Origin: Flavobacteriales bacterium
GTDB taxonomy: Bacteria; Bacteroidota; Bacteroidia; Flavobacteriales_D; UBA2798
Direction: 5' to 3'
Assembly: GCA_019694795.1 (NCBI GenBank)
Contig: JAIBBF010000008.1
Span: forward strand, 1 to 64,000
Length of the DNA stretch: 64,000 nucleotides
Positions 1-64,000 of the stretch are shown one piece after another; positions within the stretch are counted from its first letter, which is position 1; each line of letters starts with the position of its first letter. Both the position numbers and the translations under genes were made by a program. A model generated the notes under the pieces. It was not told where the DNA came from. It saw nothing but the letters and a program-made list of their open reading frames with translations, and made no database searches.

Positions 1-173
1 TAGCCAAATACGTGAAAGGTGATATTTTTATTCTAAGCGAAGAGGAGTTCGACGACTTTATCACCTTTGCCGAACCGGATATGAATTTTATAAAAAATGC
101 TTCGCAATACGATTTAATCATGTATTTTAAAAGCAGATATAAAGAATACGATTTGTACGTAAGAAGAAAATAA
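1..173 (+). CDS. C-terminal fragment of an unrecognised protein (cut by window start)
   Basis: An open frame enters from the left edge (first full codon at 3) and stops with TAA at 171-173, giving the last 56 residues of a protein. The segment is acidic then basic, with an EEEFDDF stretch and a basic RRK C-terminus, and has no membrane segment. The next gene starts 2 nt after its stop codon, so the two are probably cotranscribed. I do not recognise the family, and the missing N-terminus would decide it. Confidence 0.6.
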   Translation, partial: AKYVKGDIFILSEEEFDDFITFAEPDMNFIKNASQYDLIMYFKSRYKEYDLYVRRK

Positions 174-174
174 A

Positions 175-768
175 ATGAAAAAACTTGTCCTCTTTTCACT
201 GTTGATCATTTCCTCCATGCAGCTAAAAGCCCATCGCGATTCCCTGTGGGTGGATGGTCGCTATTATACAACGGATCAGTATAAAAACAACGAATTCGAA
301 TCGTGGTTTATGCCGGGAGGAGGGTACTCCATTTATAAACCGGAAGCCAGCGATTCATTGGGAATGTTTTCAGGAATAGCTATTGAATTTGCTATATATA
401 CTAAGGTCGATCAAAACGATAATCCGGGTCCATCGCATGTTCGCTGGTACACCAAATTCAACCTGAATTCTTCCAGTAAAGATGGTGTTTCCGATTTGTT
501 TTTGTATTCCATGGGGATTGATCTATCACTCGAAAAAAATCCGAAACGAAATTTTTTGATTCCTTATTTCGGTTTGGAAGTGGGGGGGATTTCTCACAAA
601 GCATTTGGTACATCGATTAATTTTACACCATTGGCGGGAATCCACTTGCTGTCTACCCGTAAACTTTTTGTAAATGTGCACGGCGGATATTTATATCCCG
701 TTCGCAATTTCGAATACCTGCAGGGTTGGTTTGCGTATGCAGGAATTAATTTTGCATTGTGGCAATAA
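175..768 (+). CDS. Secreted or outer-membrane protein of unknown function
   Basis: The 197-aa product starts with a clear Sec signal peptide (MKKLVLFSLLIISSM, probable cleavage after LKA near residue 20). The mature part is rich in Gly, Tyr, Phe and Trp in alternating patterns and ends in a short hydrophobic strand (YAGINFALWQ), which suggests a small outer-membrane beta-barrel or a soluble beta-rich periplasmic protein. It lies 2 nt after the upstream gene and its end is close to the next start, so it belongs to a short operon. No catalytic motif is visible. A small porin-like protein is an inference from composition only. Confidence 0.6.
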   Translation: MKKLVLFSLLIISSMQLKAHRDSLWVDGRYYTTDQYKNNEFESWFMPGGGYSIYKPEASDSLGMFSGIAIEFAIYTKVDQNDNPGPSHVRWYTKFNLNSSSKDGVSDLFLYSMGIDLSLEKNPKRNFLIPYFGLEVGGISHKAFGTSINFTPLAGIHLLSTRKLFVNVHGGYLYPVRNFEYLQGWFAYAGINFALWQ

Positions 769-773
769 AGATC

Positions 774-1625
774 ATGCGTTCACTATTGTTATTTTCATTA
801 TTACTGCTTTTTTCGTCTTGGACCGATTTCGATCCGGCATGGATTCACCGTGAAATGATTGTTTCTAAAAAAGTAAAAAGCATTGAAATTTTTTCTGTAC
901 GTCCATTCAATAGTCAGGGATCAGGAAAAAGCCGCAATTATGAATCGAAATTCAGTTTTGATGAACTTGGCAGGTTAACCAAAGAATATAGTAAATCCTA
1001 TACCACCGATCGCTGGAAGGACTACTTATATTATGAGTATTTAGGAAACAGTGATACGCTTTTTTCGCGAAGGAACATCATGAGTTCAGATTCAAAACAA
1101 TTTTATTATTCGGTATTTAAATCCGATAGCGGGAAATACATGGTGACCAATTTTTATGATGAATCGAATATTCGGGAGGATATCCATTGCACCTATTATT
1201 TTGATGAGAATAACCGGATAAAAAGTGGCTATGTATATACGCTAAACCCAAGGGGGAATGATACAATTACAGTTCGTCAAATCAACTTTGTTTATCATGG
1301 ATCAAGCTCCATATTGGCTCAGGTGATCATTGATTACGACAGCAGAAACGATAAAAAAATTATTGAGCGACATTTTTCTAAAGAAGGAAAATTAGTTCGC
1401 GTGATCAACCGGGGGATTTTTAGTTCCTCCTCTGAAGCTCCATATTTTGAAAAGGAATTTTTTTATGATGAAGCAGGACGCTTATCTGAAATAAAAGAGA
1501 CAGACAGAAAAAAAGATGTTAAAAACTGGAAGTTTAATTATCATTCCTCCGGATTTTTGAGAACGGTCGATTATAATAATGGAGTCCTATCTTTGGAGCG
1601 CTTTTATTTTATCTACTATTTTTAA
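774..1625 (+). CDS. Secreted protein with YD/RHS-like repeat motifs
   Basis: The ATG at 774 is preferred over an in-frame GTG at 759, which overlaps the upstream gene, because it places a signal peptide (MRSLLLFSLLLLFSSW) at the very N-terminus. The remaining roughly 260 residues are beta-rich and contain three short motifs of the YD-repeat kind: FDELGRLTKEY, YFDENNRIKSG and FYDEAGRLSEI. Such repeats build beta-sheet shells in RHS/YD proteins and also occur in short Bacteroidota cell-surface proteins. This protein is far too short to be an RHS toxin and has no toxin-like C-terminal domain. A surface or periplasmic role is inferred; the partner is unknown. Confidence 0.6.
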   Translation: MRSLLLFSLLLLFSSWTDFDPAWIHREMIVSKKVKSIEIFSVRPFNSQGSGKSRNYESKFSFDELGRLTKEYSKSYTTDRWKDYLYYEYLGNSDTLFSRRNIMSSDSKQFYYSVFKSDSGKYMVTNFYDESNIREDIHCTYYFDENNRIKSGYVYTLNPRGNDTITVRQINFVYHGSSSILAQVIIDYDSRNDKKIIERHFSKEGKLVRVINRGIFSSSSEAPYFEKEFFYDEAGRLSEIKETDRKKDVKNWKFNYHSSGFLRTVDYNNGVLSLERFYFIYYF

Positions 1626-1879
1626 TCAAGGTTCAAATCCTTGTTCAGGTTAATGTGACCAGTATATTCCTGCAATGTTTCTTTCCGGTTCAGAATTTCG
1701 ATATATTCCACATTGCTCAATGATATTCGCTGCCACATTTCTACATAGAAACCGTAGAGGGAAAAGAGGTGGACATTAAATCCCAAATAAATACGCGAAG
1801 CAATAAAGTCACCGTCCTTTTCTAAGCGACGATATTTTTGCTCGAGTGTCAATCGTTGAAATTCGTCCTTGCTCACCAT
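1622..1879 (-). CDS. Small hypothetical protein, 85 aa
   Basis: A short soluble protein starting at an ATG on the minus strand at 1879, 1 nt downstream of the CotH-family gene, which suggests cotranscription. The N-terminal half is charged and helical (LTLEQKYRRLEKDGDF) and the middle is aromatic-rich (YLGFNVHLFSLYGFYVEMW). There is no signal peptide or metal-binding motif. It resembles small uncharacterised Bacteroidota proteins in composition, but I cannot name a family. Its 3' end overlaps the convergent gene by 4 nt. Confidence 0.5.
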   Translation of the reverse strand: MVSKDEFQRLTLEQKYRRLEKDGDFIASRIYLGFNVHLFSLYGFYVEMWQRISLSNVEYIEILNRKETLQEYTGHINLNKDLNLD

Positions 1880-1880
1880 G

Positions 1881-4800
1881 TTATAAGCGGATAAAGCGTG
1901 CGTGATTTCCTTGCTTGTCGATAATGAAATATAAACCGGGAACCATATCCTGAAGCGGAATACGATTTGTGTTTTGCCGGTTAAGAATTAATTTGCCGTT
2001 CACATCATAAACCGAAAAAGTGGTACTTCGGTTTAAAAACAATTCTTCTCCGTCTGCAGGATTCGGATAAGGAATTAATTGCTCTGCAATGGCGGTTTCT
2101 TCTGCCATGCTTGTCATTAAATTACTCATTCCCGGTGTAGCATAATAAAACCAAATCTTATCGTCGCTTCCATCCGGATAACATCCATAGGAAACATTAT
2201 CCGTCATGCCTTCATAATGGATGCTGTCCACCATCGTAATTCCGTCGGGCAGGAATAAATACAGACTTCCGGCAGCAGCGGGTAATGTGAAATTGCAGTG
2301 CAGGTTCCCCTGTGCAAGATCATTGTCGGCCCAGAATAATTTAAATCCGTATGGAGGAATTTTGGTGCTGGAATCGCCGGCTATAATTTGGAATTGGGTA
2401 GGCTGAATCAAACTTGTACTTACAAAATAATTGTTCAGATCGATGGTGTCGGAACCGGGATTATAAATTTCAAACCAGTCATCGTATTCACCGTAGTTGT
2501 CGGCAATAAACGAATTGTTTTTAGCCATCACTTCATTAAATTTTAAATCGCGAAGTGGATCATAAGACGGATCAATGACAAAGAGTGCAGTAATGACTGA
2601 ATCCGTATTGAGTGTTACCGTAATTTCATCGGTAGTTATTCCGGTTCCCTGCCATTCTAAAAATTGATAACCCGGCATGGGAATGGCTTTTAGTTGAAGG
2701 GGAATGTTTTCATAATATAATCCAGTCCATGGGTAGGTGGGACCTTCCACTCCGGGTAATTGCGGGTGGATTAATAGGCTGTTTATTTTTACCCGACCCA
2801 TCACGGTGTCATTTACATTCAGCGTGATTTTAATACTGTCGCCCAGCGAAAAATAGGCTTGAAACTGATTGCGTTGTTTTTCGGGACGATACCTGGCGAA
2901 GGAATCCAATTGGTAAATAATGGCATCCCATCGTTGCAAATCCGGAACTTCATTTGCGCGATCGGCGAGGGAGGTCGACATGGAAGGATATCTCCAGCGT
3001 TCTACATGCCGTTGCATTTCGGGTCGGTAGATGTTATCGCTTTGTTGTACGATCGACTGAATACGGTTTTCTTTGAACCAGGAATTTAATAAGTCGCAAT
3101 AGCGATTGATAAAGGCGGTTTTAAAATCATTATTCGTTAATAGTCCGCGTAAAATTTTCGTATAACTTCCGAATAGAGGTCCCGTTAATGTGGCTTGTTG
3201 TATGCCATTCATACTCGGAAAAACATTGCTGCAGGAACCGCCAAAACTTCCGTCCTGATCGTAAAATATCCAACGGAAACGACCGTCTTGTCCCGCCGGG
3301 GCCAACGGATTAAAACTGGTGGATTTACGCCACATGCGAGTATTGCTGTTGGGCCAGTCGCCATTACCAAAATATATTTCACTTAATTGGTAATCGATAA
3401 AATTGTCGACATCCATCTGCGTCTTTACCCAATCATAATTGGAAGAAATTGTCATATCGCTTCCATCAATAAAATCTTTGAGGTTTTGAAAAAGTAAGGA
3501 ATCACTTAAGGTGCCTTCTTCTACATCACCTTCTTTATCGAGGGTGGTCACTTCCTCTTTCGGTATAGAATATTTATTGGCAAAATAATCGGCATTCAGA
3601 TTTTCTTTGATGGAATGCAATCCCCAATATTCTCCATTGATAAAAACAACGACCTGACGCACATTCATGTGATCGAGAGGAATTCCTTCTACAATCAACG
3701 AAGAAATATCGTCGCGCGGAATGCAATCCGGCCGATGTCCGTTACTCCGTAAAATCAGATTATCGAAACGGTTTTGTGTTTTTCCGGGAAATAAAATGTA
3801 ATCGAGATGACCCTTACCGTATTCTTCTCTGAAATTCAGTTTTAAACTTTTCTGGCAACTATGTCTTCCACCGCCACCGTGTGTACGTATTCCAACTACC
3901 GACTCAAATTGGGTGATGCCGTTTACATCAATCAAAGCAATATTCGCTTTGCGTTCCCAGTTATCACCCACTTCATTGTAATTTCCGTCAATGGCATTTC
4001 CCCAGACATAAATTCCGCGGTCGTCCGAAAACAAATCGCTGCTATCGGCAATCAGGGAAAAAATGGGTAGAGAAAAATTGCTGTTCAATTGCGGATCAAC
4101 CATCACCGCGCTCGTGGTGCTTTCGCTGGGAAGTGCACCCGGATAATTCGGAAATGCTTTTGCTTTTACCACATTAAACCGATACACATTCGAATAAGGA
4201 GGTAACCATCCTCTGGTATTTGCACGTGCCGAATCGTAAGATCCCAATGGATAATTGAAGGAAGGATTCGTAGGAATTAAACTCCAGTAATTTCCTGCAT
4301 TGGTTCCGATAAAACTCAACATGGTGCCTGCTGTTAATACAGGATCATTGACATCTGGTTCAGATCCATCGATGGTATAGTGTATGGTGACATTCGGATC
4401 GTGATGCAAAAAAGATAATAACTGATCGGAAGAATAAACTCCCGTTGAGGGTTGAATAGCCGGAGCAACAGTTACTCCCCAATAACCCATGCCATTGTTG
4501 GGATCATTAAACGTAGGCGAAGAAAAAAATGAAAGTACATTATTGGTATTTCTTCCGTAAGAGTAGGGGGCAGGACAATAAGGCAAAGTCATTGAATCTA
4601 GCAAATTCAAAGCCGGATCGGTCAGGTATAAAAGTTCACCTTGCGACAATGAAAAATTGGAATGGAATTCCGGATTCACCAGATTTTTTCCGCTGGCAAA
4701 CACGATCACCACTGCACCGGGTGATACATTTACAGAGGGAAAGGTCCACTTGGAAGGATTACCGATTTTATCACTCAGGTGATAGCCGGCAAGATTAACG

Positions 4801-4961
4801 GAGGTAGAACCGTAGTTGCGAATTTCAATCCAGTCTTCAAACGAAGATTCAAAATCCATTACCGGACCTAAATTGTTTATCACCACTTCGTGAATACGAA
4901 TCTGTGCCGATGCGAAATGAAAGGAAAAACAAAAAAGGAAAAATAAAATCCGGTTTCTCAT
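1881..4961 (-). CDS. CotH-kinase family T9SS-secreted protein with lamin-tail domains
   Basis: The 1026-aa product has a signal peptide (cleavage after FASA near residue 19), a lamin-tail domain (about 22-150), a chitobiase C-terminal-like region (about 165-290; IHYTIDGSEP), a CotH-kinase domain (about 300-620, with a GGGGRHS turn, NGEYWGLHSIKEN and FYDQDGSFGG), a Gly/Trp repeat-type beta domain (about 715-795), a second lamin-tail domain (about 805-935) and a type A T9SS sorting domain (about 955-1026; PYPNPADGE ... GLYFI). CotH proteins are atypical protein kinases; secreted bacterial members often combine with lamin-tail domains. The domain order and sorting signal imply export to the cell surface. 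It has its own candidate promoter, so it may be independent of the exopolysaccharide operon upstream. Confidence 0.88.
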   Translation of the reverse strand: MRNRILFFLFCFSFHFASAQIRIHEVVINNLGPVMDFESSFEDWIEIRNYGSTSVNLAGYHLSDKIGNPSKWTFPSVNVSPGAVVIVFASGKNLVNPEFHSNFSLSQGELLYLTDPALNLLDSMTLPYCPAPYSYGRNTNNVLSFFSSPTFNDPNNGMGYWGVTVAPAIQPSTGVYSSDQLLSFLHHDPNVTIHYTIDGSEPDVNDPVLTAGTMLSFIGTNAGNYWSLIPTNPSFNYPLGSYDSARANTRGWLPPYSNVYRFNVVKAKAFPNYPGALPSESTTSAVMVDPQLNSNFSLPIFSLIADSSDLFSDDRGIYVWGNAIDGNYNEVGDNWERKANIALIDVNGITQFESVVGIRTHGGGGRHSCQKSLKLNFREEYGKGHLDYILFPGKTQNRFDNLILRSNGHRPDCIPRDDISSLIVEGIPLDHMNVRQVVVFINGEYWGLHSIKENLNADYFANKYSIPKEEVTTLDKEGDVEEGTLSDSLLFQNLKDFIDGSDMTISSNYDWVKTQMDVDNFIDYQLSEIYFGNGDWPNSNTRMWRKSTSFNPLAPAGQDGRFRWIFYDQDGSFGGSCSNVFPSMNGIQQATLTGPLFGSYTKILRGLLTNNDFKTAFINRYCDLLNSWFKENRIQSIVQQSDNIYRPEMQRHVERWRYPSMSTSLADRANEVPDLQRWDAIIYQLDSFARYRPEKQRNQFQAYFSLGDSIKITLNVNDTVMGRVKINSLLIHPQLPGVEGPTYPWTGLYYENIPLQLKAIPMPGYQFLEWQGTGITTDEITVTLNTDSVITALFVIDPSYDPLRDLKFNEVMAKNNSFIADNYGEYDDWFEIYNPGSDTIDLNNYFVSTSLIQPTQFQIIAGDSSTKIPPYGFKLFWADNDLAQGNLHCNFTLPAAAGSLYLFLPDGITMVDSIHYEGMTDNVSYGCYPDGSDDKIWFYYATPGMSNLMTSMAEETAIAEQLIPYPNPADGEELFLNRSTTFSVYDVNGKLILNRQNTNRIPLQDMVPGLYFIIDKQGNHARFIRL

Positions 4962-4966
4962 TATTA

Positions 4967-4997
4967 TAAAAATAGAGAGAAGAAAATCGGTTTACAA
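4967..4997 (-). promoter_or_regulatory. Candidate promoter of the CotH-family gene
   Basis: On the minus strand a TTG (4997-4995) is followed after 20 nt by TATTTTTA (4974-4967), one mismatch from the Bacteroidota consensus TTG-N(17-23)-TAnnTTTG. The start codon at 4961 lies only 5 nt beyond the box, so the transcript would have almost no leader. Confidence 0.35.
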
Positions 4998-5021
4998 GGA
5001 AATCGGTTGAAAAATGATGAA

Positions 5022-6332
5022 TTAAAGGCGCATTTCCTTGGCGTGGCGACTCGTCTTTGCCGGATTCCAAGGGTCCTTATAGGAGGCTTTGAAGAATAGT
5101 TCCGAAAAATAGGCTGCACTCCTTACAATGCGGAGGAAATATCCGAAATAGAAAACCATCAAAGGAATGTAAATCAGGAAATAGGTTATAGGCGCATTTT
5201 TTCTGGCACGAAAGGGTGAAAAGAATAAAAATTTGAAATAATTGTTGACCGAATACAAAAAGAAATTCATCACAATAATGTATTTCAACTGTGAAGGAAA
5301 ATCCACCAGCATATCGAACAAATAAAAATACCAGAAAACATTCAGCACTAAATTGTAAGTGATGTTTTCGGCAAACGAAATAAAATTTCCGAGTTTGAAA
5401 GATTGATTGGGGACAAATACATCACGGTGTTTACGCAAGCGAAAGCGGATTAATGATTTATCCCAGCGCAAACGTTGCTTGATTAATTTGCGGAAGGTAT
5501 TGGGAACACTGGTCTGACAAACCGCCAATGGTTCAAAATAAATTCGGTATCCGAGTTTTCTGATTTTAACAGTGATATCGCCGTCGAGTCCCGGACCAAT
5601 ATCCCAACCGCCAATACGGTCCATTACATCTTTACGAAATGCACCAAAGGCTCCGGAAATAACACGGTAAATTCCCAAATGCGAAGTCACGATTCGTCCC
5701 ACCGATATGGTATCGGAATATTCAATGGCTTGAAGTGTAGTGGCCAGACTTTCTTTATAATTCCTTACCTGAACGTTTCCACCAATAGCACCAATGCGTT
5801 TATCGAAATAAAAGGGCACCAGAATATTTTCAATCGCATCGCGGTCGTAGGAACAATCGGCATCGAGGTGTACAATGTATTTTCCTCTGGCGTAGCGGAG
5901 TCCGAGATTTGCAGCAGATGCTTTTCCTCCGCGAACATCATTGCGAAGGAACATACTGATCAATCCGTTTTTCTGCAGGTTTTTACAAATCTCCGGCGTG
6001 GCATCGTCTGAACCGTCATCAATAATGATTAACTCATAATTGGTGTAGGTTTGTTCACGAAGTGATTTGGCAAGCTTAAAAATATGTTTTCCTTCATTTT
6101 TACCGGGGACAATAATCGATACTAAAGGCGATTCATCCCACATCAGTTTACGCGCTTCTTTTATTTGCTTGCGTTGTACCCAGGATTTAAATTTCCAGGA
6201 AAAAAGGGCAATGGTTTCAACAAAAACGTAACGGAAAAATTCAAATAAAACGTAAAACCAGAAAATACGAACCAATTTCCAGTATCCTACTGAAGCAAGA
6301 TAAGCGAAAAAGTCGTCCCAGAATTCTACCAT
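5022..6332 (-). CDS. Processive-type family 2 glycosyltransferase (exopolysaccharide synthase)
   Basis: The 436-aa protein has an N-terminal membrane segment (about 18-40), a GT-A domain (about 70-300) and several C-terminal membrane helices (about 315-410). The motifs of processive GT2 synthases (PgaC/BcsA/Alg8 type) are present: SIIVPGKNE near 72, IIIDDGSDD near 102, the DAD metal site at 157-159, an LDGD acid motif at 249-252 and QRLRW at 286-290 (the QxxRW product-binding motif). It should polymerise a nucleotide-sugar at the inner membrane and pass the chain out. Its start overlaps the last base of the upstream zinc-ribbon/GGDEF-like gene, and two export genes lie upstream in the same tight run. 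The sugar substrate cannot be read from sequence. Confidence 0.88.
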   Translation of the reverse strand: MVEFWDDFFAYLASVGYWKLVRIFWFYVLFEFFRYVFVETIALFSWKFKSWVQRKQIKEARKLMWDESPLVSIIVPGKNEGKHIFKLAKSLREQTYTNYELIIIDDGSDDATPEICKNLQKNGLISMFLRNDVRGGKASAANLGLRYARGKYIVHLDADCSYDRDAIENILVPFYFDKRIGAIGGNVQVRNYKESLATTLQAIEYSDTISVGRIVTSHLGIYRVISGAFGAFRKDVMDRIGGWDIGPGLDGDITVKIRKLGYRIYFEPLAVCQTSVPNTFRKLIKQRLRWDKSLIRFRLRKHRDVFVPNQSFKLGNFISFAENITYNLVLNVFWYFYLFDMLVDFPSQLKYIIVMNFFLYSVNNYFKFLFFSPFRARKNAPITYFLIYIPLMVFYFGYFLRIVRSAAYFSELFFKASYKDPWNPAKTSRHAKEMRL

Positions 6333-7759
6333 TAATCCCCAAAATCTTTGGTGAGTTGCTGAATCTGCAATTCGTGCGAAAGTTTGGTGTTCAGCGGGAG
6401 GACATTGTACTTGATGTCCACTTCAAAATTCTTAAAGTTTTTACTGATCAGTCGCGAAATAATTCCGCAAATCTCCTTTAAGATATTATCTGCAACTTTC
6501 GTTGGAATTTCATTGAGCGATAACAGTACAACATTCACGTTCTGGAACGAAATCAAATCCGACGAACGAATATTTCTGCGGATAATTTCTACCAGGTCGC
6601 GCAATAAGGCACGCTGAGAACTGGCTCCGATCATGGAATATAATTCCCCTGCATTTTTTAAATAGATTCCTGCAACGTTCGACGAATAATCGGTTTGTTT
6701 TAAACGTTCAATCTCATACTTGATCATCGTTTTAAACGTCTCCAGTTTTACGGTACCGATAAAGTCCTCAATGTCTTTAGATGTACTTACATATCCGGTC
6801 TGTGCACTGGTTTCACCTTTTTTGGTGATGCGGTACGATTTAATGTGTTTCGGAATCAGGTACTGCACATCGGTGTCCTGCGTACACACCATGCATTTCG
6901 CTTTAACACTGATATCCTGAAATTTGCTGCTGCATTTTCCGCAGGTGTAAATAATGGAAGGTTTGTCGTAATCTACACCAATGTGACGAAGCATTTTATT
7001 GCATTTCGGACAATTCAGCTGGTTGTCGATCTCATTTTTAAAATCGGAAATAGGTCCGATGTAAGCGCATGGAAAATGGTGAATCAAATCTTCACTGTCG
7101 GCATTCGTGCTGCCGCAATGTGGACAAACCTCTCTAAAGCTTAAATATCCGCCTGAACAGGAATTACAGAGATAAATCCGGTCGAGGTACTCTCCGGCGA
7201 ATAATCCTTCTTTCTCTGCAATTTCCATAATGTCGAGCACCTGGAATTCGTCGCGATAATTAAAATTGATAGAGATTTCGGGAAATGTATAACCGATTCC
7301 TGAATTGAAATAGGGGAGGGGATTTAATTCTTTTTTATCGCGGGTGTAAAGCAGATTCAACACTTTATCGATCATCTGTGCTTCGAACGAAAGTGATTTT
7401 GTAAATGATAAATCTGCAATTTTTAGATAAATCTGCTGTATCACCGGAATCACCATTTTTACCTGATCGAGGGAATAAATTACACCGTCAATCAGATTAT
7501 TTACCAATGGATCGCGGTTTTCATTTCCCTTCAGCATAAAGATGGGCTTCAGGTAAAATTCGGGATTCAGATGCGCTCTGATTTTTTTGAGAATATGCAA
7601 GGAGTAATTTAAATCGCCCGACTCAATGATAATCGCATCATAAATCAAGGCATGCTCCGTACGGAATGATGATCCCGTGTAGGCAATAAAAAAACGATAG
7701 CCTTCGAATTCGAGTACGTTTTCATTGACTTCAAACAAATGTTCTTGTCCGCTATCCAT
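6332..7759 (-). CDS. Zinc-ribbon protein with degenerate GGDEF domain; candidate c-di-GMP receptor
   Basis: The 475-aa soluble protein has three parts: an N-terminal alpha/beta domain (about 15-115) that may be receiver-like, a cysteine-rich block (about 195-295) with CxxC pairs at 198/201, 212/215, 250/253, 273/276 and 289/292 plus Cys231, and a C-terminal GGDEF-fold domain (about 325-475). In the last, an RSSD motif (398-401) sits exactly five residues before the place of GGDEF, as the inhibitory RxxD site does in diguanylate cyclases, but the active-site sequence is NVNVV (407-411). It therefore cannot be a cyclase but could bind c-di-GMP, as PelD does. The Cys block resembles the TackOD1 output domain in type, which I cannot confirm. 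It sits between the membrane-fusion and glycosyltransferase genes. Confidence 0.72.
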   Translation of the reverse strand: MDSGQEHLFEVNENVLEFEGYRFFIAYTGSSFRTEHALIYDAIIIESGDLNYSLHILKKIRAHLNPEFYLKPIFMLKGNENRDPLVNNLIDGVIYSLDQVKMVIPVIQQIYLKIADLSFTKSLSFEAQMIDKVLNLLYTRDKKELNPLPYFNSGIGYTFPEISINFNYRDEFQVLDIMEIAEKEGLFAGEYLDRIYLCNSCSGGYLSFREVCPHCGSTNADSEDLIHHFPCAYIGPISDFKNEIDNQLNCPKCNKMLRHIGVDYDKPSIIYTCGKCSSKFQDISVKAKCMVCTQDTDVQYLIPKHIKSYRITKKGETSAQTGYVSTSKDIEDFIGTVKLETFKTMIKYEIERLKQTDYSSNVAGIYLKNAGELYSMIGASSQRALLRDLVEIIRRNIRSSDLISFQNVNVVLLSLNEIPTKVADNILKEICGIISRLISKNFKNFEVDIKYNVLPLNTKLSHELQIQQLTKDFGD

Positions 7760-7760
7760 A

Positions 7761-8837
7761 TCAGAATTTCGATTTGGTTATGTTTACACTCATCTTGTAA
7801 AAGGCTTTCCAGGTTCCAAGTTCAGCGCTATCCAGTGGGAAAATATCGGCAACCAGACTTCTTGTCGTTGGCTCATATTTTTTCTGGAATTCCTCCGGCA
7901 ATGTATTCGTTGCGAAATAAAAACGACGAATATATCCCCGGCTGCTGGATCCATCTGGAAATTCAATATTTACTTCATCCCCCTCGTGCAACTGATTCAT
8001 GTCTTCCTGCTCGAAAAATGCTTTGATAAAAATATTTTGCGGTTGGTGAATCGACATGATCACTTCCGATTTCACTGCGACTTCAAAAGGCTGAAAATTA
8101 ATTTTGGTAATGGTTCCGCTCAAGGGCGAATAAAATACTTTTTTACCATTGTCATCCCCACCGGCTCCTCCGTTATTGTTGACTTTCATGTTCGCAGGAG
8201 CGTTTTGTCCACGCATACTGTAGAGTCGACCCAAATAAGTTTTACTCATTCGGATGTCGTTTTGCAATTTTTCTATTTCGAAATGCAGCGATGCAATGGA
8301 ATTTTCCAATTGATCGAGTGTTGATCGGGGAATGATATCCAGGATCACTTCATTGCGTGTTTGTTCCAGTTTTCCTTCTTGCAACAAAAGCATTTCCTGA
8401 CTCTCCTTTAAGCGGATTTCATTTCCTGCAATTTGTTTGCTGAGATTATAAATTTCACGCTCTACCCATTCTTTATCGCCTCCGCCCATACTCATGGCTG
8501 CAGATCCACCGTTGGAGCTGAATCGACCGAATGCATCTTCATCTTCGAAATACGTAAAGAGTGAATCGCCTTTTTCAACACTTTCCCCCTCGGCAACATG
8601 AAACTCAAGAATCCGGCTGTCGTCGGTATTCATGATGTTTACTTTTTCAAACAACACTTGTCCATCCGCATCGATGTATATGAATTTGTGATACACATAA
8701 CGCAGAAAGAAGAAAAGAATCACTACCAGAATGATAATATAAATAAGGCGGTCCCAGTTAAACGGCACACGCGATTTCTGATCCTGTTCCCAGGTTCGTA
8801 TCATCGAATTTCCACGCTGAAAATTGATGTTTTTCAT
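7761..8837 (-). CDS. HlyD/Alg44-like periplasmic membrane-fusion protein
   Basis: The 358-aa protein has one N-terminal membrane helix (about 31-52), followed directly by half of a biotinyl-lipoyl domain (GESVEKGDSLF near 80), a helical hairpin (about 125-200), the second lipoyl half (FYSPLSGTITKI near 235) and a beta-barrel domain (HEGDEVNIEFPDG near 285). This is the layout of HlyD/MexA adaptors and of the periplasmic part of alginate Alg44. It should bridge the inner-membrane synthase and the TolC-like channel encoded upstream, whose stop overlaps its start by 4 nt. It lacks a cytoplasmic PilZ domain, so any c-di-GMP control must come from another subunit. A glycine-rich insert lies around 222-229. 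Confidence 0.82.
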   Translation of the reverse strand: MKNINFQRGNSMIRTWEQDQKSRVPFNWDRLIYIIILVVILFFFLRYVYHKFIYIDADGQVLFEKVNIMNTDDSRILEFHVAEGESVEKGDSLFTYFEDEDAFGRFSSNGGSAAMSMGGGDKEWVEREIYNLSKQIAGNEIRLKESQEMLLLQEGKLEQTRNEVILDIIPRSTLDQLENSIASLHFEIEKLQNDIRMSKTYLGRLYSMRGQNAPANMKVNNNGGAGGDDNGKKVFYSPLSGTITKINFQPFEVAVKSEVIMSIHQPQNIFIKAFFEQEDMNQLHEGDEVNIEFPDGSSSRGYIRRFYFATNTLPEEFQKKYEPTTRSLVADIFPLDSAELGTWKAFYKMSVNITKSKF

Positions 8838-10891
8838 CGGAGATTCCTTTCATCCATTTCAATCAGTCCACCCAAATCGTGAATGGCAAACTGATCGTAA
8901 TTGTTTTTATGATACATATCAATCATGTATTTTTCCATGGCCGATTTAGTTCCAAAATCCTTAGTGCGGAGGGCGACCACTATCTTATCTTTTAGTGCTG
9001 AATAAGGTGCTATTTTACGTTCGATATATTCCGGTTTAATGTTTTCATAAGCCATAAAATAAACCTTGTCACAAAGTGAAAATATGGATTTCATGTTTTC
9101 TTCCGGATAATGCAAAGGCACAGAAACACTGAGTTCCCAATGATGTTCTTTACAGTAATTCCCGGTTTGTAACAACATGGCCTGATAGCTTTGCAAATAA
9201 CTTTCCTTCTTGCTGTCCCAATCCGGAAATGTATGCGGTTCCACATCAAGATGTATGCCTTTAATGGTGGAATCGGTGAAATTCTTTAATAAAAAAGCTA
9301 ATTCTTCCGCCGGATTTTTCTGAATGAATTGGTTATCGCCAATCATCAGGTGGACATCCACTTCCGGAATTAAAGTGATCAGCTCACGGATTTTACGGGT
9401 GTTCTCTTCGTCGCGGTTAAGCGAAATCACCACCTTGTCGAATTTATTGTAACGGATGTATTCGGCAACAAATTCAACCGATTTTTTGGCCAGTACCGTC
9501 GACCAGATATACACGCTTTTTTCAGTCATGGCGTCGAGATCAAAATAATTGGGAATGTCGAACGATTGTGCAATTTCTTCGGTTTTGTTTCTTCCGCTCA
9601 TGGTATAAATGCGAAGTAATTTTAGATAGAGACTCTGACGTATATCCAGCAATTCCATCTTTACGGCAAGCATGTCGTCCAGTAAAGTGAGTCCTTCAAT
9701 CGGATTAAAACGCAGGGGATCCAAACGAAGGGTGGCATTCATTTTACGGAGTAATTCCTGGTACAAAATAAATTTCTGGTGGAATGAAATATACTGCTTC
9801 AGTTTGTATCGGTATTCATAACATTCGTTCAGTAATTCTTTTTGTTTGCCTTCGAATTTTTGAGATAAGATGTACATCGATTCCTTCGCTCTTGCTTCAA
9901 TCAATTCATTGCGCTGATTCATCCGGAAGGGAATGGGCATGCTGAAGTTTACTCCCAGCGAAAAGAAGGAACGATTGCCCGGAACAATCAGATCGTAATA
10001 GTTATAGCGAAGAAAAGTAGATAAACGAAGATCATTCATAAACCGGTACTGCAATTGCAGATTTTCCAGGTATAAATTGGAAATACTGTCTCTGGAGGAA
10101 GAGTCGAGCCCGTAAAACACCGATGCATAGCGAATATCCAACAAGGGTAAATCAGCCGCCTGAATTTTCAGCGTGTCCGAACCCGAACCAAATTGCAGGT
10201 TGTAATCTTCATACACACGGGTCAATCCCTCAATCTCGGCCTTGCGCGATAAAACACGAATGTAATCTTCGCGACTTAAATACCTCGACAAATGCAGGCG
10301 TTCTGCTTCAATGCTTAGTTCATTCAACAAATCCCTGCGCTGCTGCAACACTTCCAGTTTGGCTTTGTTAAAAATGTAAATGATCGTGTTCCAGTTTACC
10401 GAATAGCTTTTCTCTTTCGATTCGCCGGAGGATAAATATTCGTTAATGCGAATGGAATTTAATTCCATTTGTTCCTGCGCACGGTTTTCAAAAAAACCAT
10501 TCCCTAATACATCCCAGTTCAACCCAGCCTGTAAGCGACGTTGATAAATCAGATTATCATCGTCCTCATTCAGCGAAGGAGTGAAATTCTGAAGAAAGGA
10601 AGCATTCATCGATAATCCTGGATCGCTATGATACATTGCCGCTTTGGCCCGGTGCACATCGTTTTCATAAAGATACGCATCATTATTGCGAAGCGTCCCC
10701 CCGAAAAGCGTTTCAACCTTTTGGATATCGGTCCCCCACTGTGGGTATTCCGCATAGGATTTGTAGGTTTCCCAGGTCGTACGAAGCTGAGAGATTTCCT
10801 GCTTTAGGATAATACTATCCTTCTGGGCAAAAGCAGAAAAAGCTAAGCCCAGCCATAGAATGGAGGATATGGTGTATTTGTTAAAAATCAA
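8834..10891 (-). CDS. TolC-like outer-membrane channel fused to a GH18-like TIM barrel
   Basis: I start the gene at TTG 10891, giving MIFNKYTIS...AFSAFAQ as signal peptide; an upstream in-frame TTG at 10915 lies inside a TATTTTTG box and is unlikely. The next part (about 30-445) is an outer-membrane efflux protein: long helices and a beta-hairpin (YNYYDLIVPGNRSFFSLGV). The last 225 residues form an apparent TIM barrel: strands KVVISLN, VDVHLMIG, GIHLDVEPH, LSVSVPLH, KVYFMAYE and KIVVALR occur in barrel order. LDVEP recalls the DxE acid of GH18 and FMAYE its strand 6. The channel would export polysaccharide while the periplasmic barrel trims or binds it. It overlaps the adaptor gene by 4 nt. 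The hydrolase activity is inferred. Confidence 0.75.
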   Translation of the reverse strand: MIFNKYTISSILWLGLAFSAFAQKDSIILKQEISQLRTTWETYKSYAEYPQWGTDIQKVETLFGGTLRNNDAYLYENDVHRAKAAMYHSDPGLSMNASFLQNFTPSLNEDDDNLIYQRRLQAGLNWDVLGNGFFENRAQEQMELNSIRINEYLSSGESKEKSYSVNWNTIIYIFNKAKLEVLQQRRDLLNELSIEAERLHLSRYLSREDYIRVLSRKAEIEGLTRVYEDYNLQFGSGSDTLKIQAADLPLLDIRYASVFYGLDSSSRDSISNLYLENLQLQYRFMNDLRLSTFLRYNYYDLIVPGNRSFFSLGVNFSMPIPFRMNQRNELIEARAKESMYILSQKFEGKQKELLNECYEYRYKLKQYISFHQKFILYQELLRKMNATLRLDPLRFNPIEGLTLLDDMLAVKMELLDIRQSLYLKLLRIYTMSGRNKTEEIAQSFDIPNYFDLDAMTEKSVYIWSTVLAKKSVEFVAEYIRYNKFDKVVISLNRDEENTRKIRELITLIPEVDVHLMIGDNQFIQKNPAEELAFLLKNFTDSTIKGIHLDVEPHTFPDWDSKKESYLQSYQAMLLQTGNYCKEHHWELSVSVPLHYPEENMKSIFSLCDKVYFMAYENIKPEYIERKIAPYSALKDKIVVALRTKDFGTKSAMEKYMIDMYHKNNYDQFAIHDLGGLIEMDERNLR

Positions 10892-10912
10892 TTGCAGCCC
10901 GTAGAGGGGTGA

Positions 10913-10920
10913 CAAAAATA
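10913..10920 (-). promoter_or_regulatory. -7 promoter box of the exopolysaccharide operon
   Basis: The minus strand reads TATTTTTG (10920-10913), a perfect TAnnTTTG box. No TTG lies at the ideal 19-nt spacing; the nearest is 14 nt upstream. The box contains the first in-frame TTG, which argues for translation starting further in, at 10891. Confidence 0.4.
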
Positions 10921-11023
10921 GAATGTTTTATCCTCAATTCCTTGGTTTAGCAGATTGATTTTCAAAAAAATCAGATAAAATTTCAGGAACGGTTTTCTGC
11001 ACATTTTTAGAGATATTTGTCCA

Positions 11024-12355
11024 ATGCCGGAAAATAGGAGAATTCATAATGCACAGAGAATCGTTGTACTAACAGGTGTTTTCGCTGTGTGTTGCTTTAT
11101 TTTCTACGGCAATCGAAGCTCTTTTTTAAGCATTCTGATCCCATTTTTCATTCTTGGAGCGCTGAGCTTCTTACTAAGTTTTCATGAGAGCTATCGCTTG
11201 CGAAAAGTCAACACCATCCTTCTGGCGGGCATCCTGCTTCGGATTCCGTTCTTGTTCAGTGAACCAATTCTGAGTGACGATTACCATCGTTTTATCTGGG
11301 ATGCCAAACTTACGGTTGAAACGGATATTCACCCCTATCAATACCGACCCGAAGAATTAAAGGAAATGGCGGATCCCTTCTATATCAGGAATGCGGATTT
11401 GTACGAAAAACTGAATTCCAAGTCCTATTATTCGGTGTATGGACCTCTTAACCAGTTTTTATTTCAACTGCCGGTTGTACTGAGTAAACATCCTAAAACA
11501 CAACTTTTCATTTTTCATCTGCTTATTTTAATAGCGGAAATCCTGTTTTTTTTCCTCTTGCAAAAAATGCAAACCCATTCAGAAAATCGGTTTAGCCCAT
11601 TGGCTATTTATTTTCTGAATCCACTGGTTATAGTTGAACTCTGCGGCAATTTGCATTTCGAAGGATGGAGCATTTTACTTCTATTCAGCGCTTTGTTTTA
11701 TCTGCGAAAAGCAAAGCTCTTGCCTATGATTTTGTATTGGATTGCAGCCATTACCATGAAATTCATTCCGCTATTGGTGCTGCCTTTTGTTCGTCACTAT
11801 TTAAGCTGGAAACAGAGTTTTTTAAGTGGATTAAGCATCATTCTCCTGAGTGGTATTATCATGTATGGATATGCCGGGGAATATCTTTTGGGCTGGACAA
11901 AATCGCTCGGTTTGTTTGTACAACAATTCGAATTCAATGCTTCATTTCATTATCTCATTCGCGGAACGGGAAATCAGCTGTTGGGCTTTAATCCCTTGCT
12001 TTATACAGGTCCCGTTTTATTGGGTTTTCTCTGCATTTTTTTAGTGTATCTGGCATTGCGAAAACCTAAAAATACATTGGTCGGACTCTATGCTTCCATT
12101 CTTGTATTTTTTACCTTTTATTATGGATTTTCCTCTATTGTCCACCCCTGGTATTTAATTCCACTCCTGGCATTTGCGGCCTTGCTCGAATTAAAATCGT
12201 TTTGGTGGTGGACAACCTTATCCTTTTTATCCTATTCCTTTTATTCGTACGGCGAAGGAGAAGCATATTATATATACATTGGTTTAGAATACATCCTATT
12301 TGTCATTCTTCTGTTTTCCGAGCGGAAAAGCTTGATCTCCTATTTGAAAAAATAA
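11024..12355 (+). CDS. GT-C type polyprenol-dependent mannosyltransferase-like membrane protein
   Basis: A 443-aa protein with about 11-12 hydrophobic segments and a large loop after the first helices. The motif LSDDYHRFIWD (about 87-97) matches the acidic first-loop motif of GT-C glycosyltransferases that use polyprenyl-phosphate sugars (GT87/MptB/PIG-M kind), and the following loop (HPYQYRPEEL ... SVYGPLNQFLF) is typical of the Bacteroidota branch. It would add a sugar, often mannose, on the outer face of the inner membrane. It is divergent from the exopolysaccharide operon with about 100 nt between them, but no functional link is proven. Acceptor and donor are unknown. Confidence 0.72.
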   Translation: MPENRRIHNAQRIVVLTGVFAVCCFIFYGNRSSFLSILIPFFILGALSFLLSFHESYRLRKVNTILLAGILLRIPFLFSEPILSDDYHRFIWDAKLTVETDIHPYQYRPEELKEMADPFYIRNADLYEKLNSKSYYSVYGPLNQFLFQLPVVLSKHPKTQLFIFHLLILIAEILFFFLLQKMQTHSENRFSPLAIYFLNPLVIVELCGNLHFEGWSILLLFSALFYLRKAKLLPMILYWIAAITMKFIPLLVLPFVRHYLSWKQSFLSGLSIILLSGIIMYGYAGEYLLGWTKSLGLFVQQFEFNASFHYLIRGTGNQLLGFNPLLYTGPVLLGFLCIFLVYLALRKPKNTLVGLYASILVFFTFYYGFSSIVHPWYLIPLLAFAALLELKSFWWWTTLSFLSYSFYSYGEGEAYYIYIGLEYILFVILLFSERKSLISYLKK

Positions 12356-12463
12356 TTAGTCTGAAATTCTATTCGTTAGCATTTTATTTTTTTTGATGTT
12401 GCGAATCACTTATATTTTCATTTTCAATTCGTATTTTGTTACGGAAAAATAATTGTATTTACA

Positions 12464-12742
12464 TTGGAATTAAGCATCCAAATCCGGATTAGCGGCAAAG
12501 TTCAGGGTGTAGGTTTCAGAAGAAATTTGCAATCGAAAGCGCTGTCGCTGGACTTATGCGGAAAAGTTTGGAACACTTCCGGTGGAGAAGTCATGGTGAA
12601 TGTTTGGGGACCAAAAACACAGGTGATGCAATTATTGGAATGGTGTCAGCATGGTCCGCGTTTTGCAAAGGTTGATTCCTTGCAATGGGTAGAAATTGAA
12701 AGGGGAGGGGAAAATGAATTTATTATTACAAATGAAGAATAA
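12464..12742 (+). CDS. acyP: Acylphosphatase
   Basis: The 92-aa protein hydrolyses acyl-phosphates such as carbamoyl- or acetyl-phosphate in the cytoplasm. It has the full family signature GKVQGVGFR with catalytic Arg19 and GKVWNTSGG with catalytic Asn37, and the usual length of about 90 residues. The start is TTG at 12464; no in-frame ATG lies close upstream, and the TTG gives the normal N-terminus. The last 11-29 nt overlap the start of the next gene, so it heads a three-gene run with the STAS-like protein and a histidine kinase. Confidence 0.9.
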   Translation: MELSIQIRISGKVQGVGFRRNLQSKALSLDLCGKVWNTSGGEVMVNVWGPKTQVMQLLEWCQHGPRFAKVDSLQWVEIERGGENEFIITNEE

Positions 12743-13127
12743 AACATTTTTGAAATACAAAGAGAACGAAGTGTTTGTTACTGCGGTCGACGAACGTGGC
12801 ATTTGTTGGGTTATCGTCAAGCAAAATGCCATTATCACACTTCGTGAAGCAGAAGAAAATACAGCCTTTGTTATTGAATTGGGGAATGGTGAAATCATGC
12901 CGATGTTAGTGGATACGCGGGGAATTTCTACGATTTCCAAAGAGGCAAGAGATCATTTTTCTATGCGTGGACGAAAAGGTTATGTGAATTCAATTGCCAT
13001 TCTTACGGGAAATCCATTAAGTAAAGTAGTCGGAAATTTTTTTCTCGGATTAAATAAACCAAGTGTGCCTACCAAGCTATTTACCCAGGAAGAGAAAGCG
13101 GTGGAATGGCTCAATGAATATTTATAA
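12714..13127 (+). CDS. STAS/SpoIIAA-like protein (DUF7793 type)
   Basis: About 137 aa starting at ATG 12714 (a second ATG at 12732 is possible). The pattern of an N-terminal beta pair, a conserved central [16 protein letters not shown] segment and a C-terminal [12 protein letters not shown] helix matches the STAS-like proteins of Bacteroidota that are often encoded beside HisKA_2 kinases. Such domains bind or sequester regulatory partners rather than catalyse. Its stop overlaps the first base of the kinase gene, so the two are likely translated together and may interact. The function is inferred from context. Confidence 0.62.
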
Positions 13128-14077
13128 TGACAGAAGCTTCGGAGTACATACTTGTCTTTGCCGCATTAAAGGAGTCGCTAAGTAAAATGGCGTCTTCCGC
13201 ACAAGATATGGAACGACTGAAATGGCTGGAATCGGAAATGCTTAGGTTACAGAAGGAAAATGAAAAACTGAGCCACTACAAAAAAAATACGGAAAACAGA
13301 ATCTCAGAAATTTTGGATGTGGTTACCGCATTGGCAAAATTAGATTATTCCGCAAAAGCCAAGGTAACAGGAAGTGGCGATCATGTAGATGCACTCGCTG
13401 CCGGTGTAAACATGATGGGTGAAGAATTGGAAGCATCCACCGTTTCACTCAGTGAAAAGGAAATTTTATTGAAAGAAATTCATCATCGGGTAAAAAATAA
13501 TCTTCAGCTGGTAAGCAGTTTGCTGAGCATTCAAAGTTCTTATGTTACCGATCCGGTGGCCTTGTCGAAATTCAGAGAGAGTCAGAACCGTGTAAATTCC
13601 ATGGCGCTCATTCACGAAAAATTATACCTCTCCCGAAATTTCTCCATGATTAATTTTGGCGAGTATTTGCAATCTATTGCCAATTACCTCAGTCTCGTTT
13701 ACAACATCGATCCTGACCGGATTCAGGTGGAAAATAAAATTCAGGCCGGATCCGAAAAATTAAATCTCGATACTGCGTTGCCTTGCGGACTCATCATCAA
13801 TGAAATTTTATCCAACATGTTTAAGTACGCTTTCCCGGGCGAGCGAAAAGGAAAAATTGTCATTGAAATGCATCACCGCAAAGAAGAAAACATCAATCAT
13901 TTCGATCTGATTGTGGCCGATAATGGAATTGGATTACCCGGTAAATTTAATCCTGAAGAATCTGCTACCTTAGGTATGCAACTCATCGTTACACTGGTGG
14001 ATCAGTTGGACGGTCAACTCGATATTGTATCGAACCCAGGTGAAGGCACCCGTTTTATTATTTCATTTAGTCAGTAA
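13127..14077 (+). CDS. Soluble HisKA_2-family sensor histidine kinase
   Basis: The 316-aa protein starts with a coiled-coil segment (about 25-65), has a short linker, then the HisKA_2 phospho-acceptor motif [14 protein letters not shown] (His119/His120), an N box around [12 protein letters not shown] and G boxes DNGIGLPG and NPGEGTRF. It has no membrane segment or obvious ligand domain, so its input is probably a protein partner, most simply the STAS-like protein encoded just upstream. No response regulator is adjacent. HisKA_2 kinases commonly act in general-stress or light-type pathways, but that cannot be read here. Confidence 0.85.
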
Positions 14078-14749
14078 TCAGACTAAAATATATTCATCTA
14101 TAAATTCGCGAACACATGCTTCTCCTCCTTTACGGGAAAGAATTAAATGTGCATGAAGTTTAACGGAATTTACCGCATCGGCCGGACAAGCAGATAATCC
14201 TACAGCCTGCATTACATCTGCATCGGTAACATCATCGCCAATATAGGCTACCTGCGCTAATTCAATTCCCATGGTAGCACACCAGGCTTTTAAAACATCC
14301 AGCTTGGGAACGGTACTTACTTCAACCAGTTCAATATCGAGCAAAGATGCGCGGCGTGCAATGAGGTTTTTATTGTGACCATGCGAAATGATTCCGGTTT
14401 GAATTCCATTTTTCTTCAGGCGCTTAATGGCAATTCCATCTTTTGCATTGAACTTTTTGTATTCATCTCCACTCTCCGAATAATACATTCCGCCATCCGT
14501 TAAAACTCCGTCCACATCCGTAACGAATAAACGAATTCCTTTTTTTCTGATTTCATCGGCTTTGGCCAGACTCCCTTTTAACAGCAGATCGAGACTAACC
14601 TTAAAATGATCGGCAATCTTAACCAGATCATCAGGTGTGGGTCGGCGTAAATCTGAAAAATCAATTCCGATTTCATTGGCCAATGAACTTTGGTCGATTT
14701 TTTTCGATTTGCAGAGGTATTCCAGATTGCGGTAATAAGCGCTGTTCAT
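14078..14749 (-). CDS. HAD phosphatase (KdsC-like) fused to an N-terminal XRE-type helix-turn-helix
   Basis: Residues about 1-60 look like an XRE helix-turn-helix (SLANEIGID ... PTPDDLVKIADHFKVSLDLLL). Residues about 70-223 form a C0-type HAD phosphatase of the KdsC family, with nucleophile motif FVTDVDGVLTDGG, IISHG, a Lys at SRKGG near the C-terminus and the metal-binding GDDVTDADVM. KdsC removes phosphate from Kdo-8-phosphate in lipopolysaccharide synthesis. A separate single-domain KdsC is encoded at 27505-28023, so this copy may have a different substrate or a regulatory job. It lies 1 nt from the DAHP synthase gene upstream and is probably cotranscribed. The fusion is clear; the role of the HTH is open. 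Confidence 0.8.
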   Translation of the reverse strand: MNSAYYRNLEYLCKSKKIDQSSLANEIGIDFSDLRRPTPDDLVKIADHFKVSLDLLLKGSLAKADEIRKKGIRLFVTDVDGVLTDGGMYYSESGDEYKKFNAKDGIAIKRLKKNGIQTGIISHGHNKNLIARRASLLDIELVEVSTVPKLDVLKAWCATMGIELAQVAYIGDDVTDADVMQAVGLSACPADAVNSVKLHAHLILSRKGGEACVREFIDEYILV

Positions 14750-14750
14750 A

Positions 14751-15746
14751 TCAAATCAGTTTTCGGTCGATAGCTTTAGCAATAGGATGCAAAGATGCAA
14801 CAAGCGCGGTAAATTCCGAAGGATTCAATTGCTGGGAGGCATCACTTAATGCTTTGGCCGGTTCGGGATGGGTTTCAATCAGTAATCCATCCACACCCAT
14901 TGCCATGCAGGCACGGGCTAAATCGGGAACACCGTAGGCATAACCCATGGCGTGACTCGGATCCAGAATGATGGGTAAATTACAGGCATATTTTAACCAG
15001 GCTGCTCCACATAAATCGAGTGTAAACCGGGTTTTTGTTTCAAAGCTGCGAATCCCGCGTTCACAGAGCATCACCTGCATATTTCCTTTCGATAAAATAA
15101 ATTCTGCGGCTTGTGCAAGTTCCTGTAGTGTAGTACCAAATCCACGCTTAATTAATACAGGTTTCCGGCTTTCTCCACAGGCGTGAAGAATGGAATGATC
15201 GTACATGGCTTTGGCTCCGATTTGAATAATATCGGCCGTTTCAATCACCGCTTCCACATGCGAGGAGTCTTTTACTTCTGTAATGATGCGCAAACCATAT
15301 TCGGCACGAACCATCTCCAGTAATTCAAGACCTTCCATTCCCAATCCCTGAAAGGTATAAGGTGAGGTGCGCGGTTTAAAGGCGCCGGCGCGGAAAATGT
15401 GCAGACCGTTATCCTTCACCAATTGTGCTGCACTGCGAATTTGCGATTCGTTTTCTACCGAGCAGGGACCACCAATCACCACCGTGTTTAAACCATTGCC
15501 CAGCTCCATATCACCCATTCGGGTGATGCGGTTTTCTGCGCGATATGAACGAGAGCTCAGCTGGATATCGGAATCCGCCACCCAGTGACTTTTCGCAAAA
15601 CGTTCAAGAGTAGGATGGAGGCTTTTTTCTGAAGAAGAGGTAACCAACAATTGCTTTTCGCCATCGTGCACATAAAAGGCCGCAACAGAACGAGCCAGAC
15701 GCTCCGCTTCGCTTTGAGGGATGTCCGGATGAAGTTGAATAATCAC
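14751..15746 (-). CDS. aroF: 3-deoxy-7-phosphoheptulonate (DAHP) synthase, type I-beta
   Basis: The 331-aa enzyme joins phosphoenolpyruvate and erythrose-4-phosphate at the start of the shikimate pathway. It has an N-terminal ferredoxin-like domain (about 1-75, the feedback domain of the I-beta group) and the barrel motifs GPCSVEN, RAGAFKPRTSPYTFQGLG, LIKRGFG, LCERGIRSFE and DPSHAMGY. One segment departs from the usual: where relatives read IGARNxQN this protein has IGAKAMYDHS, so substrate choice deserves checking. The KDO8P synthase subgroup lacks such an N-terminal domain, which favours DAHP synthase. It sits directly upstream of the HTH-KdsC fusion. Confidence 0.82.
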   Translation of the reverse strand: MIIQLHPDIPQSEAERLARSVAAFYVHDGEKQLLVTSSSEKSLHPTLERFAKSHWVADSDIQLSSRSYRAENRITRMGDMELGNGLNTVVIGGPCSVENESQIRSAAQLVKDNGLHIFRAGAFKPRTSPYTFQGLGMEGLELLEMVRAEYGLRIITEVKDSSHVEAVIETADIIQIGAKAMYDHSILHACGESRKPVLIKRGFGTTLQELAQAAEFILSKGNMQVMLCERGIRSFETKTRFTLDLCGAAWLKYACNLPIILDPSHAMGYAYGVPDLARACMAMGVDGLLIETHPEPAKALSDASQQLNPSEFTALVASLHPIAKAIDRKLI

Positions 15747-15761
15747 GCTAAATAAATTTTA

Positions 15762-16319
15762 TCAGATGCTGCACTTGTAAATAAATGCAGGAGGAATATT
15801 CATAGGGGTAAAATCGAGTTTTACCTGACGGAAATGACTTTTTAATAATTTGTGTGCATTCAGCGAATACTGAAACTGAATAAATAATCCACCGGGTTTA
15901 AGGCTTTTTACCGCTTCACTCAATATGGCACCTTTAATCGAAGTCGGAATTACAGTAAAGGGAATGGAAGAAACGGTATAATCGGCCTGATCCGCTCCAT
16001 TTTGTTGTAAATGACGCATCACATGCTCGGCAGAATCATTGATCAGAATCATCCGGGAATCATTGATCTCCTTCTGAATCATGTCGCAAAAACTTTTCTG
16101 GGTTTCAAACACAAAAAGTTTCGCATCCGGATGCATGTTTTTTAAAATCTCCTTGGTGAAAATTCCCGTACCGGGACCTAACTCCACAATTACCCGTGCT
16201 TTAGTAAAATCAATCGGCGCCACCATTTTGCGCGCAAGAAAAATTGAACTTGGCGACAGAGCTCCAACTGTTCTCCTTTCCCGCAAAAACTCCTTAAAGA
16301 ATCTGATCCCTTTGCTCAT
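15762..16319 (-). CDS. PmtA-like class I SAM-dependent methyltransferase
   Basis: The 185-aa protein has a Rossmann methyltransferase core with motif I VELGPGTG (about 44-51), an acidic residue at strand 2 (FVFETQ), SIPFTVIP at the motif IV position and a C-terminal FxxYxC-like end. The arrangement matches the small phospholipid N-methyltransferase (PmtA) and KsgA-like group, in which the N-terminal helix (KGIRFFKEFLRERRTVGALSPSS) contacts membrane lipid. The likely role is methylation of a lipid such as phosphatidylethanolamine, or of an unknown substrate. It is 15 nt upstream of the DAHP synthase on the same strand. Confidence 0.68.
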   Translation of the reverse strand: MSKGIRFFKEFLRERRTVGALSPSSIFLARKMVAPIDFTKARVIVELGPGTGIFTKEILKNMHPDAKLFVFETQKSFCDMIQKEINDSRMILINDSAEHVMRHLQQNGADQADYTVSSIPFTVIPTSIKGAILSEAVKSLKPGGLFIQFQYSLNAHKLLKSHFRQVKLDFTPMNIPPAFIYKCSI

Positions 16320-16507
16320 TTCGATGGATGTGATAGGGACAAATTTAAGAAAAGCAACAGATTGAGGAAATAAACGTGGAGAAAAGGACGTTAAAATCAG
16401 GAAATTGTTGAAAAAACAATACTGACAATAATTCAGTCCTAAACGGATTTTGATTCATCACAATTCGTTTCCATTGTGTTTAAACCTGCTTAATACAGCA
16501 CATAATC

Positions 16508-16537
16508 TTGTTATGGGATAACTAATTTCTAAATTTG
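16508..16537 (+). promoter_or_regulatory. Strong Bacteroidota-type promoter
   Basis: TTG (16508-16510), 19 nt, then TAAATTTG (16530-16537), a full match to the TTG-N19-TAnnTTTG consensus. The start codon at 16545 is 8 nt past the box, so the mRNA would be leaderless or nearly so. It lies in the 225-nt gap that separates the divergent methyltransferase gene. Confidence 0.55.
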
Positions 16538-16544
16538 CTTAGTC

Positions 16545-18080
16545 ATGACCAGGATATTCTCACTAATAGTATTGCTTTTATTGGCAGGTTCGGTAGCTGC
16601 TCAGAATAAAAAACAAGCCAATAAATATTTTCTCGCCGGCAATTTCGAATTGGCCTTGGATGAGTATGCCGCTCTGGCAGAAATTCAGCCGGAGAATTTA
16701 CTCTTTCAGTACCGGCTTGCAGTGTGTTACCTCAATACCAATATTTCAAAAACCAAAGCCATTCCTTGTCTGGAAAAAGTAATCAGCGCCAAGAAATTTG
16801 ATGCCAATGCTTTATTTCTATTGGGAAGAGCTTATCATTTTAACATGGAATTCGATAATGCGATAGCGGCTTACAATCGTTTTCTTGAAACGAAAGATGG
16901 AAATGCAGAGAATAAAAAAGAGGCGGGACGGCAAATCGATTATTGCCAGAATGCAAAGGAGCTGGTTAAATTTCCCATTGAAGTTGAATTCGAAAATCTC
17001 GGACAAGGCATTAATTCGGCCTATCAGGAATACCTTCCCTTTGTGCCTGTAAACGAAAGTTTTTTATTGTTTACCACACGAAGAAACGATGGAAGCAATG
17101 TGCGTCCCAATGGATTATTTTATTCCAACATCTACTACAGCAAAAGTGAAAACGGAAAATTTACTCGTCCCGTTCCTCTGGAAATTAATACACCTGATCA
17201 GGATGAAAATCTGGTTGGATTATCCAACAATGGAGAGGTGGCCGTTTTCTACCGCGAAACACCGGAATCCATCGGCGATTTGTTTTTCCTCAGTAAAAAA
17301 GATGGGAAATTTTCGGTGTTTAACCGCATAGATCCGAAAGTAAATACTTCGTATACAGAAATAGCTGCAACAATTAGTGCCGACAGCTCCTCGATCATTT
17401 TTGCCAGTAACATGCCCGGCGGATTCGGAGGTATCGATTTGTATATCTGTCGCCGTTTACCCAATGGAAAATGGTCCGATCCGCAGAATTTGGGTCCATC
17501 CGTTAACACCATCTACGATGAAGATTTTCCTTCCATTTCTCCCGATGGAAAAACCCTTTATTTTTCTTCGAAGGGACATACCTCTATGGGCGGATACGAT
17601 TTGTTTTACGCAACGTATAATGAAGAAAAAAACAGATTCATGCAGGTGCGCAGTATGGGCTACCCGCTCAATACACCGGGTGATGATATGAATCTCCGTA
17701 TAAGCGAAAATGGTAAGTACGGATACATTGCCGCTGTTCGTCCCGAAGGCTTCGGCGATTTAGATATCTACCGGGTTAATTTTAAAGATGCGGAATCGCA
17801 GTTTACGGTTATCAAAGGCTATATTAAATCCACCGATTCAACGGCGCGTCCCGAAGCGGTTTTCATTACCGTGAGCAATAAAACTACCGGCGAAATCATG
17901 GGCGAATATCAACCCAATCAACGCAACGGCAGATACGTGATTATTCTTCCTCCCGGAAATTATTCCCTCATGATCGAAGCAGAAGGATTTAGCGGAAGAA
18001 TGGAAGATCTGGAGGTTTACGGGATGGAATCCTACCAATTCGAAGTGTTACGCGATTTTATTCTTACACCGGAAAAATGA
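16545..18080 (+). CDS. Secreted TPR-PD40 envelope protein, PorE-like but lacking the OmpA domain
   Basis: The 511-aa product has a signal peptide (cleavage after VAAQ near 20), TPR-like helices (about 22-130), WD40-like PD40 repeats (about 150-400; IIFASNMPGGFGGIDLYI, DGKTLYFSSKGHTSMGGYDLFY) and a carboxypeptidase-regulatory-like beta sandwich (about 410-500). This is the domain order of the T9SS peptidoglycan-linked protein PorE and its relatives, but the usual C-terminal OmpA peptidoglycan-binding domain is missing. It probably acts in the periplasm or outer membrane as a scaffold. Its stop overlaps the start of the rhomboid gene by 4 nt. Confidence 0.75.
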   Translation: MTRIFSLIVLLLLAGSVAAQNKKQANKYFLAGNFELALDEYAALAEIQPENLLFQYRLAVCYLNTNISKTKAIPCLEKVISAKKFDANALFLLGRAYHFNMEFDNAIAAYNRFLETKDGNAENKKEAGRQIDYCQNAKELVKFPIEVEFENLGQGINSAYQEYLPFVPVNESFLLFTTRRNDGSNVRPNGLFYSNIYYSKSENGKFTRPVPLEINTPDQDENLVGLSNNGEVAVFYRETPESIGDLFFLSKKDGKFSVFNRIDPKVNTSYTEIAATISADSSSIIFASNMPGGFGGIDLYICRRLPNGKWSDPQNLGPSVNTIYDEDFPSISPDGKTLYFSSKGHTSMGGYDLFYATYNEEKNRFMQVRSMGYPLNTPGDDMNLRISENGKYGYIAAVRPEGFGDLDIYRVNFKDAESQFTVIKGYIKSTDSTARPEAVFITVSNKTTGEIMGEYQPNQRNGRYVIILPPGNYSLMIEAEGFSGRMEDLEVYGMESYQFEVLRDFILTPEK

Positions 18081-18703
18081 ATTTCTCTCCAACGCTGATT
18101 TTAATTGTTGTTAATGTTATCGTTTCACTCATGTGTTTCGAAAAGCGCGATTTGTTTTACAAATTGGCATTGAATCCCTATAGTGTAAAACACAACAAGG
18201 AATGGTATCGCTTATTTACCCACGCATTTGTACATGCCGATTTTATGCATCTGTTTGTGAATATGTACGTGCTTTATGGATTTGGTCAGTTCCTCGAACA
18301 AATATTCATGTTTCATTTTGGAGACCGTGGTCTCTTTTTATACATCCTGCTATATTTTGGGGCTATGATTTTTGCAACACCCGTCGCTTTAAAACGACAT
18401 CAGGATAATCCCTCGTATAATTCGGTTGGAGCCTCCGGTGCAGTTGCGGGAATTATATTTTCGTTTATTGCGTTTTATCCCGGACAAATCCTTGAGTTGT
18501 TTTTTATACTCCCCATTCCTGCATTTATTTTCGGTGCACTGTATCTGATCTATGAAGCAGTAATGGATAAACGAGGCAGAGGAAATGTGGCACACGATGC
18601 ACACTTTTTTGGTGCTGTATTCGGATTTGGATTTACGGTATTGCTGGATACAGACATCTTTCTGAACTTTTTTAAACAAGTGCTGCAATTCTTTGGTATA
18701 TGA
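18077..18703 (+). CDS. Rhomboid-family intramembrane serine protease
   Basis: The 208-aa membrane protein has six hydrophobic segments. It shows the rhomboid features HLFVNM (His58, Asn62 of the oxyanion site), GASGA with nucleophile Ser120, and AHDAHFFGA with catalytic His176. It cuts transmembrane segments of other proteins within the inner membrane. The length fits the basic six-helix class. It is coupled to the PD40-protein gene upstream (ATGA overlap) and to the phosphatase gene downstream (4-nt overlap), but these partners do not reveal its substrate. Confidence 0.88.
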   Translation: MNFSPTLILIVVNVIVSLMCFEKRDLFYKLALNPYSVKHNKEWYRLFTHAFVHADFMHLFVNMYVLYGFGQFLEQIFMFHFGDRGLFLYILLYFGAMIFATPVALKRHQDNPSYNSVGASGAVAGIIFSFIAFYPGQILELFFILPIPAFIFGALYLIYEAVMDKRGRGNVAHDAHFFGAVFGFGFTVLLDTDIFLNFFKQVLQFFGI

Positions 18704-19182
18704 AAAAAGCAGTGTTTCTCGATAGAGACGGAGTCATTAATCAGGAACGGGGCGATTACACCTGGAAATTGGAGGACATTGTATTGTTAACCGATTTAAT
18801 TCCCTTTTTAAAGGAACTGCAACAGCGCTCCTATGAGTTAATCGTAATCACCAACCAGGGTGGAATTGGCAAGGGATTGTATTCGAGAGAAGAATATTTT
18901 ATGGCTGAGCAAAAAATTGCTGCTGAATTGGACAAGGAAGGTATTCATTTTCAGGAGGTGTATTATTGTCCGCATCACCCTACGGTGACCCAATGCCTCT
19001 GCCGCAAACCGGGTGGATTATTATTCGAAAAAGCCATTGCCCGGTTTAACATCGATCCTAAACAAAGTTACATGATAGGCGACCGTGAGCGGGATATAGA
19101 GGCTGCTGCATCCGTTGGCATAAAAGGCTTTCTGATCGAGGCGAATTCTCCGCTTTTGCCTATATTGGACAAAATTTCCTGA
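18700..19182 (+). CDS. gmhB: D-glycero-D-manno-heptose 1,7-bisphosphate phosphatase-like HAD hydrolase
   Basis: The 160-aa protein has the HAD nucleophile motif FLDRDGVIN (Asp8, Asp10), the thiol/amide motif ITNQGG, the zinc site C90-x-H92 ... C99-x-C101 and the final GDRERDIEAA acid motif. These are the hallmarks of GmhB, which makes heptose 1-phosphate for ADP-heptose in lipopolysaccharide or glycan synthesis; the HisB N-terminal domain is a close relative. The length fits the single-domain form. It overlaps the rhomboid gene by 4 nt and abuts the aminotransferase gene. Confidence 0.82.
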   Translation: MKKAVFLDRDGVINQERGDYTWKLEDIVLLTDLIPFLKELQQRSYELIVITNQGGIGKGLYSREEYFMAEQKIAAELDKEGIHFQEVYYCPHHPTVTQCLCRKPGGLLFEKAIARFNIDPKQSYMIGDRERDIEAAASVGIKGFLIEANSPLLPILDKIS

Positions 19183-20037
19183 ATGAGCGCACTACCATTT
19201 GCCAATTGCGACGGGAAAATTGTTGATTCCTCCCAGCCGTATTTAACTGCCGAAAACCGTGCTTTTCGGTATGGCGACGGCTTGTTTGAATCGATTCGTG
19301 TCATTAACGGAAAAGTATGTTTTCCTGAAGTACATATTGCACGATTACTCGAAGGAATGGCAGCGATTAAAATGGATATCCCGGCTCATTTTACACAGGG
19401 TTATTTCATTCAGCAGCTCAATCAAACCATCGAAGCGAATAAAGTCACCGAAGGAGCCAGGGTCCGCCTAACGGTATTTCGCAATAACGGCGGTTTCTAC
19501 CAGCCGGAGGATAACGGAGCAGGATTCGTGATTGAAATGAGTGAAACGCAAAGCAATTATTATCGCTTAAATGAAGACGGACTGGCGGTTGATTTATATA
19601 CCGAAATAAAAAAGCCGGTAAATAAACTTTCCATTTATAAAACCTGTAATTCCCTGCAGTATATTATGTCGGCCATCTGGGCGCGGCAGAATAAACTCGA
19701 TGATGCATTAATTGTAAATGACAAAGGCAATATCATCGAAGCCAGCAGCAGTAATTTGTTCATCATTTGCAATGGCGTATTATATACACCTGCACTGAGT
19801 GATGGATGTTTGGCAGGAACCATGCGCATGCAGGTAATTAATCTTGCGCTCGAAAACAAAATTAAAGTGTACGAATGTTCCTTAACGCCACAAAATTTAT
19901 TGGTGGCAGATGAAATATTTCTGACCAGCGCTACACGTGGATTGCAGTGGGTGAGTAGTTATAAAATGAAGCGCTATTTTAATACCCTTACCCGAACTCT
20001 GGTTGAAAAGCTCAACGAGAAAATATCCAAACTCTAA
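19183..20037 (+). CDS. Class IV PLP aminotransferase (aminodeoxychorismate lyase / branched-chain type)
   Basis: The 284-aa protein has the fold-IV pattern: an N-terminal FRYGDGLFESIRV segment, the PLP-lysine region KLSIYKTCNSLQ, the IIEASSSNLF cofactor loop and a DGCLAGTMR phosphate-binding region followed by FLTSATRGLQWV. The family includes 4-amino-4-deoxychorismate lyase (PabC, folate), branched-chain aminotransferase (IlvE) and D-amino acid aminotransferase. The RYGDGLFE start favours PabC or a D-amino acid enzyme, but sequence reading alone does not decide. It begins directly after the gmhB stop codon. Confidence 0.75.
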   Translation: MSALPFANCDGKIVDSSQPYLTAENRAFRYGDGLFESIRVINGKVCFPEVHIARLLEGMAAIKMDIPAHFTQGYFIQQLNQTIEANKVTEGARVRLTVFRNNGGFYQPEDNGAGFVIEMSETQSNYYRLNEDGLAVDLYTEIKKPVNKLSIYKTCNSLQYIMSAIWARQNKLDDALIVNDKGNIIEASSSNLFIICNGVLYTPALSDGCLAGTMRMQVINLALENKIKVYECSLTPQNLLVADEIFLTSATRGLQWVSSYKMKRYFNTLTRTLVEKLNEKISKL

Positions 20038-20049
20038 AAAAAGCCCATT

Positions 20050-21384
20050 ATGTTAATTGATATTCCTCATTCATCGAAAGCGAGGATTGTAATTGTTGGA
20101 GGCGGATTCGGTGGAATTAAACTGGCAAAAGAATTATCTGGAAGTGATGTACAAATTGTGCTGATTGATAAAAACAATTATCACACCTTTCAACCCTTAT
20201 TGTATCAGGTAGCAACGGCGGGATTGGAAGCGGATTCCATTGCCTATCCCATCCGGAAAATTTTTGGTAAGAGTAAGAATGTATTTTTCCGCATGGGAGA
20301 GGTACACCGAATTGTACCCGAGGAAAAGAAAATTGAAATCGATAACGATCATTTGTTTTACGATTACCTCGTTATTGCCACAGGTGCACGTACCAACTAT
20401 TTCGGTAATGAAGGATTAACCATCTCTTCAATGCCGATGAAAAGCGTACCCGAAGCACTCGATTTACGCAGTATGATTTTGCAGAATTTCGAAAAAATAC
20501 TTACCATTTCGAATGAACGCAAGAAGCAAAGTTTAATGAATTTCGTCATCGCAGGGGCGGGTCCCACCGGTGTTGAATTAGCCGGAGCATTAGGCGAATT
20601 AAAAAAACATGTTTTTCCGAAAGATTATCCGGAGCTGGATTTAAGTAACATGAACATCTACCTCGTTCAATCGGGCGATCGCGTGTTACCGATGCTTTCC
20701 GAAAAATCATCACAACGTGCCAAGCGCTATTTGGAAGAATTGGGTGTTCAGGTGGTATTAAATACCCGTGTGCTCGATTATAATGGCGATTACGTGCAAA
20801 CCAATACCGGACAAGATTTGGTGGCGCGGACTTTAATCTGGACCGCCGGTGTAACGGGTAATCCGGTGGAAGGTTTGGATCCGAAACTGGTAACCAAGTC
20901 GGGCAGGTACATGGTGGATGAGTACAATCGGATACAAGGCTATTCAGAAATATTTGCCATTGGCGACGTAGCCTGCATGTGCACGAAGGATTATCCGAAT
21001 GGTCATCCGCAAGTTGCCCCCGTAGCCATACAACAAGCCAAACATTTCGCTAAAAATATTCGTCTCGCCATTGCCAGTAAAACCATGAAACCTTTTTCTT
21101 ATCGCGATAAAGGATCGATGGCTACCATTGGGAAAAACAGGGCAGTAGTGGAGGTTGGCCGTTCCAAATTCGGAGGATTTATTGCCTGGGCCATGTGGAT
21201 GTTTGTCCACCTCATGTCGCTCGTAGGATTCCGCAATCGCTTTGTGATATTTCTCAATTGGACCAAAAACTATTTCAGCTCCGATCGGGGAATGCGCTTA
21301 ATCATTCGCGAATTCGATCTGATTGAAGTTAAGCGTCGACGTAAACGCGAAATGGAACAGGAAAAACAAAAAGAAAGTATGTAA
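20050..21384 (+). CDS. ndh: Type II NADH:quinone oxidoreductase (NDH-2)
   Basis: The 444-aa single-subunit flavoprotein oxidises NADH and reduces quinone at the inner face of the membrane without pumping protons. It has the FAD-binding VIVGGGFGGIKLA at the N-terminus (about 15-27), the NYHTFQPLLYQVA quinone-side signature, a second dinucleotide fold (IAGAGPTGVELAGAL, NADH), the FAIGDVA FAD motif and a C-terminal amphipathic region (GFIAWAMWMFVHLM) that anchors it to the membrane. Length is normal. It closes the run that starts at 16545, 12 nt after the aminotransferase, and a hairpin follows its stop. Confidence 0.93.
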   Translation: MLIDIPHSSKARIVIVGGGFGGIKLAKELSGSDVQIVLIDKNNYHTFQPLLYQVATAGLEADSIAYPIRKIFGKSKNVFFRMGEVHRIVPEEKKIEIDNDHLFYDYLVIATGARTNYFGNEGLTISSMPMKSVPEALDLRSMILQNFEKILTISNERKKQSLMNFVIAGAGPTGVELAGALGELKKHVFPKDYPELDLSNMNIYLVQSGDRVLPMLSEKSSQRAKRYLEELGVQVVLNTRVLDYNGDYVQTNTGQDLVARTLIWTAGVTGNPVEGLDPKLVTKSGRYMVDEYNRIQGYSEIFAIGDVACMCTKDYPNGHPQVAPVAIQQAKHFAKNIRLAIASKTMKPFSYRDKGSMATIGKNRAVVEVGRSKFGGFIAWAMWMFVHLMSLVGFRNRFVIFLNWTKNYFSSDRGMRLIIREFDLIEVKRRRKREMEQEKQKESM

Positions 21385-21387
21385 CTA

Positions 21388-21425
21388 AATGCATTTACCA
21401 TCACCGGGTGATGCAAAGCATTTTT
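21388..21425 (+). terminator. Probable Rho-independent terminator after ndh
   Basis: A long imperfect stem: CATCAC and GTGATG close a CGG loop at 21399-21413, extended by TTT/AAA and ATGC/GCAT arms, then a run of five T (21421-21425). Confidence 0.5.
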
Positions 21426-21443
21426 CTATTGTAAATATTCAGG

Positions 21444-21451
21444 TATTTTTG
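21444..21451 (+). promoter_or_regulatory. -7 promoter box upstream of the DUF4920 lipoprotein gene
   Basis: TATTTTTG, a full match to TAnnTTTG, 23 nt before the ATG at 21474. No TTG occurs at the expected spacing upstream; only a T-run is present there. Confidence 0.35.
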
Positions 21452-21473
21452 CAGCTCAAAACCAAATAACGCT

Positions 21474-21989
21474 ATGAAAAAATTTATGATGTTGGCCGCT
21501 ACGGGATTATTCCTTGCTTCATGCGGAGGCGGTACTGAAGCGGAAAACAAAGAAGAAAAGAAAGATTCTGCCGTTGTGGAACATGTGGCGAAATATGGCG
21601 ATACTACCATTACGGAAGAAGGCGCCATCAGTATGCCGGATTTTATTACTGCCATGAATGGAAAAGATTCGCTTGAAGTAAAAATCAACGCCAATATTAA
21701 TCAGTGCTGCAAGAAAAAAGGATGCTGGATGACGGTGGATATGGAGAATGGAGAAGAAATGCGTGTGACCTTTAAAGATTATGGATTTTTTGTTCCTAAA
21801 AATGCAGACGGCATGAATGCTACTTTTCAGGGATGGGCATTTGTAGATACACTTTCAGTTGAAATGCAGAAGCATTATTTGCAGGACGAAGGTGCCAGTC
21901 AGGAAGAAATCGATGCCATCACCGAGCCGGTTGCAGAATGGTCGTTTGTTGCAAATGGAGTTATTATTAAGGATGCGAAGAAAAAATAA
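21474..21989 (+). CDS. DUF4920 lipoprotein
   Basis: The 171-aa product has a lipoprotein signal (lipobox FLASC, Cys17), an acidic linker and a compact domain matching the DUF4920 family, with the conserved cysteine cluster NQCCKKKGCWM (about 76-86) and a FFVPKNADG segment. The family is common in Bacteroidota and has no proven function; the Cys motif suggests metal or redox chemistry in the periplasm. Its end overlaps the next gene, also a lipoprotein with a CxxCH motif, by 17 nt, which makes a shared electron-transfer or metal role plausible but unproven. Confidence 0.82.
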   Translation: MKKFMMLAATGLFLASCGGGTEAENKEEKKDSAVVEHVAKYGDTTITEEGAISMPDFITAMNGKDSLEVKINANINQCCKKKGCWMTVDMENGEEMRVTFKDYGFFVPKNADGMNATFQGWAFVDTLSVEMQKHYLQDEGASQEEIDAITEPVAEWSFVANGVIIKDAKKK

Positions 21990-22446
21990 ATGGGTATTCC
22001 TCGGAATTGCAGCCTTGGTTATTGCCTGTGTTCAATCACCTGAAGAATCAACGGAGAAATCCGACGAAAAAGCCAAAGCCGATTCACTGGCTAATTGTGA
22101 AAAACCGGTTTTTGATGAATATAAAGCATCGGAATTGGCAGCACTCATGCGCAAAATGGATGCCGATATGCGTATTTACCGCGAACATTTGCTCAGCGGG
22201 AAATTCAATAACGACACCTTAAGTTTCGATTACTCGGCTATTAAAACCGCAACTCCAACAGATCCCACCGTGCGTGGCGATATGTTTAACGGAATGGCAG
22301 ATGCCTTTTTGAATAATGTGAATTCGTTGAAAAACGACGATCAGGATCCGAAGGAAATCTTTAATGTGGCCGTAGCCTCTTGCTTATCCTGCCACGAACA
22401 ATTTTGTCCGGGACCCATGGTTCGCATTAAAAAACTAAAAATCTGA
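21973..22446 (+). CDS. Lipoprotein with C-terminal CxxCH haem motif (cytochrome c'-like)
   Basis: I place the start at ATG 21973, inside the end of the upstream gene, because the product then begins with a lipoprotein signal (MRRKNKWVFLGIAALVIAC). The 157-aa protein is mostly helical (DEYKASELAALMRKMDADMRIY) and carries a single CLSCHEQFC near the C-terminus, the position of haem attachment in cytochrome c'-type four-helix proteins. It should be a periplasmic mono-haem electron carrier or gas sensor anchored in a membrane. It sits two genes after NDH-2 and ends at a bidirectional terminator. Confidence 0.72.
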   Translation: MRRKNKWVFLGIAALVIACVQSPEESTEKSDEKAKADSLANCEKPVFDEYKASELAALMRKMDADMRIYREHLLSGKFNNDTLSFDYSAIKTATPTDPTVRGDMFNGMADAFLNNVNSLKNDDQDPKEIFNVAVASCLSCHEQFCPGPMVRIKKLKI

Positions 22447-22465
22447 TTCAGAAAATAAACCCAAC

Positions 22466-22497
22466 AAAAAACCCTCAGTTTTCACTGAGGGTTTTTT
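22466..22497. terminator. Bidirectional Rho-independent terminator
   Basis: The arms ACCCTCAGT and ACTGAGGGT enclose a TTTC loop, flanked by A-run and T-run, so it can stop both the plus-strand lipoprotein transcript and the minus-strand rplS transcript. Confidence 0.85.
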
Positions 22498-22516
22498 AAT
22501 ATCTGAACGTATCGGA

Positions 22517-22879
22517 TTACTGAGCAATTGCTTTTTGTTTTTCCTTGATACGAGCTGCTTTACCTTTAAGTTCGCGCAGATAGAATACACGTGCACGACG
22601 TACAACACCTTTTTTATTCACTTCGATTTTGTCGATGAAAGGTGAGTTAATTGGGAATACACGTTCAACACCGATGTTGTTTGACATTTTACGTACTGTA
22701 AAAGTTTCAGTAGCACCTGCACCACGACGTTGAATAACAACACCTTGATATTGCTGAACACGCTCTTTGTTACCTTCTTTAATTTTATAGTGAACGGTAA
22801 CAGTATCTCCTGCTTTAAACGCTGGAAGTTCGTTGTTTACCGGTAACAGTTCTTTTGAGAGTTCTTGAAGACGATCCAT
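22517..22879 (-). CDS. rplS: 50S ribosomal protein L19
   Basis: The 120-aa protein of the large ribosomal subunit lies at the 30S/50S interface. It has the standard L19 sequence throughout: [16 protein letters not shown], the [14 protein letters not shown] loop, [23 protein letters not shown] and the basic [11 protein letters not shown] region. Length is normal. It stands alone rather than in the rpsP-rimM-trmD-rplS operon seen in many bacteria, which is common in Bacteroidota. Its transcript should end at the hairpin at 22466-22497. Confidence 0.97.
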
Positions 22880-22998
22880 ACCTGTTTCTTAATTGGGGTG
22901 CAATAGTACAAAGATTTTTCGAATATCAATCAAATTCCTGTAAAAAAAGCATCATTTTCCCTGATTTTTGAGACGATTTTAGGATATTTGATCCCGCG

Positions 22999-25107
22999 AT
23001 GAGGAAAACACTATTTGTAATTTACCTGCTATTCCTGTTTAGTAATCAGGGGTTTGGACAGACTCAGTCAATTTTTAAGGACGATTTCCTGAATAATAAC
23101 AATGCCTGGCTCACCAAAGAGGCTTCCGATTTTGCGGCTGAGGTTTCCGACGGAAATTATAACATCGACCTCAAAAAGGAAGGAGATGCCTGGTGGCTTT
23201 GGAGTCCGATCGCTATCGATCCGAACAAACCTTTTATCTACCGATGCGAATTCACCATTGCGCCCAATTCTAAAAAAGGAGTTTTCGGATTGGCCTGGAA
23301 TGTTGAAAATGCAGATAACAATTTCAATTTTGCAGTCTCCGTTACAGGTCAGCACATGGTATTTAATACCAAAGACGGGGCCTATTCCTATCCGAAAAGC
23401 TGGACCACCTCCTCTAAAAAAGTGGAAAAAGGAAAGGCGCAGATTTTAACCGTAAAAAGCAATGGTTCCAATTATCAGTTTTTACTGGACGATGCCGTGC
23501 TTTGCGAATTACCCTACTATAAATTTGAAGGCACGAATTCAGTCGGATTTTATGTGCAGAATTTTATTGATGTAAGAGTAAACTGGGTGGAGATTGTGCA
23601 GGATCGTGGAGCAATGAATGTGTTAAGCGGTACGGATTTAGATGTAGTGAAAAAAACAAATCTGGGTTCAAATGTCAATACAGTTTACACCGAAAAAAAA
23701 CCGGTGATCTCGCACGATGGTCATACCCTCTTTTTTGTCCGCTCAGAAGACCCCCAGAATTTTGGAGTAGATAAGGCCGATGATATCTGGTTTGCAACGG
23801 TGGATGATCAAAACCAGTGGAGCAAAGCTAAAAATGTGGGTCGACCCGTAAACAATAAAGAAAACAACAGCTGTATCGGCGTGGCGCAGGACAATAGCTG
23901 GATCATGTTAAAAGGTCAATACACCAGTGATGGAGAATACAAAGGATCCGGTTTTTCCATTGCTTCCAAAAATGGAGAAGGATGGTTTAATCCCGTTAAT
24001 CTCACTGTAAAGAATTATTACAACAATGCCAAATACCAGGAAGCCTGTGTGAGTCCCGATGGCAACGTGTTGATGTTCGCCATTCAGCGTGAAGATTCCT
24101 ATGGAAACAAAGATTTATATGTAAGCAAACGACTACCCGACGGAACATTTTCTGAACCGGTAAATTGCGGTGCAAATGTAAATTCCTTCGCTGCGGAAAT
24201 TGGTCCTTTTATTGCCGGCGACGGTAAAACTGTTTATTACGCATCCGAAGGATTACCCGGATATGGAGATGCAGATATATTTATGATTCAGCGATTGGAC
24301 GACAGCTGGACCAATTGGTCGAACCCCGTGAATTTGGGTCCAACCATCAACTCCGCAGGATGGGATGCTTATTTTTCTACCGATGCAAAAGGAGAGTGGG
24401 GGTATATGGTGTCGACCGAAAATGCAATCGGCCGTTCAGATATTTTCCGTTTTCGATTACCGGAAAAAGCAAAACCGAAAATAACATGTGTGGTAAAAGG
24501 AAAAATTATCAATGCAAAAACCAATGAACCCATGATTGGTGAGCTGACATTTAATGTGCTTGAAACAGATTCCCTCTTAGGCAAAATTTATGCTTTACCT
24601 TCAGACGGAACCTTCTCCATGGTGTTAAAAGAAGGATTACAATATTCCATCGATGCCACTTATCCCGGCTATTTAGGAGAGCGAATCAGTATTGATTTAC
24701 GCGATGTAAAAGAATCGGTAGAAAAAGAAGTGGTGATGTATTTAAAACCCATCGAAAATGAAACGACGGTTGAGCTGAACAATGTCTTTTTCGAAGAAAA
24801 TAAAGCTGAATTGCATTACAGCAGTAAAGCACAATTGCATTGGGTTAGAATTTTTATGGAGAAAAATCCGGAAACGGTAATTCTTATTGGTGGACATGCC
24901 ATGGTGAGTGGTGCATCGGAGAAATTCAATAAAAAATTATCGGAAGACCGCGCAAAAACCGTTTACAAATACCTGATAGAAATTGGCGTGGATAAAAAAC
25001 GATTGAAGTACAAAGGATATGGATCATCCAAACCGGTGTATAGTGGAACGGATCCTGGACAGAATTCTAAAAACAGATGTGTGGATTTTACCATCATTTC
25101 TAAATAA
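22999..25107 (+). CDS. OmpA-family PD40 outer-membrane protein with N-terminal lectin-like domain
   Basis: The 702-aa product has a signal peptide (to about residue 20), a concanavalin/DUF1080-like beta sandwich (about 24-205; DGNYNIDLKKEGDAWWLW), PD40 propeller repeats (about 225-480; DGHTLFFVRSEDP, DGKTVYYASEGLPGYGDADIF), a carboxypeptidase-regulatory-like domain (about 485-575) and a C-terminal OmpA peptidoglycan-binding domain (about 595-702; NNVFFEENKAEL, SEDRAKTVYKYLIEIGV). It should be an outer-membrane-linked periplasmic protein that contacts the cell wall. It resembles PorE/SprE-neighbour proteins but replaces the TPR part with a sugar-binding-type domain. A hairpin terminator follows immediately. 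Confidence 0.85.
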   Translation: MRKTLFVIYLLFLFSNQGFGQTQSIFKDDFLNNNNAWLTKEASDFAAEVSDGNYNIDLKKEGDAWWLWSPIAIDPNKPFIYRCEFTIAPNSKKGVFGLAWNVENADNNFNFAVSVTGQHMVFNTKDGAYSYPKSWTTSSKKVEKGKAQILTVKSNGSNYQFLLDDAVLCELPYYKFEGTNSVGFYVQNFIDVRVNWVEIVQDRGAMNVLSGTDLDVVKKTNLGSNVNTVYTEKKPVISHDGHTLFFVRSEDPQNFGVDKADDIWFATVDDQNQWSKAKNVGRPVNNKENNSCIGVAQDNSWIMLKGQYTSDGEYKGSGFSIASKNGEGWFNPVNLTVKNYYNNAKYQEACVSPDGNVLMFAIQREDSYGNKDLYVSKRLPDGTFSEPVNCGANVNSFAAEIGPFIAGDGKTVYYASEGLPGYGDADIFMIQRLDDSWTNWSNPVNLGPTINSAGWDAYFSTDAKGEWGYMVSTENAIGRSDIFRFRLPEKAKPKITCVVKGKIINAKTNEPMIGELTFNVLETDSLLGKIYALPSDGTFSMVLKEGLQYSIDATYPGYLGERISIDLRDVKESVEKEVVMYLKPIENETTVELNNVFFEENKAELHYSSKAQLHWVRIFMEKNPETVILIGGHAMVSGASEKFNKKLSEDRAKTVYKYLIEIGVDKKRLKYKGYGSSKPVYSGTDPGQNSKNRCVDFTIISK

Positions 25108-25134
25108 AAAAGGAGATCGAGAGATCTCCTTTTT
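25106..25134. terminator. Bidirectional Rho-independent terminator
   Basis: GGAGATC and GATCTCC arms with a GAGA loop, flanked by A-run and T-run. It serves the OmpA-family gene and the convergent DUF2330 gene. Confidence 0.85.
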
Positions 25135-25135
25135 A

Positions 25136-26587
25136 TTAGGCTTGACGCGTAACAGGTATTCGTTGCAGGAGAATGAATAATCCTCCAACACCAACCAGAA
25201 AAAACAGCGTGAAAATCCATTTACCTCCATTACCGGGTGAACCGGGATCTGAATCCTGTGGAATTACAGGCGTAAAATCGTTTTTCTTGAATTGATTATC
25301 CTTGATTAAATGATTGTATTCCGTAATGTATTTTCCATAGCGGGTAACATCCCATCCGGTTAAAACAGCCAGTTCTTCCACTTCGTGCTTGCGTTTGTAG
25401 CAGAGGTCTTTGAGGTATTGCTGTCCATCTTCACATTCGAAATCGCCACCTGCAGGATTGGTTAAAATATATCGTCCTTGAAAATGTTCTGTATTGGGCG
25501 TAACCTGGAAATTTAAATCCTGCGGAAATTTATCGCGCGAGTAGCGGACATGAAGTCGGGTAAAAAATACATTGCCCTGATTGGCCCAATTAACGCCGGC
25601 CCGACCTAAGTCTGCAGTGAGCGGGGGAGGACCCACACACGGATCGCATTTTACACCGCCCCAGCTTGGCGTAACATTCCATGCGTACTCCAGGAAAACA
25701 CAATTTTTACCCTGATATCTCCAGCTTTTTTCAAAAAGATCTACATAGAATTTACCGAAATTATTGCGGATGTCTAAAGGCACATTTCTGTCGGTAGGAA
25801 TTTTTACGGTTCTGTAATTGGTGCATTCTACTCGTCCCGTTTTTGTAAAGGCGTAAACAATCATGTCTTGCGGACCATTTGCATTTGCCATTCCCAAACG
25901 GATGGGTAACATGAATTTCGGAGAATCGAATGAAATTTGAATTGGACGCAGGTGTTCAAATCCCAATGCTTTTTTATTATCGAGATTTACTTTTACAACA
26001 AAAAATTTCATGTTGCTTTTGATGTAGGGGTCCAATACTTCATTGGCAGTTCCCGGAATTTTATATCCGTTTTGAGTCAGCCAGGTTTTGAGTCCCACCG
26101 ATTCTGTAGCCGAAAGAATTAAAATGTCATATTCTCCAATGGAATATTCTGCTTCAACTTTTACGCCCAGTCCCTTTTCCTTTTCCTTCATCGACGATTT
26201 TTGCACCATCGATATAGATTCGGAACGTGAGTAGGAATAATCCTCCAGGTAATCGTACCTGTAGCAGGGATTTTCATCGTAGTATTCAACCAAACGCGGA
26301 CCCGAATAAGCATCCAGTGCTTCGAATACACTTTGATCGGAAATCCGGATATCGTTTTCTTTTAGCACAACGGGAACAGGTACCACCATAGCGAAATCTT
26401 TTACATCGCCCTGAAAATCGTTGTTCATGGTAATAGTGGTACGGTTACCATCACGCACTAAAATAATTTGCGAGGTTTTATTAAAGAGTTTGGTGTCGGC
26501 TTTTGCAACATAAAATCCGCAAAAGGCCATTGCATTTTCGGTGACTAAAACCGATAGCAGGAAGAGTGCAATAATTTTCGTTTTCAT
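25136..26587 (-). CDS. DUF2330 family membrane-anchored secreted protein
   Basis: The 483-aa protein has a signal peptide (cleavage after NAMA near 21), then the DUF2330 core beginning FCGFYVAKADTKLFNKTSQI, with VVPVPVVLKENDI and a later proline/cysteine-rich stretch (KCDPCVGPPPL), and a C-terminal membrane helix (WIFTLFFLVGVGGLFILL, about 457-474) with a short basic tail. The bulk is therefore outside the inner membrane. DUF2330 has no settled function. It is 10 nt downstream of the RnfD-like gene; the pairing suggests a joint role at the membrane. Confidence 0.85.
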   Translation of the reverse strand: MKTKIIALFLLSVLVTENAMAFCGFYVAKADTKLFNKTSQIILVRDGNRTTITMNNDFQGDVKDFAMVVPVPVVLKENDIRISDQSVFEALDAYSGPRLVEYYDENPCYRYDYLEDYSYSRSESISMVQKSSMKEKEKGLGVKVEAEYSIGEYDILILSATESVGLKTWLTQNGYKIPGTANEVLDPYIKSNMKFFVVKVNLDNKKALGFEHLRPIQISFDSPKFMLPIRLGMANANGPQDMIVYAFTKTGRVECTNYRTVKIPTDRNVPLDIRNNFGKFYVDLFEKSWRYQGKNCVFLEYAWNVTPSWGGVKCDPCVGPPPLTADLGRAGVNWANQGNVFFTRLHVRYSRDKFPQDLNFQVTPNTEHFQGRYILTNPAGGDFECEDGQQYLKDLCYKRKHEVEELAVLTGWDVTRYGKYITEYNHLIKDNQFKKNDFTPVIPQDSDPGSPGNGGKWIFTLFFLVGVGGLFILLQRIPVTRQA

Positions 26588-26597
26588 ACACTTTATT

Positions 26598-27491
26598 TTA
26601 AGCTTTTATCCACTGAAATTTTTCTGATTTTAAAAGGCGATCGAACCCGACCGTTAATGGTGAAATAAAGAAGAGTGCCCATAGCGGAGCGGTGTGTACC
26701 TGCATAAAATTGCTTAGTGAAAAAGTGACCACTGCAATAAGAGATGCCCATACAATTCGTGCAACAAGATGATTTGGAGTTGTCACCGGATCGGTGATCA
26801 TAAAAAAGCTGAACAGAAGCAATGATCCGTTACTGAATTTGAGCAATAAAAAATCGAAATCCCAACCGAGATAAACGATAGTTCTTACATATTCAAGCAG
26901 AAAAAGTGTAGCCAAAAAAGCAAAGGAAGTATCTACCCGTCCCGCTTTTAAAATCACCATTAATCCGGCAGCTCCTATAAAGAAAACCAGCAAGGCGGAA
27001 CTTCCCCATTGTCCGGGAGAAATCCATGCGTCACCGGTCAGTAATATCGTTACAACAATTCCAAAATTGGCAGGATTAAAAATGTGTTTTCCATTGCTGC
27101 GAATCAGGAATTTTCCGGCAATGGCCAAGCCTACACCCATCACCAGGGTGATATAGGAATTGGCCTGAAAAAGAAGACTCATTCCTAATCCTGTAATCAA
27201 GGCGCTTTTTAGGGAATGCATGGGGGCGGGACTAAGCATTACGCCTACGAGTTGAACCATTAATGCGGTGCTGATGATAATGGCAAATCGTACAATGTCG
27301 TGGTCCCAGTCCAGGTACCAAATTCCATAGAGGAGGAATGAGCTCAAGAATACGATTTGAAAATTTCGTGCATCCCGAAATAAAGATCGCAATGCGGTGA
27401 GGAGGTGAATACTGCTTTTCATGCTTCCGATTTTGATGCTGTACACCCGATTTCTTTTTCGGTTCAAATCCATTTTTTCCCACCCTTTCAT
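26598..27491 (-). CDS. RnfD/NqrB-like integral membrane protein (orphan)
   Basis: The 297-aa protein has about nine membrane segments and resembles RnfD/NqrB subunits of ion-pumping redox complexes: a conserved NPANFGIVV segment and SFFMITDPVTTPNH in the position of the flavin-binding/transport region. No other rnf or nqr gene is nearby, so it is an orphan relative and may not work in a full complex. The TDPVTTP stretch matches the place where Rnf/Nqr members carry covalently bound FMN on threonine, so flavin binding is possible. The start could be Met1 (27491), Met7 or Met24. It is followed by DUF2330 and is divergent to kdsC. Confidence 0.72.
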   Translation of the reverse strand: MKGWEKMDLNRKRNRVYSIKIGSMKSSIHLLTALRSLFRDARNFQIVFLSSFLLYGIWYLDWDHDIVRFAIIISTALMVQLVGVMLSPAPMHSLKSALITGLGMSLLFQANSYITLVMGVGLAIAGKFLIRSNGKHIFNPANFGIVVTILLTGDAWISPGQWGSSALLVFFIGAAGLMVILKAGRVDTSFAFLATLFLLEYVRTIVYLGWDFDFLLLKFSNGSLLLFSFFMITDPVTTPNHLVARIVWASLIAVVTFSLSNFMQVHTAPLWALFFISPLTVGFDRLLKSEKFQWIKA

Positions 27492-27492
27492 C

Positions 27493-27500
27493 TATATTTG
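27493..27500 (+). promoter_or_regulatory. -7 promoter box directly before kdsC
   Basis: TATATTTG, a full TAnnTTTG match, ends only 4 nt before the ATG at 27505. If used, the transcript would be leaderless. No good TTG lies at 17-23 nt upstream. Confidence 0.35.
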
Positions 27501-27504
27501 TTGC

Positions 27505-28023
27505 ATGACCTACAAAGAGAAACTTCACAAAATAAAAACCTTCATTTTCGATTTCGACGGGGTGTTGACCGATGGAGTAGTGTACCTGATGCCTCCGCGT
27601 GATTTTATCCGAACCATGCATGTCCGCGATTCATACGCCATTCAATATGCCGTTAAAAAAGGATACAGGGTGGCCATTATTACCGGTGGAAATTCGGAAA
27701 TGGTAAAAGAGCGGATGGCTTATCTCGGAGTAACAGATGTTTTTCTTCGTGCTTCCGATAAATTAAAAGTATTTAAAGAATATACCGCAGATCATCATCT
27801 GGATTATTCCGAAATTCTCTATATCGGAGATGATCTACCCGACTATCATGTAATGAAACAGGTTGGATTATCGGTTTGTCCGAATGATGCAGCGGAAGAA
27901 ATTCGTGGAATGGTTGATTATGTTTCACCGCGTAAAGGTGGCGAGGGTGTAGTGCGGGAAATGATTGAACAAACCTTAAAGGTTCAGGGAAAGTGGTTCG
28001 ATCAAAATGAATTGTCGTGGTGA
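27505..28023 (+). CDS. kdsC: 3-deoxy-D-manno-octulosonate 8-phosphate phosphatase
   Basis: The 172-aa C0-type HAD phosphatase removes phosphate from Kdo-8-phosphate for lipopolysaccharide core synthesis. It has the nucleophile motif FIFDFDGVLTDG (the family usually has DVDG), IITGG, a Lys in SDKLKVF and GDDLPDYHVM, and ends with the KGGEGVVREMIE segment typical of KdsC. I start at ATG 27505, which gives the normal N-terminus; the longer upstream frame runs into the divergent gene. Compared with the HTH-fused homologue at 14078-14749 this is the plain single-domain form and the better kdsC candidate. Confidence 0.87.
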   Translation: MTYKEKLHKIKTFIFDFDGVLTDGVVYLMPPRDFIRTMHVRDSYAIQYAVKKGYRVAIITGGNSEMVKERMAYLGVTDVFLRASDKLKVFKEYTADHHLDYSEILYIGDDLPDYHVMKQVGLSVCPNDAAEEIRGMVDYVSPRKGGEGVVREMIEQTLKVQGKWFDQNELSW

Positions 28024-28070
28024 TTTATGGAAAAACAACTTTTTCTGCATCCATAGCGTAAAGTGTATTT

Positions 28071-29414
28071 ATGAAGCGGTGGATTTTGATTTTAATGATG
28101 ATGTTGGGGACTTCTCTAATTCAGGCCCAGCATAAAATTGTTATTACCGGTATAGTTACAGAGGAACCGGATAACAGTACCAATCCCCAAAATCGTCCAG
28201 TAAAAGATGTAAGCATTTACCCGGAAAACAACAAGGAAAAGACAGTATTGTCCAATCGCCTTGGTCGCTATTATATTACGCTTACGGTAAATGAGGACCA
28301 GGATCCGCCGGTGTTGGTTTTTCGTTCCATGTTGCACGATATTTATAAGCGTCCGCTTAAAAAAAGTGAACTACGAAAACATCTCGATGATACCTTAAAG
28401 CTGGATGTGGTGTTGAATTTTATCACACTCCCCACCGTTGAGGTTTCTGCGGCTCCTTTGGTTGTTTTCGGTTCGGAGGAATTAAGTGTGTCCGATTATC
28501 TTTTTCATGGCGATAATTTCATCATGCTTGCTTATGAAAAACGTCTCGATAAAGGCAGTAAAATTTTATACACCAATCCGGCGAATGTTATTTTATCCAG
28601 TTTTACCATTCCCGATGTAGCGAAGGAATTGTATGTGGATTATGCGGGACGTTCCTACGTGATTTGTGAAAAGAAGGTGTATGAAATTAATGTGCGCGAT
28701 GATGTGCTGAGTTTATTTCCGCTGGAGCAGGATTTTTTCGAAACGCGCATTCGCCCATGGGTCGATACCACCGAAACAACGGCTTATTTTTCCAATCACC
28801 TGTGGTATTATCCGGAATTCGATTATTATGCTTACGATGTAAATGATTCGGTGTTTAAAAAATTAAGAACTGTAATTGATAAACCTCTGATGGAATTGTA
28901 TCGGGCGCAGTATAAATATGTGGATGGCCGTGATAAACTGGAGGCTTATCGTGCACAGTTGGCTACCGGGGTAGATAAGGAAATCTGGATTGCCATTTGG
29001 TCGGGTTTTCCTAATTCAATTTATTATCATTCTCTCTATGCGCCTATGTTTATCCAAAATGATACCATTCTCATTTTTGATCACTATTCCAATAAATTAT
29101 TCCGCTACAATAAAAACCACGAAGTGCTCGATTCGCTGGATATCACCTATCATATTGGTCCCGATAAAAAACAGTGGGAGGAATTGCTGGTAAAGGATAT
29201 TGAAAGTCAGGTCATCTATTCTGTTTTCCTTAAGGAAGGCCGGTTTTTTCTGAAGGAATTAAACACCGCTACCGGTGAAATAAAAAATGTATTCCGCTTA
29301 AGCTATAAATATCCCGAGCGACTGAAAATCAGGAATGGATATGCCTATTATGTTTATCGTCCCTTCGAATCGGCGCAGAAAAAATTTCTGTACAAGGAGA
29401 AAATTGGGGAATGA
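28071..29414 (+). CDS. Secreted protein with carboxypeptidase-regulatory-like domain
   Basis: The 447-aa product has a signal peptide (to LIQAQ near 20), an N-terminal carboxypeptidase-D-regulatory-like beta sandwich (about 22-125; ITGIVTEEP, SNRLGRYYITL) and a C-terminal part (about 140-440) made of repeated short beta strands with aromatic and Asp residues (VDYAGRSYVICEKKVYEI, DHYSNKLFRYNKNHEVLDSL), most like a beta propeller. There is no sorting domain or OmpA domain, so it likely stays in the periplasm or at the inner face of the outer membrane. I do not recognise a named family. Confidence 0.65.
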   Translation: MKRWILILMMMLGTSLIQAQHKIVITGIVTEEPDNSTNPQNRPVKDVSIYPENNKEKTVLSNRLGRYYITLTVNEDQDPPVLVFRSMLHDIYKRPLKKSELRKHLDDTLKLDVVLNFITLPTVEVSAAPLVVFGSEELSVSDYLFHGDNFIMLAYEKRLDKGSKILYTNPANVILSSFTIPDVAKELYVDYAGRSYVICEKKVYEINVRDDVLSLFPLEQDFFETRIRPWVDTTETTAYFSNHLWYYPEFDYYAYDVNDSVFKKLRTVIDKPLMELYRAQYKYVDGRDKLEAYRAQLATGVDKEIWIAIWSGFPNSIYYHSLYAPMFIQNDTILIFDHYSNKLFRYNKNHEVLDSLDITYHIGPDKKQWEELLVKDIESQVIYSVFLKEGRFFLKELNTATGEIKNVFRLSYKYPERLKIRNGYAYYVYRPFESAQKKFLYKEKIGE

Positions 29415-29420
29415 GTCGTT

Positions 29421-29447
29421 TTGTTGTGGGTTCATGACTTATATTTG
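29421..29447 (+). promoter_or_regulatory. Promoter of the biotin operon
   Basis: TTG (29421-29423), 16 nt, TATATTTG (29440-29447). The box matches TAnnTTTG exactly; the spacing is a little short. The ATG of bioB follows 21 nt later, leaving a leader too short for a riboswitch, so no RNA-based biotin control is expected here. Confidence 0.45.
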
Positions 29448-29468
29448 CCCCAGAACTAATACGAAGGT

Positions 29469-30476
29469 ATGAGCGAGATTCGTCACAATTGGACCAAAGA
29501 AGAAATCCTTAATATTTACAATCAACCCTTGCTGGAGCTAGTTTATCAGGCCGCATCGGTTCACCGTCAACATCACAATCCACGCGAAGTGCAGGTGAGT
29601 TCTCTCATCTCCATCAAAACAGGTGGGTGTCCGGAAGATTGCGCTTATTGTCCGCAAGCCGCACGTTACAACACTAAAGTAAAAGTGCATAAGCTGATGG
29701 AGGTGGATGAAGTGACATCCCTCGCAAAAAATGCAAAAGAAAATGGGGCCTCACGCGTGTGCATGGGAGCAGCCTGGCGCGCAGTTCGCGATAACAAAGA
29801 TTTCGATAAGGTAATCGATATGGTAAAAAGTGTACATGCACTCGATCTGGAAGTATGCTGCACACTGGGAATGTTGACCGAAGATCAGGCCAAGCGTTTG
29901 GCAGATGCTGGTTTATATGCCTATAACCACAACCTCGATACATCAGAAGAATATTACGATGATATCATTACCACACGTACTTACGAGGATCGTTTAAAAA
30001 CTCTCGAGAATGTACGCAAGGCTAAACTTACCGTTTGCTCCGGAGGAATTATCGGAATGGGCGAAACGGTAGAAGATCGCATTGGTATGTTACTTACACT
30101 CGCCAATTTACCGGCGCATCCAAATTCTACCCCTATCAATGCATTGGTCCCTGTAGAAGGAACACCACTCGAAGAACAACAAATTGTTCCCATTTGGGAT
30201 ATGGTTCGCATGATTGCTACCACACGCATCGTATTACCAAAAACGGTGGTGCGATTAAGTGCAGGAAGAACGCAGATGAGTATGGAAGGACAAGCCCTTT
30301 GCTTTATGGCAGGAGCAGGTTCTATTTTTGCGGGCGATAAATTACTCACAACTTCCAATCCCGATATCAACGAGGATATGCAGATGTTTGAGATTTTAGG
30401 CTTAGTGGGACGAAAACCTTATGCCAATGGCGACAAGCCGGAGATTAAGGAAACGAGCGAAGAGACCATTGCCTGA
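29469..30476 (+). CDS. bioB: Biotin synthase
   Basis: The 335-aa radical-SAM enzyme inserts sulfur into dethiobiotin in the last step of biotin synthesis. It shows the CxxxCxxC cluster motif [13 protein letters not shown] (Cys54, 58, 61), the MGAAWR motif, [17 protein letters not shown] and the second-cluster arginine region [10 protein letters not shown]. Length is normal. It is first in a compact operon: its TGA overlaps the bioF ATG by one base. Confidence 0.96.
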
Positions 30477-31576
30477 TGAATTTTGAACAACGTCTGCAAG
30501 AAACGCTCGAGCGTAGGATAAGTGAAGGCGCATTTCGCGAGTTAAGGCTGCATCCCGGATTATTCGATTTTTGTTCGAATGATTATCTCGGAATGGCGGC
30601 CATGGAATTTAAAATTCCCAAAAAAAACGGAGGATCAACCGGATCACGTTTGCTCACTGGTAATACGGCTGAAGCATTAGCACTGGAAGAATACCTGGCC
30701 GGTTTTTTCAAATCAGAAGCAGCACTTCTTTTTAATTCAGGATATGTAGCTAACACGGGACTGCTTTCATGTATTGCCAAAAAAAATGATCTGATTGTTT
30801 ATGATGAATTATGTCACGCCTCATTGCGTGATGGAATTCGTTTAAGCAATGCCCGAAATTTTTCCTTTGCTCACAATGAGGTTTTCGACCTCAAACAAAA
30901 AATTCAGCGTGCAGGTTGCGAGGGACAAATCTTTATTGTTACTGAATCTGTATTCTCCATGGATGGAGATATTGCTCCACTAAAAGAAATTTTTGAAGTA
31001 GCAGAACAATTGAATGCCCGGGTAATTGTTGACGAAGCACATGCAGTTGGAGTATGGGGAGAGCAAGGGAGAGGACTCGCTCAGGATTTTGCAAACAGAA
31101 AAGAATTACTCGCACGAATTGTCACCTTTGGTAAAGCCATCGGTTCTCACGGAGCGGCAATTATCGGATCGGAATTATTAAAGAATTACCTGATTAATTT
31201 TTCTCGTCCATTTATTTATACAACGGCATTGCCTCCTGTTATTCTGGAAGAAATAAAAATTCGTTTTCAGAAAATGGAGACGATGGACGAAGAACGTTCA
31301 CGCTTGTTTAAAAATGTGGAATTCTTCAAAGAGCAATTAGTAGCGAGTAAACTCCGTCACTTAAAATCGAATACTGCTATTCAATGCGTCATTATACCCG
31401 GCAATCACGAAGTGAAAAGATGGTCGAGATATATGCACGAAAAAGGATATGATGTACGCCCAATTTTAAGTCCCACCATTCCCGAGGGATCCGAACGTTT
31501 ACGTTTTTGTATCCATTCATTTAATTGCTTTGAACAGATTCAGAATTTATTTGTTGAACTGGCAAATATGGAATGA
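30476..31576 (+). CDS. bioF: 8-amino-7-oxononanoate synthase
   Basis: The 366-aa PLP enzyme of the alpha-oxoamine synthase family condenses pimeloyl-ACP or -CoA with alanine. Motifs are FDFCSNDYLG, GSTGSRLLTGN, DELCHASLRDG, the TESVFSMDGD and VDEAHAVGVWG cofactor segments, and TFGKAIGSHGA with the PLP lysine. At 366 residues it is slightly shorter than the usual 380-395. The gene overlaps bioB by 1 nt and bioD by 4 nt, so all three are translated together. Confidence 0.92.
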   Translation: MNFEQRLQETLERRISEGAFRELRLHPGLFDFCSNDYLGMAAMEFKIPKKNGGSTGSRLLTGNTAEALALEEYLAGFFKSEAALLFNSGYVANTGLLSCIAKKNDLIVYDELCHASLRDGIRLSNARNFSFAHNEVFDLKQKIQRAGCEGQIFIVTESVFSMDGDIAPLKEIFEVAEQLNARVIVDEAHAVGVWGEQGRGLAQDFANRKELLARIVTFGKAIGSHGAAIIGSELLKNYLINFSRPFIYTTALPPVILEEIKIRFQKMETMDEERSRLFKNVEFFKEQLVASKLRHLKSNTAIQCVIIPGNHEVKRWSRYMHEKGYDVRPILSPTIPEGSERLRFCIHSFNCFEQIQNLFVELANME

Positions 31577-32193
31577 TGAGTCAGCATTTTTTTGTCTCCG
31601 GGATTGGTACCAATGTGGGTAAAACCATTTCAACTGCCATTTTATGCCGTGCTTTAAAAAAGGATTACTGGAAACCGGTACAAGCTGGCGATCTGCATCA
31701 TTCCGATTCCATTCGGGTAAAGAACATCATCGGAAATGATTTAAATGTCTTTCCGGAACAATACCGACTCAATGCACCCATGAGTCCGCATGCAGCAGCA
31801 GAAATAGATCATGTCAGCATTTCATTGAGCGATTTTCAACTCCCTCATTCTAAAAATGGAATGTTGGTTGAAGGGGCTGGTGGATTAATGGTGCCTTTAA
31901 ATCGCAAAGGTGATTTTATGGTGGACCTTGCCGCGCAGCTGCAACTACCCATTATTCTTGTTGCCAATTATTATCTCGGCTCCATCAATCATACCCTCCT
32001 GAGTCTGGAGTTGCTTAAAAACAGAAATCAATATCCGGTCCTGCTGGTATTAAACGGAACCGCCAATCCCGAGTCCAGATCTTTGATATTGAGTAGGGTA
32101 GGATCCCTTCCTGTTGTGGAAATCCCTGAATTTCAAGAAGAAGACCCGGAAGAATTAAGACGTTTTGCCGATCAGCTTCAAATCGCCTTTTAA
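31573..32193 (+). CDS. bioD: ATP-dependent dethiobiotin synthetase
   Basis: The 206-aa enzyme closes the ureido ring of dethiobiotin. It has the modified P-loop GIGTNVGKT near the N-terminus, KPVQAG, the EGAGGLMVPL loop and a NYYLGSINHTLLS segment. Length is normal to slightly short. The operon bioB-bioF-bioD has no bioA, bioC or bioH in the window; these steps must be encoded elsewhere. A hairpin overlaps the stop codon. Confidence 0.92.
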   Translation: MMSQHFFVSGIGTNVGKTISTAILCRALKKDYWKPVQAGDLHHSDSIRVKNIIGNDLNVFPEQYRLNAPMSPHAAAEIDHVSISLSDFQLPHSKNGMLVEGAGGLMVPLNRKGDFMVDLAAQLQLPIILVANYYLGSINHTLLSLELLKNRNQYPVLLVLNGTANPESRSLILSRVGSLPVVEIPEFQEEDPEELRRFADQLQIAF

Positions 32194-32212
32194 CCCTTAA
32201 AGGCTTTTCTTT
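32185..32212 (+). terminator. Probable terminator of the biotin operon
   Basis: GCCTTT and AAAGGC arms with an 8-nt loop followed by a T-rich stretch; the stop codon of bioD lies in the loop. Confidence 0.45.
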
Positions 32213-32350
32213 CATCAGATTTTGAGGTCCATTTGAAAAGATTCCGGAACATCCCGACAAACCTTTTCGTCTATTTATCGTAATAACTGCCCATAGTTAT
32301 TAACAATTCAAAGTTTATTGTTAATTTCGTAGTGATTTAATCGACAAAGC

Positions 32351-35300
32351 ATGAGGAAAATCTTTACCGGACTATTTTTATCGTCCTTACTTACAACGGG
32401 TTATGCCCAGGATCTTGCCATGGCACCACCGCTGGGAACTTTTCTGTCTCCAGTTTCAGGTTGTTCAATGTCGGCCACAGAGGCTGTAACGATCAGGATT
32501 TTTAATGCGGGTCCGACCTTACCGGCCGGGACTTCATTCAACGTATCCTATAGTATTAATGCAGGTGCACCGGTTGTTGAACTGGTTACCCTGGCCGCAC
32601 CATTGGTGAACAATACTACATTGACTTACACCTTTACCAGTACGGCCAACCTCGCTACTGCAGGTACTTATTCCTTCGATGCGAATGTCACCATTGCCGG
32701 TGATATCGTTCCTGGAAATGATACCTATACGGGTTATTCGGTGGTGAGCAGTGCTGCAAGTAATGGAGGAACTGCCACAGGCGGAACCAATGTTTGTAAT
32801 GCTAATAACGCGGGTAATATTACACTTACAGGTACAGTAGGAAATGTCCTTAACTGGGAATATTCAACTGATGCAGGTGTGACCTGGGTAAACATTTCAA
32901 ATGTGACTACTTCACAATCGTACAACGATTTGGCAGTGGAAACCTGGTATCGTGCCAATGTTCAGAATGCTTCATGTCCGATTGCAACTTCAACCATTGC
33001 CATCATGACGATTGATCCTACATCTGTAGGAGGAACAACTGCTGGGGGAACAACTCCGGCATGTTCAGGTAGCAATAGCGGAACCATCACCCTAAGTGGT
33101 AAAACAGGAAATGTACTTAATTGGGAGTTTTCTACCAATGGTGGTGTTACATGGACCAACATTGCTAATACTACAACATCGAATGCGTATTCTAATTTAA
33201 CTGTAACAACCCGTTTCCGTGCACGCGTTCAAAGTGGGTCATGTCCGGCAGTATATTCTTCACAACGTATTATTACTGTAAATCCGGCCTCTGTTGGCGG
33301 AACAGTTTCTTCAGATGCTACTGTTTGTTCGGGCGCAAATACAGGAACACTTACATTATCGGGACAAACAGGAACAGTGCAAAGCTGGGAGTTCTCAACT
33401 GACGGTGGTGTTTCATGGAATACCATTGCCAATACAACTACTTCTCAAAACTATTTAAATCTTACCCAAACCACCATGTATCGTGCGCGTGTAAGATCGA
33501 ATCCTTGTTCGGTAGCAACCTCAGTACCTGCTACCATTACTGTTGTTTCTGCAAGTAATGGAGGAACATTAGCAGCGGATGCTACAGTATGTACCGGAGC
33601 TAACACAGATACCTTACAAGTAAGTGGTTATTCCGGTAGCATTGTTGGATGGGAATACTCAACCGATGGTGGTACAACATGGAACCCTTATGCATCTACA
33701 GCAGATACATTAATCTATACCAATCTTACAACAACAACGAATTACCGTGTTGAAGTTTTAGCAGGTGGATGTACTTCTGCATATTCCAATATGGCAACCA
33801 TTACGGTTGATACTTTAACAGTTGGAGGAACGGTAAGTGGTAACACTACACTTTGTGCTTCCGGTAACAGCGGTTCACTTACATTGTCGGGTCAAAACGG
33901 TACCATTGCTCAATGGGAATCTTCTACCGACGGAGGTATTACATGGAATCCTATTGCAAATACAACCACCACCGAAAATTATTCGAATTTAACGTTGACC
34001 ACACTTTACCGTGTTCAATCAGCAAGTGGTGTTTGTCCTTCCGGTTATTCCGATACAGCAACTGTAACAGTAGATCCCATCACCGTTGCCGGTGTGGTAG
34101 ATGCAAGCACAACGGTTTGTTCGGGTAACAATGCTGGTTCTTTAAATCTTACAGGTAGCACCGGTTCGGTATTGAACTGGGAATTTTCTACCGATGGAGG
34201 TATTACATGGATTACTATTGCCAATACCACTACTACACAAAACTACAGTAACATTGCTACTACAACACAATATAGAGCAACCGTACAAAGTGGTGTTTGT
34301 CCTTCTGCCATTGCAACTGCCGCCGTACTCAGCATCGATGCTCAGGCTGTGGGGGGAACTTTATATGGAGGAACAACCGTTTGTGCTACTTCCAATTCAG
34401 GATCTTTAACGCTGGTTGGATTTAATGCTTCAGTTGTGGGATGGGAATTTTCTACGGATGGCGGAGTAACCTATTCTCCAATTGCCAATACTACTCCTTT
34501 CTATAATTTCAGTAATCTCACCGGTACAACCGATTTCCGTGTTATCACAGCATCGGGTGTTTGTCCGAATGATACCTCCACCATTGCAACTGTTCAGGTG
34601 GATTCTTCTTCAACAGGTGGTTCCGTTACTGCAAACGATACAGTTTGTGCGGGAGCTAATAATGGAACACTGGTGTTAAGCGGACAATCTGGTTCTGTAG
34701 TGAACTGGGAAATGTCGAACGACGGTGGTGTTACCTGGATTACTCTTGCAAACGACACACTTACTCAGAGCTATCTGAATTTGATGAATACCACTACTTA
34801 CCGCGCTAAAGTTAAAAATGGTGTTTGTCCGGCAGTCGGATCTACTCCGGCCACCATCACGGTGAATCAACAATCGGTAGGTGGAGAAATCAATGCCAGC
34901 GCTACGGTATGTGCGGGACAAAATTTCGGTGTGCTCAATATTTTTGGTGAAGTTGGAAATATCCTCGATTGGGAAATGTCGCAAGACGGCGGAGTAACCT
35001 GGACTGCTTTAGGTAATACCGGTACTACACAATCGTATTCTAATTTAACAGATACCACCTGGTACCATGCCATTGTGCAAAGTGGAATTTGTGCAGCAGA
35101 TACTTCAGATCTTGCCATTATCAATATGTACCCTTCACCGGTTGCAGGTTTTAATCCGGATACGGTTTGTCAGGGATCACCATTGACCTTTGTAAACACT
35201 ACCACCAATAGTGTTGGTTTCATTACACTTTACAATTGGACTTTTGGAGACGGTAACACTTCCGGAGCTGTTAATCCAATACATACCTATTCCATTTTCG

Positions 35301-36115
35301 GAAACATTAATGTGGATTTGTTTGTGATGAACAACTTCGGTTGTACGGATACGGTTTCTCAAATTATTGTAGTCAACAATCTTCCGGTTGCAGATATATT
35401 TGCGGGTGGACCAACCAGTTTCTGTTATGGCGACACCGTTCAATTGTTTGCTCCGTTTAACGTAAACTACGCTTATAGCTGGAACACGGGTGAAACCAAT
35501 TTCCAAATCACAGCCGACACTACATTCGATTATACCGTAACAGTTACCGACGTAACCAATGGTTGTGTAAATACCGATACAGAAATTGTTAACGCCTATC
35601 CAATTCCTGTTGCTAATGCAGGTGCTGATACAACAGTTAGCTTAGGCTTTGGTGTAAATCTGATGGGCTCCGGAGGTATATCTTACCAATGGACACCGGC
35701 TACAGGATTAGACAATGCCTTTATTGCTAATCCAATGGCTACACCAACCACTACTACAACTTACATTATGGAAGTAAGTAACATCTACGGATGTATTAAT
35801 TCCGATACAGTTGTTGTAAGTGTAAACAACGATTATCTGGTTACCGTTCGCAATGTGCTTACACCAAATGGTGATGGATTTAATGATAAATGGATCATCG
35901 AGAACATTGAAAGTTATCCGGGTAACACGGTTTATGTATATAACCGAAACGGACAAAAAGTTTTTGAAGGCGAAAGCTACATGAATACCTGGGAAGGTAC
36001 TTATAATAATCAGGCTCTTCCAGATGGTACTTATTACTACGTAATCGAGTTCACCGATTCGGATGTTGTAGTAAAAGGTGCAGTTAACATTATTAGTTCC
36101 AACACTAACAAATAA
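32351..36115 (+). CDS. Giant T9SS type B secreted protein with nine tandem repeats, PKD and CHU_C domain
   Basis: The 1254-aa product has a signal peptide (to TGYAQ near 20), a first beta domain (about 25-135), nine near-identical repeats of 88 residues (about 137-929), a PKD domain (about 930-1010; YNWTFGDGNTSG), two further Ig-like modules and a C-terminal CHU_C/gliding-motility-type sorting domain (about 1160-1254; NVLTPNGDGFNDKW, YNRNGQKVFEGE, LPDGTYYYVIEF). It should be exported by T9SS as a type B substrate, like SprB, and act as a surface adhesin. The next gene, 11 nt later, encodes a PorP/SprF protein, the usual partner for such substrates. Each repeat has two conserved cysteines. Confidence 0.9.
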   Translation: MRKIFTGLFLSSLLTTGYAQDLAMAPPLGTFLSPVSGCSMSATEAVTIRIFNAGPTLPAGTSFNVSYSINAGAPVVELVTLAAPLVNNTTLTYTFTSTANLATAGTYSFDANVTIAGDIVPGNDTYTGYSVVSSAASNGGTATGGTNVCNANNAGNITLTGTVGNVLNWEYSTDAGVTWVNISNVTTSQSYNDLAVETWYRANVQNASCPIATSTIAIMTIDPTSVGGTTAGGTTPACSGSNSGTITLSGKTGNVLNWEFSTNGGVTWTNIANTTTSNAYSNLTVTTRFRARVQSGSCPAVYSSQRIITVNPASVGGTVSSDATVCSGANTGTLTLSGQTGTVQSWEFSTDGGVSWNTIANTTTSQNYLNLTQTTMYRARVRSNPCSVATSVPATITVVSASNGGTLAADATVCTGANTDTLQVSGYSGSIVGWEYSTDGGTTWNPYASTADTLIYTNLTTTTNYRVEVLAGGCTSAYSNMATITVDTLTVGGTVSGNTTLCASGNSGSLTLSGQNGTIAQWESSTDGGITWNPIANTTTTENYSNLTLTTLYRVQSASGVCPSGYSDTATVTVDPITVAGVVDASTTVCSGNNAGSLNLTGSTGSVLNWEFSTDGGITWITIANTTTTQNYSNIATTTQYRATVQSGVCPSAIATAAVLSIDAQAVGGTLYGGTTVCATSNSGSLTLVGFNASVVGWEFSTDGGVTYSPIANTTPFYNFSNLTGTTDFRVITASGVCPNDTSTIATVQVDSSSTGGSVTANDTVCAGANNGTLVLSGQSGSVVNWEMSNDGGVTWITLANDTLTQSYLNLMNTTTYRAKVKNGVCPAVGSTPATITVNQQSVGGEINASATVCAGQNFGVLNIFGEVGNILDWEMSQDGGVTWTALGNTGTTQSYSNLTDTTWYHAIVQSGICAADTSDLAIINMYPSPVAGFNPDTVCQGSPLTFVNTTTNSVGFITLYNWTFGDGNTSGAVNPIHTYSIFGNINVDLFVMNNFGCTDTVSQIIVVNNLPVADIFAGGPTSFCYGDTVQLFAPFNVNYAYSWNTGETNFQITADTTFDYTVTVTDVTNGCVNTDTEIVNAYPIPVANAGADTTVSLGFGVNLMGSGGISYQWTPATGLDNAFIANPMATPTTTTTYIMEVSNIYGCINSDTVVVSVNNDYLVTVRNVLTPNGDGFNDKWIIENIESYPGNTVYVYNRNGQKVFEGESYMNTWEGTYNNQALPDGTYYYVIEFTDSDVVVKGAVNIISSNTNK
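32759..35137 (+). repeat. Nine tandem 88-residue coding repeats
   Basis: Nine consecutive units of about 264 nt in the same frame, each beginning with xxGGxxxxxxxVC and containing GxxLxLSGxxGxVxxWExSxDGGxTW, an xxANTTTxQxYxNL segment, a TTxYRxxV segment and a closing xCPxxxSxxATITVD. Two Cys per unit probably form a disulfide. The units diverge at many third positions, so the array looks old rather than freshly expanded. Confidence 0.9.
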
Positions 36116-36126
36116 TCCGGACAGCC

Positions 36127-37539
36127 ATGAAAAAGTATATATATTCCACTCTTCTGGCCGCTACGGTAGCGGTATCTGCTCAGGCGCAACAATTGCCTTT
36201 GTTCAGTCAGTATTACTACAACAAATTCCTCTATAACCCGGCATACACCGGTACAGATGATAATGTAAATGCCTACCTGATTCATCGTTCCCAATGGAAA
36301 GATGTTCCCGGAGCTCCGGTAACTTATGCATTAACGGCAGATGGTCCGGTTAAAGCCAAAGAAATCGGATTGGGTGTTTCATTGTTTAACGATCAGACCG
36401 ATATTTTCAATCGTACCGGTTTGTATACTTCGTATTCGTATCGCTGGAAAGTGAATGCGGATCATCATTTAACGTTCGGACTTTCTGCCGGTGTGGTAGA
36501 TAATAAACTGGATTTTTCCCGTGCTTCCGTTCGCGATGTAAATGATCCATTATTGTATTCCGATAATCGCAGAAAAATTACCATGGATGCCAATTTCGGG
36601 GTAGCTTATTTCTGGAAAGATTTAACAGTTGGATTTTCAATTCCTCAGTTGCTCGGAAATAAAATCAATTACAACGATGGAAATACCAATGTATACACGA
36701 CCATGAAACGTCATTTTATCGGTAGCGTAGGGTATTCATTGATGATTTCTGAAACACAGCAAATCCGTTTCATGCCGAGCTTAATGACGCGCTACACGAA
36801 AGGAAGTCCATTCCAGTTCGATGTCAACGCTAATTTCGACTGGAAAGACATGGTGCGTGCAGGGATTTCTTATCGTCACCAATACGCTGTTGGTTTCAAC
36901 GTTGGTGCTAAAGTGAACAAGAATCTGGTTGCCGGTTATACCTATGAATACGTTACTTCATCGATAGGTGCTGTAAGTGGTGGCGGACATGAAATCCTGT
37001 TAGGTTATTCCTTCGGAAGCAGAGGTGGTCACTCCGGTGATGATGAGCAGATCAAGAAGATGAATGAAAACATGGAGCGTTCGCAAATGGAGAACGATAG
37101 CTTGTTGCGTGAACTTCGTAAAAAAGATCAGGAACATACTTCGGAAATTGAGAAGTTAAAAACTGAACTTGAAAACCTGAAAAATCAAAAAGGTAACGAT
37201 AACAACGAGCAAGGAAATAACAACACTCCTGTAAATGGTGGTACCAATGCGAAAGACATCCGCAAGGAAAATGTAGCGGATTACAGCAATGAAGATGGTC
37301 AGCAAATCATTCCCGGTTACTATGTAATCATGGGTTCATTTAAGGTGAAAGAAAACGCTCAAAAAGCGAAGAAAGAACTCGAAGCGAATGCGGCCTATAA
37401 GCCAACTATTATTTACAATAAAGTGCGTGGATTCTATTATGTAAACGTATTCTATTCTACCGACGAAGAAGTTGCGTTAGAAATTATGGATGTGTTACGT
37501 AAGAGCAAACCTGATGCATGGGTGTTCAATATGAACTAA
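36127..37539 (+). CDS. PorP/SprF-family T9SS protein with C-terminal coiled coil and SPOR domain
   Basis: The 470-aa product has a signal peptide (to AQAQ near 21), a PorP/SprF outer-membrane beta-barrel domain (about 22-300; the start LPLFSQYYYNKFLYNPAYTG is the family hallmark), a charged coiled coil (about 307-355), an Asn/Gly-rich linker and a SPOR domain (about 390-470; YYVIMGSFKVKENAQKAKKEL). PorP/SprF proteins are needed for secretion or surface anchoring of type B substrates encoded beside them, here the 1254-aa repeat protein. SPOR domains bind denuded peptidoglycan glycans, so this version could tie the barrel to the cell wall. The spacing of 11 nt supports cotranscription. Confidence 0.9.
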   Translation: MKKYIYSTLLAATVAVSAQAQQLPLFSQYYYNKFLYNPAYTGTDDNVNAYLIHRSQWKDVPGAPVTYALTADGPVKAKEIGLGVSLFNDQTDIFNRTGLYTSYSYRWKVNADHHLTFGLSAGVVDNKLDFSRASVRDVNDPLLYSDNRRKITMDANFGVAYFWKDLTVGFSIPQLLGNKINYNDGNTNVYTTMKRHFIGSVGYSLMISETQQIRFMPSLMTRYTKGSPFQFDVNANFDWKDMVRAGISYRHQYAVGFNVGAKVNKNLVAGYTYEYVTSSIGAVSGGGHEILLGYSFGSRGGHSGDDEQIKKMNENMERSQMENDSLLRELRKKDQEHTSEIEKLKTELENLKNQKGNDNNEQGNNNTPVNGGTNAKDIRKENVADYSNEDGQQIIPGYYVIMGSFKVKENAQKAKKELEANAAYKPTIIYNKVRGFYYVNVFYSTDEEVALEIMDVLRKSKPDAWVFNMN

Positions 37540-37557
37540 CCAGAAAAGAATAAGAGG

Positions 37558-37587
37558 AAGGACCGTTAGAAATAGCGGTCCTTTTTT
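37558..37587. terminator. Rho-independent terminator
   Basis: AAGGACCG and CGGTCCTT arms with a 10-nt loop and a T-run on the plus side. It ends the porP-type transcript and abuts the convergent Nudix gene. Confidence 0.75.
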
Positions 37588-38206
37588 ATTTAATAATTTC
37601 TCTGATCTCACTTAAAATAGCAGCAGTGGCCCCCCATACAATTTCATTCCCGATGGCGAAATAAGGAACTTGCATTTGTAATCCTTGTCCGGTTTTAACC
37701 TTGGTCTCCATTACCACATCGGCTTCCAGCAATCGCAGAATGGGGAATTCGATGAGGTAATTCACTTCGCGCGGATCCGGAACAAAATCCGGACGCCGGT
37801 CGAGCCAGGCGATATGTGGTTTAACCAAAAAATTAGAAGGCGGAATATACACTTCACTTAATGAACCAATCACTTGTTGTTTATCGAGATGAATTCCAAT
37901 TTCTTCAGCACATTCACGGAGTGATGTAACCAATAAGTCGGCATCACTTTCCTCTTTTTTTCCACCCGGAAAACTCACTTGTGCCGAATGCGTTCCGCTG
38001 TATTCCTGTCGTTTAATTAATACACTGTTCCATTGATTTTCTTTATCCGGAAACAATAAACACAGCACTCCACTTAAACGTGGATTCAGCTGAGATTGAA
38101 GCGCAAGCGTTGCACTGGTTCTTCGGTAAGGAGCCATTTTCTGATGTGCCGAATCGCCGGGTAATCCGTTTTGAATGGCTTGTTCAATTTTTTTTATCAG
38201 CTCCAT
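37586..38206 (-). CDS. Nudix hydrolase (CoA pyrophosphatase type)
   Basis: I start at ATG 38206 (206 aa); a longer frame would overlap the divergent terC promoter and start. The Nudix box is present as SFPGGKKEESDADLLVTSLRE..EEIG (spacing GX5EX7REUXEEXG), with the upstream SGVLCLLF strand and downstream YIPPSNFLVKPHIA region typical of the CoA-diphosphatase group (NudL/YeaB-like, UPF0035). It would hydrolyse CoA or its derivatives to 3',5'-ADP and phosphopantetheine in the cytoplasm. Exact substrate is inferred from the family. Confidence 0.85.
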   Translation of the reverse strand: MELIKKIEQAIQNGLPGDSAHQKMAPYRRTSATLALQSQLNPRLSGVLCLLFPDKENQWNSVLIKRQEYSGTHSAQVSFPGGKKEESDADLLVTSLRECAEEIGIHLDKQQVIGSLSEVYIPPSNFLVKPHIAWLDRRPDFVPDPREVNYLIEFPILRLLEADVVMETKVKTGQGLQMQVPYFAIGNEIVWGATAAILSEIREIIK

Positions 38207-38239
38207 GCCCAAATATATAACCTTATCCTCTTTTGCACG

Positions 38240-38247
38240 TACATTTG
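38240..38247 (+). promoter_or_regulatory. -7 promoter box of the terC-family gene
   Basis: TACATTTG, a full TAnnTTTG match, 17 nt before the ATG at 38265. No well-spaced TTG is seen upstream. Confidence 0.35.
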
Positions 38248-38264
38248 CCCTTCTTAACAACAAA

Positions 38265-39029
38265 ATGGGACAATTTGATTTTCTTTTTTCACTCGATGGA
38301 GTGATTGCATTTTTAACACTGGCAGTTTTAGAAATTGTATTAGGTATCGATAACCTGGTGTTTATTTCGATTTTGGTGGATAAAGCACCAAAGGACAAAC
38401 AGAAGTTTATACGTATGCTCGGATTAACTCTGGCATTGGTTTTTCGTATTTGTATGCTGTTGGGGATTTCCTACATCGCCGGACTAACTGCACCTGTGTT
38501 TACCATGGGGAAAAATGAGTTTTCATGGAGAGATCTCATTTTATTAGGCGGAGGTATTTTTCTTATTGCGAAAAGTACGCTTGAAATCCACCACAAATTA
38601 CGCAGCGCCGGTCAGGAAGATCATGATGAGGAAACAAAGAAGTCGGCTTCTAAAAACATTGTGATGAACATGATCATTCAAATTGTGGTGATCGACATTA
38701 TTTTCTCCATCGATTCCATTTTAACGGCAGTTGGATTAACTCAGAATGTCACACTCATGATTTCTGCAGTGATCATTTCCATGATTTTCATGATGATATT
38801 TTCCGGTCCTGTCGGCACCTTTATCAATAACAATCCCACTATTGTGATGCTTGCTCTTTCGTTTTTATTAATGATCGGTATGCTCCTTGTGGCAGAAGCC
38901 TTTGGTCAGGAATTTGACCGTGGTTATGTGTATTTCGCCATGGGCTTCTCCTTAACCGTTGAGGTGCTGAATCTTGTCTTGTTGAAGCGTCTAAACCGAA
39001 AAAGAGCACAAGAGGGTAAGGAGGATTGA
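38265..39029 (+). CDS. TerC-family integral membrane protein
   Basis: The 254-aa protein (start at ATG 38265, giving MGQFDFLFSLDGV) has seven membrane segments and the TerC signature: acidic residues inside the membrane in LEIVLGIDNLVF (about 22-33) and IDIIFSIDSILTAVG (about 145-160). TerC/Alx proteins move or sense metal ions, mainly manganese, or help fold exported proteins under metal load; the tellurium link gave the name only. A charged cytoplasmic loop (about 108-128) separates the two halves. It is transcribed away from the Nudix gene and toward the tRNA. Confidence 0.88.
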   Translation: MGQFDFLFSLDGVIAFLTLAVLEIVLGIDNLVFISILVDKAPKDKQKFIRMLGLTLALVFRICMLLGISYIAGLTAPVFTMGKNEFSWRDLILLGGGIFLIAKSTLEIHHKLRSAGQEDHDEETKKSASKNIVMNMIIQIVVIDIIFSIDSILTAVGLTQNVTLMISAVIISMIFMMIFSGPVGTFINNNPTIVMLALSFLLMIGMLLVAEAFGQEFDRGYVYFAMGFSLTVEVLNLVLLKRLNRKRAQEGKED

Positions 39030-39055
39030 TATTTAATAGGATATTTCTATTTTTG
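39026..39055 (+). promoter_or_regulatory. Promoter of tRNA-Leu
   Basis: TTG (39026-39028), 19 nt, TATTTTTG (39048-39055): a complete Bacteroidota consensus promoter overlapping the end of the terC-family gene. The tRNA begins 13 nt later. Confidence 0.6.
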
Positions 39056-39067
39056 CAGTCCATTCCT

Positions 39068-39151
39068 GCCCGGATGGCGAAATTGGTAAACGTTGCGGTC
39101 TCAGAAGCCGTTGGAGTAACTTCCTTGTGAGTTCGAGTCTCACTTCGGGCA
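39068..39151 (+). tRNA. tRNA-Leu (anticodon CAG)
   Basis: The 84-nt sequence folds as a type II tRNA. The acceptor arms GCCCGGA and TTCGGGC pair with one G-U, the anticodon loop CTCAGAA gives CAG (reads CUG), there is a long variable arm, and the T arm GTGAG/CTCAC encloses TTCGAGT. The discriminator base is A and the CCA end is not encoded. Confidence 0.95.
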
Positions 39152-39238
39152 CTAAACATTGTGAGTTCTGTCCGATATATATTGCGACCGCAGTCCAGTG
39201 AAAATCGGATTTAAACCTTAAAAAATTCGGATAAAATG

Positions 39239-39271
39239 AAAAAGTCCCGCTATTGCGGGACTTTCTTTTTT
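39239..39271. terminator. Rho-independent terminator
   Basis: AAAGTCCCGC and GCGGGACTTT arms, TATT loop, then C and a T-run. It ends the tRNA transcript and, in reverse, the phosphoglycerate mutase transcript. Confidence 0.8.
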
Positions 39272-39284
39272 ATGCTATCTGAAT

Positions 39285-39854
39285 TCAGAACTCATAAATT
39301 TTTGGTGTACCGGTAGGAATTTCTACCTGAAGAATTTGTTCGGGTGTCATTTTTTCAATGTACATCATTAAAGCTCTTAAACTATTTCCATGCGCAGCAA
39401 CGATGATGTTTTTTCCGGATTTCAGCAAGGGTAATATTTCTTTTTCGAAATAGGGAATAACACGATCAGCCGTGTCTTTTAAACTTTCTCCATTCGGTGG
39501 AGCAATGTCGTAAGAACGGCGCCAGATGTGAACCTGCTCATCGCCATACTTGGCGGCGGTTTCTGCTTTGTTGGCTCCTTGCAAATCACCATAGTGACGT
39601 TCATTCAGTGCCTGGTTTTTAGTTACGGGGATAGCGCTTTGTCCAAGTTCTTCCAAAATGATAGCCAGCGTTCGTTGAGCGCGTTTTAAATCGGAAGTAA
39701 AGGCTTGATCGAAGTGCATTCCTTTCAGTTGTTTTCCGGCATTGCGGGCTTCCTCTTCACCCTTTTCGGTGATGTCCACATCAATCCAACCCGTAAAACG
39801 ATTCTCGAGATTCCAGGCGGATTGTCCGTGGCGGACGATGACTAATTTACTCAT
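39285..39854 (-). CDS. gpmA: 2,3-bisphosphoglycerate-dependent phosphoglycerate mutase
   Basis: The 189-aa cytoplasmic enzyme interconverts 3- and 2-phosphoglycerate in glycolysis. It has the phosphohistidine motif VRHGQSAWN (His9), [13 protein letters not shown], the acid segment [16 protein letters not shown] and the second histidine in [11 protein letters not shown]. It is shorter than the usual enzyme of about 230-250 residues, missing part of the middle and the flexible C-terminal tail, as in other compact Bacteroidota forms. It is 10 nt downstream of the aminopeptidase gene. Confidence 0.9.
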
Positions 39855-39864
39855 GCGTATTTTC

Positions 39865-41322
39865 TTATTTGCGTTTCTTTTTTAATGCCATTTTTTTGGC
39901 AAACTGATAGAGCAGGCGAACTCCAACTCCGCTTGCACCTTTATGGTGATAATCCTTGGCATCTTTTAAAAATGCGGGACCGGCAATATCAATATGTACC
40001 CAATTGTAATCGGTAAAACGTGCAAGGAATTTCCCGGCTGTAATAGCGCCTCCGGTAGCACCTCCGATATTACGGATGTCGGCAATGTCCGATTTCAATA
40101 AATCATCGTACTCTCTCCAGAAAGGCATTTCTGCTAAACGTTCATAAGTTTCTTCACCGGTTTCAATCAATTCTTTTTTGTACCTGCTTTCGTTGCCCAT
40201 AACGGCGCTACCGTATTGACCCGTAATCGCTGCTGCTGCTCCGGTAAGTGTGGCAAGATCGATTACCAATTCGGGTTTGTATTTTTTTGCGTACGCAAGA
40301 GCGTCTGCAAGAATCAACCGTCCTTCTGCATCGGTATTCTGAACTTCCACTGTGGTTCCATCGTGCATGGTAATTACATCATCTACTACCAATGCACTTC
40401 CATTGATGCGGTTATCGGTCGCGGGGATGAGTCCCACAACATATACCGGTAATTTATTTTTAGCAATAGCTGTTATCGCACCAACTACTGCAGCAGCGCC
40501 GGCCATATCGCATTTCATGGTTTGCATTACGCCGCCCACTTTCAGGGAGTAACCACCAGTATCGAATACAACGCCTTTACCAACTAAAACCAAAGGTTGA
40601 GCATTGGCTGCTCCACGCGGTTTATAGGTAAGAATGTTAAAGGTGGGAGGAATGTCGCTACCCATATTTACACCGAGTAATCCACCCATGTTAAGGGCTT
40701 TTATCTGTGCTTTATTTAATACCTCTACCGAGAATCCATTGGCTTTACCCAATTTCTCCATCTCCTTCGAGAATTTAACGGCGTCGAGTGTAATTACCGG
40801 CTCATTCACCAAATCTTTGGTGATGGAAACCGCTTCCATTAGCTGGACAAACTCTTTCAATTCAGTTTCGGAAAGTACGCCGTTTTCAAGGGTGATTTTG
40901 TTCAGTGTATTGAGTTCCGATTTCTTGCTTTTGTATTTCAAAAACTGATAACTGCCCAATTCCAATCCTTCTAAAAAGGCGAAGAGGTCGGCACGGTTAA
41001 ATGCATGGGAAAGTCCCAATAAAGCCACTTCTTTCTGCTTTTGTGCATTGAGTAATTTACCAATACGGTTTCCGAATGCACGAATGGATTCGAGACGATA
41101 GGAATGTTCTTTTTCTTTTGAAAAATAAAAAGCAACCGTAATTTTTTTCTTTCCGTTATAGGTAACCAGGGTGTCCGGTTTTTCAGCTGCAATTTTTTCG
41201 AGAATGATTTCCTTATGCAGGTTCAGTTCAGGGAAATGTGCGATTTGTGAAGCCTTCTGAATGAAATATACTGCTTCATTATATTTTTCTCCTTTTTTGA
41301 GAATACTAAAGGTTATAGCCAT
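39865..41322 (-). CDS. pepA: M17 family leucyl aminopeptidase
   Basis: The 485-aa zinc/manganese exopeptidase removes N-terminal residues from peptides in the cytoplasm. The catalytic domain (about 165-480) shows [10 protein letters not shown] (248-257) with the metal-binding lysine and aspartate, [10 protein letters not shown], and the family hallmark NTDAEGRL (329-336). The N-terminal domain (about 1-160) is divergent and of macro-like fold, as in the family. No DNA-binding function of the E. coli PepA kind can be inferred. The ATG is well defined and the following gap of about 205 nt upstream should contain its promoter. Confidence 0.9.
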
Positions 41323-41527
41323 GGGTTAAATTTTGGGTAAAAATAACCCCCGGAAAGGAATAATGCAATTAAGTTCGACTCAGAATCGTAATCCCAATGA
41401 AAAATCGCCTCGTAAATTGAAAACGGTATAGCGAGTGGAGGCCATTATCTCCAGAACCTGCTATCTTATACCAACTGAAATGTCATTCTTATTAAAGGGT
41501 GTGGCAAAAATGGTTGCTTTTTTTAAA

Positions 41528-42205
41528 TTATTTCAGCAGTTCCGCAATAGCCTGATCGATATTCCGTTTTACCTCGATTATCGAAGCCTCCATCATGTAA
41601 CAAGGTGCAGATATAATCCTGTACTGTGTATCAATTTCCAATTCCCGAATTGATTTCATCACCGCGGTGGCGCCGGTGGCTTCTATACCCGATGAAATGG
41701 CAGCAATATCATAAGGCGATTTTTCGGTGGTAGTGCCTACGGAAAGAGAAGGATGGTGTTCTGTTCCCTGTAAAGCTTTGGCAACTACGGTGGGACCCAT
41801 ACACAAGGCGGCGATGGGTTTTTTCGATGCGACCATTTCGCGTATGCAGCGCTGAACTTCAGGATGGATTTCGCCATCGGGTCCCTTAAACGCCCACTGC
41901 GTTAAATTTTTTGCAGCTCCGAATCCACCGGGAATAACCAAAGCATCAAAATCAGTTGCGTTAAATTGAGCGAGGTCCTTGATTTCCCCCCGTGCAATAC
42001 GTGCCGCTTCGGTTAAAGCATTGCGACTCTCTTTCATTTCTTCACCTGTAAGGTGATTGATGACGTGGTATTGAGAAATATTTGGTGCAAAACAATGATA
42101 CGATCCGCCATTTTCGGCAATTGCCAATAAGGAAAAAACGGCTTCCTGAATTTCGGAACCATCATAAACACCGCAACCGGAAAGTAGAACTGCAACTTTT
42201 TTCAT
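41528..42205 (-). CDS. elbB: ElbB-type glyoxalase/DJ-1-family protein
   Basis: I start at ATG 42205, giving MKKVAVLLSGCGVYDGSEIQEAV, the usual N-terminus of ElbB, for a 225-aa product. The DJ-1/PfpI fold carries the nucleophile-elbow cysteine in AALCMGP, the VIPGGFGAAKNLTQWAF segment and the ENGGSYHCFAPN region. ElbB has glyoxalase activity and an old link with isoprenoid synthesis. It lies 11 nt downstream of the ctlX-like gene on the same strand. Confidence 0.9.
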   Translation of the reverse strand: MKKVAVLLSGCGVYDGSEIQEAVFSLLAIAENGGSYHCFAPNISQYHVINHLTGEEMKESRNALTEAARIARGEIKDLAQFNATDFDALVIPGGFGAAKNLTQWAFKGPDGEIHPEVQRCIREMVASKKPIAALCMGPTVVAKALQGTEHHPSLSVGTTTEKSPYDIAAISSGIEATGATAVMKSIRELEIDTQYRIISAPCYMMEASIIEVKRNIDQAIAELLK

Positions 42206-42216
42206 AGGTAGATTTT

Positions 42217-43134
42217 TTAAAAACGAGGTTTGGCATGAATCCCTGCTAACATACAACGCAAACTTCCGCCTCCGATTTTCTCAATGAGTGGAATAGGGAA
42301 AGCAATGCATTTTATATCTGCAGGTAATGCTGCTAATTGATTTTTTTCTAAATGCATTAAAGCTGTTTCACTTAAGAGTAAACACTTTTCTCCAGCCTTA
42401 TTTTTCACTTCGAGCATGTTTCCGCAAAAGGCCGACATCTGTTGGATGGAAATTGGAATGACCTGAATTTGATCGGCCTCCAAATGTTTGCGAACCATAC
42501 TCGCTTCTAATGGATCACTGATGGCGTCGAGACACACAAAGGCATATCCGCTGCCGATATTCATCACCACATTGGTGTGATAAACCTGTTCAGCTTTTGG
42601 TCCCAGCGCTTCAAATACGATCGGTGTATAATCAATTCGATGACACAATTCGCGCACTAGTTTTTCATTGGTGCGGGGCGAGATGCAGGCGTATGCTTTA
42701 TGGTGAACATGATCAAAAACAATGCTGCCCGTTCCTTCTAAAGCGATATTGTTTTCTTCTGCAGGACTCAAATCGATGATGGTGGTTATCTCAAATTTTT
42801 TCCTCAGTTCTTCTACGACCTGCATATTACGTTCTGCTCTTCGGTTGGGCGTGAGCATGGGGAACAAAACCAGTGTTTCGTCCGGTTGAATGCAAATCCA
42901 GTTATTGGGAAAAACCGCATCGGGTGTAATTTTTTCCGGAACAGAATCGAATACCAAATAGGCAATGTTTTCGCGGCGTAAAATTTCCAGTACCTGAGAA
43001 AATTCCTGCATCACCTGGTGATGATCTTCCATTTCCAATTGCTGTTGAAAGGAATTGGATGAAGCCGTTTCGGGATTAAATCCGAAATGTGTGGGTTTCA
43101 CCAGAAAAACAAAAGATGGCGATTGTTCGGACAT
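42217..43134 (-). CDS. ctlX: Citrulline/arginine-modifying amidinotransferase-superfamily hydrolase (CtlX type)
   Basis: From ATG 43134 the product is 305 aa. It has the pentein-fold motifs DAVFPNNW, LEGTGSIVFDH (acid pair), VYHTNVVMNIG with the catalytic His and a terminal GGGSLRCMLAGIH with the catalytic Cys. The pattern fits CtlX, reported in Francisella citrulline utilisation and widespread in Bacteroidota; dimethylarginine hydrolases are relatives. It would hydrolyse a guanidino or ureido group. An earlier in-frame Met at 43179 would overlap the promoter region of the divergent gene. Confidence 0.82.
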   Translation of the reverse strand: MSEQSPSFVFLVKPTHFGFNPETASSNSFQQQLEMEDHHQVMQEFSQVLEILRRENIAYLVFDSVPEKITPDAVFPNNWICIQPDETLVLFPMLTPNRRAERNMQVVEELRKKFEITTIIDLSPAEENNIALEGTGSIVFDHVHHKAYACISPRTNEKLVRELCHRIDYTPIVFEALGPKAEQVYHTNVVMNIGSGYAFVCLDAISDPLEASMVRKHLEADQIQVIPISIQQMSAFCGNMLEVKNKAGEKCLLLSETALMHLEKNQLAALPADIKCIAFPIPLIEKIGGGSLRCMLAGIHAKPRF

Positions 43135-43183
43135 GAAAATTCTTAATAAATCCAAATAAACAAATTTTTTTAGCCACAATTCC

Positions 43184-43191
43184 TATTTTTG
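43184..43191 (+). promoter_or_regulatory. -7 promoter box of the dipeptidase-like gene
   Basis: TATTTTTG, a full TAnnTTTG match, 9 nt before ATG 43201. An in-frame TTG at 43189 forms the end of this box and cannot be a translated start from this promoter. Confidence 0.4.
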
Positions 43192-43200
43192 AGAATGCGT

Positions 43201-43962
43201 ATGTATAAAATTATTATTCCACTGTTTGGTTGCTTTCTTTTTTCCTGTTCTTCCCCTGAACAAAAAAGTAGCGAAAATCATTCTTCTGATACATTGTTTA
43301 AATCGGAACAGGCTGATTCTACTAGTGATGATTTGATTCAAGTGGAAGATACCTGTCAGCTGGAAAAAGATTTAATTGCATCGGGATTGGTTTGTGTGAA
43401 TGGTATGTGTCCGGCGATAAAGGTTGACCTCCGTTATTCCGATACGCTGAATTTAGTGGGCGAGGATATGTATGGTGATTTATCACGTTTGTATTTGCAT
43501 CCGGAAGCAGCAAAAAAATTATGTAAGGCACAGGAATTACTTTTTAAAGAAGATTCTACCTTACATCTGCTGGTTTACGATGGTGTTCGTCCACGTCGCG
43601 TTCAGCAAATGTTGTGGGATAAAGTGGATCTTCCTCCCTCTCAAAAGGGAAAATTTGTTTCTAATCCTAAAAACACTTCATTGCATAATTATGGTTGTGC
43701 GGTTGATATCACCATCGTGAGAGAAAACGGAGAGGTGCTGGATATGGGGACCAATTACGACGATACCGCCATTCTTGCGCATCCGGACCTGGAGGTGTTT
43801 TTCTTAAAAGAAAAGCAATTAACCGAAACTCATATTCAAAACCGGAAACTGCTGCGAAAGGTGATGCAGGGCGCCGGATTTTTTGGTATTTCCTCTGAGT
43901 GGTGGCACTTTAATGCCTGCACCCGCGAATTTGCCCGGGCTAATTACAAAGTGATTGAATAA
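43201..43962 (+). CDS. VanX/DdpX-like D-alanyl-D-alanine dipeptidase, lipoprotein
   Basis: I choose ATG 43201 (253 aa); it follows the promoter box and begins a lipoprotein signal, MYKIIIPLFGCFLFSC. The M15D metallopeptidase domain (about 75-250) has VDLRYSDTLN, YDGVRPRRVQQ, the zinc site SLHNYGCAVDIT and the closing SEWWHFN with the catalytic Glu and third ligand. The family cleaves D-Ala-D-Ala. Cytoplasmic VanX removes it in vancomycin resistance, whereas exported forms such as this more likely recycle peptidoglycan. No van genes are nearby, so resistance should not be inferred. Confidence 0.85.
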   Translation: MYKIIIPLFGCFLFSCSSPEQKSSENHSSDTLFKSEQADSTSDDLIQVEDTCQLEKDLIASGLVCVNGMCPAIKVDLRYSDTLNLVGEDMYGDLSRLYLHPEAAKKLCKAQELLFKEDSTLHLLVYDGVRPRRVQQMLWDKVDLPPSQKGKFVSNPKNTSLHNYGCAVDITIVRENGEVLDMGTNYDDTAILAHPDLEVFFLKEKQLTETHIQNRKLLRKVMQGAGFFGISSEWWHFNACTREFARANYKVIE

Positions 43963-43986
43963 TTGAACTTTTTTTGGTTAGTTTTG
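43955..43986 (+). promoter_or_regulatory. Candidate promoter of the glutathione peroxidase gene
   Basis: TTG (43955-43957), 21 nt, TAGTTTTG (43979-43986). The -7 box is a full TAnnTTTG match and the ATG at 44003 is 16 nt further. Confidence 0.4.
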
Positions 43987-44002
43987 TTTAAACCCAAAAA
44001 CC

Positions 44003-44596
44003 ATGAAACGTATTCTCATTTCCGGTGGTATTCTTGTTTTGTTTTCAGGACTTTTTATACTGAACAGTTCCTGTACATCAGAAAAGGTTGCAACCACCGC
44101 CAATCCTACTGTAACCATGAAAACTATTTATGATTTTAAAGTCACCGACATTAACGGTTCCGCTTTTGATTTTGCTTCTCTAAAAGGAAAAAAAATTCTG
44201 GTAGTAAATACCGCGAGTGAATGCGGATTAACACCTCAATACGAGCAATTGGAAGAATTGTATAAAAACTATGGTGGAGATAAATTTACCATCGTTGGTT
44301 TTCCTGCAAATAATTTTGGTCAGCAAGAACCGGGTACCAATGATGAAATCAAAACCTTCTGCAGCAGAAATTATGGTGTGACTTTCCCCATGATGTCGAA
44401 AATTTCTGTGAAGGGAGATGATCAGCATCCATTGTACAAATGGTTAACCCATAAGTCGGAAAATGGAGTAGGGGATTACGAAGTAAAATGGAATTTCCAT
44501 AAATTTCTCATTGATGAAAATGGTCACCTCGTTCGCGATGTGGATCCACGTACATTGCCTAATGATCCGATCATTACCGACTGGATTAAGAAATAA
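44003..44596 (+). CDS. Glutathione peroxidase-family thiol peroxidase, lipoprotein
   Basis: The 197-aa product has a signal sequence with a lipobox (LNSSC, Cys24) and a complete GPx domain (about 40-196): NTASECGLTPQY with Cys in place of selenocysteine, GFPANNFGQQEPG with the catalytic Gln, and KWNFHKFLID with Trp and Asn. Bacterial Cys-type members usually use thioredoxin rather than glutathione to reduce peroxides. The lipoprotein signal places it in the periplasm or on a membrane. A strong hairpin follows the stop codon. Confidence 0.9.
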   Translation: MKRILISGGILVLFSGLFILNSSCTSEKVATTANPTVTMKTIYDFKVTDINGSAFDFASLKGKKILVVNTASECGLTPQYEQLEELYKNYGGDKFTIVGFPANNFGQQEPGTNDEIKTFCSRNYGVTFPMMSKISVKGDDQHPLYKWLTHKSENGVGDYEVKWNFHKFLIDENGHLVRDVDPRTLPNDPIITDWIKK

Positions 44597-44604
44597 AGAG
44601 AAAG

Positions 44605-44630
44605 TCCCGAAGTTTTCGGGATTTTTTTTT
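44605..44630 (+). terminator. Rho-independent terminator after the peroxidase gene
   Basis: TCCCGAA and TTCGGGA arms with a 3-nt loop and a run of nine T. Confidence 0.85.
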
Positions 44631-44639
44631 GTCCTTTGT

Positions 44640-44647
44640 TAACTTTG
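44640..44647 (+). promoter_or_regulatory. -7 promoter box upstream of bshB1
   Basis: TAACTTTG, a full TAnnTTTG match, 14 nt before ATG 44662 and directly after the preceding terminator. No -33 TTG at standard spacing. Confidence 0.35.
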
Positions 44648-44661
44648 TCAAAATCCCTCTC

Positions 44662-45378
44662 ATGAAAATCGATCTTCTCGCTTTTGCCGCTCATCCCGAT
44701 GATGCAGAATTATCTGCCTCGGGTACATTGATTCATCACAAAATGTTGGGTAAAACAACGGGTGTTATTGATCTTACCAGAGGTGAACTGGGTTCCCGAG
44801 GTTCGGTGGAATTGCGTAAACAGGAAGCGGAGGCCGCATCAAAAATCATGGGACTTGATCTCAGGGAAAATCTGGGAATGTCCGACGGATTTTTTGAGGT
44901 GAACGAAGAAAATCTGCGCAAGGTGATTACCGCTATTCGTAAATACCAGCCGGAGATTATTCTTGGTCCGGCATTAGAAGATCGTCACCCCGATCATGGT
45001 CGTGCAGCACAATTGATTTCGCGTGCCACATTTCTTGCGGGATTAGCAAAAATTGAAACTGAAGAGGATGGTAAAAAACAATCGATCTGGAGAGCAAAGG
45101 CGGTCTATTATTACATCCAGGATAAATTGCTGAAGCCGGATATTGTGGTGGATATCACGCCCTATTTCGATAAAAAACTTGAAGCTATCATGGCCTATAG
45201 TTCACAGTTTTATAATCCGGATTCCAAGGAACCGCAAACGCCTATTTCTACCAAGGAATTTTTCGAATATGTAAAAGCTAAATCGCTTACATTCGGACGA
45301 TCCATTCAATGCATGTACGGCGAAGGTTTTAACATTGAGCGTACGCCCGGTGTGAATTCACTGTTCGATTTGAAATAA
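44662..45378 (+). CDS. bshB1: N-acetyl-alpha-D-glucosaminyl L-malate deacetylase (bacillithiol synthesis)
   Basis: From ATG 44662 the product is 238 aa. It is a PIG-L/LmbE-family zinc deacetylase with AAHPDDAELSASG (zinc ligands and catalytic Asp), GDLTRGE-like DLTRGELGSRG and EDRHPDHGRA (third ligand). The BshB1 subgroup makes glucosaminyl malate, the precursor of the thiol bacillithiol, and is standard in Bacteroidota. An earlier in-frame codon at 44629 lies in the upstream terminator and is rejected. bshA and bshC are not in the window. Confidence 0.92.
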   Translation: MKIDLLAFAAHPDDAELSASGTLIHHKMLGKTTGVIDLTRGELGSRGSVELRKQEAEAASKIMGLDLRENLGMSDGFFEVNEENLRKVITAIRKYQPEIILGPALEDRHPDHGRAAQLISRATFLAGLAKIETEEDGKKQSIWRAKAVYYYIQDKLLKPDIVVDITPYFDKKLEAIMAYSSQFYNPDSKEPQTPISTKEFFEYVKAKSLTFGRSIQCMYGEGFNIERTPGVNSLFDLK

Positions 45379-45381
45379 ACT

Positions 45382-45936
45382 TTATTTCATCTGTTTTCTC
45401 AGGTAATCTTTCAGCGGTTCATCCTGGTAATAAACTTCCATTAAAATCGCTTTGCCGTCGTGAATATTTACCGTTGCGTAAAATTCATTATCGTCGCGCG
45501 TCATTTCATTATACGAGGATTCTGCTAATGGAGCAAGATCTTCATTCATGTAATACTTATCGAAGGGCACCATAAATTGGACAAACTTATCATTCACCCA
45601 TCTCACTTTCGTTTCAAAGTAATCGCGTTCCTTCGGAATTTCACTGCTTACAGAATGAAAATAGGCCCAGCCATCTTTATCGCGGTCAACCGCTACATAA
45701 CATTTTCCTTCGGGATAAAAATTTCCTTCGCCGGCTGCTTCGGTGCTTGTGTTAAAACGTAAAACGATATATCGTCCACGCATAAAATCTACCGGGTCTA
45801 CCGGACGCAAAGCAAATTTATAAATGGATTTTTCATTGCTGATGTGCATTTCATTACTTACCACCAGGTAGACCGGAACGGCAAGGACAATAAGAAATAC
45901 ACCCAATATGACCGTTAATTTTTTTCGTGAATTCAT
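45382..45936 (-). CDS. GDYXXLXY-family membrane-anchored protein
   Basis: The 184-aa protein has an N-terminal membrane helix (about 8-26) and a periplasmic beta-rich domain. It matches the GDYXXLXY family by layout, with PVDFMRGRYIVLRF in place of the name-giving motif (Arg for Asp, Phe for the final Tyr), and by context: the gene upstream, overlapping by 4 nt, encodes the DUF2157/DUF4401-type membrane protein that accompanies this family. Function is unknown; joint action at the inner membrane is inferred from the conserved pairing. Confidence 0.75.
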   Translation of the reverse strand: MNSRKKLTVILGVFLIVLAVPVYLVVSNEMHISNEKSIYKFALRPVDPVDFMRGRYIVLRFNTSTEAAGEGNFYPEGKCYVAVDRDKDGWAYFHSVSSEIPKERDYFETKVRWVNDKFVQFMVPFDKYYMNEDLAPLAESSYNEMTRDDNEFYATVNIHDGKAILMEVYYQDEPLKDYLRKQMK

Positions 45937-47201
45937 TCTTTCTCTTCGATACGTTTGCTATACACTGAATTGAAAACAAAAAAGGCTACACCTACGGAAA
46001 TGTAAATCATTCCTTTTAACAGAAACGGAATATCGGTATCGAAATAGCGGACAATCATGTGGACCGAAAATACTGTTACACCGAAAACGATGAGTCGCGC
46101 AATTTTGTGGTGGAGTCCGTGTTGCAGGTACCAAACAGCCAATCCCAATAAATACAGATTAATCAATACCCGTGCAAAAACATCCGAATCGGATAGAGCA
46201 GTGAGCATGGCGAGCAACATGACTATGGGAAAAGAGAAGATGGCCAGGTTCAGATCATCGCCCTTATCTTTTTGTTTCCAGAAGAAATAAGAACTTAATG
46301 CAGCGAGAGCGATGGGTACAACGTAATTCATGAAATAAATCATTTCTTTTTCCGGTTCACCGCCTCCCATCCATGGCATGAATTCGCGATAGGGATTTTC
46401 TTCACTCAGGTATCCGTCTGCACGTAAGGTTGCCAGTAAAACTCCTTTTACGGAAAACACAATGGCAAAGGCGGCAATGGAGTAAATACTCACGGATTGA
46501 AAAGGTCGTTTCCAAAAGCGGTCCTGCTGTCCGTAAAATTCCTTTCCTAAACTGTACATGAATAAGGCGCCAAGAATAACGGTGATGTAATGATTGGCCG
46601 AAGTGGAGTAGTAAATAGTATAAGTCAAGCTTAGTGCCAGCGCCCAACCTAAAATGGTTCCGCGATAAGAGAATACATTTTGTTTTTGGATCATGAGGAA
46701 ATAGGGAACAAGTCCGATTAAAAACACCCAGTACCACAATACTTCATCGGGAACGGAATAAAAGCGAAACCAACGCAGATTACTTATGTAAGCGGCGTAA
46801 ACATAAACGGAAATTCCAACGGTATAAAAGATGGCTACCGATGTAGAACGGCTGATGTAAATGAGTGGCAATACAATGAGCATCCAGACAAACATGAATT
46901 TATCAATGCCTCCGCCCATATTATACACTTGCGAAACGAGGGCCAGTGATGATCCCACCATTAGGGCAAGGAACAATGAACTGCATTCGCGCCAAACGGT
47001 GGATTCCGATTTTTTCATTTCCATGTAGGCATAACTTCCCATACCAATCAGGATCGGAAAAAAGCTGAGGATAATTCGAATTCCACGAGGGAAGTCGTCC
47101 CAATTATGCGCAAAAATGGATATGATACCCGCGCTGAGCGCAATGGTTCCTAAATTACCAATGGCAATACGCGATAATGAAAACAGACGGGTTTGGTTCA
47201 T
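45933..47201 (-). CDS. DUF2157/DUF4401-type polytopic membrane protein
   Basis: From ATG 47201 the protein is 422 aa with about 12 membrane helices. The N-terminal part (ISIFAHNWDDFPRGIRIILSF, then ALVSQVYNMGG near 92) is the DUF2157 signature, in which the HNWDD segment is strongly conserved, and the C-terminal half fits DUF4401. I reject the longer frame starting at 47315 because it adds a non-homologous-looking tail. It is translationally coupled to the GDYXXLXY gene (4-nt overlap). No function is known. Confidence 0.78.
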   Translation of the reverse strand: MNQTRLFSLSRIAIGNLGTIALSAGIISIFAHNWDDFPRGIRIILSFFPILIGMGSYAYMEMKKSESTVWRECSSLFLALMVGSSLALVSQVYNMGGGIDKFMFVWMLIVLPLIYISRSTSVAIFYTVGISVYVYAAYISNLRWFRFYSVPDEVLWYWVFLIGLVPYFLMIQKQNVFSYRGTILGWALALSLTYTIYYSTSANHYITVILGALFMYSLGKEFYGQQDRFWKRPFQSVSIYSIAAFAIVFSVKGVLLATLRADGYLSEENPYREFMPWMGGGEPEKEMIYFMNYVVPIALAALSSYFFWKQKDKGDDLNLAIFSFPIVMLLAMLTALSDSDVFARVLINLYLLGLAVWYLQHGLHHKIARLIVFGVTVFSVHMIVRYFDTDIPFLLKGMIYISVGVAFFVFNSVYSKRIEEKE

Positions 47202-47250
47202 GGTTTTGGTTTTTACCAATTTAGCGAAAAACCCGACAAAATAAAAGCTG

Positions 47251-47718
47251 TTAATAAGTATAGGTAATCCGCTCTTTCCAACCCTGGAGAGTAAGGATAA
47301 CGGTACCGGGACCATTCGCCGGATTACGAATGGATTTAATATTGAAACGATAGGTTTTTGTCAACAAAGCCCTACAGGCATCTCCATTGTTTTCGTGCAG
47401 TAAAAATATGGCTGCTTGAACTGGCATTGATTTTTTATACATGCCGTTAAACGCAAGATCAAACTGATGTTCTTTGCAACCACCGCTATAACTAACGGTG
47501 ATGGATAAAATATCACCCGAAAGGGTGACGGTATCGATGGTGAATGGATCATGATCTGCGGTGATTTCAAGATTGGGATCCACTTTAATGGAGGGAATAG
47601 AATCGTTGGTCATGCCACTGATGGATTTTGTATCGCCGGAATTTTTTTTGTGCGATTTGCAGGCGGTCATTCCCAATGCAATTACCAATAAGAAGACCAA
47701 AATAGTTCGCGTTTTCAT
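47251..47718 (-). CDS. Putative lipoprotein, 155 aa
   Basis: The product has a lipoprotein signal (MKTRTILVFLLVIALGMTAC, lipobox ending at Cys20), a Ser/Lys-rich linker and a beta-sandwich-like domain (about 55-150) with a conserved-looking SYSGGCKEHQFDL segment, a second cysteine in NNGDACRALL and a terminal LQGWKERITYTY. The Gly-Gly-Cys-Lys-x-His stretch is shared by small Bacteroidota lipoproteins whose function is unknown. It is 4 nt downstream of uvrB and probably cotranscribed with it. Confidence 0.65.
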   Translation of the reverse strand: MKTRTILVFLLVIALGMTACKSHKKNSGDTKSISGMTNDSIPSIKVDPNLEITADHDPFTIDTVTLSGDILSITVSYSGGCKEHQFDLAFNGMYKKSMPVQAAIFLLHENNGDACRALLTKTYRFNIKSIRNPANGPGTVILTLQGWKERITYTY

Positions 47719-47722
47719 AATG

Positions 47723-49738
47723 CTATTTTGTTTTTAATAATTCCATCAGCGAAAAGACTTCATCGCGTAAACGTGCAGCTTCGATAAAGTTTTCTCCTTT
47801 CGCTTCGCTTTCCATTGCTTTTTTTACTTTCTCAATATGAATCAGTAATTCATCTTTCGTGAGGTATTGCATCACCGGATCTGCAGCTGAGTTAATAATA
47901 TCTTCTCCTGCATAAGGCGTAAGTTTGTCCTCCGGTTTATTTCTACCAAAAGCCAATGGCGACTCCAGCGATTTCATAATCTGCTTCGGTGTAATATTAT
48001 GTTCCTTGTTGTACTGCATTTGTTTTTCACGTCGGCGATTGGTTTCTGTGATGGTTTTGTTCATGGAGTCCGTCATTTTATCGGCGTACATGATTACTTT
48101 CCCATTCACATTCCGTGCCGCTCTTCCTACAGTCTGTACCAAAGATCGTTCCGAACGTAAAAATCCTTCTTTATCAGCATCCAAAATAGCAACCAGCGAA
48201 ACCTCGGGTAAGTCGAGTCCTTCCCTTAACAGATTCACACCAATCAGTACATCAAACATTCCTTTGCGCAAATCGTGCAGGATTTCTACACGTTCCAGGG
48301 TGTCAACATCACTATGAATATAGCGACAACGAACCGCCATTTTTTCCAGGTATTTTGCCAACTCTTCGGCCATTCGTTTGGTTAATGTCGTTACCAACAC
48401 CCGTTCATCGCGATCGGTTACCGTGGCAATTTCCTCCAATAAATCATCGATCTGATTGGCAGAGGGACGAATTTCGATTACCGGATCGAGAAGTCCGGTT
48501 GGACGAATAACCTGCTCCACTACAATACCACCGGATTGTTGCAATTCGTAATCGGCTGGCGTAGCACTTACATAAATAATTTGTTTGGTGAGCGATTCGA
48601 ATTCCTCGAATTTGAGTGGACGATTATCCAATGCAGAAGGTAGTCGAAATCCATATTCAACCAGATTCACTTTCCGCGAACGATCGCCACCGTACATGGC
48701 TCGAATTTGCGGAACGGTAACGTGACTTTCATCGATCACCATTAAAAAATCATTGGGAAAATAATCGATCAGGCAGAAAGGTCGTGTTCCCATTTCGCGC
48801 TGATCGAAATAGCGGCTGTAATTTTCAATTCCGCTGCAATAACCCAACTCGCGAATCATTTCAAGATCGAAATTCACCCGTTCTTCCAGTCGTTTTGCTT
48901 CGAGATGTTTTCCGATTTCTTTAAAATATTCAACCTGTTTTACCATATCCTGCTGAATTTCCCAGGTGGCATTTTTAATCACATCACGACTGGTGACAAA
49001 GATGTTGGCAGGAAAAATATTGAAGACTTCATGTTTATCGATGGTTCTGTAATTGACCGGATCAATGGTTTCGAGCCGTTCAATTTCATCGCCCCAAAAC
49101 ACCACACGCAATGCGTGATCTGCATAAGCCAGCCAGATGTCGACCGTATCTCCTTTTACTCTGAAATTTCCGCGGTTAAAATCGGCTTCGGTTCGTGAAT
49201 ATAATCCATCTACCAGCTTATGTAAAAACTGATTTCTGGAAATGACTTGTCCGACTTTGATGGTTACTTTCCCCTTCGAAAATTCGGATGGATTTCCCAT
49301 ACCGTAAATGCAGGAAACTGATGAAACAACAATTACATCGTTTCTTCCGGACAACAACGAAGAAGTGGCCGACAAGCGGAGTTTTTCGATTTCATCATTA
49401 ATGGCTAAATCTTTTTCGATATAGGTATCCGTCACCGGGATATAAGCCTCTGGTTGATAGTAGTCGTAATAACTCACAAAATATTCCACCGCATTATTCG
49501 GAAAAAACTGTTTGAACTCTGCATAAAGCTGTGCCGCCAGCGTTTTATTGTGCGATAATATTAAAGTGGGTTTCTGTACATTTTGAATCACATTGGCCAC
49601 CGTGAAAGTCTTACCCGAACCGGTAACACCCAACAAGGTTTGTGCAGGCTCTCCCCGCTGAATTCCTTCCGTGAGCTGACGTATCGCCTCGGGCTGATCG
49701 CCGGTGGGGGAAAAATCGGAAGAAATAGTAAGGCTCAT
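47723..49738 (-). CDS. uvrB: Excinuclease ABC subunit B
   Basis: The 671-aa DNA-repair helicase-like ATPase verifies lesions handed over by UvrA and recruits UvrC. It has the Walker A GVTGSGKTFTVA, the beta-hairpin region SYYDYYQPEAYIP, the DExH-type VIDESHVTVPQ, TRRMAEEL-like LTKRMAEELAKYL, QTVGRAARN and a C-terminal UVR domain (about 630-670). Length is normal. It is divergent from the histidine kinase gene with about 120 nt between, in which an inverted repeat lies. Confidence 0.97.
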   Translation of the reverse strand: MSLTISSDFSPTGDQPEAIRQLTEGIQRGEPAQTLLGVTGSGKTFTVANVIQNVQKPTLILSHNKTLAAQLYAEFKQFFPNNAVEYFVSYYDYYQPEAYIPVTDTYIEKDLAINDEIEKLRLSATSSLLSGRNDVIVVSSVSCIYGMGNPSEFSKGKVTIKVGQVISRNQFLHKLVDGLYSRTEADFNRGNFRVKGDTVDIWLAYADHALRVVFWGDEIERLETIDPVNYRTIDKHEVFNIFPANIFVTSRDVIKNATWEIQQDMVKQVEYFKEIGKHLEAKRLEERVNFDLEMIRELGYCSGIENYSRYFDQREMGTRPFCLIDYFPNDFLMVIDESHVTVPQIRAMYGGDRSRKVNLVEYGFRLPSALDNRPLKFEEFESLTKQIIYVSATPADYELQQSGGIVVEQVIRPTGLLDPVIEIRPSANQIDDLLEEIATVTDRDERVLVTTLTKRMAEELAKYLEKMAVRCRYIHSDVDTLERVEILHDLRKGMFDVLIGVNLLREGLDLPEVSLVAILDADKEGFLRSERSLVQTVGRAARNVNGKVIMYADKMTDSMNKTITETNRRREKQMQYNKEHNITPKQIMKSLESPLAFGRNKPEDKLTPYAGEDIINSAADPVMQYLTKDELLIHIEKVKKAMESEAKGENFIEAARLRDEVFSLMELLKTK

Positions 49739-49764
49739 ATAATCAAATATTTACAATTTGCAAT

Positions 49765-49784
49765 TATAGGTATTTTTACCTATA
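49765..49784. promoter_or_regulatory. Inverted repeat between uvrB and the PAS kinase gene
   Basis: TATAGGTA and TACCTATA separated by TTTT form a perfect 8-bp dyad in the divergent intergenic region. It lies upstream of both genes and could be an operator or a small hairpin; no protein can be assigned. Confidence 0.4.
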
Positions 49785-49858
49785 TTTTTTTTGCCAAAAC
49801 AGGTACTTATAGCAGTATTACTGTGGATAAGGACCATTAACTTTAATTGACTCAAAAT

Positions 49859-52800
49859 ATGCCTCAAGATAAGGGAAAAATAGAAAGTGCAGAGATCCGT
49901 TTCAGGTCCGATTCCGAAGGAGATTTGTTATTGGTGCTCGATCGCCAGTTCAATTTGCGGTTTGCGTTTGGATCATTGCCTCATTTACTGGAGAAAAATT
50001 TAAAAGAAATTAATCATGAAACCCTCCAGTTAATATTGCCTGCTTCCATCCGATCCGCTATACTCAATGATTTAACGGAACAGGAAGAATATTTTACAAG
50101 TGTGGAAATTCCCGATGAAATGGGACATCAGCAAATCGTAAAATTAACTGTTCACCTGGAAGATCATTTGTTTATTTGCCGTTTTCATCACGATACGAAT
50201 CATGCGCAATTGCATAAACCTATTTCCGGTCAACAAAGTGAGATTTTTTTGCACTTAGTACGGAATTTAGACGATGCCATTTGTATTTCGGATGATGAAG
50301 GTGCGATTCTTTTTGCCAATGCTCTTTTTAGAAAACATTTTTTCGGTACCGACGAAAAAGTGGGTATGTCCTTTCAGGATGCATTAAAGCGATTGAATCC
50401 GGAAAATGGAAGTGCAACTGTTTTACTTCCGAAATCCGGAAAAAAAGTGGGAGTAAAATTATTTTCCTACGATAAAAAGGAAGTCCTCGATTTCGAATAT
50501 TACTGCTTACCGAATGTAGAGGAGAATCACCGGTCCTATTCCGTTCATGTGTTTTCTGAAATGCTGATAGTTCCTCCCCAGTTAGAACAGTTTTCTGAAA
50601 ATGAAATGAAATACCGTCGTCTGATTGACAGCAGTGATGATATTTATTTCGTTTCGGAAGTGGATAATAATGGTGTGTTGATTTTAAAGGAAGTCTCTGA
50701 ACGCATCAAAATTCTCGCGGGTTATGATCCTTTGGAAATTATTGGTCAACCGACCATTTCCTTTTATGGCAATTCAACCGATCAGGAACTTATTCGAAAA
50801 GAATTGCTTGAAAAAGGCGTGATTCACGAAAAAGATCTGTTGATGCTGCATCGTGATGGTCATTATATCTGGACCTCCTATTCTGCAAGAGCCTATATGG
50901 AGAATGGCAGAATGGTGATTCGTGGAATAATGAAAGATATTTCCAAACGGAAAAATGCTGAAATAATGTTGCGGGAACGTGAAAGTTTCTATCGCGCTTT
51001 AATTGAGAATTCATTGGAGATTGTTGCGATTATTGAATCAACCGGAGTCATAAAATTTATTTCCACAGCCACCAAGGCCATTATGGATTATCACCCGGTG
51101 GAGCTGATTGGAAAAAATGTGTTTGAATTTTTCCATCCCGAAGAACGACAACAAGCTATTGATTCCTTTACCCGTCGCGCCATTGAAGGTGGAATTGGAC
51201 GGAGATTGGATTGGAGAGTGCGGACCAAATCAAATGAATACCGCTGGTTGAGTGTTATGATCAATAACCTGATGGAGAATGAATCGGTAAGCGGGATGGT
51301 GGTAAATGCTATTGATGTTACCGATCGCTTTAAAGCAGAAACCCAATTGCATCTTTCGAATGCACGATTGGAAAAACTGAATCTAGTGAATCAGTTGTTG
51401 TTGGTTTCTAATTCCATTAACGACATTCTCGATGGTGTGGTTCAAACCCTTATGGAAGATGTAGTAAAATGCGATTTTGGTCAAATAGTTATTGGTAAAA
51501 ATTCGCCTTTGGACAATAAGCATATTCCTGTTTATTCAGCCGGTTATACCATTGAACGGGTAGTAATGGAAATTCCTACCAATTTCGAAGACCACGAATT
51601 AACGCATGGAAAATATACCTACATCGAAGATGTGTTTGCCAAGGAAATACTAACTGAAAATGAATTGTATTTTCATGAAAAGGGAATTCGATCATACGTT
51701 TGTTTTCCGCTGGAAGTCCACGGACAAATTGTCGCCGCTTTACGATGGGGTAGCAAAAAACCATCCTTTTTTTCTAAGGATGTATTAGAATTTATTGATG
51801 TGGTTATTGTTCAGGTTCTATTGGGTATTAATGATATTATGCTCAAAGAAGAATTGCTGAACTCACGGATGGAGCAAAATGCAATTATTGCCGCAAATCC
51901 CGATTTAGTCATTCGTTTAAATAACAAAGGGATTTTTCTGGATGTTTACGGGAAGCACTTTAAACAATTATTTAAGGATCATAATAACATTATCTCTAAA
52001 TCTGTAGAAGAAGTATTTCCCTTCTACGCAGCAATGATGATTCAGCAGAATATTAAAAAATCACTGCATGAAAATCAGATTGTAGAAGGTTATTTTGAGA
52101 TGTTCTATGAAGGTTATGTACATTTTTTCGAAGCAAGGATATCACCTTTAAAAACGGATCAGGCTATTTTGGTGATTCGTGAAGTGACCGAAAAAATGAA
52201 TGCTGAACGTTCTTTAAAAACAAGGACCATTGCACTGGAAGAATCGCCTGATGGAATTTTTATTGTGGAGAAGTCATCTAACACCATTGTTTATGTGAAT
52301 CATTCGTTTAAGGAAATCATTGGAAATTCTATTCCGGATTTGGTTGGTATGAAATTTTTTGGTGAGCAGGTTACTGAAATGTTTGCTCCATGGATGTCGG
52401 TATTACTTGATGAAAATGAACAGGAAAGCGCATTAATGGCTATGCGTGAAGGTAAGAAGTACCTAAAAGAGATACAGTTTAAAAATGAAGATTCATTCCG
52501 CTACCTGATGTTTACCTTGTATTCGGTGGATGAAGGAGAAGAGAAAATCAGTTATGTTGGACTGGTTCGTGATATTTCTGCTTTAAAAATATTAGAGAAA
52601 AAATTATTGGCTTCTGTAGTTGAAGCCCAGGAAGAAGAACAAAAACGGATTGCGGCTGATTTGCACGATGGATTAGGTCAAACCCTCACGGCAGTGAACC
52701 TTCATTTTAATGCCTTAATTAATACACACGAGGATATTCAGCATACAGAATTGGCAGAAACAACCAGTAAATTGATTCACCGCGCCATTCAGGATACACG

Positions 52801-53272
52801 ACAGATTTCGCATTCCTTTATGCCTTCCTCGTTAGAGAAATTCGGATTGGTTCAAACCATGAATAATCTGGTGGATAGTTATAACCGACTGGAAACCGGA
52901 ATTAAAATTCGTTTTGTATCCTTTCTGGAGGATGATGTTTTCATTAATCCTTCCATTGAAATTGCACTCTATCGGATTTTTCAGGAATTGCTCAATAATT
53001 CGGTTAAACATTCTAAAGCCACTGAGTTTCGTGTGATTTTAAGAATGGAAGATGAAAAAATTGTTCTTCAATGTGAGGATAACGGCATTGGCTATAATCC
53101 AAAAGAAGTTTCATCCGGAATCGGATTAAACAATATAAAAGTTCGTGTTCGTTTTTGCAATGGATCTATATTAACAGAATCCGGAAAAGGAAAAGGAACC
53201 ATCAATGTAGTTCGTGTACCAACAACACTTAACCCAAATACAAGCAATTATGAAAAAGGTTCTCTTAGTTGA
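49859..53272 (+). CDS. Soluble multi-PAS/GAF HisKA_3 histidine kinase
   Basis: From ATG 49859 (an in-frame TTG at 49847 is less likely) the protein is 1137 aa without membrane segments. In order: two PAS-like domains (about 25-235), two clearer PAS domains (about 255-500; DGHYIWTSYSARAY, SNEYRWLSVM), a GAF domain (about 510-665), two more PAS domains (about 675-910), a HisKA_3 dimerisation domain with RIAADLHDGLGQTL (about 928) and a HATPase_c domain (DNGIGYNP; SGKGKGT near the end). It should autophosphorylate and pass phosphate to the NarL-type regulator whose start overlaps its end by 23 nt. The signals are presumably intracellular or membrane-permeable. Confidence 0.9.
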   Translation: MPQDKGKIESAEIRFRSDSEGDLLLVLDRQFNLRFAFGSLPHLLEKNLKEINHETLQLILPASIRSAILNDLTEQEEYFTSVEIPDEMGHQQIVKLTVHLEDHLFICRFHHDTNHAQLHKPISGQQSEIFLHLVRNLDDAICISDDEGAILFANALFRKHFFGTDEKVGMSFQDALKRLNPENGSATVLLPKSGKKVGVKLFSYDKKEVLDFEYYCLPNVEENHRSYSVHVFSEMLIVPPQLEQFSENEMKYRRLIDSSDDIYFVSEVDNNGVLILKEVSERIKILAGYDPLEIIGQPTISFYGNSTDQELIRKELLEKGVIHEKDLLMLHRDGHYIWTSYSARAYMENGRMVIRGIMKDISKRKNAEIMLRERESFYRALIENSLEIVAIIESTGVIKFISTATKAIMDYHPVELIGKNVFEFFHPEERQQAIDSFTRRAIEGGIGRRLDWRVRTKSNEYRWLSVMINNLMENESVSGMVVNAIDVTDRFKAETQLHLSNARLEKLNLVNQLLLVSNSINDILDGVVQTLMEDVVKCDFGQIVIGKNSPLDNKHIPVYSAGYTIERVVMEIPTNFEDHELTHGKYTYIEDVFAKEILTENELYFHEKGIRSYVCFPLEVHGQIVAALRWGSKKPSFFSKDVLEFIDVVIVQVLLGINDIMLKEELLNSRMEQNAIIAANPDLVIRLNNKGIFLDVYGKHFKQLFKDHNNIISKSVEEVFPFYAAMMIQQNIKKSLHENQIVEGYFEMFYEGYVHFFEARISPLKTDQAILVIREVTEKMNAERSLKTRTIALEESPDGIFIVEKSSNTIVYVNHSFKEIIGNSIPDLVGMKFFGEQVTEMFAPWMSVLLDENEQESALMAMREGKKYLKEIQFKNEDSFRYLMFTLYSVDEGEEKISYVGLVRDISALKILEKKLLASVVEAQEEEQKRIAADLHDGLGQTLTAVNLHFNALINTHEDIQHTELAETTSKLIHRAIQDTRQISHSFMPSSLEKFGLVQTMNNLVDSYNRLETGIKIRFVSFLEDDVFINPSIEIALYRIFQELLNNSVKHSKATEFRVILRMEDEKIVLQCEDNGIGYNPKEVSSGIGLNNIKVRVRFCNGSILTESGKGKGTINVVRVPTTLNPNTSNYEKGSLS

Positions 53273-53912
53273 TGATCATAAGATCATTCGCGATGGTATT
53301 AAAGCCATCTTTAAACCAACCGATGGCATTCAGATCGTGGGAGAATGTGAAGATGGAGATGAAGTGCTGGACTTTCTGAAAAACCATGAAGTGGATGTGA
53401 TCCTGATGGATATCAATATGAAACGATTGAATGGAATTGAAGCAACGGAACTGGTAAAACAGGATTATCCGGATGTAAATGTCATTGCTTTATCCATGTA
53501 CAACGAAGAAGGTTTTATTTCGCGTATTCTCAAAGCCGGTGCGATTGGGTATTTGCTAAAAAATGCCGGTAAACAGGAAATCATTTCGGCGATCAATTCT
53601 GCTGCAGAAGGAAAAAGTTATTTCGATAAAGAAGTAGCAGAGGTGATGATGTCGAAATTCCTGAGGGTGGATAATGGAGCTAAAAAAGCGAAAAACAATC
53701 AATTCTTAATATCGATCGACGATTTAACCAAACGCGAAATTGAAGTGATAAAACTGATAACCGAAGAATTAACTACACAGGAAATCAGTGAAAAATTATT
53801 TATATCTCCCCGTACGGTTGATTCCCACAGACGAAATCTATTGCAGAAAATAGGAGTGAAGAACACCGCTGGATTGGTAAAATTTGCTTTGCATTATAAA
53901 ATTATTGATTAA
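53250..53912 (+). CDS. NarL/LuxR-family response regulator
   Basis: From ATG 53250 the product is 220 aa: a receiver domain (about 1-120; LLVDDHKIIRDG with the acidic pair, ILMDINMKRLNG with phosphoacceptor Asp, LLKNAGK with the conserved Lys) and a LuxR-type helix-turn-helix (about 150-215; LTKREIEVIKLI, EISEKLFISPRTVDSHRRNLLQKI). It lies between two HisKA_3 kinases, the type that normally signals to NarL regulators, and overlaps the first by 23 nt. Targets are unknown; the large PKD protein downstream is a candidate by position only. Confidence 0.92.
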   Translation: MKKVLLVDDHKIIRDGIKAIFKPTDGIQIVGECEDGDEVLDFLKNHEVDVILMDINMKRLNGIEATELVKQDYPDVNVIALSMYNEEGFISRILKAGAIGYLLKNAGKQEIISAINSAAEGKSYFDKEVAEVMMSKFLRVDNGAKKAKNNQFLISIDDLTKREIEVIKLITEELTTQEISEKLFISPRTVDSHRRNLLQKIGVKNTAGLVKFALHYKIID

Positions 53913-53929
53913 GTCTTTTTGCGCATAAT

Positions 53930-55753
53930 ATGCCATTAAATTCCGGTTTTAAAAGCCAGGTATTTGAGAATCTTTTTCAGCATTTACCAGGATTCTTTTT
54001 TCGGTCGACCACCGAAGCGAATTGGCCGTTTTTGTATTTTACCGGAAAAGTAAATGAACTGCTCGATGAAAGTGGAGTAACACTTATTCAAAAAAACACA
54101 GGGTTTTTAGATATTATTCATCCTCTTGATATCAACGATTTTCATAAGGCCTATAAGGACACCATTGCGCTGAGGGGAAATTTTAATTTTCGTTTTCGTT
54201 TAAAAAGTAACACCGGAAAAATCACCTGGGTTCGAACACATACTTGTCCGGTTTACTCCGACAAGGGTGAAGTTTTATTTCTGGAAGGATACATTCAGGA
54301 AATATCGGATTACGACAATGAATCTAAAACTGTTTTTAACACCGCATTTCATAGTCTCCGGGAAGCGCTTACCAAAAGTTCTATCGTATCCATTACGGAT
54401 GTTGAAGGGAAGATTGTATTTGCCAACGAATTGTTTTGTTACTATAGTAAATATTCCCGGGAGGAATTAATCGGTAAATCGCATGCCGTCATTAATTCCG
54501 GTTTTCATCCGCGTGAGTTTTTTGCTGATTTATGGAGAACCATTAAATCCGGAAAAACCTGGCGTGGCGAAATAAAAAACAAAGCAGCTGATGGATCCTA
54601 TTATTGGGTAGAAACGGTGATTGCCCCAGTATTGAATGCCTCGGGCGAGATTGCTAATTTTCTTTCCATCCGGAATATTATCACCGAAAAAAAAGAAATT
54701 GAATCGCGCTTAAGTGAATATAAACATGCACTGGATAATTCGAATGATCATATTTACCTGGTAGACCCAAACAGTATGCGGTTTACGGATGTAAATTATT
54801 CGGGCTATACCGATCTTGGTTACCGAAGATCTGAAATCCTGGAGATGGGTCCGCTCGATATTATGCCTGACTATACAGTTGACGATTTCCGGAATATCCT
54901 GTATCAATTGCGTTCCAGCTCCAATAACCGGGTTATCTTTAATACGCTTCACCAACGGAAGGACGGCGCTTCTTTTCCGGTTGAAATATCCCTGTCATCT
55001 TTTATTTCATCGGATCAGAAGTTTCATGTGTTAATGGCTGCTCGTGATGCTTCCATACGCGAATCAGATCGCAAAAAACAACAAATGAATGCGATTGAAA
55101 CCGAGGAAAAAAAACGCGCCTTAATTGCCCGGGATTTGCATGATGGTGTTTCGCAAAATCTGGCTGCGGTAAATATGATGCTGATGTCGGTAGAAGAAGA
55201 AACAGCGGAGATGTGTCCCGATTTAAAACATCGTTTGGCCGACATTAAATCTTTACTGGCAAAATCGATCGATGATGTAAGGAAAATTTCTCACGACCTG
55301 ATGCCGCGGGAGATTAGTGCTTATGGAATTTGTAAATCCGTAGAAACGCTGGTTCAACGCTTGAGTGTAAGCAGTGATATTGAAACCGATCTTGTTTTAA
55401 ATGGCAAAGAACCGGTATTACCCATTTCCATTCGTGTTAACGTGTACCGTATTATTGATGAGTTTATCAATAATGTACTTCGGCATTCGGATGGAAAACG
55501 ACTGACGATCAAAATTTCATTCGGCAGGGATACATTGAGTATTCAATTGCAGGATCATTGTAGCGGAAAATATTTTGGTTCTGTAGCCGGTTCCGGTATT
55601 TCTATTTCCGAAATGATTAGCCGCATGAAATTCCTCGATGCCGAACATGAATATTTTGTTCGAAGAGGGGAGGGGATTTTTCTGAATCTTAAGCTCAATT
55701 TGGTGGAAAAGGGACCCGAATTGCAGGAGAATATGGTATATCCATTAATCTGA
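53930..55753 (+). CDS. Second soluble PAS HisKA_3 histidine kinase
   Basis: The 607-aa cytoplasmic protein has three PAS domains (about 15-130 with GKITWVRTHTCPV; about 140-260 with ANELFCYYSKYSREELIGK; about 265-380), a HisKA_3 domain with LIARDLHDGVSQNLAAV (about 400) and a HATPase_c domain whose N box INNVLRHSDGKR is clear but whose G1 box is weak (QDHCSGKYFG in place of DNGxG). It begins 17 nt after the response regulator gene, giving two kinases for one regulator. The altered G1 box could lower kinase activity and favour a phosphatase or modulating role, which is inference. Confidence 0.85.
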   Translation: MPLNSGFKSQVFENLFQHLPGFFFRSTTEANWPFLYFTGKVNELLDESGVTLIQKNTGFLDIIHPLDINDFHKAYKDTIALRGNFNFRFRLKSNTGKITWVRTHTCPVYSDKGEVLFLEGYIQEISDYDNESKTVFNTAFHSLREALTKSSIVSITDVEGKIVFANELFCYYSKYSREELIGKSHAVINSGFHPREFFADLWRTIKSGKTWRGEIKNKAADGSYYWVETVIAPVLNASGEIANFLSIRNIITEKKEIESRLSEYKHALDNSNDHIYLVDPNSMRFTDVNYSGYTDLGYRRSEILEMGPLDIMPDYTVDDFRNILYQLRSSSNNRVIFNTLHQRKDGASFPVEISLSSFISSDQKFHVLMAARDASIRESDRKKQQMNAIETEEKKRALIARDLHDGVSQNLAAVNMMLMSVEEETAEMCPDLKHRLADIKSLLAKSIDDVRKISHDLMPREISAYGICKSVETLVQRLSVSSDIETDLVLNGKEPVLPISIRVNVYRIIDEFINNVLRHSDGKRLTIKISFGRDTLSIQLQDHCSGKYFGSVAGSGISISEMISRMKFLDAEHEYFVRRGEGIFLNLKLNLVEKGPELQENMVYPLI

Positions 55754-55755
55754 TT

Positions 55756-55784
55756 GCAGAAACTACCTAGTAGTTCCCTTCTGC
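55756..55784 (+). terminator. Hairpin after the second kinase gene
   Basis: AACTAC and GTAGTT arms around CTA, with outer GCAG/CTGC pairing across unpaired bases. There is no good T-run, so it may be an attenuating or weak termination structure. Confidence 0.25.
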
Positions 55785-55837
55785 TATTTCACCTAAAAAT
55801 CCGCTTTTTTGCTCATTCTTTTGTCGATTGTCAACAC

Positions 55838-55845
55838 TAGTTTTG
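55838..55845 (+). promoter_or_regulatory. -7 promoter box of the giant PKD gene
   Basis: TAGTTTTG, a full TAnnTTTG match, 8 nt before ATG 55854. TTG at proper spacing is absent. It supports ATG 55854 rather than the frame's first codon at 55809. Confidence 0.35.
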
Positions 55846-55853
55846 GTATAGAC

Positions 55854-58800
55854 ATGAGACGCATTTTTTCCATAATCGTTTTTCTGCTCTTCGCACAGTT
55901 TTCCTCTGCGGTGGTCAATTTTACATCCACTACGCAATCGGGTTGTATTCCCTTTTCTGTTCAATTTACCGCTCAGGCACCCGGCGCTATTGCTTACCAA
56001 TGGAGTTTTGGTAACGGATCTTATTCAAGTTTGCAAAACCCTTCCTGTTTGTATCAGAACGCGGGCGTGTACACCGTAAAATTAGTGGTGCAGTATTCCA
56101 ATGGTAGTTCGGATTCCATCATTAAACCAAATTACATAACGGCTCATGCCTTGCCATCGGGTAGCATCGCTTTTAGTTCTGCTCAAACTTGTCCGGAAAC
56201 GGGTTCGGTGGCATTTACATTATCCGGTTCCGGTTATCAATCGGTACTATGGAATTTTGGCGACGGAACCAATTCTTCATTGGTAAATCCTGCTCATACC
56301 TATATGAGTGCGGGGACATTTTTTCCTTCGGTGACCTTAATGGGAGCAGGGAATTGTCAGACCACCATTTCAAGTACAAATTCAATTACAATTCAACCTG
56401 TTTCACCTGCAAATTTTTCCGTTAACACCAATTTGATTTGCGGAATGAATAATCCAGCAGTGTTTAATGGTCCCTCCGGAATGAACAATTACAATTGGAA
56501 TTTTGGAGATAATACTTCTGCTGTTACCGAAGATCCGCAACACGTGTATACATCACCCGGTGCCTATTATCCGCAATTGATAGTAACGAATACTTTTGGT
56601 TGTAAAGATACCTTTATTGCAGCAGTACCTGTTACGGTTCAGGCGAATCCTACCGCGCAATTAAGTGCATCGGCCTATACCGGTTGTGCGCCGCTTTCCA
56701 TTAATTTCAATTGCAGTTCTGTGCCTGGTGCTATACAATACCAATGGAATTTTGGTGATGGAGGCAGTGCTTCGGGACAAAGTATTTCACATTCGTACAC
56801 ACAGGCAGGCAATTATCATGTTACTTGCACTGTGTTAATGTCGACCGGTTGTTCTTTTCAGTTTGACTTAAACAATAACATCGTTATTCCTCCCTTGCCG
56901 GTGCCATCATTTACTTCCGGACCAACATCGGGTTGCGCTCCGTTTTCTGTTCAATTCAACAACACTTCGCAAAACGCAACAAGTTATAGCTGGAATTTTG
57001 GAGATGGAGGAACATCCACACAAATTCATCCCAATCATACTTTTTTAAACAACGGAAATTTTACGGTTGTTCTGCATGCCTACAATGCTGCGGGATGTGA
57101 AGTCAACACCGTTGCCACCAATCTGGTGAATGCCATTCGTGTGGTGCCCTCTTTTACAACAAGTAATAACAGCGGTTGTGGTCCGCTTACCGTTCAGTTT
57201 ACGAATTCAACACAGGGATTGGGTTTGAATCAATACCTCTGGTATTTTGGTGATGGAACGACTTCCAATGCGTTAAATCCTTCTCACACGTATCAATATC
57301 CGGGAATTTATGCTGTATCGCTGGTTGCCATCACACCACAAGGTTGCAGAGACTCGGTAAATATTCCGAACAGTGTAAATGTGCTAAATCCTGCAGCCAG
57401 TTTTCCAATTAGTGGAACAGTGCAAGGATGCGCACCTTTTACCACTCATTTTACCGATTCCACTTTTAATGCTTATACCTGGCAATGGAATTTTGGCGAC
57501 GGAACCACCTCTACGCAGCAAAATGTTACGCATGTTTATCAGCAACCCGGTCAATACAATGTTTCTCTTGCCATCATGATTCAGGGCGGTTGTTCCTTAT
57601 TATTTCCCAATTACAAAACCGTAAAAGTGGGTCGTATTGAATCTACACCGCTGGTTACGACGGATTGTAATACCGGACAAATCACATTAACGGATACACT
57701 TGCTGTTCCGCATACCACCAGCTGGGCTTATTCCGGAAATACCTACACGGGTGCTAACGTTACCAATGTTGTTCCACCCGGAAATATTTATTCGTTAACC
57801 ATGACCATTACCGATTCACTCGGTTGCGTTACCACACATGTTTCTCCATTCGGAATTAATACTATTTCTTGTGGTGGAGGTGGAGGTGCCGGAGTTCCCG
57901 GTGGAAATGGAAATGTAACGCTTCCATATTTCCAACCTCAGTTGTATGGTTGTGGTCCATTTACGGTCGATTTTATTTATCCCGGATGGAATGGTGTTCA
58001 ATTTATACAATGGAATTTTGGTGATGGAACTACATCTAATCAAATCAATGATCAGCATACCTATTCAGGAAATGGTGTTTATACGGTAAGTTTACAAGTG
58101 AACAACAATGGCATGAATCAGATCATTCAGTTTCCGGATATGATTCACGTATCAACCATACAATCGCAATTTTCAATTTCGCATTTACCCGGTTGCATCG
58201 ATTCTTCACTGGTGATGCAGGATTTTACCAATGGAGCAGTAGCATGGAATTGGTTGGTGAATGGTCAGGTTTTTAATTCGAACAATGCACTGACAAATCT
58301 GGCAATGCCTGCGGGAATTTCAGATTTATCTATTTCTTCACTGGTGATGAATGCGCAAGGTTGTGTATCTACCTCTTCGCAATCGGTGTATGCATCTACC
58401 ATTTTAACGGCATGGTCCAACGACTACCTGGTATGCGATGGTCAACCTGTTACCTTGGGTTGTTCCATGGCCAACATGCAATTGTACGATTGGGATTTCG
58501 GTGATGGTCAACATTCCTCCTTACCAAATCCAACCCACAATTATCAAACAGCCGGAAATTATTTTCCTTCTGTAACAGTGCTAGCACAAAATGGATGTTC
58601 CTATCACGCAGTGATACCACAGGCGATTGTAAGTTATGTACCACATCCGGAATTCACCATTCTGCCGCAATCGTCCTGCACTTCTTTAACGGTTTCATTC
58701 AACAATTTATCTACGGGATATGCCCTTCCGTTAAATAGTTTTATGTTCTGGAATTTTGGAGATGGAACAACGAGTCACGTTTTAAATCCTACACATACCT

Positions 58801-61367
58801 ATCAATTACCTGGAACCTATACCGTATCACTTGGTGTTGGTGGCGGTGGTTGTTTCCATTATGCTTATGCTACGGTAACGGTGGGCGATTTTAATGCGAC
58901 CTTAAATACACATCAGCTTCACAATTGTTTGCCTGCAGATGTCAATTACTCCGTAACCGCACCTGGATTTAGTGCAGCGCAATGGAATTTTGCAGATGGA
59001 CAAACAGCAATTGGATCTTCCGTATCGCATGTTTATCAAAATTACCCTGCTACTTTTGGTTCTGTAATTGTGAGTGATTACCGTGGTTGTACAGATACAC
59101 TTTCACTGCCGGGTATTACTCAGTTCACCGCTTATGCAAGTACACAAAATGATTTAGGTTGCGCTCCATTGCAAACGGCGTTTAACGGACTTGCTCCTTT
59201 TTGTACGGGTAGTTGGAATTTTGGTGATGGAACTACTTCCAATGGAATAGTGTTAAATCATACTTATTCGAATCCCGGTTCTTATTCGGCCTATTTTATT
59301 GCTACCGATACCACAGGTTGTGTAGATACTGCTTTTGTTAATCCGGTAGTGGTGCAGGGACCTCAAATTTCTATTGCTGCAGATACGCTTGCAGGTTGTT
59401 TTCCATTGGGCGTAAATTTTTCTTCCAGTACACAAAATGCAGTAAGTGTATTATGGAATTTTGGTAATGGGTCAACATCTGTACTGAACAATCCTTCCTA
59501 TTTGTATCCCGATAATGGAACCTATTCGGTATATGCAGTTGCAAGTTCTGCCAATGGTTGCACCGATACTTCCAATGTATTATCGATAAATGCCATTGGT
59601 CCCGACGCCATCATTTCAGGTCCCGGCTTTAGTACTTGTCCCGAAACGAATGTCTCCTTTCAGCAATCGTCCAACAACGCCGTAACCTATTTATGGAATT
59701 TTGGAGATGGAGCAACATCCGCATTAGCGAATCCTGATCACATTTATGTGCAATCCGGAAATTACAATGTCATGCTTCAGGTGAGCGATTCATTAGGTTG
59801 TACTGATATAGCAGTAGCCAATAATTTTGTAACGGTGTATAACGATCCTCAACCCCAATTAATCCTTATCGATTCCATCGGATGCGCACCGCTGCTTTGC
59901 CATTTTCAGTGGAATGCTATAGTTGGAAATGGATCGGTGATTTATTTCGGCGATAATACTTCTCAGCCAATCAATGCACAAAATGTTAGTCACACCTATA
60001 CCCAAGCCGGAATTTATCATCCATACCTCTTATGGAACTCTGCGCATGGTTGTACGGATACAGTGCATTTACCTTCCATTCTTGTCCGTGAGATTCCGGA
60101 TGTAAGTATTCATTTACAAAATTCAGGTAATTGCGCGCCGGTACAGGTGGAGTTAAGTGTGAACGCCAATGTGCCGATTAATGGATTTCAATGGTCGTTA
60201 AATGGACAAAATGTTTCTTCTTCTTCAGTTTATTCCACCATATTAAATCCGGGTAATTATATTTTTTCAGGTGTGTTTACCGATCAGTTTGGTTGCAGAG
60301 ATACAGTAGTTTTAAACACCGCTGTGAATGTAGGAGATACTACAGCACCTGTTCAGGTCGACCTGAAACGTGTGAGTGTTTTAAATTCATCCATGGTAAC
60401 CATTGAATGGAATCCTGCAAGTGGAAATGGACTTGCAACATATACCTTATACCGTAGTTCGGCCTATGGAAATAATTTTCTTCCCATTGCAGTAATTCCT
60501 GTTAACGGATTTCCGGCGTATGTCGACAGCTCCATCAATCCTTTAAACAATTCCTGGTGTTATTATGTGGTTGCGAATGATAGTTGCGGACGAAACAGCA
60601 TTCCTTCTGACATCCATTGCACCATTGAAAACAGTGCTCATTTTGCAGGAAATAATCAGGTGGATATTCACTGGAATGTTTATAGTGGTGCTGTTGTAAA
60701 CAGTTATCGTGTTTGGCGTAAAAAACCATTGGCTACACAGTTTATTCCTTATACCACCGTGTTCAATAATAAAAATGGTGAATACATCGATACACAGGCT
60801 GTTTGTTCGGGTGAATATGTTTACCTCATTGAGGCGATGAATCTTGATGGAACATCTCTCAACTCCTGGAGCGATACGGCGATTGTAAATGTAAATGGAA
60901 TTGATGTAAGTGGAATGAGTTCCAGAATCATTCGTTCAACGGTTATCGATGATGCCAGGGTGTTAACGGAATGGACCACCGACTCATCTTATTCTGTATT
61001 TGTTTCGTATGTGGAATTATATAAATCCATAAATGAGGGTCAGACATTCTCACTGGTAACCTCATTTCCGGGATCAAGCGGGGTTTATATCGACAATGAT
61101 GTAATGGTCGATAAAAAATCATATCTCTATAAAGTGAGAGCCATAAGTGTTTGCGAAAGTACATTGGAAGAATCCAACCTGGGATCTTCCATCTTGTTAC
61201 AATCCGAACGCATGGATGATTTTACCATTCGTCTGTTTTGGTCGGAATATAAAAACTGGAATACCGGTGTAGCCAGCTATGAAATTCAAAAGTTGGATGC
61301 CTTCGGAAATTGGGTTACCGTAGAGGTAGTTCCCGGTAATACAACGGAGATTCAAATCCGCGAATAA
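55854..61367 (+). CDS. Giant secreted protein with about 15 PKD domains, without sorting domain
   Basis: From ATG 55854 the product is 1837 aa with signal peptide MRRIFSIIVFLLFAQFSSAV. About 15 PKD domains follow, each marked by WNFGDG or a close variant and a later HxY (for example WNFGDGTTSNALNPSH), up to about residue 1430. Then come fibronectin III-like modules (about 1490-1837; TYTLYRSSAYG, SYRVWRKKP, YLIEAMNLDG). The last module stops at NTTEIQIRE in the middle of the fold, and no T9SS sorting domain is present. The short gene at 61888 encodes what looks like the missing end. As it stands the protein would reach the periplasm but lacks a T9SS signal. Confidence 0.88.
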   Translation: MRRIFSIIVFLLFAQFSSAVVNFTSTTQSGCIPFSVQFTAQAPGAIAYQWSFGNGSYSSLQNPSCLYQNAGVYTVKLVVQYSNGSSDSIIKPNYITAHALPSGSIAFSSAQTCPETGSVAFTLSGSGYQSVLWNFGDGTNSSLVNPAHTYMSAGTFFPSVTLMGAGNCQTTISSTNSITIQPVSPANFSVNTNLICGMNNPAVFNGPSGMNNYNWNFGDNTSAVTEDPQHVYTSPGAYYPQLIVTNTFGCKDTFIAAVPVTVQANPTAQLSASAYTGCAPLSINFNCSSVPGAIQYQWNFGDGGSASGQSISHSYTQAGNYHVTCTVLMSTGCSFQFDLNNNIVIPPLPVPSFTSGPTSGCAPFSVQFNNTSQNATSYSWNFGDGGTSTQIHPNHTFLNNGNFTVVLHAYNAAGCEVNTVATNLVNAIRVVPSFTTSNNSGCGPLTVQFTNSTQGLGLNQYLWYFGDGTTSNALNPSHTYQYPGIYAVSLVAITPQGCRDSVNIPNSVNVLNPAASFPISGTVQGCAPFTTHFTDSTFNAYTWQWNFGDGTTSTQQNVTHVYQQPGQYNVSLAIMIQGGCSLLFPNYKTVKVGRIESTPLVTTDCNTGQITLTDTLAVPHTTSWAYSGNTYTGANVTNVVPPGNIYSLTMTITDSLGCVTTHVSPFGINTISCGGGGGAGVPGGNGNVTLPYFQPQLYGCGPFTVDFIYPGWNGVQFIQWNFGDGTTSNQINDQHTYSGNGVYTVSLQVNNNGMNQIIQFPDMIHVSTIQSQFSISHLPGCIDSSLVMQDFTNGAVAWNWLVNGQVFNSNNALTNLAMPAGISDLSISSLVMNAQGCVSTSSQSVYASTILTAWSNDYLVCDGQPVTLGCSMANMQLYDWDFGDGQHSSLPNPTHNYQTAGNYFPSVTVLAQNGCSYHAVIPQAIVSYVPHPEFTILPQSSCTSLTVSFNNLSTGYALPLNSFMFWNFGDGTTSHVLNPTHTYQLPGTYTVSLGVGGGGCFHYAYATVTVGDFNATLNTHQLHNCLPADVNYSVTAPGFSAAQWNFADGQTAIGSSVSHVYQNYPATFGSVIVSDYRGCTDTLSLPGITQFTAYASTQNDLGCAPLQTAFNGLAPFCTGSWNFGDGTTSNGIVLNHTYSNPGSYSAYFIATDTTGCVDTAFVNPVVVQGPQISIAADTLAGCFPLGVNFSSSTQNAVSVLWNFGNGSTSVLNNPSYLYPDNGTYSVYAVASSANGCTDTSNVLSINAIGPDAIISGPGFSTCPETNVSFQQSSNNAVTYLWNFGDGATSALANPDHIYVQSGNYNVMLQVSDSLGCTDIAVANNFVTVYNDPQPQLILIDSIGCAPLLCHFQWNAIVGNGSVIYFGDNTSQPINAQNVSHTYTQAGIYHPYLLWNSAHGCTDTVHLPSILVREIPDVSIHLQNSGNCAPVQVELSVNANVPINGFQWSLNGQNVSSSSVYSTILNPGNYIFSGVFTDQFGCRDTVVLNTAVNVGDTTAPVQVDLKRVSVLNSSMVTIEWNPASGNGLATYTLYRSSAYGNNFLPIAVIPVNGFPAYVDSSINPLNNSWCYYVVANDSCGRNSIPSDIHCTIENSAHFAGNNQVDIHWNVYSGAVVNSYRVWRKKPLATQFIPYTTVFNNKNGEYIDTQAVCSGEYVYLIEAMNLDGTSLNSWSDTAIVNVNGIDVSGMSSRIIRSTVIDDARVLTEWTTDSSYSVFVSYVELYKSINEGQTFSLVTSFPGSSGVYIDNDVMVDKKSYLYKVRAISVCESTLEESNLGSSILLQSERMDDFTIRLFWSEYKNWNTGVASYEIQKLDAFGNWVTVEVVPGNTTEIQIRE

Positions 61368-61887
61368 TTTCATTTTTTTTTATTTGTTGCACTGTTTTTT
61401 TTCGTCACTTAAGATGAAAAGCTCATTTGTTTTTCTAAAAAAGCAATGGGTAGTTGAGCAATAAATTCACCTTGATTATAAATGGAAAGTGCATTTCCAA
61501 TAATGGGAATTCATCCCGTTGTCAGAAAATGATTTTTTTTTCATTGCAGAAATTACGGAAGAAAAAAACAGTGAATCATTTTGTTTCTATACTATAATTC
61601 TTCGGAATGCCTTTATAATAAAGGGTTTTGCAAGGGTAGGTAATTCTACGCAGCCCGTTTTGGTTTTTCTACCAACGCAAAAATTACTGTAGAAATTACT
61701 GCGTGTATTTACTCAGTACATCTACCTGATGCCTTTGCAAAAATGAGAATAAAGCATCGTGTTTTTTGCAAGAAGATCTTGCAGTTTTCCCTATGAAAAA
61801 ACTTCTTTTTTGTCACTTACAAATTGGGTGTATATGAGGTTTTAATCCGCTCATGGTCGGGATACATTTGATTTAAACGAACGAACC
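61368..61887. other. 520-nt non-coding gap between the PKD gene and the CHU_C gene
   Basis: No open frame with coding character is seen on either strand. The stretch is AT-rich and contains the 9-mer AAATTACTG twice in tandem around 61681-61702, a hairpin TGCAAGA-AGA-TCTTGCA at 61767-61783, the repeated element TTTTTT-N-GTCACTTA near 61398 and 61808, and a TACATTTG box at 61863-61870. No terminal inverted repeats typical of a small mobile element could be identified by eye. Confidence 0.5.
61863..61870 (+). promoter_or_regulatory. -7 promoter box of the small CHU_C gene
   Basis: TACATTTG, a full TAnnTTTG match, 17 nt before ATG 61888; no TTG at standard spacing. It suggests that the small gene is transcribed on its own. 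Confidence 0.35.
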
Positions 61888-62319
61888 ATGAAAACTATCA
61901 CTGCCATCGTTTTCTTTCTGACACTTGCCACTGTAAGTTTCGCTCAGAACAATGCCGGATCTACCACTTATAGAGTAGTAGCAACGCAAAATGGAAATAC
62001 TGCTATAACAAGTGTATCCAATACCATTGAAGTAAGTTCTCCTTCTTCCGTTTTTATTCCTAACGCATTTACTCCCGATGGTGATGGTATTAACGATACC
62101 TGGATGCCGGTGTTGACCAATGTAGATGAAGTTCGCTTGAGTGTTTTCAATCGTTGGGGTGAAGAGATTTTTACAGGATCAGAAGGACACCAATCCTGGG
62201 ATGGCACCTTTAATGGTGAATCAGTTCCACAAGGTGTTTATGTCTATCAAATCCGTGCCTGGTCAAAAGATCATTCCAAATGGTACGATTACAGCGGATC
62301 TGTAACGCTTGTTAAATAA
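61888..62319 (+). CDS. Mini T9SS type B protein: signal peptide, end of a fibronectin-like module and CHU_C domain
   Basis: The 143-aa product starts with a good signal peptide (MKTITAIVFFLTLATVSFAQ). Residues about 26-50 (TTYRVVATQNGNTAITSVSN) read like the last two strands of a fibronectin III module, and residues about 54-143 form a full CHU_C sorting domain (FIPNAFTPDGDGINDTW, VFNRWGEEIF, WDGTFNGESVPQGVYVYQI). A sorting domain with no cargo is odd. The fibronectin end would complete the unfinished module at the C-terminus of the giant PKD protein upstream, so the two may derive from one gene. It could still be secreted alone as a small surface protein. Confidence 0.8.
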   Translation: MKTITAIVFFLTLATVSFAQNNAGSTTYRVVATQNGNTAITSVSNTIEVSSPSSVFIPNAFTPDGDGINDTWMPVLTNVDEVRLSVFNRWGEEIFTGSEGHQSWDGTFNGESVPQGVYVYQIRAWSKDHSKWYDYSGSVTLVK

Positions 62320-62344
62320 TCAGCAAAAACCAAAAAATCATACT

Positions 62345-62974
62345 ATGAAATCGTTAGTTCTTCTTTTTATGAGTCTGTCGGCCGGAGCATTCGCTCAGCA
62401 GATCGTTCAAGTGCAAACTGAAAATGTAATGGAGGAAGTCATTCCTGATGCATCGAAAGTGAAATTCGTTAACGGGGTTAACTATCATGTCTATTCCTTT
62501 AATGAAAAATCAGCCCACTGTACGTATGTCCTCCAGCGGAAAGTGAAAGATGGTCAATGGGAAATGATTGGTACCAAGGACGGACTCCAATCGCCGAATG
62601 GGTTGATGCTGACCTATTGTTTTAAAGATTCGGTTGTAAGTCCTGACGATGTTCAATACCGAATGATGAAGGCCTATCAAAAATCGCATTTGGTGGTGGA
62701 TAACAGCATGCAGGTAAATTCTGATGTAAAGCAGGTTCAGGATAAAGTGATTTGTCACGTAGTGGGGAAAAAAATAATTGTTTGTTTCAACGAAGAAGTT
62801 GCTTCTGCAAAAATTTCATTGTTTCGCTTAAACGGCGATCTGGAAACTGAGAAAGAATACAGCAAGGTTCCGGGATTGGAATTGGAAGTCAACCCCCAGG
62901 TTTCCGGCGATTTTTATGTGCTGGTGGAGTTCAACGGATTAACGGTTTGTCCGGGTATCATATCGATCAGTTAA
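62345..62974 (+). CDS. Secreted protein of unknown function, 209 aa
   Basis: From ATG 62345 the product has a signal peptide (MKSLVLLFMSLSAGAFAQ) and a roughly 190-residue mature part. It resembles two beta-rich modules: the first (about 40-125) contains AHCTYVLQRKVKDGQWEMIG, like fibronectin-type modules of the neighbouring PKD protein, and the second (about 135-209; KIIVCFNEEVASAKISLFRLNG ... GDFYVLVEFNG) resembles a T9SS type A-like sorting domain in layout (strand, turn, LxxxGxYxVxV), though the match is weak. It is 25 nt after the CHU_C gene and likely in the same transcript. I do not recognise a named family. Confidence 0.6.
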   Translation: MKSLVLLFMSLSAGAFAQQIVQVQTENVMEEVIPDASKVKFVNGVNYHVYSFNEKSAHCTYVLQRKVKDGQWEMIGTKDGLQSPNGLMLTYCFKDSVVSPDDVQYRMMKAYQKSHLVVDNSMQVNSDVKQVQDKVICHVVGKKIIVCFNEEVASAKISLFRLNGDLETEKEYSKVPGLELEVNPQVSGDFYVLVEFNGLTVCPGIISIS

Positions 62975-63049
62975 GTCATGGCCGTTGCTCCTTTATTTAT
63001 GGTTTCAGATGAATTCCCTGATTTCAGGAAAGATTCTGATATTTGCAGC

Positions 63050-64000
63050 ATGAAAACAAAAACGCTCCGCAAAAACAAGGTGAATGTGATCACGCTGGGT
63101 TGCTCTAAAAATATTTTCGATTCGGAAGTGTTGATGGGTCAACTCAAAGCCAATCAATTTGAAGTTGAGCACGAAAGCACAAGTGATGATTCCTCGATTG
63201 TGATTATCAATACCTGCGGATTTATTGAAAATGCCAAACAGGAAAGTATCGATACCATATTGCAATTTGCGGAGGCGAAGAAAAAGGGACTGGTAGAAAA
63301 AGTGTATGTGACCGGATGTTTAAGTGAACGCTACAAACCCGATCTCGAGCGCGAAATTCCCGAAGTGGATGCCTTTTTTGGAACACGCGATTTACCGCGT
63401 TTATTAAAAACCCTCAAGGCCGATTATAAAAAAGAATTAGTGGGCGAACGTTTGTTAACCACTCCGGCGCATTATGCCTACTTTAAAATTGCAGAAGGAT
63501 GTGATCGTCCCTGTTCTTTCTGCGCCATTCCACTCATGCGTGGAAAACATGTTTCTGTCCCCATTGAAACATTGGTGGATAATGCTAAATCGCTTGCTAA
63601 AAACGGAACCAGGGAATTGCTGGTCATTGCACAGGATTCTACGTATTACGGACTCGATTTGTACAAAGAGAGAAAACTGGCGACTTTATTATCCAAATTA
63701 AGTGAAGTAGAAGGAATCGATTGGATTAAGCTGCATTATGCTTTTCCAAGTGGATTTCCGGAAGATGTGCTGGATGTAATCCGCAACAATCCGAAAGTCT
63801 GCAATTACCTCGATATGCCCTTGCAGCACATCAGCGATTCCGTTTTAAAAAGCATGAAGCGCGGAACCACCAAGCAAAAAACAATTGATCTCGTCAATAC
63901 CATTCGCGATAAAGTTCCGGGCATTGCCATTCGCACTACACTCATATCGGGTTACCCGGGTGAAACGCAAAAGGATCATGAAGAAATGTTGCGTTGGGTA
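63050..64000 (+). CDS. rimO: Ribosomal protein uS12 methylthiotransferase RimO (cut by window end)
   Basis: The first 317 residues are present. The enzyme is a radical-SAM methylthiotransferase that modifies an aspartate of ribosomal protein S12. Visible features are the N-terminal domain cysteines Cys18 (LGCSKN), Cys56 (NTCGF) and Cys90 (TGCLSE), the radical-SAM cluster CDRPCSFC (151, 155, 158), and PLQHISDSVLKSMKRG and SGYPGET. SKN after the first Cys and FAIPLMRG-like CAIPLMRG favour RimO over MiaB. The C-terminal TRAM domain lies outside the window. ATG 63050 gives the usual start; an in-frame ATG at 62978 would add 24 residues and precedes a GATATTTG box. Confidence 0.93.
   Translation, partial: MKTKTLRKNKVNVITLGCSKNIFDSEVLMGQLKANQFEVEHESTSDDSSIVIINTCGFIENAKQESIDTILQFAEAKKKGLVEKVYVTGCLSERYKPDLEREIPEVDAFFGTRDLPRLLKTLKADYKKELVGERLLTTPAHYAYFKIAEGCDRPCSFCAIPLMRGKHVSVPIETLVDNAKSLAKNGTRELLVIAQDSTYYGLDLYKERKLATLLSKLSEVEGIDWIKLHYAFPSGFPEDVLDVIRNNPKVCNYLDMPLQHISDSVLKSMKRGTTKQKTIDLVNTIRDKVPGIAIRTTLISGYPGETQKDHEEMLRWV

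Follow-up and report, generated by a model that had tools for sequence, protein, structure and literature searches.

Can a polysaccharide synthase be served by an efflux-style exit route encoded in the same operon? The question is raised by four adjoining minus-strand genes at 5022-10915 of the window, the 64,000-nucleotide stretch of Flavobacteriales contig JAIBBF010000008.1 that was analysed. ORF calling placed a membrane GT2 synthase (436 aa) at 5022-6332, a regulatory protein (475 aa) composed of an N-terminal alpha/beta module, a TackOD1 zinc-ribbon and a degenerate GGDEF fold at 6332-7759, an HlyD-type periplasmic adaptor (358 aa) at 7761-8837, and, at 8834-10915, an outer-membrane factor of up to 693 aa that joins a channel to a barrel. 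The junctions, a 1-nt overlap between GT2 and regulator, a 1-nt gap between regulator and adaptor, and a 4-nt overlap between adaptor and channel, agree exactly with the original prediction. Pfam, AlphaFold2 and Foldseek likewise bore out the composition it had proposed, namely a TolC-like channel with a GH18-like barrel, an HlyD adaptor, a zinc-ribbon protein with a degenerate GGDEF domain and a QxxRW-type GT2.

To place the operon in a wider context, GTDB genomes were scanned, which gave 284 relatives, and 80 loci were kept; since TackOD1 similarity decided the choice, the evidence lies solely in whether the other three genes are present. The order TolC-HlyD-TackOD1-GT2 is complete in 75 loci and the remaining five are cut by contig ends, so the grouping is not due to chance, and the expected joint conservation of the four families was found. 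The genes mostly overlap or lie within 30 nt of each other, with TackOD1-GT2 overlaps in 53 of 78 pairs. Among 60 genomes of relatives, five, including the window genome, exceed the TackOD1 cut-off; in the other four, all four gene types recur in unchanged order, and the flanks differ except within the same genus. The four genes move as a unit within mostly different flanks, and in the phylum as a whole they are scattered, with 10 of 296 genomes exceeding the TackOD1 cut-off.

The GT2 synthase matches PF00535 (6e-29) and carries the motifs DDGSDD (6003-6020), DAD (5856-5864), D252 of GDIT (5577-5579) and QRLRW (5463-5477), the last preceding the membrane segments; one hydrophobic segment is N-terminal and the others are C-terminal. 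It is single-copy in the genome, the next GT2 scoring 81 bits versus 792. The nearest curated family, PgaC_IcaA, is the best NCBIfam match, at 176 bits and below its cut-off of 422.3. In a quick tree, the 27 GT2s linked to TackOD1 cluster as a single clade (SH-aLRT 98) that excludes PgaC/IcaA; the lipid-linked enzymes ArnC and WcaA also lie outside it, on long, poorly filled branches. Grouping with these two, which would have spoken against the original prediction, was not seen.

The adaptor matches HlyD_3 (2e-7) and has a single N-terminal TM helix at 8691-8747. Pfam detected no PilZ domain on it, so the label "Alg44-like" that had been attached to it is uninformative and adds nothing to HlyD. 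A TolC-binding motif, R-x3-L-x6-S, was only partially matched and unconserved, and is not claimed. The channel gene contains no ATG start; its ORF opens with TTG at 10915, and a TTG at 10891, which gives a better signal peptide, is probably the true start. Neither part of this protein has a Pfam match, but an AlphaFold2 model built from 68 sequences (mean pLDDT 88) consists of a TolC-type fold (residues about 30-445; 9581-10828), with four membrane beta strands and long helices, followed by a GH18-like (beta/alpha)8 barrel (residues about 455-692; 8840-9553). Foldseek matched the model to SilC/CusC/TolC at about 1e-11 and to GH18 chitinases at about 1e-4. GH18 enzymes carry a glutamate after strand 4, and in the barrel the motif HLDVEP (9236-9253) places E559, identical in 68 of 68 members, after strand 4, as the DxE glutamate of GH18. 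D557 (67/68), Y623 (67/68) and D653 (68/68) are near-invariant, and D680 is invariant or nearly so. TolC-fold channel and HlyD adaptor, as expected of a tripartite HlyD-TolC exporter, are encoded together.

TackOD1 is a domain of unknown function that was first noted in archaeal response regulators. It has been described as obscure in function (PMC5847659). In the window protein it spans 6827-7384 (PF18551; 3e-50; 171 bits against a cut-off of 32), and the cysteines of its CxxC-type motifs are invariant or nearly so among the 80 proteins. The model of this protein (pLDDT 87) has a C-terminal GGDEF fold at 6389-6754 that is devoid of the signature motif and matches GGDEF structures at about 1e-6 in Foldseek; in Pfam the relation is sub-threshold for the window protein, and 16 of 80 relatives match PF00990. 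The N-terminal module had been suspected from secondary structure to be receiver-like, an assignment that was dropped after profile comparison with true receivers (E 0.48).

Two variant forms occur in genomes that we take to be Balneola-type. In the first, a true receiver (PF00072) is fused before TackOD1 (6e-21 to 4e-25 in three proteins), and the window protein's N-terminal module is a separate gene of 109-119 aa. In the second (L106, L108 and L113), the channel is devoid of the conserved barrel and a TviB-like UDP-HexNAc dehydrogenase lies inside the operon, the copy of L113 being identified by sequence only; the barrel therefore appears dispensable for export in relatives of this type. In a further locus, L110, only remnants of the barrel are left. 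A lipoprotein-like gene of about 650 aa is also present in L108 (DUF4114) and L113.

Beyond Bacteroidota, a tblastn search of plasmids with the TackOD1 protein matched proteobacteria, and the best GT2 matches fell at those same loci. The TackOD1-GT2-HlyD core was found on both alpha- and gammaproteobacterial plasmids, from Plesiomonas, Photobacterium (twice), a Rhodobacteraceae strain, Phyllobacterium, Aminobacter, Roseibium, Palleronia and Methylocystis, and three gammaproteobacterial loci (L118, L124, L125) share the order TackOD1-GT2-HlyD. All four parts occur together on a plasmid of Aeromonas caviae, where the TolC-barrel fusion has 694 aa and contains GLHLDLE (profile match, E 8e-5), and at a Sinorhizobium locus found via GT2 alone, HlyD and TackOD1 stretches adjoin. 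At one Photobacterium locus (L125:5836-11688), the neighbour of the TackOD1-GT2-HlyD genes is a membrane protein with seemingly degenerate GGDEF/EAL-like parts. In archaea, a Halorussus locus reads TackOD1-DUF2334-GT2, and this haloarchaeal cluster (L147:4950-7911) ties TackOD1 to a glycosyltransferase; at two of three archaeal loci inspected, no GT2 lies beside TackOD1.

The view that no named system has this make-up has to be qualified: the component types are shared by mxdABCD of Shewanella oneidensis, genes SO_4177-SO_4180 (PMC3691769, PMC3409153, PMC7666153), and XcsAB-TolC is a proposed tripartite analogue (PMC12430437). Shewanella mxdABCD and cyanobacterial XcsAB-TolC are the closest named systems, the former being the best match by component types, as compared by description. 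The mxd genes are needed for biofilm in Shewanella (PMC7666153, PMC3691769); they unite a degenerate-GGDEF regulator, a membrane GT2 and an efflux-type adaptor in one four-gene cluster required for matrix build-up, and here, too, a degenerate-GGDEF regulator adjoins a GT2 and an HlyD-type adaptor. Gammaproteobacterial loci with an Mxd-like layout are homologous to the window operon according to sequence comparison and the GT2 tree. In contrast to the present carriers, which have no detectable c-di-GMP enzymes, MxdA binds c-di-GMP and CheY3 (PMC7666153), and MxdD is described as conserved but hypothetical, with no homology known (PMC3691769), which leaves a TolC-barrel counterpart in that cluster putative at most. 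For members outside Shewanella, no product or phenotype was found. XcsAB-TolC, a proposed cellulose exporter that is neither encoded together nor validated, combines a GT2 synthase, HlyD and TolC with the endoglucanase XcsC (PMC12430437); however, XcsA has PilZ or PCR domains, TolC lies outside the operon, and neither a TackOD1 protein nor a channel-hydrolase fusion is described. In rhizobial BgsBA, a mixed-linkage glucan synthase, the GT2 likewise has an HlyD-like partner (PMC9495663), but there c-di-GMP binds the GT2 itself, and TackOD1 and a linked TolC are not described. The PNAG system PgaABCD resembles the operon in the relation of its synthase to the window GT2 and in the hydrolase domain of PgaB; the window GT2 falls outside the PgaC/IcaA clade, though, and PgaABCD has neither HlyD nor TackOD1. 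PgaA is a TPR porin, and the outer-membrane parts of the Pel and alginate systems are not of the TolC type. Pel shares a degenerate GGDEF regulator, PelD, and alginate a membrane-fusion adaptor working with a GT2 (Alg44/Alg8) (PMC8461298). Unlike the window operon, Pel uses a GT4 (PelF) and has a GAF domain in PelD where TackOD1 stands here, with an RxxD that is not conserved in the present family, and Alg44 has the PilZ domain that the window adaptor lacks.

We therefore favour, with a probability of about 80%, an operon whose extracellular polysaccharide is made and exported via a tripartite route, with a barrel that trims or binds the chain and a TackOD1 switch driven by a protein signal. 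Conserved linkage, computed folds and the GT2 tree support the synthase-dependent pathway with an efflux-style route that had been proposed originally. Computation shows the composition, the linkage, the folds, the conserved residues of catalytic type and the lack of detectable c-di-GMP enzymes; export of a polymer, assembly of a complex, activity of the barrel and the direction of regulation are inferred. Working from the cytoplasmic face, the GT2 would polymerise a nucleotide sugar and extrude the chain via its own membrane segments, and the HlyD adaptor would connect the synthase with a trimeric outer-membrane channel of the TolC type, the resulting complex forming one continuous route; synthesis is presumed to power export. 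On the periplasmic side, the GH18-like barrel of each channel subunit may trim or bind the chain, a role for which Bcs, Pga and Pel have separate hydrolases. The TackOD1/pseudo-GGDEF protein would act as a cytoplasmic switch of the synthase, driven by a protein-borne signal, of the two-component type in relatives, and not by c-di-GMP here.

Control by c-di-GMP nevertheless has to be weighed, this being the messenger usually thought to switch on such polysaccharide systems. The pseudo-GGDEF domain could bind it at an RxxD I-site and activate the GT2, as in PelD or MxdA: the window protein has R398-S-S-D401 (6557-6568) at this position, RDTD is retained in gammaproteobacterial copies, which also exceed the GGDEF cut-off, and Shewanella MxdA is a c-di-GMP binder (PMC7666153). 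However, across 46 operon-carrying genomes GGDEF matches are confined to the TackOD1 proteins, EAL is found in none of 20 such genomes tested, PilZ is absent from the window genome, and the I-site aspartate is kept in 76 of 80 TackOD1 proteins but the arginine in only 26. Because several carriers are MAGs, absences in single genomes are weak evidence; the pattern over 46 is stronger. The PelD-like receptor role suggested by the original prediction was accordingly not supported in this lineage, where such control is very unlikely, while the retained RDTD and GGDEF scores make it plausible in the gammaproteobacterial copies. That the regulator's input is a protein signal is suggested by the receiver fusions, as well as by the published interaction of CheY3 with MxdA (PMC7666153).

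It is also conceivable that the GT2 is non-processive and glycosylates a lipid or small molecule, which the HlyD-TolC pair then pumps out. HlyD and TolC types do serve mostly efflux pumps, the GT2 has few close relatives among curated polymer synthases (best PgaC_IcaA, 176 bits against 422), and QxxRW by itself is no proof of processivity. Yet no dedicated ABC, MFS or RND transporter gene lies in the operon at the loci inspected, the GT2 taking its place, and separation from ArnC and WcaA, together with membrane segments following QRLRW, renders this alternative very improbable. A milder departure concerns the barrel alone, which might lack activity and instead serve as a sugar-binding or structural cap, holding or gating the chain. 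Its shortness (about 240 aa) and the lack of a glycoside-hydrolase Pfam match in all 68 members fit such a cap, whereas the near-invariance of the acid/base-type E559, D557, Y623 and D653 at strand ends, in the GH18 arrangement, argues for a hydrolase; we consider the cap possible, though at clearly less than even odds.

For the favoured polysaccharide export system, neighbouring genes hint at a polymer of amino sugar or its uronate, judging by the in-operon UDP-HexNAc dehydrogenases, deacetylase-like neighbours and the archaeal DUF2334. A deacetylase-like, T9SS-secreted family of about 700 aa lies next to or inside eight loci, upstream, downstream or within the operon, and polysaccharide deacetylase (PF01522) was recognised in two of four scanned members. 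In the window, the GT2 is followed downstream, at a distance of 60 nt, by a minus-strand gene with CotH kinase, lamin-tail (LTD) and T9SS sorting domains (1881-4961; Pfam), a probable accessory gene. In seven loci the operon likewise has a CotH gene behind it in the same orientation, although CotH matches number only 2-9 per genome. Directly upstream of the operon, 11024-12355 encodes a polytopic membrane protein, divergent and weakly similar to the mannosyltransferase MptA. A KdsC-like phosphatase with an N-terminal HTH-like extension (14078-14749) is shared with a sister genome.

More broadly, we tentatively propose, at somewhat under even odds, that TackOD1 is a dedicated control module of polysaccharide synthases in bacteria and some archaea, and that Bacteroidota run the synthase via a pseudo-GGDEF regulator without any c-di-GMP, the TolC channel having its own integral hydrolase. 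The operon suggests a function for TackOD1 and shows a GGDEF-derived regulator retained in cells without c-di-GMP enzymes. It offers a compact, jointly encoded version of the still unvalidated idea of a GT2 plus HlyD-TolC conduit and opens that idea to experiment in culturable carriers, among them Crocinitomix algicola, Brumimicrobium glaciale and Prolixibacter denitrificans, and Mxd-type matrix systems would extend from Shewanella to a large part of Bacteroidota.
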